40,383 bases of DNA from Candidatus Mediterraneibacter intestinipullorum. Its GTDB lineage: Bacteria > Bacillota > Clostridia > Lachnospirales > Lachnospiraceae. The DNA is taken from NCBI GenBank assembly GCA_019118665.1, contig DWYM01000105.1, positions 1 through 40,383 of the forward strand, read 5' to 3'. A program made the translations under genes and the position numbers. Below the pieces are notes generated by a model. It saw nothing but the letters and a program-made list of their open reading frames with translations. It ran no database searches and had not been told where the DNA came from. The number at the start of each line of letters is the position of its first letter. Positions within the stretch are counted from its first letter, which is position 1. Below, piece after piece: positions 1-40,383 of this stretch.

Positions 1-124
1 ACCGGGTAAAGTAAAAAAGTGCTTACCTTACGATGTAAAAATCTGCTTACCAGAGTATGAAAAAAACTCCTTACCATACGGTGTAAAAAACATCTTACCT
101 AACAATGTAAAAAAGTGGTTGACA
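1..124. mobile_element. probable insertion-sequence end with 24-bp tandem repeats
   Basis: Five degenerate direct repeats are visible. The recurring CTTACC block starts at 22, 46, 70 and 94, and a diverged copy (GTTGAC) sits at 118, so the period is exactly 24 bp. Each unit carries an A-rich core of the type TGTAAAAAA. On the minus strand the block begins TGTCAACC at about 124, just where the McrB-like reading frame stops matching its family. Multiple short repeats at an end starting with TG are known for IS21-family elements, which bind transposase there. No transposase lies in the window, so family assignment is inference. Alternatives are another IS type or a plain satellite repeat. Confidence 0.5.
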
Positions 125-460
125 TTTGCACCAGTAATAGAAGGTAGCGTTCTGGTTGTTCAAAACTGGGACAGCATCAAACGAGGTAGGAACTGCAGCA
201 TCAACAGCAAGTTCCCTTGCGAACGCCGTAATAATTTTTACCCTGTTTGATTCCTTTAACTTACTCTTATTAAACAAACCAAATACGGTAAAGGGATCTA
301 TGTCTACAATCTGATTATCTCGCTCCAGTGTAGGCAGATTAATCTCAATCTCTGCATAAACCTTTTTAATGGTTTGAATTAAAGCGGAACGGTTGCCTTT
401 GTAATGAAGTAAGGCTTTAGCAAAAGCCTTATAAAAATCTACCCAGTCAAATTGTGCCAT
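95..460 (-). pseudogene. McrB-like restriction AAA ATPase, N-terminal fragment
   Basis: The frame opens with MAQFDWVDFYKAFAKAL and contains LPTLERDNQIVDIDPFTVFG and VPVLNNQNATFYYW. This matches the N-terminal domain of McrB-type AAA+ GTPase/ATPase subunits of modification-dependent restriction systems, which runs before the motor domain. A full protein would be several times longer. The match ends near residue 110, where the sequence enters the 24-bp repeat block, and the frame stops within it. A very strong ribosome binding site (GAGGAGGTG, 465-473) sits six bases from the ATG, so the gene was recently functional. It lies 235 bp downstream of the methyltransferase operon on the same strand. 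Walker motifs and the McrC partner are absent, so restriction activity is lost here. Confidence 0.7.
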
Positions 461-695
461 TATGCACCTCCTCTATCACTTACTGTTACTAAAGCTAAGA
501 ATTACGACACTCACATTAGTCTTCAAGAACCTAATTGTCTAAAAATAAAAGAATATCTTCTTCAAACTCACTTTCCCCATAAATACATTATATAACTGAT
601 ACTTTTTTGGACAGATAAATTACTGTATACTGATGTTACAATATAAGAGCACTCTAAAACAATACATAAATCGTCTGAACCTTGTGCCAGGAATT

Positions 696-3623
696 TTAAT
701 TTCTTAATCTATTATTAAAATCAAATTCTAACTGTTCATAGTCACTTTTCTCATAATTAAATTCTATTTGAATTTCAGTTCCAGAAATTTTTTTTGTAAT
801 ATTAAAATCCCCTTCTCCATTAAAAAATGTTGATATTTTATTTCTTTTAAGGCACCATTTATTTTTTCGCATATAAATTGGAAATTTTAAACGAATTAAT
901 AATTCATCCTTTCTAATCGTATCAACATCAACTCTTGAAATTTCAGGTAATTCAAAAATATCCATCGGTTCTTCTTTATCAAAGAGTTCAATACCATTTT
1001 CATCCTTGCTTTTTTCATTTGAAGTCTTTAACAAAACATAGGCTTTATCAAATCTACCTTTATTCTCGGCTTTTTTTTCTCTAATTTGTTCAAATTGTGC
1101 TAACGTATATCCGTTTTGTTTTAAAATTTCTCCACTTAATTCTCTTAATTCATGTAATATTTTTTTACACTGATCAGAATTATTAACCTGCAGTAAATTA
1201 AAGGCTCCTTGAAGAATTTTCTTTCTATTACCTTCAATATATGGCAAAGGGTTATTTTGTTTTATATTTTCCAACTTCCCATTTATAATAAAATCTAACT
1301 GCACATTACTTTTTTGTCGCTCCATAGCAATTAAAACACTCCTGCCCTCACATTTAGCTATTCTATACTGCTTATATCCCTCTGGAACTGCTCCCTCGAA
1401 TGTAATCACTTTTTTTAGTTCATCTGTACTATTTTCTTGCCATTTATCTCGTGGTAATATATCGTAATTTTTTTCCAATGCACTACATATTTCTTCAAGA
1501 TCAGATAATTCCTCCATTAACTCATCTGATGAAATAGCTCCCAGTATTTCATATGCCTCTTCTATTATTTTATTTTTAATCTCTCTAATCAATCCCACAT
1601 CTTTAATAACTACACATTTAGCATATTCTCCATTCTTTCTTATGATTTCAGGAATACGATCTCTTACCAGTTTATTAAATTGGATTTCATTATCATTTTC
1701 TATTTCTTTTACTTCACGAGAACTCAAAACCGTGACTCCAGTCCGCATTAACTGATAAAAGGAATGTGCTAATGCTGCTCCCTCTAAAAAAATATTGACT
1801 TTTTTTTCTTTACAAATTTTACCTACTTCATTAATAAATTGCTTGCTTCTTAAAAGCTCATCATTTCGTGGATAAATTCGTACAATTCCTACCTCTCTTG
1901 GATCCATTATGCGTAGTTTTTCTAAATCTTCCTCTGTTTCAATAAGCATTTCTTTCTCATAAAAATATTTTTTCTTATATTGCGTATTAAAAGTGGAATG
2001 ATTGGTATAGTAATAACTGTTTCTGTCATACTTTTCATGATACCATGGTAAATTACTAGTTTTATAATATTCTTTGTCTATTCCAACAAACCACATAATG
2101 CTCAATTCTTCACCTACATATTCAGAAATTTTTCGTGCTCTATATGCTATATCTTTTATAATTTCATCGTCAACAATCGTATCTCGCCAATCATACGGTT
2201 GTTTTAATTTCTTTACAATCCATTTCCCATTTTCATCAGGCGCAATGAAACTCTCCTTGTAAGACGATATTTTATTTACTAAAAACTTGTCTTTCTCCAA
2301 ACAGTTTATCTCTGATTTACAAGTATCAACGATAATTCTATCATGCGCATTATAATACAAACCTTCAGGCAACCCCCATAAAGTTTGCATTTCTACTATC
2401 GCTTCTTTCGGCTTCGCATTAACGAATGCAGATATTTTAGCTGGAATAAAGTTATGAAAAATAAAAACATAATCTTTGATTCCATCTTTCTCCAATTGTC
2501 GGCTAGCATTAACCAAAAATTCTTCTGCATCTTTATAACATCTCAGCTCATTACTCCTTTTTAGGAACTGTGCCACCGCTTTATTTTGATTAGCAACATC
2601 CGTACGAATAACCAATGAACCTTTGGTCATAAATTTTATGTCTTCTTGCAATTGACAAGTAATATTACCCTTTTTCAACTCCCTCAACGTCTTCACATCA
2701 TCTAATAAAAATAAAGGTGGAATAACTTCACCTACAGCTTTATAGACAAAAACATTATTAATTTTTGCATATTTTCCTTGATCTGTCTCCGAAATTCTCC
2801 TAAGAATCTGCGGAATAAATTTTTGTCCCTTAAACATTGTAACATCATATTCTTCTGGATTTACCGCTTCGTCGTTTTCAGTTTCAAAATCACATTGCAC
2901 TAAAAACAACTTTTCCTGATCACCTACAAATTCTATATGTACTCTCTTTCTACTATAATAAAAAAATGCGCATGCAATTTTTAAGGTTTCTCTTAGATTG
3001 TAATTAATAAGTAACGGATTTTTCTCATATATTTCCATATCATATTTTCTTCTCCAATTACGCAAATGAACAGATAAAGTCTCTATTTTTTTTCTTTCAT
3101 TCATAAATGAATTTTTAGCCGTTTTTCTTTCATACTCTACAACAAAATCTCTGTTTTCTTTTGCAAATCTTCGTTCATTTGATATATGTCCCGAAATATT
3201 ACAATTAACATATGTTTGAATGATTAATGGCAGACCTACCTTTTTAAGATCAGAATCGCATTTTAATATATTTATTAATTCCATTAATTTTTGTTCTAGA
3301 TTATTCAAATTACATTCTTTCGATTCATATCTTCCTCTCTCAGACATTCCTTCTTTAATTCCAGACGAACGAATAATCAGGTTTTCCCCTAAATTCAATT
3401 CTCGAATTGTATACACAATTCGTTCCATATATTGTTGTACAACTCGATTATTACTCCCCTGTGAAACATTCAAAAAGAAATCTTTATCAACAACAAAAAA
3501 GGGGCGTGTCCAGGCCTTTGGCATGAAACACAACCCCCAAGCTTTTTGTCCAATTTCTTCAACAGACACCTGATTTACAGATAATTTTTTTATTTCATCT
3601 TTTTTTACTATCCAAATCGTCAT
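696..3623 (-). CDS. PPDK_N/ATP-grasp-like protein with internal MazG-like pyrophosphohydrolase domain
   Basis: This 975-aa protein has no full-length relative that I recognise. Residues 80-105 (NLIIRSSGIKEGMSERG) resemble the ATP-binding segment of the pyruvate phosphate dikinase/PEP synthase N-terminal domain. A second, weaker unit follows: GSLVIRTD near 335-342 and a segment ending QTLWGLPEGLYY near 413-424, like the ATP-grasp lobe that precedes the phosphohistidine domain. No phosphohistidine or PEP-binding domain is evident. Residues about 648-720 (FNKLVRDRIPEIIRKNG, then KIIEEAYEI and ELMEELSDLEEI) match the MazG/phosphoribosyl-ATP pyrophosphohydrolase-like family, with acidic clusters suited to Mg binding. 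The last 250 residues are unassigned. The gene overlaps the upstream membrane-protein gene by 29 bp, implying translational coupling. A nucleotide-consuming or nucleotide-modifying role is inference. The DNA is AT-rich compared with the 9-40 kb region. Confidence 0.65.
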   Translation of the reverse strand: MTIWIVKKDEIKKLSVNQVSVEEIGQKAWGLCFMPKAWTRPFFVVDKDFFLNVSQGSNNRVVQQYMERIVYTIRELNLGENLIIRSSGIKEGMSERGRYESKECNLNNLEQKLMELINILKCDSDLKKVGLPLIIQTYVNCNISGHISNERRFAKENRDFVVEYERKTAKNSFMNERKKIETLSVHLRNWRRKYDMEIYEKNPLLINYNLRETLKIACAFFYYSRKRVHIEFVGDQEKLFLVQCDFETENDEAVNPEEYDVTMFKGQKFIPQILRRISETDQGKYAKINNVFVYKAVGEVIPPLFLLDDVKTLRELKKGNITCQLQEDIKFMTKGSLVIRTDVANQNKAVAQFLKRSNELRCYKDAEEFLVNASRQLEKDGIKDYVFIFHNFIPAKISAFVNAKPKEAIVEMQTLWGLPEGLYYNAHDRIIVDTCKSEINCLEKDKFLVNKISSYKESFIAPDENGKWIVKKLKQPYDWRDTIVDDEIIKDIAYRARKISEYVGEELSIMWFVGIDKEYYKTSNLPWYHEKYDRNSYYYTNHSTFNTQYKKKYFYEKEMLIETEEDLEKLRIMDPREVGIVRIYPRNDELLRSKQFINEVGKICKEKKVNIFLEGAALAHSFYQLMRTGVTVLSSREVKEIENDNEIQFNKLVRDRIPEIIRKNGEYAKCVVIKDVGLIREIKNKIIEEAYEILGAISSDELMEELSDLEEICSALEKNYDILPRDKWQENSTDELKKVITFEGAVPEGYKQYRIAKCEGRSVLIAMERQKSNVQLDFIINGKLENIKQNNPLPYIEGNRKKILQGAFNLLQVNNSDQCKKILHELRELSGEILKQNGYTLAQFEQIREKKAENKGRFDKAYVLLKTSNEKSKDENGIELFDKEEPMDIFELPEISRVDVDTIRKDELLIRLKFPIYMRKNKWCLKRNKISTFFNGEGDFNITKKISGTEIQIEFNYEKSDYEQLEFDFNNRLRN

Positions 3624-4188
3624 GATCTTCTTTTATATCCTCATCAATCTTATCATTAATACTATCTCTGTTATTTACACCATTATCTGACTTTAAAAAT
3701 AAAACACATGCTACATCATACATTTTACTCACGGCTTCGTCTGAAAAATACCCAGTCAAAAATCCTATTGATATGGCCATTGAACTAGACGAAAGTACGG
3801 CTTTGACCATAATGGCCGCCATTACAAGAGACAATGATACCGCAATAAACGGTGAAAAGAATCTCCAGTACACTCTATCTTCATTCCATAATCCCCTGGC
3901 AACAACTCTATAAAAATACTTCATTCCAAAAGTTGAGCCGCCTAAGAGCCCTGAAGACACACAATAAATAACTTTATGAAATACTATTTTTTGATCACCC
4001 TGTACTCCTAAAAAATCCTCAAATACACCTAAGAAATTCAAGAAAACACATACTAAAGCTAAAATCATCAAAAATGTTATGTATATTGCATCTCGAATAA
4101 TTTTTATCCTGCAACGCTTATCCTCATATCGAGTCTTGTATTCACCTTTGATTCTACCATCGTTAGAAAGATTTTCCTCATTATTCAT
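3595..4188 (-). CDS. four-helix membrane protein, putative effector of the island operon
   Basis: This is a 197-aa protein of unknown family. A charged N-terminus (about 1-33) is followed by hydrophobic segments near 34-54, 68-90, 111-130 and 136-148, and then a soluble acidic-basic tail rich in D, N and K. The segment between the second and third helices is basic and aromatic (KYFYRVVARGLWNEDRVYW). The start lies three bases after the HIT gene stop, and the end overlaps the following PPDK_N-like gene by 29 bp. All four genes are therefore packed as one transcript. Small multi-helix proteins of this kind often act as membrane-disrupting effectors in prokaryotic conflict systems, for example SLATT-type proteins. 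That role is inferred only from layout and topology, and a plain membrane anchor for the neighbours is also possible. Confidence 0.6.
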   Translation of the reverse strand: MNNEENLSNDGRIKGEYKTRYEDKRCRIKIIRDAIYITFLMILALVCVFLNFLGVFEDFLGVQGDQKIVFHKVIYCVSSGLLGGSTFGMKYFYRVVARGLWNEDRVYWRFFSPFIAVSLSLVMAAIMVKAVLSSSSMAISIGFLTGYFSDEAVSKMYDVACVLFLKSDNGVNNRDSINDKIDEDIKEDHDDLDSKKR

Positions 4189-4191
4189 AAC

Positions 4192-4827
4192 TTAATCCTT
4201 TAACATATCATGAGTTTCTTCAGCAATTTCCATAAACCAATTTGTCTTGTAGTCATACTTCTCAAAACAATTTTCTTTTTTTGCCAACAACTTTCTAAAA
4301 AATTGCGATTCTGGTTTTTCAATAATATGTAGGTACCCTTTGATATTGTCCATATTATTTATATCTTCACTGTAAAACCAATATTCATTATCCCCTACAA
4401 TTCCACTTATGTCTTTAGCTTTACATTCAATCCATTCTTTTTGATAATGGAACATCTCGCTTAATAACGATTTATCATATGGTACAATATGAATATGTGC
4501 ATGATTAGTACCACATGCAGTTAGCGAACCTTCATGATTTGCTCCATGTTCAAATAAAATACAATCCTTGGAATATGCATTCTTTATTCTTTTTATTATT
4601 TCATTCGAGAGGCTTATAAATTCTAAATCATTATATTTGTCTTTCATGCAGTATATATGCTCTTTGGGGATAACCAATGTCCACCCTTTAATAAAACTTC
4701 CCAAACTCGCTAATGCAATATATTTTTCAGTTCTAATTATTGGATTATCAATTTTTCCTAATTCATACTGGCCTTGAAATATTTTGCAATATCGACATTC
4801 CAGACCACATACTATTTTTTTTTCCAT
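4192..4827 (-). CDS. HIT-family nucleotide hydrolase/transferase
   Basis: This 211-aa protein carries the histidine triad at residues 109-113 within CGTNHAHIHIVPYD, the His-x-His-x-His motif of HIT enzymes that hydrolyse or transfer nucleoside monophosphates. Upstream are the usual strand features: GWTLVIPKEH near 49-57 and FEHG near 92-95. CRYC at 11-14 resembles the zinc-binding pair seen in some HIT proteins. It is longer than a minimal HIT protein (about 110-150 aa), with an extra C-terminal 90 residues of unknown role. It lies 14 bp after the methyltransferase stop with an AAGGATG-type ribosome binding site, and three bases before the membrane-protein gene. In this operon it may make or remove a nucleotide signal or nucleotidylated product, which is inference. 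Confidence 0.8.
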   Translation of the reverse strand: MEKKIVCGLECRYCKIFQGQYELGKIDNPIIRTEKYIALASLGSFIKGWTLVIPKEHIYCMKDKYNDLEFISLSNEIIKRIKNAYSKDCILFEHGANHEGSLTACGTNHAHIHIVPYDKSLLSEMFHYQKEWIECKAKDISGIVGDNEYWFYSEDINNMDNIKGYLHIIEKPESQFFRKLLAKKENCFEKYDYKTNWFMEIAEETHDMLKD

Positions 4828-4841
4828 AATATCACATCCTT

Positions 4842-5714
4842 TTAGTAAAAAAATATCTTTATATTATTTTTATTCAACTCTTCATTGGAAGGGCACAGCA
4901 TTTTATTTTTAAATATTATGATCTCTGATTTTGTCTCGCTTTTCACTAAACTATATGACAATTTATAGGTTTTGTAAAAATCATTTTTATAAATTTCCTT
5001 AATCTCTTCTGTATCATCATATGTAATAATCCATTCACACGACACCTTATTTTTAATATAAGCTGCGATTTCTTTATGGTCTTTTTGAGACAAACTATTT
5101 TTATATAATCTATTCCCTTTTCGATAATAAGGCGGATCAAAATATACAAAACCATTCTCTGAATATTTAGGAAGAACTTGTTCAATAAATGCTCTAATTT
5201 CTTTATTGTATATATATATATTTTTTTTTAATTTTGCAATATTCTTTATTCTTTGTATCAGCTTTTCTTTATTATATCGAACATCTAAAGAATATGCACC
5301 CTGCTGTGTATATCCACCAATGGGACCCGCATTCAATATTCCTGATCTATTCGTTCTATTCAAAAAAAAAGTTGCAAAAGCTAGTTCAACCGAATATCTA
5401 TTAGCATTATTCACATAAACTTCCTTTTGTTTATACCATTCGCCAATAGTAACTTCTGTATTTTTTATTAGCTCAATTAATCTATCAGTTTCTTCAATTA
5501 CTGCTCTCCAAAAAGAATAAATAGCTTTATCATAATCATTAATTACTATTCTCTTTACTTCACCTGAAAATAATAAATCCAACGCAACTCCGGCACCTCC
5601 AGCAAACGGTTCTATATAAGTCTCTATCTTATCTTCAGACTTATGAATAATACCTTTTACGCATGGAGAAAATTTTGCTTTCCCTCCTGGATATCTTAAT
5701 GGTGAGTAATTCAT
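4842..5714 (-). CDS. D12-class N6-adenine DNA methyltransferase (Dam-like)
   Basis: This protein (290 aa from the chosen start) transfers a methyl group from S-adenosylmethionine to adenine N6 in DNA. Evidence is the N-terminal NYSPLRYPGGKAKF motif, the SAM-binding YIEPFAGGAGVAL, and the catalytic FDPPYY (DPPY) motif, in the order typical of D12/Dam-type enzymes. An ATG 33 bases further upstream is open but rejected. The ATG at 5714 follows an ideal GGGAGGTGG site, and the promoter at 5752-5781 would start transcription near 5745. It is the first gene of the island operon, followed by the HIT gene 14 bp later. No cognate restriction enzyme is adjacent apart from the broken mcrB-like gene. The enzyme could protect self DNA in a defence system or be a solitary methylase. 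Confidence 0.88.
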   Translation of the reverse strand: MNYSPLRYPGGKAKFSPCVKGIIHKSEDKIETYIEPFAGGAGVALDLLFSGEVKRIVINDYDKAIYSFWRAVIEETDRLIELIKNTEVTIGEWYKQKEVYVNNANRYSVELAFATFFLNRTNRSGILNAGPIGGYTQQGAYSLDVRYNKEKLIQRIKNIAKLKKNIYIYNKEIRAFIEQVLPKYSENGFVYFDPPYYRKGNRLYKNSLSQKDHKEIAAYIKNKVSCEWIITYDDTEEIKEIYKNDFYKTYKLSYSLVKSETKSEIIIFKNKMLCPSNEELNKNNIKIFFY

Positions 5715-5751
5715 TTTCTCCACCTCCCGATTTGCAGACTTACCCATAGTT

Positions 5752-5781
5752 ATTATACTATGTATGTGTCTTATTCGTCAA
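5752..5781 (-). promoter_or_regulatory. sigma-A-type promoter of the methyltransferase operon
   Basis: On the minus strand a TTGACG -35 box (5776-5781) and a perfect TATAAT -10 box (5752-5757) are separated by 18 bp. Initiation would fall near 5745, giving a leader of about 30 bases before the ATG at 5714. This supports the shorter start of the methyltransferase and an operon transcribed independently of the upstream decayed region. Confidence 0.7.
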
Positions 5782-6328
5782 TGATTCCTACCATATCTGG
5801 AGTTTCCTGTGGAATAATTCATTTCTAAAACAACTATTATAAAAAATCTTCTCATTCAGCAATGTCTCTGTTAATAGCCTCGCACATCATTTCTCCTTGT
5901 TTTGATATTATTTACTTTACATAACACAAAAAGCACATTTCTTGTCTTGTACTCTCTTTCATAGTTTTAATTGCAGGCACCAATTATTATATTATAGAAA
6001 TCAAATAAATCTATGATCATATAGCTCAATTCTACACTAATAAAAATAACAATCATCTTGTAGATGAAAAATAAATACTGCTTAGTTCTCTGTTTGAATA
6101 AACTTGAATAATAATTTTCTCTTTTACTACACCATTTACTACACCATTTTCTTTCAAAATGACGATTTTTGACGCTCTCAGACAAAAAGTAAGAACCCGC
6201 AAAAACCTTGTAAAATAAGGCTTTACGGGCTCTGACACCACAGGACAAAACCACCCCAAACGAGCCAATAGGTGACTGCTAATTTTAAGAAAATGTGCAA
6301 TTCCTATTTTGCTTGATTTATAAGGATA
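5782..6328. other. non-coding boundary region with imperfect inverted repeat
   Basis: No convincing gene was found in about 550 bp. An imperfect hairpin pairs 6196-6209 with 6217-6229 (arms CCCGCAAAAACCTT and AAGGCTTTACGGG), without a T tract on either side. A 12-bp direct repeat (TTACTACACCAT, two copies) lies near 6124-6147. Two overlapping minus-strand frames of 71 and 95 codons cover the hairpin but have biased, non-protein-like composition. A tiny frame near 5870-5910 has a good AAGGAG site but encodes only a dozen residues. Composition changes from AT-rich on the left to more balanced on the right, so this may be an edge of the acquired island. No integrase is visible. Confidence 0.35.
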
Positions 6329-7891
6329 TTATACTGTCGATGGACGAGTCGCAAACTCGACGCTCACTCTTATCAGCGCCTTGAAGATATACTTGTACAA
6401 CGCATTAAAGTCTTTTTCCTTGTCGATCCACCGTATTCGGGATTAGTGCAGTATATACTTGCCTGACATTTTGTATGCAGATCTTCGATTATTTCAGATG
6501 CCGCCTCATAAGTCGCCTCTACACCTTCAAGTCGTGCATCAATGTAGACATATTTACTTTTGAACAACCGTTTTGCAAACTCAAGACTTTTTGAGAGAGT
6601 AATGTCTTCCCAATCATCAAACAAATTTTCGCAGACGGTCTGATAGTTTTCCATATCTGTCGTCATAAAGAGCACCTTGAATATCTGAACCCCCCATGTT
6701 TCAACTGTCTGTCTTTCATCTACCCATGCAGAACCATCCGGAAGGGCGACAGCAGATAAGACAGCACTTGCATACTCACCGTCCTGGCTGTCGCTGCATG
6801 TGAAGATGACTTCGCCGTATTTCGCAGCAGCGGTGAGTGTGCTTGCCGTCTCTCCGTACGCCCAGTCCGCAATGGAGAGTTCTTCTGTCCACTCGTTTGC
6901 TGTATGGCTGATGGTAAATTCCAGTTCATCCGTACCGCTGCTGTAAGCATCGTCCGCTTCCACTCTGGCGATGACCTTATAACTTCCGGCATCCGCAGGC
7001 GCTTCCTTGATCTGCTTCCAGCCACCAGAACTCCGTCATATGGCTTCCTCATCTCATCTGCTTTTGTTGGAATGGAAAGTGTACTAACCTGCTTTACAGT
7101 AACCTCACAGGAAACAGATTACCCTCCTGATGTCGCTTTAATGGTAGTCGTCCCCGGACTTACTGCTGTCACCTCAGCATTCAGCATTTGACATGCTTCC
7201 TGAATCCGTTGCCACCTCTGTCTTACTGTTCTCCCAGAATACAGGCAGATTTTCATACCCCTCAATAGTAGTTGAACCTATTTGTACACTGAGATTTTCT
7301 GTCCTTTCATCAACTGTATCAAGGGACAGGGAAGATTTGTCAATGCTCAGAACATTGTCGCCAAAGTTTACTGTCCCCCCAGAATAGTAAAAATATTGAA
7401 TATCCGCTGTGTTCAAATTAGCCGTGCCCCCGGAAACATCAACTTGGCACACTCTAGCTCCGCTCTCGATAGTCGTAGTTGCTCTGTTTGTCCATAACAC
7501 TTCAATTTTTCTGCCATTTACAGTCGTATTCCCCCGCCTACAGTCTGAACATCTCTAGCTTCTCCACCGTTTACAATCATATTTCCGCTACTTTCTACCG
7601 GAGCTCTAAATGTTCCGCCGTTTATGTATAAGACTCCTCCCATATTGCCATAGCTGCTATTAACGTAAGAGTTGTATATTTATTACCCTCCGAATCCTGC
7701 GCTACATATACTTCCTCTGATGGCATGGTATCCTTTTCATCGGAAAGACTGTTTGCCGCGGTCTCCACATCCGTCACAGTCTCTGTTTTCCCTTCCCCTG
7801 CTCCCTGTGCATAGGCATGGTGCGCGATATAGATGATTCTCATGACCGCCGCCAGCGCACAGGCAGTCACATTTCTCCATCTTTTGTTCAC
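6329..7891 (-). pseudogene. shattered secreted surface protein with Ig-like repeats
   Basis: Reading the minus strand from 7891, several frames must be joined. The first piece (7891-7622) has a signal-peptide-like start (MNKRWRNVTACALAAVM). After a shift come glycine-rich stretches (GGVLYINGGTFRAP), then a piece at 7500-7174. A BIG2-like fragment follows (AEVTAVSPGTTTIKATSGG) with a stop inside it, then another Ig-like repeat containing KYGEVIFTCSDSQDGEY near 6850-6760. From about 6700 onward the sequence changes to an unrelated segment that I do not recognise. A further shift near 6420 would extend it to a stop at 6329 (ending FATRPSTV). At least three frameshifts and a nonsense codon are needed, so this is a dead gene or a mosaic of two dead genes. 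Confidence 0.7.
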
Positions 7892-7916
7892 GTTCTGTAT
7901 GTCTCCTTTCCTAGCA

Positions 7917-7961
7917 CGAAAAAAGCACAGATATTCCCACGATTAGGATATACCAGTGCTT
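7917..7961 (-). terminator. attenuator-like hairpin in leader of the dead surface gene
   Basis: On the minus strand AAGCAC (7961-7956) pairs with GTGCTT (7928-7923) across a loop that can pair further internally. Six T residues follow directly. It lies between the promoter at 8037-8066 and the start codon at 7891, so it would act as a terminator in the leader. No known riboswitch consensus was recognised. Confidence 0.4.
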
Positions 7962-8036
7962 CTGTACGTCTTTCCCTGTTTTATAGTACGCAAAAAGTCA
8001 GATTTTACTTGTCTGTCAGTCTGCCTGTCTTTCGAG

Positions 8037-8066
8037 AGCGTAGCAGTTTCCAAACATGACTGTCAA
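8037..8066 (-). promoter_or_regulatory. promoter upstream of the dead surface gene
   Basis: A perfect TTGACA -35 box (8061-8066 on the minus strand) is followed after 18 bp by TACGCT (8037-8042). The -10 box is only partly consensus. The resulting leader would be about 140 nt long. Confidence 0.4.
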
Positions 8067-8115
8067 CCCCTTTTTTGTATATCTGAGATTTATTTAATTT
8101 CTACATAAATATATT

Positions 8116-8748
8116 TCATTCTATAATGTTTTCACGGTGGAGGCAACGATTTTTAACATTACCGTCTGTTATGGCTTGCCCTCTTTGTTTTGTATGGACG
8201 CTTAACTGCTCATCGATTCCTCCTCTGCCCATCTCCAGCAAAAACTCTGATATGTAAGATAAATCATATCTCTTCAGCTCAATGGCTTCTTTTCCGGAAA
8301 TATGCTCCGGTGTCATTTCCAGCATACACAGAGGCTTCCACTCTCTTTCAATGGCTCTCTTCCGATTCTCCTCCGTATCGGCAGGAGCATACTTGAGCGC
8401 CAGCTTTTCGATGGAGTCCCATTTCTCCTCATCATTTTCCAGGATCCGGATCGTGCCAAATACAATAACACTTCTGAAATAGGTCGTATACTCCTTCGGC
8501 ACGATGTGATCCTGATCAATGACACAAAAGGATGCCTTCGGGTTCCTTCATATGGCGTCCAGCTTATGGCCGCTCCTGGCACAGTGGAAGTAGAGCTTTT
8601 CCCCATCATAGACATAGCTGATGGGGACGGCATATGGATAATCGTAGTCTCCTGCAAGAGCAAGGACGCCGGACGTTCCCCGGTCCAGGACAGCAGCGGA
8701 TTCTTCTATCGACAGCGCCTGTTTTTTTCTTCTCAACTCACGAAACAT
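8116..8748 (-). pseudogene. NimA-like pyridoxamine 5'-phosphate oxidase-family protein, in-frame TGA
   Basis: The reading frame begins MFRELRRKKQALS and contains SGVLALAGDYDYPYAVPISY and YFHCARSGHKLDAI. These are typical of the small FMN-binding split-barrel proteins related to NimA (5-nitroimidazole resistance) and pyridoxamine phosphate oxidase. After residue 66 a TGA occurs at 8548-8550. The same frame then continues with family sequence (RNPKASFCVIDQDHI, then EYTTYFRSVIVFG), so the lesion is a nonsense codon and not a frameshift. The C-terminus runs about 40 residues past the usual EAIEL end with unrelated sequence. Translation could restart at a GTG at 8502, but that product would lack half the barrel. 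Confidence 0.75.
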
Positions 8749-8869
8749 AATGTTTCCTCCTTTAGCTCATGGACCATGATACACTTTCACATGGCAATCG
8801 TCAATCTTTCCTTCAAAAAGCATTTTGTCAGGGACCGCCAAATCCGGCCGCGGCTGTCAGAGGTAAATG

Positions 8870-8900
8870 AAAAACGGCCAATCTCACAAGACTGGCCGCT
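8870..8900 (-). terminator. terminator of the siderophore importer operon
   Basis: On the minus strand CGGCCA (8898-8893) pairs with TGGCCG (8880-8875) and is followed by five T residues. It lies about 40 bp after the stop of the binding-protein gene, as expected for a rho-independent terminator. Confidence 0.7.
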
Positions 8901-8939
8901 TCCAAATATCAATATCCGCTTTCTGCTGCTTTGTGCAGA

Positions 8940-9956
8940 TTACTGCAGCAGAGGTCCCTCCAGATCCTGGAGCATGATGTCCAGCGCATTGATTCCGCCC
9001 TCAGCCGTATACCACACAGCCGGGTTGCCAAGATAAACGATGTTGCCGTTCTTATACGCGTCTGTTCCCTGGACGAGCTCATTCTCCACGATTTCCTGAG
9101 CGAGCTGCGCTCCCTCTGTGCCGATGGCCGCATCGCGGTCCATGACAAAGATATACTCCGGATTCTTCTCAACTACAAATTCAAATGAAGCCTCATTTCC
9201 ATGTGTGGACGTTGCTTCTTCCGCATCAAGCCCCACATTTTCAAAACCGATCTCATTACTGATGATGGAGCATCTTCCGTCGCTTCCAAGAATGTTGAAC
9301 CCGCCGCTGGTGCACATGCCCACGATCGCTGTTTTATTTTCCGCGAATGCAGCCAGTTCCGCAATCCTCTCATCAAATCCTGCCATCAGCGCATCTGCCT
9401 CGTCCTCTTTCCCGAAGATAGACGCGATCGTTGACGCGTTGTCGCGCACGCTTTCCACAAGCCCTTTCTCTGTATCCGTCGCGAGATACACGACCGGGGC
9501 GATGGCGCTCAGGTCATCATATACGGAGGAAAGACGCCCGCCGATGAAGATAACTTCAGGCTCGCATGCCATGACCGCTTCCAGGTCCGCTTCCTTGATC
9601 GTTCCGAGATTTGATATCGCATCATTTGTCACATAATCCTGAAGATACTCAATAGATGTGGTGGCGCTTCCGACAACACTGTCCCCTTCTCCGATGCTGT
9701 CGATGATATCCAGGGCAGCCATATCCAGGATTGCCACACGCTCAGGCTTGTACGGCACTTCCAGAGAAGTCTCCTCTCCGCTTCCGTTGAGGCTGGTAAT
9801 AGTCACCGTCTCAGGCTCAGACGCATCACTGCTTTCATCTGTCTGCGTATCTGCCGCTGCATCTGCCGCCGTATCTTCCGTTCCCTTTGAACCGCACGCA
9901 GCAAGTGAAAATGCCATCGCGCCTGCCAGCATCAATGTAATGAGTCTTTTTTTCAT
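8940..9956 (-). CDS. siderophore ABC transporter substrate-binding lipoprotein (YclQ/CeuE-like)
   Basis: This 338-aa lipoprotein captures an iron-siderophore outside the membrane and delivers it to the adjacent permeases. The signal peptide ends in a lipobox with Cys21 (SLAAC). An acidic Ala/Asp/Thr-rich linker is followed by the class III binding-protein fold (Peripla_BP_2). Landmarks are PERVAILDMAALDIIDSIGEG near 69-89, PEVIFIGGRLSSVYDDLSAI and NPEYIFVMDRDAAIG. The gene order permease, permease, ATPase, binding protein equals that of B. subtilis yclNOPQ, whose substrate is petrobactin; the ligand here is unknown. It starts 33 bp after the ATPase stop with an AAGGAGAG site and ends at a terminator, so it is the last gene of the operon. 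Confidence 0.9.
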   Translation of the reverse strand: MKKRLITLMLAGAMAFSLAACGSKGTEDTAADAAADTQTDESSDASEPETVTITSLNGSGEETSLEVPYKPERVAILDMAALDIIDSIGEGDSVVGSATTSIEYLQDYVTNDAISNLGTIKEADLEAVMACEPEVIFIGGRLSSVYDDLSAIAPVVYLATDTEKGLVESVRDNASTIASIFGKEDEADALMAGFDERIAELAAFAENKTAIVGMCTSGGFNILGSDGRCSIISNEIGFENVGLDAEEATSTHGNEASFEFVVEKNPEYIFVMDRDAAIGTEGAQLAQEIVENELVQGTDAYKNGNIVYLGNPAVWYTAEGGINALDIMLQDLEGPLLQ

Positions 9957-9989
9957 GATTGTTTTCTCTCCTTTTCTTAAACTGTTTCA

Positions 9990-10742
9990 TTAGTAATAGA
10001 TCGATAAGGGTTTTCCCTGTATCTTCCGGATCTCAAAATCCACCTTGTAGATTTCCGAGAGATTCTCTTTTGTTATCACTTCATCAACTGTTCCGAACTT
10101 CGCGATCTTCCCATCCATGAACGCGCAGATATAGTCGGAATAAAACGCCGCGTAGTTGATCTCGTGGAGTACCAGCACCACGGTCTTGCCCAGCTCGTCG
10201 CACAGTCTGCGGACAATCTTCATCATGTTTGTGGCATGATAGATATCCAGGTTATTGGTGGGCTCATCCAGGAGCACATAGTCTGTATCCTGCGCGATGA
10301 CCATGGCGATCAGGGCTCTCTGCCTCTGGCCTCCTGAGAGCTCATCGATATACCTGTCCTTGTATTCCTCCAGCTCCATATATCCGATCGCCCTGTCAAT
10401 GATCACCCTGTCCTCTTTTGTGAGCCGGTTTCCCGAATACGGAAACCGCCCGAAGGCTGCCAGCTCCTGGACAGTCAGTTTCATCTGGATATGATTGGTC
10501 TGCGTGAGGATGGCAAGCTTTTTCGCCAGCTCTTTGCTCTTCCACTTGCCGATATCTTTTCCGTGGAAATCAACCAGTCCCTCATCCCTTGCCACCAGCC
10601 TGGAAATGATTCCCATGACCGTGGATTTCCCGGCTCCGTTGGGACCGATCAGGGAGAGGACTTTTCCTTTTGGGATCTCAAATGAGACAGAATCCACCAC
10701 CGGCTTCCCATCATATTTTTTCGTCAGTTCTTTTATTATCAT
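9990..10742 (-). CDS. siderophore ABC transporter ATP-binding protein (YclP-like)
   Basis: This 250-aa ATPase powers siderophore import on the cytoplasmic face. Walker A is GPNGAGKST near 34-42, the signature is LSGGQRQR near 139-146, and Walker B with the following D-loop is VLLDEPTNNLD near 157-168. The H-loop lies in VLHEINYAAF. Length is normal for FecE/YclP-type ATPases. It starts three bases after the second permease stop, with GGAGGG inside the end of that gene, so expression is coupled. Confidence 0.93.
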   Translation of the reverse strand: MIIKELTKKYDGKPVVDSVSFEIPKGKVLSLIGPNGAGKSTVMGIISRLVARDEGLVDFHGKDIGKWKSKELAKKLAILTQTNHIQMKLTVQELAAFGRFPYSGNRLTKEDRVIIDRAIGYMELEEYKDRYIDELSGGQRQRALIAMVIAQDTDYVLLDEPTNNLDIYHATNMMKIVRRLCDELGKTVVLVLHEINYAAFYSDYICAFMDGKIAKFGTVDEVITKENLSEIYKVDFEIRKIQGKPLSIYY

Positions 10743-10745
10743 ATA

Positions 10746-11723
10746 TCAAACCCTCCGTCTCGTCAGCAGCAGGTACAAGAAATAAATCCCTCCGCCCACT
10801 GTGATAAACACGCTCACCGGTATGGCATATGTATAGACATGCTCCACGATTAGCTGTCCGACCACCAGCACGATCACGCCGAAAAGAGCGCTTCCCAAAA
10901 TGAGCTGGCCGTGGCGGTATGTGTGCAGGAGCTGACGCGAAAGATTTGCGATGATAAGACCCAGAAATGATATGGGCCCCACCATTGCCGTTGCCACGGC
11001 GATGCAAACCGTCACTCCCAGCAGCAGCCTCCGGATCGTCCGGTCATAATCCACGCCCAGGTTGATCGCCTGCTGCCTGCCAAGTGTGATCACATTGAGA
11101 AGGGCGAGGTCTTTTCTCAGGATGATGACCAGAAGGACAAGAACGATTAGCGCGAATACGATAATCTCCGAATTTATGCTGCTGAAGCTCGCCACCAGCG
11201 TGTTCAGAAGATTGTCATATTCGTTCGGGTCCATAACCCTGGTCAGAGTGGACTGGATGCTGGAAAAGAACGATGTCAGCACGGTCCCGATGAGCAGCAC
11301 ATACAGCACGTTATAGTTTGTCTTCTTAAAGAGCCAGCCGTAGATCAGCGTCGCCGTGATGCCCATGATGACCAGGTCCACCGCAAATGAGACGTTCGCG
11401 TTGTTAGCCAGTATGCTGGCAGAGCCCGCGAAGAATACCACGCCGGTGTGTATCAGCGTGTAGAGAGAATTCATTCCCAACAGACACGGCGTGACGATCG
11501 TATTATTGATCACCGACTGGAATATAAGGGACGCACCGCCAATGGCAAACGCTGTGATCACCATGACGATCAGCTTCGGTGTCCGTATCTGCAGCGCGTA
11601 GGCGAACAGCTTTGAGTTGCTGAAATTTACATCCACCAGCATATACGCAGCGGACGCCAGAACCGCCAGCACAGTCATGATGAGCAGCTTCCTGATGTTG
11701 ATATAATATGCTTTTGTCTTCAT
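10746..11723 (-). CDS. siderophore ABC transporter permease (YclO-like)
   Basis: This 325-aa FecCD-family membrane protein has about nine hydrophobic segments. It forms one half of the heterodimeric permease with the preceding gene. Conserved stretches include FQSVINNTIVTPCLLGMNSLY near 68-88 and VGPISFLGLIIANLSRQL near 248-265, the region that contacts the ATPase. Its ATG overlaps the stop of the upstream permease (ATGA-type overlap at 11720-11723). The protein ends with a basic tail (TRRRV). Confidence 0.92.
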   Translation of the reverse strand: MKTKAYYINIRKLLIMTVLAVLASAAYMLVDVNFSNSKLFAYALQIRTPKLIVMVITAFAIGGASLIFQSVINNTIVTPCLLGMNSLYTLIHTGVVFFAGSASILANNANVSFAVDLVIMGITATLIYGWLFKKTNYNVLYVLLIGTVLTSFFSSIQSTLTRVMDPNEYDNLLNTLVASFSSINSEIIVFALIVLVLLVIILRKDLALLNVITLGRQQAINLGVDYDRTIRRLLLGVTVCIAVATAMVGPISFLGLIIANLSRQLLHTYRHGQLILGSALFGVIVLVVGQLIVEHVYTYAIPVSVFITVGGGIYFLYLLLTRRRV

Positions 11724-12727
11724 TGGCCGTCACCTCCGTCCAAACCGGAGATGCTGCCGGCACAGCATGATGTTTCCGGCCCTCTCAGGTTGACCGCCTT
11801 CCTTCCGTGTTTCAGACGGTACAGAAGGAGCCCGATAAAGAGGAGGCTTCCGACTATGCCGACGATCAGTTCGATAGGAAGCTCATAGGGCTGTATGACG
11901 ATCCTCCCGATCATGTCGCACACAAGGACAAAGATTGCCCCGAACAGGGCTGTGTCCACCAGTGTTCCCCGGATTTTGTCCCCTTTGAACATTGCCACGA
12001 TATTCGGCACGATCAATCCGATATAGGAGATCGCCCCCACTACGACCACAACGGAAGCTGTGATCATCGCCGCGATGGTAAGCCCCATGAACAGTACCAG
12101 ATTATACGGTACGCCAAGATTTCTGGAGAAGTCTTTCCCCATGCCGACAATGTTGAAATGATTGGCAAACACAAAGGCAAGGATGACCAGAGGGACTACA
12201 AGATAAACGATCTCATATCTTCCCCGGAGCACAAGAGAAAAGTGTCCGGTCAGCCAGGAGGACAACGCCTGTGTCATCTCGTATTTGAACGCAAGATAAT
12301 TTGTGATGCCGCCGATCACATTGCCGAACATAATTCCCACCAGGGGGACCATCACCACATCCTTGAACTGGATCCGCTGGATAAACCATACAAAGATCCA
12401 TGTCCCCAGGATGGCTGTTATAAACGCAAACACAGCCCTGCCCCACAATGTGGAACCCGGCAGGAACACAAGCGCCAGGAGAATCCCGAACTGGGCGGAC
12501 GATATGGTGGCTCCCGTTGTGGGAGAGACAAATTTATTTTGACACAACTGCTGCATGATCAGTCCCGCCGTGCTCATGCCGACTCCTGTACACAGGATGG
12601 CCAGCAGCCTGGGAAGACGCGAGATCAGGAATATCTCCCACTTTTCAGGGTCCCCTTTTGCCAGCAGAGACAGATCCATGTCAATAACGCCTACAAACAG
12701 CGATATAAATGCCAGAATGACCAGCAC
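11720..12727 (-). CDS. siderophore ABC transporter permease (YclN-like)
   Basis: This is a FecCD-family permease, the first gene of the operon, with nine or so hydrophobic segments. SRLPRLLAILCTGVGMSTAG near 36-55 and VGAISYIGLIVPNIVAMFKG are hallmark motifs. The given start is a GTG (12727), giving 335 aa, but it has no ribosome binding site. The frame stays open upstream, and the peptide GKRLTVILAVVLVILAF fits the usual N-terminus. An AAAGGGGG site at about 12771-12778 lies 10 bp before an in-frame ATA at 12760, where homologues would have ATG. The true start is therefore probably ATA at 12760 (346 aa) or a mutated ATG. The C-terminal 25 residues after the last helix are unusual and cysteine-containing. 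Confidence 0.88.
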   Translation of the reverse strand: MLVILAFISLFVGVIDMDLSLLAKGDPEKWEIFLISRLPRLLAILCTGVGMSTAGLIMQQLCQNKFVSPTTGATISSAQFGILLALVFLPGSTLWGRAVFAFITAILGTWIFVWFIQRIQFKDVVMVPLVGIMFGNVIGGITNYLAFKYEMTQALSSWLTGHFSLVLRGRYEIVYLVVPLVILAFVFANHFNIVGMGKDFSRNLGVPYNLVLFMGLTIAAMITASVVVVVGAISYIGLIVPNIVAMFKGDKIRGTLVDTALFGAIFVLVCDMIGRIVIQPYELPIELIVGIVGSLLFIGLLLYRLKHGRKAVNLRGPETSCCAGSISGLDGGDGQ

Positions 12728-12800
12728 AACCGCCAGAATAACTGTTAATCTTTTTCCTATGATGCTATATCCCCCTTTCGTGTTTTCTTCAGCGAGGTTG

Positions 12801-12832
12801 ATTATAGCATAAATTAGTTTTGACTAACTAAT
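12801..12832 (-). promoter_or_regulatory. promoter and DtxR-like operator of the siderophore importer operon
   Basis: A perfect TATAAT -10 box lies at 12801-12806 on the minus strand. Directly upstream, at 12813-12832, is an inverted repeat with 7-bp arms ATTAGTT and AACTAAT around AGTCAA. It covers the spacer and -35 position, which has no good consensus of its own. The repeat resembles the TTAGGTTAG-type half sites bound by DtxR/IdeR iron repressors. Iron repression of the operon is the likely meaning, by inference. Confidence 0.55.
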
Positions 12833-12865
12833 ATCGTTTTGGAATACATCCTCAAGCGCTATTTG

Positions 12866-13768
12866 TTATAACACCTGCTTCAGCCTTTTGATAAATTCCA
12901 CGCACGGCCTGCTTAATTCATGATTTTCCCTTGCCACCCAGCCCACTGCCAGGAAGGGCTCGCAGTCGTTGATGGTCAGCGTTTTCACGCCGTATTCCTG
13001 GTACTGATCCCGGGGAAAATTGATGCCCATGGCGCAGATATCCGTGTTCACGAGCGCATTGATAAACACATATTCACTGGTCGTACAGATCACATTGTTC
13101 AGCATCTCTCTTTTTATGATGCCCAGGCTGACGGATTCCAGATGATGCTCCATGGAAAAATAATCCCGGACTCCGCTGATGAACTTCAGGCCCGGCAGCT
13201 CGGAAAAGCTGATGCTGTCCTTCTCATACAGAGGGTTGTTCCTTCCCACATAAACGCACAATTCTTTTGTATCCATGGGACAGAATTTCAGATTCTTGTG
13301 CGTAAGGATGTGCTGGAATGAGGTGAGCTGGTTCTGTGCGATAAATACGACTCCCAGCTCAGATAGTCCTTTTTTCACATTGTCCGTGATCTCTTCCGCT
13401 GTCCCCTGAAGATGCTCGATATTGTATTTTTCATCTGTCTCTTTATAGAAATCGATGAGAAACTTGGCCAGCAGATTGCTGGAAAATGTAGACACCGCCA
13501 GCTTTGCGCCGGGGTTGACAGACACGGTACTGTTGATCATCTGGATATTTTTCAGGATATTCTGGGCATACTCCTCGATCGTCTCTCCAAAGGGAGTAAG
13601 CTTTATCCCTTTACTGCTTCTCTCAAACAGGCTTCTCCCAAGCTCTTTTTCAAAGCCTGAGATCACCTTGCTCACATTCGGCTGGGATGTATACAGACAC
13701 TCCGCCGCTTTATTAAAGCTGCCTTTTTCACAGGCAGCCACAAAATACTCTAACTGTTTTATTTCCAT
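12866..13768 (-). CDS. LysR-family transcriptional regulator
   Basis: This is a 300-aa LysR-type regulator from the chosen start. The N-terminal winged helix-turn-helix reads MEIKQLEYFVAACEKGSFNK and continues TSQPNVSKVISGFEKELGRSLFERSSKGIKLTPFG. The rest is the periplasmic-binding-like inducer domain (LCVYVGRNNPLYEKD and later). A frame 19 codons longer exists, but ATG 13768 has an AGGGAG site at the right distance and matches the family start, so the longer form is rejected. It lies 138 bp upstream of the siderophore importer on the same strand. It could regulate that operon, itself through the palindrome at 13791-13814, or unrelated genes. The inducer is unknown. Confidence 0.9.
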   Translation of the reverse strand: MEIKQLEYFVAACEKGSFNKAAECLYTSQPNVSKVISGFEKELGRSLFERSSKGIKLTPFGETIEEYAQNILKNIQMINSTVSVNPGAKLAVSTFSSNLLAKFLIDFYKETDEKYNIEHLQGTAEEITDNVKKGLSELGVVFIAQNQLTSFQHILTHKNLKFCPMDTKELCVYVGRNNPLYEKDSISFSELPGLKFISGVRDYFSMEHHLESVSLGIIKREMLNNVICTTSEYVFINALVNTDICAMGINFPRDQYQEYGVKTLTINDCEPFLAVGWVARENHELSRPCVEFIKRLKQVL

Positions 13769-13790
13769 CTTTTGTCTCCCTGTCATATCG

Positions 13791-13838
13791 TATAGTTCGC
13801 TATAGCTAACTATATAACAGATCATGTACGAAGGTCAA
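13791..13838 (-). promoter_or_regulatory. lysR promoter with 24-bp near-perfect palindrome
   Basis: On the minus strand TTGACC (13833-13838) and TATATA (13811-13816) are spaced 16 bp apart. A palindrome at 13791-13814, with arms of 12 bases differing at one pair (TATAGTTCGCTA and its near-complement), overlaps the -10 box. It ends about 22 bp before the lysR start codon. This is the expected position for autoregulation. Confidence 0.55.
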
Positions 13839-13853
13839 TATTTTACAGAGGAT

Positions 13854-14810
13854 TCAGCTGATCCCCCTCATGGTAAGCTGGATCCGCTTCTTTTTCAGAT
13901 CCACGCTCATCACTTTCACACCCACGATATCGCCTACGCTCACCGCCTCCAGCGGGTGTTTGATATACCGGTCCGTAATCTGGGAAATATGGACGAGACC
14001 GTCCTGGTGAACGCCGATATCCACGAACACGCCGAAGTCGATCACGTTTCTCACCGTGCCTTTGAGGATCATCCCTTCTTTCAGGTCCTTCATTTCCAGC
14101 ACATCCGTGCGAAGGATCGGCCTGGGCATCTCATCGCGGGGATCTCTCGCCGGCTTCTCCAGCTCTTTCACGATGTCCCGGAGCGTGATCTCCCCAACGC
14201 CCAGTTCTTCCGCCAGGCTCTTATAATCTTTAATGGACAGGGAAAGCCCGGTCAGGTTGTGCCGCGCCACATCCTCAGGCGCGTAGCCCTGTCTCTCCAG
14301 AAGTTTTTCCACCGCCTCATAGGACTCCGGGTGAACGCCCGTGCCGTCCAGCGGGTTCTTCCCCTCTGTAATGCGCATGAAACCGGCGCACTGCTCGAAT
14401 GCTTTTGGTCCCAGCTTCGGCACCTTAAGAAGCTCTCTCCGGTCGGAAAACCTCCCATTCTCTTCCCTGTATGCCACGATATTTTTGGCCACCGTTCCAC
14501 TGATGCCGGAAATGTAAGATAAAAGCGGCGCTGACGCGGTGTTCAGGTCCACGCCAACCTTATTTACACAGTCCTCCACCACGCCGTTCAAGGATTCCCC
14601 CAGCTTCTTCTGGTTCATATCATGCTGGTACTGGCCCACTCCGATGGACTTGGGATCGATCTTCACCAGCTCTGCCAGGGGGTCCTGGAGCCGCCGGGCG
14701 ATGGACGCCGCGCTTCTCTGTCCCACATCAAACTTTGGAAACTCCTCGCTCGCCAGCTTGCTTGCCGAGTAGACGGACGCTCCGGCCTCGTTGACGATCA
14801 CATACTGCAC
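13854..14810 (-). CDS. tex: Tex, C-terminal part after in-frame TAG
   Basis: These 318 residues are the second part of Tex, an RNA/DNA-binding transcription accessory factor. The segment begins at a GTG that is simply the next start codon after the TAG, with no ribosome binding site of its own. It contains the rest of the YqgF-like fold ([18 protein letters not shown]), the helix-hairpin-helix region ([19 protein letters not shown] and [18 protein letters not shown]), and the C-terminal S1 RNA-binding domain at about 245-318 ([20 protein letters not shown]). Sequence quality is high and no other lesion is seen, so the stop is recent, suppressed or an error. If not read through, this part is probably not made. 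Confidence 0.85.
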
Positions 14811-14816
14811 CTTCTC

Positions 14817-16010
14817 CTACGGGATCTCTTTTAACAGCTCCACGATAAACTGCTCTGATTCTCTGGAAGCGGTTCCATTGCCGAGAGAGATAAGAGAAAT
14901 ATGGTACTTTGGGATGATCTTTTTCAGAAGATCCTTGCTCGCCTTGATTTTCTGGGGCGTGGTGGGCGCAGTCGGGTAAATGACCGTCGTTCCGATCACC
15001 TTCCCTGTAGGATCCACCACCGCCAGCTTACACCCGGTGCGGAACGCCGGGTCCCAGCCCAGCACCACCTTTCCCGCGATCGGGGGCTGCATCAGGAGTT
15101 GGTGCAGATTCTTGCCGAAGACTTCGATGGCGCCATCCTCCGCCTTCTCTGTCAGCTCGTTGCGTATCTCCCTCTCTATCGCCGGGGCAATGAGCCTCTG
15201 ATAACTGTCCGCCACTGTCTCCCGCAAGAGGGGCGTTGTATATGGATTGTCCGTGTGTATCACTTTTTTCTCCAGATAGCGGAGGATATCCTCCTCGGGC
15301 GCTTCTACCTTTACAGTCAGGAACTTTTCCTTCTCTCCCCGGTTCAGGGCAAGGCTCCTGTGTCCTGCCAGCTTTGAGACAGGTTCCTCGAACTCATAGT
15401 ACATCTCATACACGGACTCCGCCTCCGGGTCTTTTGCCGCGGAAATGACTTTTCCCTTCTTCATGGTCGCGTTTCTGATCCAGCTCCGGTAATCCGCGTT
15501 ATCCGAAATGCTCTCCGCAATGATGTCCGCTGCTCCCTGGATCGCCTCCTCCGCGATCTTTACTTCTTTTTCTTCCGATACATATTCCCTGGCAGTCTCT
15601 TCCAGCGGCTCTGCCGCTCTCTGAAGCATGATATAGGCTGCCAGCGGCTCCAGCCCTTTTTCCTTCGCTATGGTGGCCCGGGTGCGGCGCTTCGGACGAT
15701 ACGGACGGTACAGATCTTCCACTGCCACCTGGGTCTCCGCCGCAAGGATCTGGCTCTTAAGCTCTTCTGTCAACTTTCCCTGCTCCTCGATGCTGGAGAG
15801 GACCTGCTCCTTTTTTTCCTCCAGGTTTCTCAGATAAAGCAGGCGTTCATAGAGTTTCCTGAGCGGTTCATCGTTGAGTGAACCGGTTGCTTCCTTCCTG
15901 TACCGGGAGATAAATGGGATCGTATTCCCCTCATCTATCAAATCCACAGCGGCATCGACCTGCCAGCGATCCACGCCAAGTTCTTCTGTCAATTTCTGAT
16001 TAATGTCCAT
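14817..16010 (-). CDS. tex: Tex, N-terminal part ending at in-frame TAG
   Basis: These 397 residues start MDINQKLTEELGVDRWQVDA and follow the Tex N-terminal helical region: FISRYRKEATGSLNDEPLRKL, then VEDLYRPYRPKRRTRATIAKEKGLEPLA. They enter the YqgF/RNase H-like domain (GWDPAFRTGCKLAVVD near 319-334) and stop at TAG (14817-14819) after LLKEIP. The next codons continue the family sequence in the same frame. Joined, the two parts give a protein of about 718 aa, the usual Tex length. Tex is usually non-essential but important for surface-factor expression in several bacteria. The truncated product would lack the helix-hairpin-helix and S1 domains needed for nucleic acid binding. Confidence 0.85.
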   Translation of the reverse strand: MDINQKLTEELGVDRWQVDAAVDLIDEGNTIPFISRYRKEATGSLNDEPLRKLYERLLYLRNLEEKKEQVLSSIEEQGKLTEELKSQILAAETQVAVEDLYRPYRPKRRTRATIAKEKGLEPLAAYIMLQRAAEPLEETAREYVSEEKEVKIAEEAIQGAADIIAESISDNADYRSWIRNATMKKGKVISAAKDPEAESVYEMYYEFEEPVSKLAGHRSLALNRGEKEKFLTVKVEAPEEDILRYLEKKVIHTDNPYTTPLLRETVADSYQRLIAPAIEREIRNELTEKAEDGAIEVFGKNLHQLLMQPPIAGKVVLGWDPAFRTGCKLAVVDPTGKVIGTTVIYPTAPTTPQKIKASKDLLKKIIPKYHISLISLGNGTASRESEQFIVELLKEIP

Positions 16011-16145
16011 TCCTGTTACCCTCTCTGTACGACTTATATCATTTTAAAGATGTATCCCATAAAATACATCTCATATTGTACCAGTTTACCGGCGTTACGG
16101 CTAGTACCGATCGTAATTCTGTGACTTTTTCTGCTGACACAGAAC

Positions 16146-16181
16146 GGAAGCGCCGCTCACTCATCCGCGAACGGCGCTTCC
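16146..16181. terminator. strong hairpin between tex and the 1657-aa surface gene
   Basis: Perfect 10-bp arms GGAAGCGCCG (16146-16155) and CGGCGCTTCC (16172-16181) enclose a 16-base loop. It begins 18 bp after the surface-protein stop, so it probably ends that transcript. There is no T tract after it on the minus strand, so intrinsic termination would be weak, or it may protect the 3' end. Confidence 0.5.
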
Positions 16182-16199
16182 TGCTTTGATCTACATTCT

Positions 16200-19100
16200 T
16201 TATCGTTTTTTCTTTATGAGAGCTGAGACCATGAGCCCCGCGAGAGCCATGACCGCAAGAGACAGGTACATCCACAGCGGTGTGTTATCACCTGTGTTCA
16301 CTGCGCTGTTCGCAGCATTTCCGCTTCCGGCCGTCTGATCGCCTCCTGCGTTTCCTCCGGTATTGCCGCCTGCGCCGGGATCTGTGGCCGGAACAAGCTG
16401 ACTTCTGGCTGTATTCAGTGCATTGATGGCGTCTGTAATCTGCTGCTGCGTAGCAGCCGGGTCAGATAATATTGCCCGGGCGCTGCTCAAAGCTGCCTGC
16501 ATGGCTTCAGCAGACGCGGCTGTGTACTGTGTAAGATCGATCTGATCGATCTCATTTACCAGTTGCTGCAGTTCCGTCCTGTCCACCTGAGCAGATGCGG
16601 GAACAAGATTGTTGATCGCCTGTTCCAATGCGGCGGCAGCAGCGTCAACCTGCTCCTGCGTAGCAGCTGTATTTCCAAGGACATCCTGTGCAGTTGTCAG
16701 GGCAGCAGTCATATCAGCAAAGCTTTCGGGGGTATAATCACCTGCCACGAGCCCTTGAGCTTGTGAAATAACGGCTTCCAGCCCAGCCTTATCAACTAAG
16801 GCAGAGGCAAAGGACGCGCTGATGGTAACGCCCGACGCCGGCATTGTAAAGGTGTATCCATTCTCAACTTCCATCACCGGGACATTTGTTCCGTCCTCTG
16901 CAGTTACGGTCACTGATCCTGCCACAAGCTGATAATCAGCGTACACTTCCGGTGTTACGGTGACCACGGTCCCTTCCGCTGCCGCAAAGGCACTGGGAGC
17001 CAGCGTTCCGCCTGTCATTCCTGACGCGATCTGGATGTTGTACACTGCAGCAGCAAAGGTAACGGAAATAGATGTATCCTGCCGTACATTCGTTATCACG
17101 AGCCTGCCGTCCTCCGGGATTGGCACTGATACATTATTCACCAGTATCTTGCTGATCTGATAGCTGCTGTCAGGGAAGATCTGGGCGATGATGTTCCCGC
17201 CTGCGTTCACTCTGTCCCCACTCTCCAGTTGGATGGAGCCGTTTTCTCCCGCGCTTGTCGTGACTGCGAAGGTGTTGATGGAAGTCCCGCCTTCCTCATA
17301 AAAGCTGTCCACAACAGCATAATCAATGCGGTTGTAACCGCCAGTAACAGTAACCTTAAGCGTATGGGTTTCATTGGTAGTTGCATCCGCCACGCTCACC
17401 TGCCACATGCCTGCGGAAACCTTCCCATTTGTTCCCAGTTCTTCAGTATTCAGACGCTTCACCTGCTCTGTCACATCCACTCCGTCAAGAGTGAAGGTCA
17501 AAGTACCATAGTCACGATCAGCATCAGTATCACCCATTGGTGTTACCCCGCTGAATAGCGTCACACCTGTTCCGTAGAACGTGAGGGTGTAGGATGCGTT
17601 GTCCGCTTTTGTGCGAGTGAAGCCCAGGTTCTGATACTGGGCATTCTGTACATGCTCCACCCATTTCCCATCCTCATCTGAGTCGGCATTGAACCCGCTG
17701 TTGTTGGTGCCCATGGTCTTGCTGACCGGCTCCGGCTCATATGTGAAATAGTTGTCTGCCGCCGTATCCACTGTCCGCTGATCCACATAGGTCTGGACTG
17801 CCTTACTCCCATCAGCATTTCCGCTGAACAGGGAGTCAGAGAGGGCGCCTTTGTATGTGACGGTGGCTCCGTCAATCCCTGCCTGATCTGTATTGACTTT
17901 CTGTATTTTCAATATATAAACTGCATTCTCACTGCTCAGATCAGCAAACGTGATGTTTCTCTGACCGTTGGTCCCTGTGATCCAATCCTGGACTACCGTA
18001 GTCCCATCCTCCGCAAACACAGCCGCCTTGATGTTTGCCGCCTGATTAGCGCGAAGGAGCAGTTCTACCCCTGTGCCATAGAACTTGAAAGTTGCTTCGG
18101 CTCCGCTCCAGTTAGAAAAGTGTCCGTCATTTTCCAGCGGATACTGCCCTGACATGGTGGAATCGTTGGTTTCTGTCTCGCGATAAGACCAGAGGTTATC
18201 ATAGTTAAAACGGAACAGGCTGTCTCCCATCGTGTTGTCATTGACCGTGACCGTATTCTCTGTGTTCCCACCGTCAGGCTCAGACGTAGTCAGGTCCACG
18301 CTGTACAGCGCCGGAAGTCCGGATGCACTTGTGAGTGTGACACGGATTCCCTGAGCAGTGACCGGAGCGCCGGCAGTAACATCCAGCGCAGCGCCCACTG
18401 CAGCGCCCTCTCCAAAGGGCTGCCATTCGCCGTTCTCGTCCATGTATTCAACCTGGTACGCCTCAGTAGTATTTCCTCTCTCCAGAAGCGTCACTTTTTC
18501 AAGTTTTGCCGGAGCAAATGTGTTCTCCAGCGTATATACGCCGTCCTGAGATACCTCTGCTGGCTGCCAGTAGGTTTCTTTTGACAGGTCAAATGCGAAG
18601 GAAGCGTATGTGCCTTCTCCGGCGGAAGATGCCGTTGCAGTTGCATCCGTATCCCAGAAGTAGAGATTTGCCTCTCCTCCGCCCAGTGTAACTGTAAAAC
18701 TGTTGTTCTCATCCAGGATCACTTCCTTGATGCGTCCGCTTCCATTCTCGTCCACATCATCTTTATCCACCATGTATAACGTGTTGTTTGCCGCAAACCC
18801 GGCGTCAACAGTGATGGTGATCTCCTGCTGTGTGTTATTGGCGGCGCCTGCCTCACGAGCCGGGATGTTGAACTGATTGTATTTCTCATCCTGTCCTGCT
18901 GCCAGGCCGTTCATTACCATGAAAGCCTTCGGCGCAGTAGCGCCCATGAAGTATTCCTCGCTCTCGCTCTCATACAGTCCGGTCAGCGTGTTAAAGTACC
19001 CAAGGACAACGTCCCCCGTCTGTCTGTCATGCGCATCAGACAGGCTTGTCATCTCCACATTGGAAATACCAAATTCCTGGTTCTTCTGCGCACTTTCCGG

Positions 19101-21173
19101 AGCGTCAAAATCACCCATGCGGAATCCGTCCGCGGAAACATTTTCATTGTCTGTATTACCCATCCCACCGACTTTAAACATAATCCAGTCATTGTTCAGC
19201 CGGGTGAGCTGATCGTCAATGGCGTGGATCCGGTCGATGATCTGTCCCCATTCCAGAAGACCGCGAGTGGGCGTTCCGTCTTCATCGTAGAGATAAGCCC
19301 GGTCAAACTGGTATTCCAGACGGAAGAAGTTCAGCCATTTTGCGCCTGATAATATAGAGGTATTAACGATCAGGTTTTTAACGGATTCCGGCTTGTTAAA
19401 CGCAAAGGCATCCAAATACTGTCCAAATAAGATCGGTTTTGCGCCAGTTCCGTCAATACCGCCGTAGGCAAGCTCCCGGTACATTTCCCAGTGGGAAAGG
19501 TTGAGAAGCCGCCGCACCGCGTTTTTCTGCACGTCCTGATTTGCAAGGTTGACCGTAGAAGGCTTGGCATAGCTGGCGTCCCCATAATAGTCGTCCCAGC
19601 AGAGCATATCCGGCTCAGCTATGCGCATATATTCTATCAATTGATTCCGGTTCCAAAGTCCGGGCCACTGGTTCGTGTGGAGGATGACACCCGGATAATG
19701 CTGGCGCGTCCACTCAAACCACTTGCCAAAGGCCTCGGCCTCACTTGTGCTGTAAGCGCCTTCATCCCCAAAACAGAAGCTGATGGCATTTGCCAGGTAA
19801 GGTTTCATGGAGTCCGGGATAAAGTCCGCAGGTTCTCCCACTGACGCCATGTTATTTCCTCCGTAGGGAGCTTTGGCGATCCCCCAGAGCGCGTCAGGAT
19901 TGTACAGCATATAATCAGGATTTTCAAAATCCGGGTCATAGAACAGCGGTCCGTCATAGCCAAACTGCTCGGATTCTTCAGGCGTCGGAATTCCTCGGCC
20001 GTAACCGCTGCTGGGCGTCCATCCCGAGATTGTCAGCCCGCGCTCGATAACGGTGGCCTGTCCGCTTGCCAGATACTGATGGCGCTCCTCGTGCTGATGC
20101 GCCACGCTGCCGCCTTCTGGAGCGGGCTGTTCTTCCGGCGTCTCCCCGGCATCATAAAATACCATGAACTGATAAATCCGAAGCTCGTTTTGCGTATTCT
20201 GCCAGTTCACAACGTCGAACCGTATATAACGTGCATCATAGGAAACACCAAATTCATATCGTGTCACATTTTGATGGTATTGGGTTCCTGTGTTCAGGTT
20301 TCCCTTTGTGACAGGCGTCTCCCAGTTCACGCCGTCCGTACTTACGGAAATCCGGGCACGGTTCTGAGCGAGATTCAGATTGGAAGGTCCGAAGACAGCA
20401 CGGATACGGCTGACGCTGTACACATCACCCAGGTCAATGGTGAACACGCCGTGGTCGCCATCGTTTTCATTGGGAAGGGTCGTTCCCGGCTCAGCGTTTG
20501 GAAGGTTGGCCCCGGCAACGCTCCAGTACGTTTCATCCGTGTTCACATAGCTGTTGACAGCCGTAGTCTCCGGGAGCGTGACTTCATAATCCTTTTTCAG
20601 GATATTCATAAGTTCATCCGTATTGCCATAGTCGCTCTGTACAGTCATGGCACTGAGGATCGCCTCGTTCTCTATGACAGGACGGCGCCCTCTGTAATCC
20701 ATATCTGTCTTTTCTACATGTACAGTGTATGTATTTGTGCTGCCTCCCTCGGAAACAGTCACTGCGATATCATATGTCCCCAGTTCTGTAACATTGACCG
20801 TGACATATCCATTCCCATTGAGCTGCTGGTCATTCACAGTGACCGTAGCTGTGTCTGATGCCGCAAACGGATACACCTGTATCTCGTCAACAGAACGATA
20901 TGCCGTGCCATTGTATTCCATGATCTCAGGCGCGAAACCGATGTCATTGGTCGTGACCCCTTCCGGGACACCGCCGATCGGCGTCAGTTCGTATACCTTA
21001 TCAATAATCAGGTTGCTTAATTGAGCGCTGTTTTCCACGGCTTTCACCGTGTCTGCCGCCGGTATGACAGACAGCAGTGCAGAGCACAGGACCGCCAGTG
21101 CGCAGACCATGCTCAACAGAGTGCTCCTCTTTCCTCTTTCCCCCCTTCGAGGAACCGAATCTTTCATCCGCAT
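16200..21173 (-). CDS. 1657-aa wall-anchored putative glycoside hydrolase with discoidin and FIVAR domains
   Basis: A signal peptide (1-45) is followed by a cadherin-like beta-sandwich (about 50-155) and an F5/8C discoidin domain (about 175-342). A TIM-barrel-like region follows at about 378-665, containing ISFCFGDEGAY (465-474) and PDMLCWDDYYGD (521-532). Glu471 and Asp527/Asp528 are the best catalytic candidates. I cannot assign this region to a named family. Next come a second beta domain (845-965) and two related sandwich domains sharing the motif FYGTGV (1032-1037, 1199-1204). Two Big/repeat-type modules (1300-1457) and two FIVAR three-helix repeats (1460-1596) follow. A GGN-rich linker then leads to a sorting-like end: VNTGD (1625-1629), hydrophobic helix, KKKR. 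The start is set by GGAGGAGG just upstream. Probable role: binding and cutting host glycans at the cell wall. Confidence 0.8.
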   Translation of the reverse strand: MRMKDSVPRRGERGKRSTLLSMVCALAVLCSALLSVIPAADTVKAVENSAQLSNLIIDKVYELTPIGGVPEGVTTNDIGFAPEIMEYNGTAYRSVDEIQVYPFAASDTATVTVNDQQLNGNGYVTVNVTELGTYDIAVTVSEGGSTNTYTVHVEKTDMDYRGRRPVIENEAILSAMTVQSDYGNTDELMNILKKDYEVTLPETTAVNSYVNTDETYWSVAGANLPNAEPGTTLPNENDGDHGVFTIDLGDVYSVSRIRAVFGPSNLNLAQNRARISVSTDGVNWETPVTKGNLNTGTQYHQNVTRYEFGVSYDARYIRFDVVNWQNTQNELRIYQFMVFYDAGETPEEQPAPEGGSVAHQHEERHQYLASGQATVIERGLTISGWTPSSGYGRGIPTPEESEQFGYDGPLFYDPDFENPDYMLYNPDALWGIAKAPYGGNNMASVGEPADFIPDSMKPYLANAISFCFGDEGAYSTSEAEAFGKWFEWTRQHYPGVILHTNQWPGLWNRNQLIEYMRIAEPDMLCWDDYYGDASYAKPSTVNLANQDVQKNAVRRLLNLSHWEMYRELAYGGIDGTGAKPILFGQYLDAFAFNKPESVKNLIVNTSILSGAKWLNFFRLEYQFDRAYLYDEDGTPTRGLLEWGQIIDRIHAIDDQLTRLNNDWIMFKVGGMGNTDNENVSADGFRMGDFDAPESAQKNQEFGISNVEMTSLSDAHDRQTGDVVLGYFNTLTGLYESESEEYFMGATAPKAFMVMNGLAAGQDEKYNQFNIPAREAGAANNTQQEITITVDAGFAANNTLYMVDKDDVDENGSGRIKEVILDENNSFTVTLGGGEANLYFWDTDATATASSAGEGTYASFAFDLSKETYWQPAEVSQDGVYTLENTFAPAKLEKVTLLERGNTTEAYQVEYMDENGEWQPFGEGAAVGAALDVTAGAPVTAQGIRVTLTSASGLPALYSVDLTTSEPDGGNTENTVTVNDNTMGDSLFRFNYDNLWSYRETETNDSTMSGQYPLENDGHFSNWSGAEATFKFYGTGVELLLRANQAANIKAAVFAEDGTTVVQDWITGTNGQRNITFADLSSENAVYILKIQKVNTDQAGIDGATVTYKGALSDSLFSGNADGSKAVQTYVDQRTVDTAADNYFTYEPEPVSKTMGTNNSGFNADSDEDGKWVEHVQNAQYQNLGFTRTKADNASYTLTFYGTGVTLFSGVTPMGDTDADRDYGTLTFTLDGVDVTEQVKRLNTEELGTNGKVSAGMWQVSVADATTNETHTLKVTVTGGYNRIDYAVVDSFYEEGGTSINTFAVTTSAGENGSIQLESGDRVNAGGNIIAQIFPDSSYQISKILVNNVSVPIPEDGRLVITNVRQDTSISVTFAAAVYNIQIASGMTGGTLAPSAFAAAEGTVVTVTPEVYADYQLVAGSVTVTAEDGTNVPVMEVENGYTFTMPASGVTISASFASALVDKAGLEAVISQAQGLVAGDYTPESFADMTAALTTAQDVLGNTAATQEQVDAAAAALEQAINNLVPASAQVDRTELQQLVNEIDQIDLTQYTAASAEAMQAALSSARAILSDPAATQQQITDAINALNTARSQLVPATDPGAGGNTGGNAGGDQTAGSGNAANSAVNTGDNTPLWMYLSLAVMALAGLMVSALIKKKR

Positions 21174-21223
21174 GATGCTTCCTCCTCCATCGTAATAAGA
21201 ATGTACAATAAAATACTGTAATC

Positions 21224-21252
21224 ATTTTACTAAATCTTTGTGGAAATTGCAA
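21224..21252 (-). promoter_or_regulatory. promoter of the 1657-aa surface protein gene
   Basis: TTGCAA (21247-21252, minus strand) and TAAAAT (21224-21229) are separated by exactly 17 bp. They lie about 50 bp upstream of the start codon at 21173. The other side of this divergent region drives the pseudouridine synthase, for which I see no clear boxes. Confidence 0.6.
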
Positions 21253-21433
21253 TCGTTCATGGGAATGACTAGCAGGCTTCAAAAGAAATGACGTTTTATG
21301 AGAAAAAGGATATACAAATCTTGTATGTGAGGGTATACTGGAGCAGGTAATTGTCAAGACCAATAAAAAACCTCCGTAAGATGAGTGAGTACGTCAATCT
21401 GACAATCACCTGAAACCGAAAGGATAAAAGAAA

Positions 21434-22324
21434 ATGCAACGCATCATCGAATACAGACCGGAAAAAAATGAAAACGGTCTCCGGGTGGAACAGTATCTCC
21501 GCCGCATTGGCTTTTCCCGCCAGAACCTGACTCAGCTCAAAAAGATGCCTGAGAGCATCCTCATAAACGGTGTCTGGTCCTATATGCACACTCCGCTCCA
21601 CTCCGACGATACTCTCACCGTTCATATCCGTGAGACCGAGAGCTCCCCGAATATCCTTCCGGTCGAGCTGCCTCTGAATATCGTATATGAGGATGAAGAC
21701 ATCGTTGTTGTCAACAAGCCGGCCGGAATGCCGGTACACCCATCCTTAAATAATCACAGAAACTCCCTCGCCAATGCTCTGATGTACTATTATCAGCAGC
21801 AGGGGAGAGCCTTTGTCTTCCGATGCACGAACCGCCTTGACCGGGACACCTCCGGTCTGACTGTCATCGCAAAACATATGGTAAGCTCCAGCATTTTATC
21901 CGGCATGACCGCGCGCCACCACATTGAGAGAGAATATCTGGCTGTTGTCCGCGGCAGCGTTGCTCCCTCTTCCGGCACGATCGACGCGCCCATCGGCAGG
22001 ACCGGCAGCTCTCTCATTGAACGGAAGATCGACTTTGAAAACGGAGAGAGAGCCGTGACCCATTATCGTGTCGCAGAAGAAAAAAGCGGGCACAGCCTTG
22101 TCTCTCTTATCCTGGAGACAGGCCGTACCCATCAGATCCGTGTTCATATGAAATATATCGGACATCCCCTCATCGGAGACTACCTGTACAATCCCGATAT
22201 GGAATTTATCAGCCGGCAGGCACTTCACTCCCACCGTCTGGCCTTTTCTCACCCCATTACCGGGGAGCAGATGGAGTTTTACGCTCCGCTGCCCGGGGAC
22301 ATGAGCCGCGTGCTCTACGGATGA
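21434..22324 (+). CDS. RluA/RluD-family RNA pseudouridine synthase
   Basis: This 296-aa enzyme isomerises specific uridines in rRNA or tRNA to pseudouridine. The N-terminal S4-like region (about 12-70: RVEQYLRRIGFSRQNLTQLKK) precedes the catalytic domain. The latter has NKPAGMPVHPS (94-104) and the active-site motif NRLDRDTSGL, with catalytic Asp136. GRTHQIRVHMKYIGHPLIGD is the conserved C-terminal motif. The target cannot be told within the RluA/C/D group. It starts after an AAAGGA site and is transcribed divergently from the 1657-aa surface gene. Confidence 0.92.
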   Translation: MQRIIEYRPEKNENGLRVEQYLRRIGFSRQNLTQLKKMPESILINGVWSYMHTPLHSDDTLTVHIRETESSPNILPVELPLNIVYEDEDIVVVNKPAGMPVHPSLNNHRNSLANALMYYYQQQGRAFVFRCTNRLDRDTSGLTVIAKHMVSSSILSGMTARHHIEREYLAVVRGSVAPSSGTIDAPIGRTGSSLIERKIDFENGERAVTHYRVAEEKSGHSLVSLILETGRTHQIRVHMKYIGHPLIGDYLYNPDMEFISRQALHSHRLAFSHPITGEQMEFYAPLPGDMSRVLYG

Positions 22325-22356
22325 CTCTTTTGCCTGACATCCCGCTGCCACTTAAT

Positions 22357-22825
22357 TTATACACTCAGTTTTCTGTCCGCCAGCACTCCCGACACGCCGA
22401 ACAGGATCAGGCAGATGACCGTATAGAACAGCGTGTCCCATATATTCCATTCCAATATTCGCAGTCCCGCAAGCGCGGGGATACGGTAGATAAGCTCGTA
22501 TACCCCCTCTATGGCAGCACTAATGACAAAGAAGAATACCACCGCAAGTCCGCCGGAAAATTTCGATTTAATGAGCAGTGTCCTTGCCAGGATGACCGCC
22601 AGAAATCCTATCAGGATAATAAGCGTCCATATCAGGAAGATGACAAACGCAAAATATATCAGATCTGTCCACTGCAGTCCTCCTTCTATAAACAATCTGG
22701 ATATTTCCTGCCCCGCCCGCAACGAGATCCGCTACCCCTCCGATCGTCAGGACCGCCGCCCCGATGCCTATGCCGACCGCCATCATTGATACGCCGAATA
22801 CGATCAATTTGATCAGTTTACCCAT
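22357..22825 (-). pseudogene. small hydrophobic membrane protein, probable frameshift
   Basis: Two overlapping frames appear to be one gene. The first starts at ATG 22825 behind a good AGGAGG site and reads MGKLIKLIVFGVSMMAVGIG, a single helix, up to about VADLVAGG. It then turns into non-membrane sequence. From about 22715 the next frame continues with three or four hydrophobic segments (YFAFVIFLIWTLIILIGFLA onward) to a stop at 22357. A one-base indel in the G-rich stretch GCGGGCGGGGCAGG would join them into a protein of about 155 aa. I recognise no family. If no shift exists in the living strain, this could be two overlapping small proteins. Confidence 0.5.
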
Positions 22826-22977
22826 GTTATTATGTCCTCCTCACTGAAATTAGCTACATCAATTCCACATAGGGCCCTGTCAGCGACCTTCTGCTCTTCA
22901 TCCGCTCTGACTCAAGATTTATTTTATCGAGCAGATGTCCGTCTTTATTTTAGAAAATCATTTTTTAGATAAAATCA

Positions 22978-23006
22978 TTGACACATATCCCAAAGTATAC
23001 TATAAT
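22978..23006 (+). promoter_or_regulatory. consensus promoter of tRNA-Arg
   Basis: TTGACA (22978-22983) and TATAAT (23001-23006) match consensus fully with a 17-bp spacer. The tRNA begins 35 bp after the -10 box. This is a typical strong constitutive tRNA promoter. Confidence 0.9.
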
Positions 23007-23040
23007 GTTACTTGCTGTGAACGAACAGCATATATATCAT

Positions 23041-23114
23041 GTGCGATTAGCTCAGCTGGATAGAGCGTCTGGCTACGGACCAGAAGGTCGGGAGTTCGAA
23101 TCTTCTATCGCACG
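23041..23114 (+). tRNA. tRNA-Arg (anticodon ACG)
   Basis: The 7-bp acceptor stem pairs GTGCGAT (23041-23047) with ATCGCAC (23107-23113), with discriminator G at 23114. The D arm contains AGCTCAGCTGGATAGAG. The anticodon arm is TCTGG-CTACGGA-CCAGA, giving ACG, read as ICG after deamination and decoding CGN arginine codons. GTTCGAATC marks the T loop. CCA is not encoded. Confidence 0.96.
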
Positions 23115-23115
23115 G

Positions 23116-23149
23116 AAAAAAGACATCTCTGTGCAAGGGATGTCTTTTT
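23116..23149 (+). terminator. tRNA-Arg terminator
   Basis: The arms AAAAAGACATC and GATGTCTTTTT (ending about 23149) form a long stem starting two bases after the tRNA, with the T tract being part of the right arm. This is a clear rho-independent terminator. Confidence 0.9.
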
Positions 23150-23235
23150 ACATTTATCTTGTCCGCTTTTTTCTTTTCAGGCTATCCGTTCAATTGTCAT
23201 TGTTTGATTCAACTGCCATTATTTATACAGCCAAA

Positions 23236-23271
23236 AGCGCCAGCAGCCTTATGCTGCCAGCGCTCTTTTTT
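23236..23271. terminator. hairpin 3' of the GH84 gene
   Basis: AGCGC...AGCAG (from 23236) pairs imperfectly with CTGC...GCGCT (to 23264), followed by six T on the plus strand and a TTTT run on the minus strand after the hairpin. It lies 68 bp past the GH84 stop, facing the tRNA, and may work in both directions. Confidence 0.6.
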
Positions 23272-23331
23272 GTCTGTCTCCGGTCTGCAAGCCCGTCCGT
23301 TACATAGCTTCCGTTTCTCGGTCAGTCTGCT

Positions 23332-26300
23332 TTATTTTCGTTTCTTTCTTATGATGATCACCGCCGCCGCGACTGCAACACACAGGATAAGCACTACGAT
23401 CACAGGAACCATACTTTGTGTATCGCCTGTGTTTACAGCAACGTTGCTTACATTGCTCACATTGCCGCCTGTCGTCATAAGCCCAAGTTCCGCCTGTTCA
23501 AACGCCTGCCTGAGCTGCGCGAACTGAGCCGCGCTCAGATTTGATACATCCGCATTTTTCAGCGCGTTGTAAGCGGCCATGTATGCCCGGTAAGACTCTG
23601 CCGTGTAGCCGGTCTCCGGTCTGAGTGTAATTCCGTTGACATAATCCTGCACGCCTGTCGCACGCGGTTCAAGGGTGCGGATCGCGTTTTCGATCGCCTG
23701 CGCTGTTGCCGCTACGTCTGCAGCGCTTCCGGACCTCAGGAGCGCGTCTGTCCCTCCGAGCAGATCAGTCAGCGCTTTGTAGGATGATGTTGTGAACTGC
23801 TCCGGATTGACATTCTGAGCCGCCGTGATCTGCGCTTTCAGCGCTTCAACATTGACCAGAGCGTTCATGGCATCCTGGATCTGCTGAATGTAGCTGTCAG
23901 CCTGATTTGCTTTTGCCTCTTCCACAATACTGGCAAGAGCGTTAAAGGAATCTGTTGTATATCTGTCCGCGCTTCCTGCCGCGTTCAGAATGGCTTCGGC
24001 AGATTGGATCGCTTCATCAAGGGTGATATCCGGCTTCAGCACTGGTGTATTATTTGTGATATTCGTCACCGCATTATTTACCTCTGCCTGCGTTCCGGCG
24101 TCAAGAAGTGCTTTTCCTGCATTGACAGCGTTTTCATAAGCTGTCCAGCTCTCGGTTGTATACAAGTCTTTATTTGCTGTCAGGCTTTCATATTTATTGA
24201 TCTCCGCTTTCAGCTCTGACACATCAACCAGTCCTTCGACCGCTGCCTGGTAAGCTGCTCTCAGATCAATAAATTCCTGAGGATTTACACGATCTGTGCC
24301 CGCTGTCTCTGCCGCCTTGTCCTCAGCGGCCATGTTGTCGATAGCTGTCTTCGCGTCTGTCAGCGCCTGATAGCTTGCTGTCGTATAATTGTCCGGCATG
24401 ATGGCGTTATAAGTGAGGGTCGCCACTTCTGCAAGCTCGCGGTTTCTTGTGGAGTAAACGAGTCCGTTCTGAGCGGCTTCCACGTTCGCTGCCAGTGTAT
24501 CTGCCTCTGACTGTGACAGATTGTCCGCATTTTCCAGCGCTTTCGCAAGATTGTTAATGGCATTCTCATAAGCGCTGTATGATACATTTGTGTAGATGTT
24601 ATTGTCATTACCTGCCATGCCATCCACAAGCGCCTGTAGTTCCGTTATATTAAGCGCCTTCTGCACTGCATTGTTAATTGCTGATGTAAGTGCTGCAAAC
24701 ACGGAATCCACGATCGTCTGGCTCGCATTTTCATTCTCGTAAACTTCCTGAGCGGCTGCTTTTGCCTTCTCGTATGCAGCAATGCTGTCTGTTGTCCATG
24801 AGGAAGTATCCGGTCCATTCTCAAGCGCTTCACCAAGCTCATCTTTATTTGCCGGCGTCACCGCTGTCTTAGATGCGACAACCTCTGCGATCTCAGGTAT
24901 CACATCTTCCCATGTGACAGTAATGCTCTTCAAAGTCTTGCCATCCGGCACGATAAACTCGTTAACCGCCTGACTCAACGTACCTAATTTCGCTTCACCA
25001 TTCTCGTCAATGTATGAAGCCGTTACTGTTGCACTGGAAATCTGACCAAGCTGCACCAGACGGATGGATGTCACCCCTTCCGGATCTGAAATCCTGTAGG
25101 TGAAAGAGCTGTTTTTCTCTGAGGATTTATAAACGGTACTGTAATCTCCATCCAGCATATTGGATGGGATCTTATCGTTTTCTTCGACTGCCTCAGAGAT
25201 GATGTCTTTGTTCACTTCAGCGGAAATATACGCTCCGCCATTGATCTGTATTTCACTGAAGCCTGCCCACCTGTGACTGTATGTGCTCTGCGGCGTCACG
25301 CGGATATATCTGCCGGATACATTCAGATCCACAGCTTCAGCATACATATAGCCTGGATTACTGCTGTCGTGTATCAGATATGCAGCGTCTTTCGCAGTAC
25401 TTTCGTTCCATGTATTATCTGTCACCGTCTCTCCGACGTGGAGCACTTCCTGCCAATCATTCTGTCCATCCACAGACACTTCGAAAACTGCGTCCCTCAG
25501 GTAATTCAACTGGGTCTCAATGATATAATAGCGAATGGAATCAAAGTCGATCACCCGCCCGAGGTCAAACGTGATATGGAGCCCCTGATTCTGAAGCCCT
25601 GTGATCATACCAAGAGTGGAAAGATTCCCATCGAACACATTTCCCACTGTTCCGGCAGTCCTCATATCCTGCTCTGTATCGTTGTTTCCAAAGTCACTCT
25701 GTACGGTTATCTCACCAACATACTCATAGGATACTTCAAACTGCTCAAGTGCGACTGATATACTGTCCGCGCTGCTGACCATGCGGACATATCTTGCGTC
25801 GACCAGATCGCTGCCTGAGGTATAGTCAGACCATTCGATACCATTCATCGATGTCTGGAGTTTTATATTTTCCGGCAGTGCGGATGTGGAAACACTTGTA
25901 ACAGACTTGATGTTTACAAGGTCGACGCCGATATAATCACCGTTATTCAAAACAACGGTCCCAGATGTCAGAGATACTTTTCCTTCCTCAGCATCAGAGC
26001 CGATGCTCGTCTCAACGTTTGTGTACAGATTTTCTGTACTTCCTGACTGCGGAAGCGCCTGCTCTACTGTAAATTCAGAGAATTTTCCCCACTGTCCTCT
26101 CTGTTCCAGGTTTCGGATCCGGATATAGCGTGCCGTAATGCCGGTAAGATCTATATCTAAAATATCTTTTCCACTGTCAACACCTGTATATTCCCTATAC
26201 TCTTCTGAGACCGGAGTCCAATTTTCATTGTCTACCGATGTCTCTATCGCATATTTGACAATCTTATTGTTATCTCCTGCCCCTACGACAATGTGTGCGC

Positions 26301-29300
26301 TTTTAAGTTCAGCTACCGTGCCAAAATCATATCCCAGATAATCATCCACCATAAAATCATCGCCTGTAGAATTGCCAGATCCATCCGGGTCATACCAAAC
26401 AAAAGTATTTTCATTACCATCGTACAGATTTGACTCAACATACGTTGAATGTACTGTCCACCGATCTGTCTTAATGATATTATACTGGATAGGCGTGGAG
26501 GTACCCTCATCTGCTGTCTCTACTCTGAACTCCCCTACGCGCCACCACTTACTCACTCCGGTATTATTTAAGATACGGACTGCTGTTGTTGTTATGTTTT
26601 CATCAGCAAGGTCAAAAGTCTGGACCGTTGCATTTGTCACATTCGCGACCGTCTGCCATTCTTCATTGCTATCCAGATACTGAAGTGAACCATTTATGAT
26701 TACATCTCCAGAAGCACTGCCGCCCTGTGCAAAGTGTACGGACTGAAGTTTGTGTGCCTCGCTGAACGTATACTGCAGATATGATCCTTCCGGTAATTTA
26801 TCCTTGTCAGCTCCGCTGCTTACAGAAAGCCAAACCTCCGAAGCGCTTGCATTACCGTTGCTGCCATCACTTAACACGTCCCATGCCGTACTGTTCATAC
26901 GGTCACGGTTCGTTGAATACTCACCTGTCACCTCTGTTCCAGGTCCCTGAGCCGTATTTCGATTAACCTGAATCTCATACACATCCAGGTAAGAGTCTTC
27001 CGGATTGCCAGCCGTAGCAATCAGACGGATTCCCATTGCCTGGAAATTCTCCGGAAGATTCTCACTGCTGACAGTGACATCAAACCATTCATCTTTTAAG
27101 ACAGTAAACTGATTATCCATATTTCCGGTCAGAGGAATATCCTGCCAGTTCTGCCCATCCATCGTGTACTGAAATTTTGAATAGTAGAAATGATTTTTTC
27201 CATTTCCAAGACGGAACCGAAAATCATTGATATCGATCACTTTATTGTAAAGCACTCCGATATAATCATGTTTATATATATAATTCGGAGTACGATAGCT
27301 GGCGAATGTCCCATCATTCCCATCAAAAATTACATCTGTTCCGTTAACCGGGCTGTCTGTTCTGTTTGTAGTAATAGTTTGGATCACGGCATCCGGGTTC
27401 ATTGATATCTCAGCGTACTTGGAAACATACTCCGCAACCGCCTGAATAAATGGTACGATATGCTGTACTCCTACTTCCGCATACTCGTTGTGATCAACAT
27501 ACCAAAATGCATGTGTCTTAGAGTTGTCAAACGCAGTCTTCCCTTCCGTATTATACTGAATGATCTCCGTCGTATTATTATTTATTACGGCTTTGACACC
27601 GTTTAGATACGCGATTGCCGCATCTGTTGTATCATCCCAGCAGTCCAGCCAATAAATGATCTGTTCGCTGATATTGGCATCTCCTGCCTGTGCTTCATAT
27701 ATATCTGCTGCATTCTGAAGGACTTTAAACTCTTCGATAAGTGAATCCACATCCGCCTCTGTAACTGTCCGATTGTTCAGTTTTTCTCTAAACGCTGTAA
27801 GCTTCGGAGCCAGTTCAACAGATTCCTGAAGAGCAGTTACCCTGCTGTCCATAGCCTGGTTTATCATATGCTTTGACAACTCCCGAAGGGCATTGGAAGC
27901 CTGTGTCTCGATTGCCGAGTTATGATCCACATACTTAAAGGAATCATTCCATGCCTGGTCTGCTTCCGCCTCGCTCTCCCAGATGTTCCATGAATAACAT
28001 GCGTTGCCGAATATAGCCACTTTACTCGGCTCAGACTGCTGCATCGGATTCAGCATGATTCCCTGAATATTGGCCGGGTTCACACCCGGATGGAGGAAGG
28101 TCGTATACCCGCCCATGATTAGATGCTTTTTAGAGTTATCTGTACACGGCCAGTTGATCCACATGAACGGACCTCTGCCAACATTACTTGTAAACGTGCT
28201 TGTGAAACTGTCTGTAACTTCGCCCCATACTCTTCCGCCAGTCATGACGATCTGTACATTTTCCGGAGCATTTTTCAGCACCTGGAGTTCAGCGGTGCTT
28301 CCGTTGCCCATATAGTCATATGGAACATACGGCACCACAGTCTTCATATCCGGATATTCTGCCTTAACCTCCGTCTCAAGCCAGTCTGTGACATCATTGA
28401 TCAACCTTAATCCATTTTCTCCACCTGGGTTCCAGAAATCATCTGCCAAAATCGCGATCTGACGGACACCCGCATCAATGACCTGTTTGAATTTTTCTTT
28501 CAATGTCCCAAGGTCAGTTTCATAGTTGCCGTCAAAGCGCAAATGGTTTGACGCACTTGGAAATGGATGAAGTGCATAAACAAATCGGCATTTGGAAGCA
28601 TTTCCCGCTTCCGCCAATGGCCTGATGAGGCTCTCAATCTCTTCCGGTGTATATAATTCATTCCAGTTTGTCCTATGCTTCGCATCGTCCTTAGGCGCAT
28701 AGAAATATGCATTCAGCTTATAATATCCGCCCCATGTCATCAGGTTAATCCTATCCTGCGTGGACCACGGATTACCATAATATCCCTCAATAAAACCACG
28801 GCTCGCCACGTCCGCCCAGTCCTCGATGTGGAAATTGCTGATCGTATAGCTGTCCATCTGCTTCAGGATATGGTACAGCGTAGTCAGCCCATAGAAGCTG
28901 GCATCCGTATCCGCGCCAAGCACTGTGATAACACTATCTTTACTGTCAAGCATATAGGCGTCCAACTCCTCAAACAGCCCTGCTACAGTCACCATGCTAT
29001 TTGCTTCTGCATATTTATCTACAAAACCGTCAGATCCATCGATACCAACGAGTATGGTCGTCTTTCCTTCCTCTATCGCAGGCTCGTCCAGCACATTTAT
29101 TTTGACATCCGGCTTTAATGCAAGCGCTTCTTCCAAACGCGCCTGCGTCGCCTCATCAATGCCATCCTCATACACGACATTGACCCCATTGATAATATAG
29201 TCGCCGCCTGTATACTGTATGTTTTGAGGAGCCGGGTAAATCTCATATTCTCCCCCGGCAGCCTCTGTCTGCTGTGCCGGAAGCACGGTCAGTCCTGTAA

Positions 29301-29382
29301 CCGTCATAGCTGCAGCCATAAATACCGCGGTCAGTCTGCGGAGTTTCGTCCGCTTCAGATGTTTTTCATTCCTCTTTCTCAC
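23332..29382 (-). CDS. 2016-aa wall-anchored GH84 beta-N-acetylglucosaminidase with discoidin and FIVAR repeats
   Basis: This exported enzyme should release terminal beta-GlcNAc from mucin or glycosaminoglycan chains. Signal peptide 1-42 and a GH20b-like N-terminal domain (about 45-190) precede the GH84 catalytic barrel (about 195-480). The barrel starts RGFIEGYYGNPWS (195-207), and the catalytic Asp pair of ILADDFW is Asp314-Asp315, equivalent to Asp297-Asp298 of Clostridium perfringens NagJ. At least four or five discoidin-like domains fill about 665-1495; characteristic ends are ARYIRIRN and GRYIRVTPQ. About six FIVAR-type helical repeats span 1505-1965. The C-terminus is VNTGD (1983-1987), a hydrophobic helix and RKKRK, a sorting-like signal. 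The start is GTG behind GGAGGAAGG. NagH/NagJ-type hyaluronidases share this layout. A terminal hairpin lies beyond the stop. Confidence 0.93.
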   Translation of the reverse strand: MRKRNEKHLKRTKLRRLTAVFMAAAMTVTGLTVLPAQQTEAAGGEYEIYPAPQNIQYTGGDYIINGVNVVYEDGIDEATQARLEEALALKPDVKINVLDEPAIEEGKTTILVGIDGSDGFVDKYAEANSMVTVAGLFEELDAYMLDSKDSVITVLGADTDASFYGLTTLYHILKQMDSYTISNFHIEDWADVASRGFIEGYYGNPWSTQDRINLMTWGGYYKLNAYFYAPKDDAKHRTNWNELYTPEEIESLIRPLAEAGNASKCRFVYALHPFPSASNHLRFDGNYETDLGTLKEKFKQVIDAGVRQIAILADDFWNPGGENGLRLINDVTDWLETEVKAEYPDMKTVVPYVPYDYMGNGSTAELQVLKNAPENVQIVMTGGRVWGEVTDSFTSTFTSNVGRGPFMWINWPCTDNSKKHLIMGGYTTFLHPGVNPANIQGIMLNPMQQSEPSKVAIFGNACYSWNIWESEAEADQAWNDSFKYVDHNSAIETQASNALRELSKHMINQAMDSRVTALQESVELAPKLTAFREKLNNRTVTEADVDSLIEEFKVLQNAADIYEAQAGDANISEQIIYWLDCWDDTTDAAIAYLNGVKAVINNNTTEIIQYNTEGKTAFDNSKTHAFWYVDHNEYAEVGVQHIVPFIQAVAEYVSKYAEISMNPDAVIQTITTNRTDSPVNGTDVIFDGNDGTFASYRTPNYIYKHDYIGVLYNKVIDINDFRFRLGNGKNHFYYSKFQYTMDGQNWQDIPLTGNMDNQFTVLKDEWFDVTVSSENLPENFQAMGIRLIATAGNPEDSYLDVYEIQVNRNTAQGPGTEVTGEYSTNRDRMNSTAWDVLSDGSNGNASASEVWLSVSSGADKDKLPEGSYLQYTFSEAHKLQSVHFAQGGSASGDVIINGSLQYLDSNEEWQTVANVTNATVQTFDLADENITTTAVRILNNTGVSKWWRVGEFRVETADEGTSTPIQYNIIKTDRWTVHSTYVESNLYDGNENTFVWYDPDGSGNSTGDDFMVDDYLGYDFGTVAELKSAHIVVGAGDNNKIVKYAIETSVDNENWTPVSEEYREYTGVDSGKDILDIDLTGITARYIRIRNLEQRGQWGKFSEFTVEQALPQSGSTENLYTNVETSIGSDAEEGKVSLTSGTVVLNNGDYIGVDLVNIKSVTSVSTSALPENIKLQTSMNGIEWSDYTSGSDLVDARYVRMVSSADSISVALEQFEVSYEYVGEITVQSDFGNNDTEQDMRTAGTVGNVFDGNLSTLGMITGLQNQGLHITFDLGRVIDFDSIRYYIIETQLNYLRDAVFEVSVDGQNDWQEVLHVGETVTDNTWNESTAKDAAYLIHDSSNPGYMYAEAVDLNVSGRYIRVTPQSTYSHRWAGFSEIQINGGAYISAEVNKDIISEAVEENDKIPSNMLDGDYSTVYKSSEKNSSFTYRISDPEGVTSIRLVQLGQISSATVTASYIDENGEAKLGTLSQAVNEFIVPDGKTLKSITVTWEDVIPEIAEVVASKTAVTPANKDELGEALENGPDTSSWTTDSIAAYEKAKAAAQEVYENENASQTIVDSVFAALTSAINNAVQKALNITELQALVDGMAGNDNNIYTNVSYSAYENAINNLAKALENADNLSQSEADTLAANVEAAQNGLVYSTRNRELAEVATLTYNAIMPDNYTTASYQALTDAKTAIDNMAAEDKAAETAGTDRVNPQEFIDLRAAYQAAVEGLVDVSELKAEINKYESLTANKDLYTTESWTAYENAVNAGKALLDAGTQAEVNNAVTNITNNTPVLKPDITLDEAIQSAEAILNAAGSADRYTTDSFNALASIVEEAKANQADSYIQQIQDAMNALVNVEALKAQITAAQNVNPEQFTTSSYKALTDLLGGTDALLRSGSAADVAATAQAIENAIRTLEPRATGVQDYVNGITLRPETGYTAESYRAYMAAYNALKNADVSNLSAAQFAQLRQAFEQAELGLMTTGGNVSNVSNVAVNTGDTQSMVPVIVVLILCVAVAAAVIIIRKKRK

Positions 29383-29695
29383 AAGCCTTCCTCCTCTTCT
29401 TTATGCCCTGCCATCATGCTCTTCACGCCGCAGGAAAAGACTGTATCAGACCGTCAGCTTATGTCAGGAAATACAGCCTTTTTTCATAATAATAGTCCTC
29501 TGTCAGGGGCTTTTTTCCCCTGTAAAAAGAACCTGCACATTTTTGCCCTATTTATAATAGATTGTACCATTTTACGGTAATTTTTAGGGGATTTTCTTGT
29601 CCATTTATTGATTTTCGTCATTTTGCATAAATCTGCCAGACGCCACCTTTGTCCGCTCTCTCTTATTATCAAAATTGCACAACTCATAAAAAATC
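29383..29695 (-). other. upstream region of the GH84 gene
   Basis: These 313 bp hold no gene. On the minus strand TATAAA/TATTAT sequences near 29551-29559 could be a -10 box, but there is no good -35 box. A small hairpin with arms CAGGGG (29504-29509) and CCCCTG (29517-29522) separated by a T-rich loop lies in the probable leader. Nothing matches a known riboswitch. Confidence 0.3.
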
Positions 29696-29697
29696 AC

Positions 29698-29730
29698 AGA
29701 AAAAGACCAGAAGGGGACTCCTTCTGGTCT
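29698..29730 (-). terminator. trpS terminator
   Basis: The stem AGACCAGAAGG (29730-29720 on the minus strand) pairs with CCTTCTGGTCT (29714-29704), followed by five T. It starts 22 bp after the trpS stop. Confidence 0.9.
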
Positions 29731-29752
29731 CGTATCACGTCTTATCTTGGCT

Positions 29753-30841
29753 TTATCCTCCCGCGAACTTTTCCGCCTGCTCTCTGATCAGCGCCTCATC
29801 GGAAAAGTAGTCGATCTTCATCGCCACCTTCACTTCTTTTAACGTCTGGGCAGCCACCTGTTCAGCTTTTTCGCTTCCCTTTCTCAGGATTTCATACACC
29901 GCGGGAATATCCTTCTGGAATTCTTTTCTCCTGTTCCTTATCGGTTCCAGCTCTGCCTGGAGCACATTATTCAGAAAACGCTTCACCTTCATATCTCCAA
30001 GTCCGCCCCGCTGATAGTGGGCTTTCAGTTCATCCAGATCCTTGTATTCCGGCAGGAACTCCGGGAAGTACTCCGGTCTGCAGAACGCGTCCAGGTAAGT
30101 GAATACTGTATTTCCCTCCAGCTTGCCCGGATCTTCGATGCGGATGTGAGTGGGGTCTGTAAACATACTGAATACTTTTTTCTTGATATCCCCCGGTTCT
30201 TCAGAAAGGTAGATGCAGTTGCCAAGGGACTTGCTCATCTTCGCTTTCCCATCTGTCCCCGGAAGCCGCAGGCACGCCTCGTTGTCCGGAAGCAGGATCT
30301 TCGGCTCTACAAGGGTTTCCCCATAAACAAAATTGAATTTGTGCACGATCTCCTTTGTCTGCTCGATCATGGGCATCTGATCCTCTCCCACCGGCACTAC
30401 CGTCGCCTTAAACGCCGTGATATCCGCCGCCTGGCTGATCGGATAGGTGAAGAAGCCCACAGGGATGCTTGCCTCGAAATTTCTCATCTTGATCTCAGAT
30501 TTTACAGTAGGGTTGCGCTGCAGCCTGGAAACTGTGACCAGATTCATATAGTAAAAAGACAGTTCGCACAGCTCTGGCACCTGAGACTGGATAAACAGCG
30601 TAGATTTCTCCGGGTCCAGACCGCAGGCAAGGTAATCCAGCGCCACTTCGATAATGTTCTGGCGGACTTTCTCCGGGTTGTCTGCATTATCCGTCAATGC
30701 CTGAGCGTCAGCGATCATGATAAAAATATCGTCAAAGTCCCCTGTATCCTGGAGCTCTACACGCCTTCTCAAAGAGCCCACATAATGCCCTACATGGAGC
30801 CTTCCTGTGGGACGGTCTCCGGTAAGCATGATCTTTTTCAT
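29753..30841 (-). CDS. trpS: tryptophanyl-tRNA synthetase
   Basis: This 362-aa class I synthetase attaches tryptophan to tRNA-Trp. Motifs are the HIGH-type sequence in [13 protein letters not shown] near residue 11-23, GEDQMPM near 147-153, and KMSKS in [11 protein letters not shown] near 198-208. The frame can be extended six codons to a TTG, but that codon lies within the ribosome binding site. ATG 30841 follows AGGAGG at the proper distance, so it was chosen. No T-box leader is present in the short gap upstream, so control is unlike many Bacillota trpS genes. The PAP2 gene lies 63 bp upstream on the same strand, and the two may be cotranscribed. Confidence 0.96.
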
Positions 30842-30904
30842 CTCTCTATTCCTCCTCAATCCTCAGCCATCCCGCAAAGAACAGCCTTTCACTTCTCACT
30901 TATT

Positions 30905-31582
30905 CTACAGGAGCGCCCTCTTCTGCTTCACATACCGGGGCTCTCTCTTTCTCTCCGCCGCATATACAAACTGATACAGCACACACGCCATGAGACATGC
31001 GCCGATCACATCCAAAACAGAGTGCTGTTTTAAAAACATGGTAGCAAGGATGATAAGCCCAGCCAGCACATAGGCTCCCCAGCGCACGCCCCGGTACTTC
31101 TTAAGCGCCCGGCTCTCATGGACTGCGATACACACGCTCAGTGAATTGAACACATGCAGGCTCGGAAATACGTTTGTACATGTGTCCGCCCGGTAAAGCA
31201 CTCTGACCAAATCCACAAAGATATTATCCCTGGCGAACACCATAGGCCTCAAATCCTGTCCGTTCGGAAAGACCGTTGATATGACAAGGAATACCGTCAT
31301 CCCTGTAAACATAAATTTTGCCAGCTTGTAAAAATCCGGCACATCTGTAAAAAAGAAATACAGAAACGCCGCGACAATGAACGCGAACCACAGCAGGTAC
31401 GGTACAATAAAAAACTCGTTGAATGGGATCATTTCATCCAGTCTGATCTGGATCACATGATAGTTTCTGGTCACATGACTTTCCAGCCAGAGAAACCAAG
31501 GCATATACACAAGGATATATAGAAACACCCACGCGTGCCTGTATTTTCTCAACAAATCAGTGAACCTGTTTTTCCGCTTCAT
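30905..31582 (-). CDS. PAP2-superfamily membrane phosphatase
   Basis: This 225-aa protein has about six hydrophobic segments and the C-terminal part of the PAP2 signature: NVFPSLHVFNS (137-147) and LKQHSVLDVIGA (184-195). The first supplies the PSxH histidine, the second the catalytic histidine and the supporting aspartate. It probably dephosphorylates a phospholipid or isoprenoid phosphate at the membrane surface, like phosphatidic acid phosphatase or AUR1-type enzymes. It sits beside a lipid-kinase-like gene, which would make the opposite type of reaction on similar substrates. The exact substrate is unknown. The start is set by AAAGGGG upstream. Confidence 0.82.
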   Translation of the reverse strand: MKRKNRFTDLLRKYRHAWVFLYILVYMPWFLWLESHVTRNYHVIQIRLDEMIPFNEFFIVPYLLWFAFIVAAFLYFFFTDVPDFYKLAKFMFTGMTVFLVISTVFPNGQDLRPMVFARDNIFVDLVRVLYRADTCTNVFPSLHVFNSLSVCIAVHESRALKKYRGVRWGAYVLAGLIILATMFLKQHSVLDVIGACLMACVLYQFVYAAERKREPRYVKQKRALL

Positions 31583-31656
31583 AATATGACGCCCCTTTTG
31601 ACTGAGATTTCGTCTTCTTAATTATCTTTCTCCACTTTAATCCCCTGATGTATCTT

Positions 31657-32673
31657 TTACGAACCGCATCGATTATAGCACGATTTAAAATGCACAACAA
31701 CCTTGTTCACAAAACCTTTATTAAATCTTTCGTTTCTTATATTATTTTGCCTGCTATCACCTTCAGCCGCTCTTTCATGACGGCCTCCTGAACGCTCCGC
31801 CTCAGGAAGGCCGGTTCTCCGTCCGTATGCAGGGCAAGCGGGACTGACGCTTCCGCCAGGACACTCCGGCATCGCAGGATGGTGATTCCTTTGAACCTTT
31901 TCCTGCTTCCCCCGGAATGCCAGCGGAAGCAGGAAAAGGACCTTAAGTACGGACAGGCCGTGGGCCACGATCACATCCAGCATTCCGTCTTCCGGAGACG
32001 CTCCGGGACAGAACTGAAACCCTCCTCCTTCGCACTTCAGATTCATAAATGCGGCAAAGTACGTTTTCGGGAACTCCATGCGCCGTCCGTCATCCAGGGT
32101 GAGCGTCATATGTACAGGGCGGTCCTTCACCAGCCGATTGAGAGCGACCACCGCGTAGCTCAGCTTTCCCAGTCTCAGTTTATTCAACAGGGGCTTCCAC
32201 CTGGAAACGCACACTTCATGACACACCGCCGCGTCAAAGCCCATCCCCCCGCTCACAAGAAATCTCCTCGTGCCGACTGTACTGGCGAGCGTCCCGACAT
32301 CCATGTGGACGCTCTTTCCGGAATGCAGTACAGCGTTAAGCGCTTCTGCGGGCTTCTTGGATATCCCCAGCCCTCTGGCAAAATCATTGCTCGATCCGAT
32401 CGGAATATATCCCAGGGTCGTTTTTTCAATATCGCGGATACCATTTACCACCTCATTGACTGTTCCGTCTCTGCCAAGCACAACAAGCGTGCGCTCTCTT
32501 CCGTCAGATGTGAGGGATTCCGCGATTTTCTCCGCGTGATCTCGTCTCTGCGTCATGTGGACCTTATAGGCGATCCGCTGCTTTTTTAACTCCGGCTCCA
32601 GCGCCTTCCAGATCATCTCCCCCATCCCGGAACGGGCTTTAGGGTTTATAATAAAATCATATTCTGTTTTCAC
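31657..32673 (-). pseudogene. diacylglycerol kinase-family lipid kinase, frameshifted and with altered ATP motif
   Basis: The first 255 residues follow the DAGK/YegS/BmrU family: YDFIINPKARSGMG, PIGSSNDFARGLG, and GGGFQFCPGASPEDGMLDVI. The ATP-binding GGDGT motif reads GRDGT (67-71), a substitution at an invariant glycine. After FRGKQEKV the frame leaves the family. Shifting by one base at the A-run near 31895-31910 restores it (FKGITILRCRSVLAE, then LHTDGEPAF), ending at a stop at 31737-31739. The current C-terminus is therefore artefactual. With both a damaged nucleotide loop and a broken C-terminus the gene is probably dead, unless the shift is a sequence error. Confidence 0.8.
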
Positions 32674-32719
32674 GGTTTTATCCCCCGATCTTATCTCCCA
32701 GGCATGTCCGGCATTGATC

Positions 32720-33343
32720 TCAGCCCGCGCTTTCCTCCGTCGGACACAGCACGGCGTCCAGATATTTCCCGAGCGAACGGCTCATATTCCCCTCAAAATC
32801 CGCCTCGCCATGCTTGATGCACCACTCGAAGACATTTCCGATAACGATCATGCGGATGTCCGTCGTGAATGCTCCGATCTCCACATTCAGCCGCACGACT
32901 CCTTCCTTTATGGCTTTCTCCACATAAGTCTGGACCGTCACGATGGGATATGGGCGCTCCGTACGGATCGCCGCGTTGAGCGCCTGATTCTTTGTATCAT
33001 AATACTCTGCCATGAACTCAACTCCAAGCTCCCGACAGTATTTCACATAATTCAGATACACCCGGATGATGCCTTCCTTCACACCCTCTACATCCGCCGG
33101 CAGCTCAAGAAGTTCCGGCCTGATCCGGGGCTGATCCTCAATATAATAGGACAGAAGATCATCTTTTGTCTTGAAATGATGATAAAAGCTTCCGTTTGAA
33201 ACACCCGCCTCTTCGCAAATATTTTTGATAGACAGGGCCTCATACCCGCTCTTCTGCAGGATACGCTTTGCCGCCTGAAAGATCTTCTCTTTAGTTTCCC
33301 GCGACTTCTGCTGCTGTCTGGACATCTGTGTTTTCTCGTTCAT
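32720..33343 (-). CDS. TetR-family transcriptional regulator
   Basis: This 207-aa regulator has an N-terminal helix-turn-helix, from ETKEKIFQAAKRILQKSGYE through SIKNICEEAGVSNGSFYHHF (near 38-57), and a helical ligand domain. A GTG three codons upstream is in frame but touches the AGGAG site; ATG 33343 is better spaced. Its promoter (33373-33401) contains an inverted CATG repeat suited to autorepression. It lies 46 bp upstream of the lipid-kinase gene and probably controls it or the PAP2 gene. The ligand is unknown. Confidence 0.9.
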   Translation of the reverse strand: MNEKTQMSRQQQKSRETKEKIFQAAKRILQKSGYEALSIKNICEEAGVSNGSFYHHFKTKDDLLSYYIEDQPRIRPELLELPADVEGVKEGIIRVYLNYVKYCRELGVEFMAEYYDTKNQALNAAIRTERPYPIVTVQTYVEKAIKEGVVRLNVEIGAFTTDIRMIVIGNVFEWCIKHGEADFEGNMSRSLGKYLDAVLCPTEESAG

Positions 33344-33372
33344 CTTCGGCACTCTCCTGTTTTTGTTTCGTT

Positions 33373-33401
33373 ATTATACCATGTATTCCCGCATGTTTCA
33401 A
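33373..33401 (-). promoter_or_regulatory. tetR promoter with possible operator
   Basis: TTGAAA (33396-33401) and TATAAT (33373-33378) are separated by 17 bp. ACATG and CATG halves around CGGGAATA lie within the spacer and could bind the TetR protein. Confidence 0.75.
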
Positions 33402-33431
33402 GAAAACAGAGCGGGCTCTATAACATGCACT

Positions 33432-35204
33432 CTACCCCTCCGGCATATATGCCTCAAAGGCAGACGGCATGGGGTATTTTTCTCTTAGTTCTCCCAATCC
33501 AGCGAACAGGATGTTTCCCCGGGCGCTCTCTCCGCCAAACCCACTGTTCTCCTTCAGATTCTTCTCCAGTTCATCCACAACGATCTCATAACCGATCATA
33601 TGCCATTCCACATGGCTGAAAATATGCTTCGCGCTGCCTAAGCGTTTCACACGCACAGGCATCAGTCCCAGCGCCTTCGCCTTCTCAATGACTTCTTCCT
33701 GCTTCAGGTGCCCTTCTGTGCCGGGAAATTCATACATCCCGGCCAGCAGCCCGGTGTCAGGCCTTTTCCGCACCGCAGTCTTCTCATTATCCCGGAATAC
33801 CAGTATCGTACGTTTCTCGATCCGCCTGCTTTTTGCTTTTTTCTTCACAGGGAACTCCGTCTCTCTCCCCTGCTCATGCGCAAGGCAGAGATGGCCGACA
33901 GGACATTCACCGCACTTTGGCTCTCCGTTCGGGACGCATACGATGGCTCCCAGCTCGATCAGACTCTGATTAAAGGCCCCGGCAGCTCCTGCCGGGATCA
34001 CTTCTTCTACCATGGTCTCCACTTTTGACTTTGTCCCCGACTTCGCGATATCGTCACCGTCCGCCGTTATCCTGGACACCACGCGCAGCACATTTCCGTC
34101 CACAGCGGGCTTGCGGATGCCGTACACAAAAGAACTCACCGCTCCGGCTGTGTAGCTCCCGACCCCTTTCAGAGAAAGGATCTCCTCATATGTGTCCGGA
34201 AATGTTCCGCCGTATTCTTCCATGATCTGGCACGCCGCTTCTTTCAAGTTCCGGGCACGATTGTAATACCCCAGCCCTTCCCACAGCTTCAGCAGCCGGT
34301 CCTCCGGCACTTGCGCCAGCGACTTTACGTCCGGCAGTTCCTTTAAGAAGCGTTCATAATAAGGCTTCACTGCCTCCACCCGGGTCTGCTGGAGCATGAT
34401 TTCCGAAATCCACACCCGGTAGGCGTCCATTCTCCTCCGCCACGGCAGGTCGCGCTGATTTTCCCGAAACCATTCCACCAGGGGTTCCACCGTCTCCTTC
34501 ATCCGCGGGCTGTACAGCACCACGTCCACAGACTCCGCGATCCGTATGCTGTCTGCCGACACATAGCAGTCATACGCGAGGATCTCCACCCCGGCTGCTT
34601 TTGCCCGCCTCAACGCTTCCGCAAACGCGGGATGCGTGTCTGTATTCGGTGTAAAATAGGAGACGCCCATCATCTGGATCACAAAGAACACATAGGCTTC
34701 GTACCCTTCCTTTTTTGCCCGGACCAGCTCCTCCAGATGTTTCACCGCCCGGTCACTGGGCGCATCCGGGAAACGGCACACTCCGTTCTCTTCCAGGGTA
34801 ACGCCTTTGACCTCGATGAAAATCTTTCTCTCTCCCGCCTCGACATACAGGTCGAACCGGGAATTTCCGAACGTCTTCTCCGGCCTTACCAGAGTTAGGT
34901 CAGAGAACAGATTTCCCTGTTCGATCCATTCCTGTGCGACCCGGTTCGGAATCTGCGAATCCATATTGATCAGGCGCTTTCCCTTAGCTGTGTCTTTCTC
35001 CACAGCGATCAGGTCCCACTTCGTCTTCCTTGCCGGATTGTCGCTCTTCTGGACATAGATCACCGCGCCGGGGCGCAGCAGTTCCGCGCACCGCCCGGTA
35101 TTTTTCACATGTATTGTCTCTTTTTTCCCATTTAATTCCGCATACGCGATAAAACGGTTCGGGCGCTCCAAAAAGAGCGCCCTGCTGATTCTCTCATATT
35201 TCAT
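33432..35204 (-). CDS. mutY: SfsA-MutY fusion protein: DNA nuclease-like domain plus A/G-specific adenine glycosylase
   Basis: This is a 590-aa two-enzyme fusion. Residues 1 to about 235 are complete SfsA: GGxx-type N-terminal sheet, HVKNTGRCAELLRPG, and PD-(D/E)xK-like FDLYVE plus FIEVKG (Asp118, Glu131, Lys133), then RFPDAPSDRAVKHL. From about 238 on is MutY, which removes adenine opposite 8-oxoguanine. It has DLPWRR, catalytic Glu268 in ISEIMLQQTRV, helix-hairpin-helix LKGVGSYTAGAV, and Asp369 in VDGNVLRV. An iron-sulfur cluster is bound by Cys423, 431, 434 and 440, and the Nudix-like C-terminal domain has FSH at 529-531. All key residues are present. ATG 35204 is preferred over a TTG two codons earlier. 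It begins 23 bp after the amino acid transporter ATPase and may be cotranscribed. It ends with TAG. Confidence 0.92.
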   Translation of the reverse strand: MKYERISRALFLERPNRFIAYAELNGKKETIHVKNTGRCAELLRPGAVIYVQKSDNPARKTKWDLIAVEKDTAKGKRLINMDSQIPNRVAQEWIEQGNLFSDLTLVRPEKTFGNSRFDLYVEAGERKIFIEVKGVTLEENGVCRFPDAPSDRAVKHLEELVRAKKEGYEAYVFFVIQMMGVSYFTPNTDTHPAFAEALRRAKAAGVEILAYDCYVSADSIRIAESVDVVLYSPRMKETVEPLVEWFRENQRDLPWRRRMDAYRVWISEIMLQQTRVEAVKPYYERFLKELPDVKSLAQVPEDRLLKLWEGLGYYNRARNLKEAACQIMEEYGGTFPDTYEEILSLKGVGSYTAGAVSSFVYGIRKPAVDGNVLRVVSRITADGDDIAKSGTKSKVETMVEEVIPAGAAGAFNQSLIELGAIVCVPNGEPKCGECPVGHLCLAHEQGRETEFPVKKKAKSRRIEKRTILVFRDNEKTAVRKRPDTGLLAGMYEFPGTEGHLKQEEVIEKAKALGLMPVRVKRLGSAKHIFSHVEWHMIGYEIVVDELEKNLKENSGFGGESARGNILFAGLGELREKYPMPSAFEAYMPEG

Positions 35205-35227
35205 TATCAACTCTGCCTTGTACTAGT

Positions 35228-36052
35228 TTACAGGATCTTGGAGAGGAATTCTTTCAGCCTCTCGTCTTTCGGGTTTCCGAAAAATTCTTGCGGTGGCGCT
35301 TCCTCCCGGATCTGTCCATCATCCATAAAGATGACTCTGGACGCAACCTCCCGGGCGAATCCCATCTCATGGGTTACCACGACCATGGTCATCCCTTCTT
35401 TCGCCAGCTTTTTCATCAGGTCAAGGACCTCGCCTACCATCTCCGGATCAAGGGCTGATGTGGGCTCATCAAAAAGGATCACGTCCGGGTTCATTGCCAG
35501 TGAGCGGATGATCGCCACTCTCTGTTTCTGCCCGCCGGACAGGGTGGAGGGATAGACGTCCGCCTTATCATCCAGTCCGATCCGTTTCAGCAGATCCAGC
35601 GCCTGCTGTTTTGCCTCGCTTTTGATCTGCTCTTTTGTAGTCGTGATCGGAATCAGCTCTTCTTTATTGCTCCGGAACGTATTCTTAAAACGGATCATCC
35701 GATTTTTGCGCTTTGCCTTTTTCAGATCCTTACATCTCAAATACGCCGGCGCCATCATAACGTTCTGAAGCACTGTCTTGTTGTTAAACAGGTTAAAATG
35801 CTGGAATACCATTCCCATATGACGGCGGTGGATATTGATATCCACCTTCATATCCGCGATGTCCACTCCCTTGAATATGATGCTTCCCGAAGTGGGGTCT
35901 TCCATACAGTTCAGACAGCGGAGGAAGGTGCTCTTTCCGGAGCCGGAAGGTCCGAGCACTGCGACGATATCGCCCTTGTTGATGGTGATGTTGATGCCTT
36001 TTAATATCTCAAGATCACCGAAACTTTTCCTAAGATTAATTACGTCTATCAC
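35228..36052 (-). CDS. polar amino acid ABC transporter ATP-binding protein (GlnQ-like)
   Basis: This 274-aa ATPase drives amino acid import. It has Walker [10 protein letters not shown] (34-42), Q-loop MVFQHFNLF, signature LSGGQKQR (171-178), Walker [12 protein letters not shown] and switch VVTHEMGFA. It is about 30 residues longer than usual GlnQ. The extra piece is a very basic insert at about 107-143 ([20 protein letters not shown] and following) between the Q-loop and the signature. The start overlaps the permease end by 17 bp. Confidence 0.93.
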
Positions 36053-36746
36053 TCTTTTTCAGGCTCCTTTCCAGTATTTTGATCAGCAGTGTGATCACAA
36101 GCACGATAGCGATATAGATCAGCGCCATCGCCAGATACGGAACCATGAACTCATAGTTATTCGTTCCGATATAGTTAAATGCCACATACAGATCCGCCGC
36201 GCCCACGAAACTCACGACTGACGTCTCCTTTATCAGGGAAATAAACTCATTGCCCAGTGTGGGAAGGATGTTCTTCACTGCCTGCGGGATCACGATCTTA
36301 GTCATGCTCGCCCCAAAGCTCAGGCCAACCGCGCGGCCCGCTTCCATCTGTCCCGGATCCACGGACTGGATACCGCTCCTCATGATCTCCGATATATACG
36401 CGCCGCTGTTTAAGCCGAACACCAGCATGGACACCTGGACTCCGCTTATGTTCCATCCGATGATGGGCAGGAGCACATAGTAAAATACGAGGAGCTGGAC
36501 CACCATAGGCGTTCCCCGGAACAGCGCCACATAGAAACTGCAGATGCCGTTCAGCACTCTCGGGAGCAGCTTGTACTTCGGCAGAACACGCACCGTCGCG
36601 ATGATCGTACCGATCAGGATGCCGATGATCAGACCGCACACCGCAATAAGGAGTGTGTTCTGCAGGCCTTCCACGACTCTGACGTATCCGTTCTGCTCAA
36701 CGAATATCTCTATAAATTTATCTACCTTCTGACTAAAATTACCCAT
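36036..36746 (-). CDS. polar amino acid ABC transporter permease (GlnP/HisM-like)
   Basis: This 236-aa membrane protein has five or so helices and the His/Glu/Gln/Arg transporter permease signature: [15 protein letters not shown] near 74-88 and [22 protein letters not shown] near 131-152, the coupling helix that meets the ATPase. It is expected to act as a homodimer. It follows the binding-protein gene after a 209-bp spacer containing 17-bp repeats, and overlaps the ATPase gene. Confidence 0.93.
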
Positions 36747-36870
36747 TGTCTTCCCTTCTCAAAAGAAGGAAAATGCCTGCACTCATGACAGAACGCCATT
36801 AATGCCTGTATTTCCCTTCCCAATTAAGTCCTGTTTTCCGTATTCTGTTATCCGGCCGCCCCATATTTTC

Positions 36871-36921
36871 CAACGGATCCTGTTTCCCGATGGATCAGGT
36901 TTCCCGGTGGATCATGTTTAT
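36871..36921. repeat. 17-bp tandem repeat, three copies
   Basis: Three contiguous units (36871-36887, 36888-36904, 36905-36921) share the core GGATC..GTTTCC. They lie in the 209-bp spacer between the binding protein and permease genes of the amino acid transporter. They might set relative expression or be neutral expansion. Confidence 0.7.
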
Positions 36922-36955
36922 CAGCCGAGGCTTGTTTCCCAACCGGAACGGCTGC

Positions 36956-37819
36956 TTACTGCATCGCGTTGATCGCCTCTGTGATCGCTGCCGCCGGAGC
37001 TGCATCGATGATCACATAGTCAATGTTTCCGTTGAGCATATCCTGGACCGCAAGAGAACCGCTCTTATATGTCTGGCATGTTGCCTCAAGTCCCGGGAAT
37101 CCAAGATCTTCGCTTCCCTCTACATAGCTGTTGCCTGTTGTTCCCTGCTGCACTCCGATCTTAACAGAGGAATCCAGCTCAGCCAAAGCTGCCGCGATCT
37201 CCTCCGCATCTGTCATATCCGCGAATACGGTATCACCGCTCGGAACGATCAGACGCTGAGAAGCCTGATAATATGTGTCTGAGAATGTCACATACTCTTT
37301 TCTTTCCTCACTGACAGTAAGTCCTGCCATAGCAATGTCGCATTTCTGCTGTCCTACGGAGAGGCACACCGCATCAAAATCCATGTTCTGGATCACAAGC
37401 TCTTTTCCCAGTTCCTCCGCAAGAAGAGCCGCGATCTCCATATCGATCCCCACATAGGAGTTGCCCTGCATATATTCGAAAGGTTCAAATGCAGCATTCG
37501 TGGCGACCACAAGCTGGTCCTTTGACTCGTCAAGCGTGGCGGACTCAACCGCAGTCGGCTCGCCGTCACCGAAATATTTGTCAAATATCTCATCCAGAGT
37601 ACCGTCTTCTTTGATCTTGCTGATAAATGCATTTACCTGCTCCAGAAGCCCCGGCTGAGTCTTGTCAACGCCGAACGCATATTCCTCATCCGTCAGGTCA
37701 ACATCGATCACCTGAGCTGTCTTTGCGCTGCTTCCCGCATCACCATTACTTCCGCATCCCGCGAGAAGGCCCACAGCAAGGACCGCACTTAAAGCTGCTG
37801 CTAATAACTTCTTCATCAT
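36956..37819 (-). CDS. amino acid ABC transporter binding lipoprotein, apparently circularly permuted
   Basis: This 287-aa lipoprotein (Cys22 in LLAGC) binds an amino acid and feeds the adjacent permease. The usual family start, DQLVVATNAAFEPFEYMQG followed by GIDMEIAALLAEELGKE, begins only at residue 101. In front, residues 36-85 (VIDVDLTDEEYAFGVDKTQP, then LLEQVNAFISKIKEDGTLDE) look like the C-terminal strand and helices that normally end this family. The protein instead ends at DAAPAAAITEAINAMQ, where those elements would follow. So the end segment appears moved to the front. All fold elements are present, so it should bind ligand. It has a GGAGG site upstream and a promoter at 37894-37921. 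Confidence 0.88.
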   Translation of the reverse strand: MMKKLLAAALSAVLAVGLLAGCGSNGDAGSSAKTAQVIDVDLTDEEYAFGVDKTQPGLLEQVNAFISKIKEDGTLDEIFDKYFGDGEPTAVESATLDESKDQLVVATNAAFEPFEYMQGNSYVGIDMEIAALLAEELGKELVIQNMDFDAVCLSVGQQKCDIAMAGLTVSEERKEYVTFSDTYYQASQRLIVPSGDTVFADMTDAEEIAAALAELDSSVKIGVQQGTTGNSYVEGSEDLGFPGLEATCQTYKSGSLAVQDMLNGNIDYVIIDAAPAAAITEAINAMQ

Positions 37820-37893
37820 TCATTCCTCCATTTATTTCTCTTTCTGCATGTCCGAACAGATCAATACTGCATAATCATACAGACTAATTTCAT

Positions 37894-37921
37894 ATTTTAA
37901 CATATTTTCCGCAAAAAACAA
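37894..37921 (-). promoter_or_regulatory. promoter of the amino acid transporter operon
   Basis: TTGTTT (37916-37921) and TAAAAT (37894-37899) are separated by 16 bp on the minus strand. The 22-bp repeats begin four bases upstream of the -35 box. Confidence 0.55.
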
Positions 37922-37925
37922 GTAT

Positions 37926-37991
37926 ATTTCCATCATTTATGCAGGCAATTTCCATCATTTATGCAGGTAATTTCCGCCTTTTATTCAGGAA
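37926..37991. repeat. 22-bp tandem repeat upstream of the transporter promoter
   Basis: Units 37926-37947 and 37948-37969 are identical except near the last bases. Unit 37970-37991 is diverged, and related sequence continues to about 38013. On the minus strand each unit reads CTGCATAAATGATGGAAAT. The position directly upstream of -35 suits regulator binding; resemblance to ARG-box-type AT-rich sites is weak. Confidence 0.75.
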
Positions 37992-38029
37992 ATGCCTGTA
38001 TTTTATGCAGCCGGTATGTAAGACAGCCA

Positions 38030-38857
38030 TTATGCGAGCAGCGCCGCTATCCCGAAGTAGAGGAAGACGATCACACCCAGTATGATCCTGTAGTATCCGA
38101 ACAGTTTGAAATCATGATTCTGGATATATTTCAGCAGGAACTTGATCGCGATAATGGACACCACAAATGATACCGCCATTCCCACTATAAGGATCGCAGC
38201 CTGCATTCCTGTGAAATCAAAGCCGAATTTGAACAATTTCCACGCGCTCGCGCCAAACATGGTCGGAATCGCCAGAAAAAAAGTAAACTCTGTGGCAACG
38301 CCTCTGGACACACCAAGCATGAGCGCACCTACGATGGTAGCGCCGGAGCGAGAAGTACCGGGTATCATTGCCAGCATCTGGAACACCCCGATGATCAGAA
38401 GCATCGGCAGTGTGAGTTGAGACAGTTTCTTCACCTTCGGCTCTCTGCCTTTCTGATAATTCTCCACAATGATGAAAAGTACGCCGTAGATAATGAGCAT
38501 TGCCGCCACCACATACCAGTGGTACAGCTTCTCATCGATCCAGTCATTAAACAGAATCCCTATGATTCCCGCCGGTACACAACCGATCAGCACCTTGATC
38601 CAGGTCTGCACGGTCAGCAGTTTCTGTTTCTGGGTCTTCTTCAGAGAAAAGGGATTCAGTTTGTGGAAATAAATCACCACCACCGCGAGGATAGCGCCAA
38701 ACTGGATCACCACCTGAAACATCTCAAAGAACGCATCGCCCTGATCCATCTTCAGAAATTCGTTCAAAAGTATCAGATGGCCGGTGCTGCTGATGGGCAG
38801 CCACTCTGTGATCCCTTCCACGATTCCACATATGATTGATTTTAATATCTCTAACAT
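38030..38857 (-). CDS. uppP: undecaprenyl-diphosphatase
   Basis: This 275-aa membrane enzyme (BacA/UppP) recycles the lipid carrier of cell wall synthesis by cutting undecaprenyl diphosphate, and its overproduction gives bacitracin resistance. It shows both family motifs: EGITEWLPISSTGH (14-27) and PGTSRSGATI (166-175), with about eight hydrophobic segments and normal length. It follows a GGAGGAG site. It lies upstream of the amino acid transporter on the same strand but is separated by about 210 bp with its own promoter elements for the next gene. Confidence 0.96.
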   Translation of the reverse strand: MLEILKSIICGIVEGITEWLPISSTGHLILLNEFLKMDQGDAFFEMFQVVIQFGAILAVVVIYFHKLNPFSLKKTQKQKLLTVQTWIKVLIGCVPAGIIGILFNDWIDEKLYHWYVVAAMLIIYGVLFIIVENYQKGREPKVKKLSQLTLPMLLIIGVFQMLAMIPGTSRSGATIVGALMLGVSRGVATEFTFFLAIPTMFGASAWKLFKFGFDFTGMQAAILIVGMAVSFVVSIIAIKFLLKYIQNHDFKLFGYYRIILGVIVFLYFGIAALLA

Positions 38858-39071
38858 ACAATTTCTCCTCCTGTGAGAACGAATCTTTCTATCGCTTCCG
38901 CTTCGCTTTCCTCTTCACTTGTTCCTGTGCCATATTATCTGACTGGTGCAGACCGGACCGGTGAAATATATCTCTTGTAGAGTACCATATTTCCCTCAGA
39001 TTTCCAACGCTTTTTTCGCGGGTCGGCAGAAAGGAATTTCCTGCCAAATTATAAATTCATTCTATCAGTGT

Positions 39072-39100
39072 TTGCCAAAACGCACAATTTATTGTATAAT
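39072..39100 (+). promoter_or_regulatory. promoter of the SleB-like hydrolase gene
   Basis: TTGCCA (39072-39077) and TATAAT (39095-39100) are separated by 17 bp. They lie about 50 bp before the start codon at 39149, which follows GAAAGGAA. Confidence 0.85.
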
Positions 39101-39148
39101 GATTACCTGGCGACTTTAACGATAGCTTGAAGAAAGGAATTTAAAGAT

Positions 39149-40192
39149 ATGAAACTCTACAAAAAACGTTGGATCAGATCAGGTATCGTTCTGGTCAGTT
39201 CCCTCGCGATTGTACTTTCAGTTTTTACTTCTTTCGCAGATGAGGACATCTCCAGTCTGGAAGGACAGACCGCTACTCTCCAGAATGAACTGGAGGGTAT
39301 CAATGGGGAAATCCTCTCATTAAGCGAAGAAATTTCTACCGCCGAGATGCAAATAGAGATTCTGAACGGCGAAATCGCTCGTACATCAGACGCTTTGGCT
39401 GAAGCGGTGGAAAACGAATCGCAGCAATATGAAAATATGAAATCTCGTATTAAATATATGTATGAACACGGGAGCGCAACACTGCTTGAAATGCTGTTTT
39501 CTGCTGAGAACATGACGGATTTCCTGAATAAGGCTGATTTTATCGAGAATCTCAGCGAATACGACAGAAAGGCTCTCGATGATCTTATGTCGGTACATCA
39601 GCAGATCGAAAGCCAGAAAGAAACTCTGGAGATCCAGCAGGAATCTCTCAAAGAGATCCGTTCCGGACTCAGTACCCGCCAGACAGAGCTTCAGGCAAAA
39701 GCCGAAGCGACCTCCACCAACCTGGCCGATGTACAGGCAAGGCTGGAGCAGGCAAGGGCCGAATCAGCGGCACAGGAAACAATTTCTTCCGGAGGCGGTT
39801 ATGATAATTCAATAGTAAACGGAGGCGGGATTGATGCTTCCACGGATGAGGTCACTCTCCTTGCCGCAATCCTTCAGTGTGAAGCCAGGCAGGATTATGA
39901 CTCGCTGCTGGCAGTTGCCACTGTGATCATGAACCGGGTAGAAAGCCCTCGTTTTCCGAACACGATCAGTGGAGTCATCTACGCAAACGGACAGTTCGAA
40001 CCTGTGTGGACAGGCCGCCTTCAGGCCGTGCTTAACACAGGTCCCACCGGCCTCTCTCTTCAAGTCGCCCAGGATGCGGTCAACGGAGCGCGTCTCGCAG
40101 CAGTCGCTGACTGTTATTTCTTCCTCTATGCAGGGGCCACCAACAGGCCTGGCGTCAATATCGGCGGAAACCTATTCTTCCGGAGCTGGTAA
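39149..40192 (+). CDS. coiled-coil peptidoglycan hydrolase with SleB-like C-terminal domain
   Basis: This 347-aa exported protein has a signal peptide (1-30, ending SFA). A long coiled coil follows (about 32-205) like that of PcsB or EnvC-type wall hydrolases, then a short glycine-rich linker. The C-terminal Hydrolase_2/SleB domain (about 232-347) has DEVTLLAAILQCEARQDYDS with the likely catalytic Glu245, VATVIMNRVESPRFPNTISG and QFEPVWTGR. SleB-type domains cut glycan strands; in non-germination settings such fusions act in cell separation. The coiled coil could place the enzyme under control of an FtsEX-like complex, by analogy with PcsB. It is monocistronic, with a terminator beyond. Confidence 0.9.
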   Translation: MKLYKKRWIRSGIVLVSSLAIVLSVFTSFADEDISSLEGQTATLQNELEGINGEILSLSEEISTAEMQIEILNGEIARTSDALAEAVENESQQYENMKSRIKYMYEHGSATLLEMLFSAENMTDFLNKADFIENLSEYDRKALDDLMSVHQQIESQKETLEIQQESLKEIRSGLSTRQTELQAKAEATSTNLADVQARLEQARAESAAQETISSGGGYDNSIVNGGGIDASTDEVTLLAAILQCEARQDYDSLLAVATVIMNRVESPRFPNTISGVIYANGQFEPVWTGRLQAVLNTGPTGLSLQVAQDAVNGARLAAVADCYFFLYAGATNRPGVNIGGNLFFRSW

Positions 40193-40222
40193 TAATTTAA
40201 AATATATTTTCAACATTACAAA

Positions 40223-40257
40223 AAGGGGTTGTCGGTTAATACCGATTTTCAACCCTT
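40223..40257 (+). other. hairpin after the hydrolase gene
   Basis: AAGGGGTTG pairs with CAACCCTT (one bulged G), and inside it TCGGT pairs with ACCGA around TAAT. No T tract follows, so it may be a 3'-end stabiliser and not a terminator. Confidence 0.5.
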
Positions 40258-40267
40258 GATATGAGTG

Positions 40268-40337
40268 GAAGAGGCAATCCCAGGGAATTCGTGCTTTTTC
40301 AAAGCCTGAATTCTCTATAGGATTGCCTCTTCTTTCT
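40268..40337 (+). terminator. long hairpin terminator
   Basis: Perfect 13-bp arms GAAGAGGCAATCC (40268-40280) and GGATTGCCTCTTC (40320-40332) enclose two further pairing blocks, GAATTC with GAATTC and GCTTT with AAAGC. A T-rich TTTCT follows. It is unusually long for a plain terminator. Confidence 0.75.
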
Positions 40338-40383
40338 GATAACGCTTATTTCAGGGCGCAAAATCCCCTTGTTTGGATTTTTT

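Follow-up and report, generated by a model that had tools for sequence, protein, structure and literature searches.

A recurrent set of HIT-domain, small membrane and PPDK_N-like/MazG proteins, usually accompanied by a D12 methylase, as a candidate anti-virus defence system

The contig DWYM01000105.1 of Candidatus Mediterraneibacter intestinipullorum (assembly GCA_019118665.1), analysed from position 1 to 40,383 (this stretch of 40,383 nucleotides is hereafter called the window), carries near its left end a minus-strand run of four open reading frames (ORFs) for a methylase, a HIT protein, a membrane protein and a protein of 975 amino acids. A sequence-only reading had suggested that these genes form a defence operon without a described counterpart, which raises the question of whether they belong together and, if so, what they do. 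Judged by comparison of genomes, the set is a real, recurrent gene system, and anti-virus defence, by a system so far undescribed, is its most likely role.

The locus and its island

The features of the locus are listed in Table 1. The gene order and spacing claimed in the sequence-only reading agree with the coordinates, which leave 14 bp and 3 bp between the first three genes and make the last two overlap by 29 bp. The operon has a GC content of 30.0%, and the sequence from position 6400 onward one of 49.6%, with a mean of 50.0% and a minimum of 45.6% in 58 overlapping 5-kb stretches. The operon is thus AT-rich and unlike its flanks, as had been claimed, with respect to the right side (30% versus ~50% GC), the left side consisting of only 695 bp of contig. 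The claimed promoter TTGACG-18-TATAAT is present and ranks first among the 33 promoter-like sites of positions 1-7000, but the mere number of such sites is at the chance level; because shuffled sequence averages 33.3 sites, finding promoter-like sites as such is uninformative. No terminator-like sites were found in positions 1-7000, where 2.6 were expected from shuffles.

The repeated element at the island edge, possibly a recombination site, had matches in 31 of the 58 genomes searched from the genus, the window's own among them. Mis-binning of the window contig was rejected, as this element occurs elsewhere in the genus. The ORF beside the operon (95-460, 121 aa) had been called mcrB-like by eye only, and this likeness was not borne out by Pfam (no match better than E = 0.08) or by PADLOC (no match).

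Table 1. Coordinates of the features of the locus within the window
Feature	Position	Strand	Basis
975-aa protein: PPDK_N-like part, middle region, MazG-like domain, C-terminal region	696..3623	-	ORF and profiles
MazG-like NTP pyrophosphohydrolase domain, EExxE...ExxD intact	1377..1688	-	hhalign 99.6%, E = 6e-25
H620 codon, motif LEGxxLxH	1764..1766	-	invariant in 14/14
PPDK_N-like (ATP-grasp) half, residues 1-262	2838..3623	-	hhalign 71%, E = 3.6e-5
Small membrane protein, 197 aa	3595..4188	-	hydropathy; alignment; phrog_22917, E = 5e-11
HIT-domain protein, 211 aa, triad HAHIH intact	4192..4827	-	Pfam HIT, E = 8.8e-5, over cut-off
D12-class (Dam-like) N6-adenine DNA methylase, DPPY motif	4842..5714 (ORF open to 5747)	-	Pfam MethyltransfD12, E = 4e-27
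Promoter-like site TTGACG-18-TATAAT (putative)	5752..5781	-	11/12 positions; from sequence
Repeated noncoding element, 165 bp, with 34-bp inverted repeat at 6196-6229	6122..6286	none	island edge; inverted repeat by eye

Recurrence and distribution of the set

When 84,980 species were scanned, each represented by one genome, 14 loci emerged, and other searches contributed four more. The test of recurrent co-occurrence that had been proposed with the sequence-only reading thus had a positive outcome: in every one of the 18 informative loci, that of the window among them, the gene of the large protein is accompanied by the HIT and membrane genes, and 11 of the 14 non-redundant loci also contain a D12 methylase, which may lie to either side of this core. 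In the alphaproteobacterial branch (L001, L050, L085) no D12 methylase was found nearby, and such methylation therefore cannot be essential there. The unit of four genes that had been postulated does recur, but its core consists of three, and from these comparisons the methylase looks exchangeable or absent. In one locus (L047) the HIT-membrane pair is turned round with all four genes kept.

The pairwise distances of the HIT, membrane and large proteins were correlated with r values of 0.86-0.89, compared to 0.58 for the methylase. Part of this agreement stems from the common ancestry of closely related loci, and when the alphaproteobacterial branch is left out the HIT-large coefficient drops to 0.79. 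Nearly every copy retains the residues for which a catalytic role is expected. Because the four genes occur together in very distantly related bacteria, they very probably represent one working unit, and we regard it as almost certain from the conserved neighbourhood that the HIT, membrane and PPDK_N-like/MazG proteins form one functional unit, usually with a D12 methylase.

The related loci are mostly proteobacterial, and the set is rare and patchy, being present in 3 of 81 genomes of the genus Nitrosomonas (own centre included) and in 1 of 65 genomes of the genus Burkholderia, namely the search centre. A neighbourhood search across Bacillota had been recommended, but the set turned out to be untypical of the window's phylum. 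In 397 other genomes sampled from this phylum there was no close match to the membrane protein among the first 2 to 11 candidates scored per genome, all counts of absence being lower bounds. The idea of a system common in the phylum was rejected, since among the candidates scored in 398 genomes only the window had a close membrane-protein match. That the large protein is widespread there was likewise rejected: it had matches in at least 10 of 195 and at least 55 of 398 genomes (own included), and all except its own lie in the MazG part and its edge, covering only residues 564-735 or model columns 664-812.

One locus is located on a Caulobacter plasmid, a Nitrosomonas locus lies near conjugation genes (for a homologue of ArdC and a coupling protein of the VirD4 type), and locus L078 sits between a pair of transposase gene copies. 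Next to the HIT gene of L087 there is a type IV restriction enzyme, and L041 has a type I methylase as neighbour. Most neighbours of the set are not recognised defence genes; of ten scanned singly, nine matched nothing in PADLOC at E = 1e-15. Searches of viral contigs with five queries and of phages by tblastn with three proteins returned nothing useful.

The proteins of the set

By profile match and triad, the 211-aa protein is a member of the HIT superfamily. HIT proteins in the PDB were matched by profile with a best E value of 2e-6. H111 and H113 are conserved in 14 of 14 copies and H109 in 13 of 14; in the L047 copy the triad is missing its first His. The protein also has a conserved C-terminal extension with an SQFFR motif. 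Among HIT matches on plasmids, the core was evident from annotation only in Caulobacter (six of eight were inspected, and annotation hides membrane proteins).

The 975-aa protein had been described as a PPDK_N/MazG fusion, and the two parts of this description fared differently. In the hhalign comparison, which was made against eight small MazG-like proteins, the C-terminal of the two domains appeared as a clear member of the MazG/PRA-PH superfamily, and its acidic residues E688, E689, E692, E705 and D708 are conserved in 14/14. Pfam found no MazG-like domain in the window protein itself; its PRA-PH model matched 10 of 15 family members at E values up to 1 (best, 4.7e-5) and the family consensus at E = 0.035, weaker than the best single sequence. 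The PPDK_N assignment is weaker, with Pfam matches in 2 of 15 family members (best E, 0.11) and an hhalign value of 71% at best. Residues 1-262 gave a second collinear hhalign segment with PPDK_N (E = 0.0058), and the whole protein matched it in profile-profile comparison at 32.5% and E = 4.7e-4, with decoys at E = 0.32 or worse. Invariant in this half are K27 (13/13), R85-S-S, E91, Q136, E231 and Q243. By its motif only, H620 may be a phosphohistidine residue; the phosphohistidine domain profile gave only E = 0.1 in hhalign, on a segment other than that of H620, and readings of a phosphohistidine domain and of a second ATP-grasp domain found no support in profile comparison. For the middle region hhalign was uninformative, and a PDB search by sequence with the large protein gave nothing useful.

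The alignment of the membrane proteins revealed a conserved loop, VARGxWHxDRxxWR, plus GFxxGYFxD. A four-helix topology had been claimed, and a simple hydropathy scan did show four strong segments in 3 of 12 aligned proteins, but two in that of the window. By sequence no convincing relative was present in the PDB (best E, 0.83). One membrane-gene match was obtained in each of 13 genomes that carry a locus. A distant relative has a Cas3-like gene on one side and an MBL gene on the other; an E2/ThiF-like reading of a gene near a distant relative in L135, made by eye, was dropped, with no match in the PDB.

In the methylases, GGK and DPP are invariant (11/11) and DPPY is present in 10/11. The DpnII methylase is a PDB relative (E = 2.4e-8). 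The window methylase has PD-Lambda-5_B as its best PADLOC match (E = 1.2e-112). This was the top PADLOC model for all six system methylases scanned (window and five others).

Possible functions and comparison with known systems

The set probably defends against phages or other mobile DNA, a view based on its recurrence, co-inheritance, patchiness, mobile setting, defence neighbours and PD-Lambda-5_B-type methylases. Against it speak the few neighbours recognised as defence genes, the lack of any recognised known sensor or second-messenger synthase in the set, and the lapse of the triad in L047. The best explanation overall, to which we give not quite an even chance, would be a horizontally moving, multi-gene defence system.

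In the mechanism we propose, infection or unmodified incoming DNA would activate the large enzyme, which would use ATP and act on a nucleotide, first with its ATP-grasp half and then with its MazG pyrophosphohydrolase. The HIT enzyme would trim or destroy the nucleotide product, and this product, or the large protein itself, would switch the membrane protein, which would halt growth or kill the infected cell. The methylase would modify the host's own DNA so that it is no trigger, and could be swapped or lost. This division of labour among the four proteins is tentative. We offer with similar reserve the possibility of a new immune-signalling class, in which a PPDK-type ATP-grasp/MazG enzyme makes or senses an unusual phosphorylated nucleotide, HIT ends the signal, small membrane proteins of a new family carry out the response and exchangeable methylases license self; if so, one core would be re-aimed by swapping the methylase. 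The broad plan of a self-marking methylase, nucleotide enzymes and a membrane protein is familiar; PPDK_N-like and HIT enzymes are, to our knowledge, unusual in immunity.

Defence could also work by nucleotide depletion, the large protein and HIT destroying or modifying dNTPs or NTPs in infection while the membrane protein serves only as an anchor and no signal molecule is formed. In agreement with this assumption, the MazG-like domain keeps all its acidic residues, one plasmid HIT relative adjoins a dCTP-deaminase-like gene (Streptomyces) and another forms a row with genes for ThyX and dihydrofolate reductase (Parabacteroides), and MazG is listed in DefensePredictor as a predicted, not validated, defence domain (PMC13092281). 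However, conservation of the membrane protein equals that of the enzymes and includes an invariant charged loop beyond the needs of an anchor, and the methylase is left unexplained; we consider depletion unlikely.

It is also improbable that the set has no role in defence and is a maintenance module of mobile elements or a cassette serving metabolism or signalling, such as the modification of a surface or nucleotide metabolite. There are housekeeping relatives of all three domain types, PPDK_N, HIT and MazG, and the set is carried by mobile DNA, but its rare and patchy occurrence across distant bacteria, its varied neighbours and its repeated pairing with a DNA methylase argue otherwise. Still less probable is a restriction-modification-like function, with the three core proteins attacking, as a complex, DNA without the methylase's mark. 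The frequency of the methylase beside the core and its PD-Lambda-5_B type would fit, whereas the core proteins contain no nuclease domain at the Pfam cut-off (the best, pP_pnuc_1 on the large protein, has E = 0.025, below cut-off) and have no PADLOC match, and a branch without D12 methylase exists. Chance neighbourhood in one genome, with which the failure to find a second full copy among the candidates scored in the window's phylum would agree, is refuted for practical purposes by the retention of the core in every informative locus.

If the set serves in defence, it adds three core families matching none of the 5027 models of PADLOC-DB 2.0.0 (2023), and the predicted action of MazG domains in defence (PMC13092281) becomes directly testable. 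In that database the HIT, membrane and large proteins and ORF 95-460 of the window had no match at E values up to 1, nor had the HIT, membrane and large proteins of L037 at E values up to 0.01. A literature search found no description of this gene set, in line with the initial statement that no named system contains it, and we know of no named equivalent.

The PD-Lambda-5_B model is named after the phage-tested system PD-lambda-5 (Vassallo 2022, PMC9519451). The likeness to that system is the methylase; the difference is that the partner implied by the "_B" label is not recognised among the HIT, membrane and large proteins or ORF 95-460, none of which has a match in PADLOC. With type II restriction-modification the set shares a D12 (DpnII-type) methylase with DPPY motif, but it has a three-protein core instead and a branch without this methylase; among the operon proteins and ORF 95-460, no adjacent restriction endonuclease of a recognised nuclease type was found with Pfam or PADLOC models. 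CBASS, Pycsar and Thoeris couple a nucleotide signal to an effector. The logic proposed here, a nucleotide-handling enzyme plus a small membrane effector, would resemble theirs, whereas the enzymes are PPDK_N-like/MazG and HIT proteins, and no component of those systems, the signal synthase (CD-NTase, cyclase, TIR) included, was matched by PADLOC in the core of the window or of L037. PPDK, PEP synthase and rifampin phosphotransferase are resembled in the PPDK_N blocks RSS-E-G and EW..Q of the first 262 residues, and a GK motif aligned to PPDK_N in a weaker run (12%, E = 0.0023). Here, in contrast, this part is fused to a MazG-like domain, and neither a phosphohistidine nor a PEP-binding domain was recognised in the large protein by Pfam or profile comparison. 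The MazG-like domain itself resembles MazG-like/PRA-PH pyrophosphohydrolases by profile and differs from these stand-alone house-cleaning enzymes in lying inside a large fusion.

Recurrence of the gene set

The four genes lie where the sequence-only reading had placed them (see table), on one strand with spacings of 14 bp and 3 bp and an overlap of 29 bp, within an AT-rich island unlike its flank (30.0% GC vs. 49.6% from position 6400 onward). Pfam recognized the D12 methylase (4e-27) and the HIT protein (8.8e-5); the 975-aa large protein alone gave no confident Pfam match.

Coordinates of the features in the window and in compared loci
Feature	Locus	Positions	Strand	Remark
D12 methylase	window	4842-5714	-	
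HIT protein	window	4192-4827	-	
Membrane protein	window	3595-4188	-	
Large protein, PPDK_N-like/MazG	window	696-3623	-	975 aa; PPDK_N-like part, residues 1-262
24-bp tandem repeat	window	11-120		four copies, at contig end
165-bp noncoding element	window	6122-6286		copies in L095-L100
34-bp inverted repeat	window	6196-6229		by eye; within 165-bp element
Extended HIT protein region	L003	5468-8764		other gene setting
Distant membrane-protein relative	L079	6989-7516		between Cas3-like gene and MBL gene
Distant membrane-protein relative	L135	6187-6699		followed by gene with MBL-type PDB relatives

When plasmids were searched with the large protein, a single relative came up (24% identity), encoded by a plasmid of Caulobacter (L001), where genes for a HIT-like and a membrane protein precede the large gene in the same order as in the window. 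A profile of these two large proteins without the MazG part was then used to scan one genome per species from 84,980 species, and 14 of the 353 stretches with a pattern match encode a relative; as exact short patterns were required, the scan was not exhaustive. Together with the plasmid, the window, L078, L085, and the Nitrosomonas copy L136, 19 loci were obtained, of which L046, starting within the large gene, is not informative. In 17 of the 18 informative loci, the large gene has the HIT and membrane genes next to it. The contig of the remaining one, L048, starts inside the large gene, and another contig of the same genome (L087) carries the HIT gene, the membrane gene, and a large-gene start at its end. 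Recurrent co-occurrence had been named beforehand as a check that could refute the proposal of a defence operon; the core was found together across the informative loci, and the main inference thus withstood this check. The original observation was also correct.

Distances between the core proteins of 14 loci were strongly correlated (large-membrane, r = 0.89; large-HIT, 0.86; membrane-HIT, 0.86; none of 5,000 permutations as high), also in the 12 loci outside the alphaproteobacterial branch (0.90, 0.79, and 0.86, respectively). Between large protein and methylase the correlation was weaker (r = 0.58; permutation fraction, 0.0006; 11 loci). All of these values are partly owed to the common ancestry of closely related loci. 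The correlations argue for a core that is inherited as one, with a more loosely attached methylase, and the gene set is almost certainly one functional unit.

Fourteen of the 18 loci have a D12 methylase, which adjoins the core in all of them except L078; there, 3.2 kb including a transposase gene separate the two. The large protein of the Nitrosomonas locus L038 has counterparts with 99.5% identity in L039, L045, and L136, and the large proteins of L001 and L050 share 93.6% identity; with near-identical loci counted once, the fraction is 11/14, or 10/13 if L040 and L049 (86.7% identical) are also merged. No D12 methylase was found in L050/L001 or L085, which form a divergent alphaproteobacterial branch with large proteins 22 to 24% identical to that of the window; L001 has an upstream non-D12 gene annotated as class I methyltransferase, for which Pfam gave no match. 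L043 allows no call, as its contig ends 123 bp past the large gene. The placement of the methylase gene varies. In the window, L037, and the L038 group it shares the strand of the core and lies upstream; in L040, L041, L042, L044, L047, L048, and L049 it lies downstream and is read from the opposite strand; in L078 it is upstream, separate, and likewise on the opposite strand.

The membrane protein gave one match per genome in 13 genomes with the locus. Counting the genome around which each sample was drawn, its close form was found in 2 of 399 genomes in the order of the Burkholderia genome (third match distant, 45 bits), 2 of 289 in the class of the Caulobacter genome (third match distant, 28 bits), 3 of 81 in the genus of Nitrosomonas ureae, 1 of 65 in the Burkholderia genus (the central genome itself; second match distant, 31 bits), and 1 of 398 in the phylum of the window, namely the window itself. 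Titles of the scanned loci name Nitrospirae, beta-, gamma-, and alphaproteobacteria, Desulfovibrio, Lentisphaeria, and Bacteroidetes. The Bacteroidetes titles of L039 and L046 are doubtful because both bear Nitrosomonas-type sequence (over 13 kb, the DNA of L039 and its flanks matches that of L038 at 96%), and these contigs are probably mis-binned.

Properties of the core proteins

The MazG-like domain of the large protein matched eight small MazG-like proteins of the window's phylum (hhalign, 99.6%; E = 6e-25), and its EExxE...ExxD motif is intact in 14/14. For the PPDK_N-like part, the comparison set comprised 20 PPDK/PEP-synthase-type proteins with RSS and a readable frame of >400 aa, taken from 50 loci. 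The whole large protein matched this set in the RSS-E-G block (32.5%; E = 4.7e-4), and residues 1-262 alone did so at 71% (E = 3.6e-5), with a collinear EW..Q block further along (E = 0.0058). Decoys (reversed and five column-shuffled profiles) scored E = 0.32 or worse against the whole protein. Two features proposed by eye, a second PPDK_N copy in the middle region (E = 0.27) and a phosphohistidine site at LEGxxLxH with the invariant H620 (E = 0.1), were not supported by profile comparison.

The histidine triad is kept in 13 of 14 HIT proteins, L047 having Tyr at the first His. The C-terminal extension is partly common to HIT proteins on Streptomyces, Parabacteroides, and Lactococcus plasmids, whose neighbours (a dCTP-deaminase-like gene; ThyX and DHFR; a class-V aminotransferase) weakly tie the HIT protein to nucleotide chemistry. 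Similar extended HIT proteins occur in other gene settings in L003, L005, and L007. On the Streptomyces plasmids they adjoin the dCTP-deaminase-like gene, with a cysteine-desulfurase-type gene near, and on the Lactococcus plasmid the aminotransferase; these neighbourhoods may represent a further nucleotide-related cassette that is as yet undescribed.

Of 16 membrane-protein positions chosen for conservation in the first alignment, 15 are identical in 14/14. Of its distant relatives, that of L079 is followed, after the Cas3-like/relative/MBL stretch, by genes that look by eye like further cas genes; a third, in L086, has no Cas3-like or MBL-type neighbour by eye.

Genomic setting and known systems

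Near the Nitrosomonas copies lie a RadC-like gene, an ArdC homologue (E = 8.5e-41), and a gene for a VirD4-type coupling protein (E = 1.4e-22), and these copies are probably part of a conjugative element. A type IV restriction enzyme adjoins the HIT gene in L087 (PADLOC, 1.5e-204), and L041 includes a type I methylase. Pooled neighbours (80 open reading frames of at least 140 aa within 6 kb of 12 loci, plus one of L087) matched 30 PADLOC families at 1e-15, with one protein each among the 25 families listed and many matches from the same two proteins; nine of ten neighbours scanned singly had no PADLOC match. The matched neighbours give modest support to a defence setting.

In the window, a 121-aa open reading frame beside the 24-bp repeats resembles the McrB N-terminus by eye and is broken off by the contig end. 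The 165-bp element has matches in 31 of 58 genomes of the genus, its own included, and 145 bp or more are kept at 89 to 98% in 14 others. Three of these genomes (G045, G019, G043) have three whole or partial copies each, on one contig and strand, 3 to 12 kb apart. The copies are adjoined by variable genes (a cytosine methylase, HD-CE/HATPase, and McrBC-like, the last below its cut-off), so that a mobile, cassette-like platform carrying defence genes may have its junction at the element.

No named system with this set was recognized: PADLOC matched neither the window core (E up to 1) nor that of L037 (E up to 0.01), and no description was found in the literature, papers being judged mostly by listing and preprints (bioRxiv) and most subscription journals lying outside the scope. 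Passages of PMC9519451, PMC13092281, and PMC9503650 gave no description of the gene set either; those of PMC13092281 count MazG among predicted, not validated, defence domains. We consider it likely that the gene set is a defence system. The specific mechanism proposed, in which the large protein would sense or alter nucleotides, the HIT protein process the product, the membrane protein kill or arrest the cell, and methylation mark self, is less likely than not. All six methylases scanned were of the type in the PADLOC model PD-Lambda-5_B, which is named after a phage-tested system, but no partner component was recognized.
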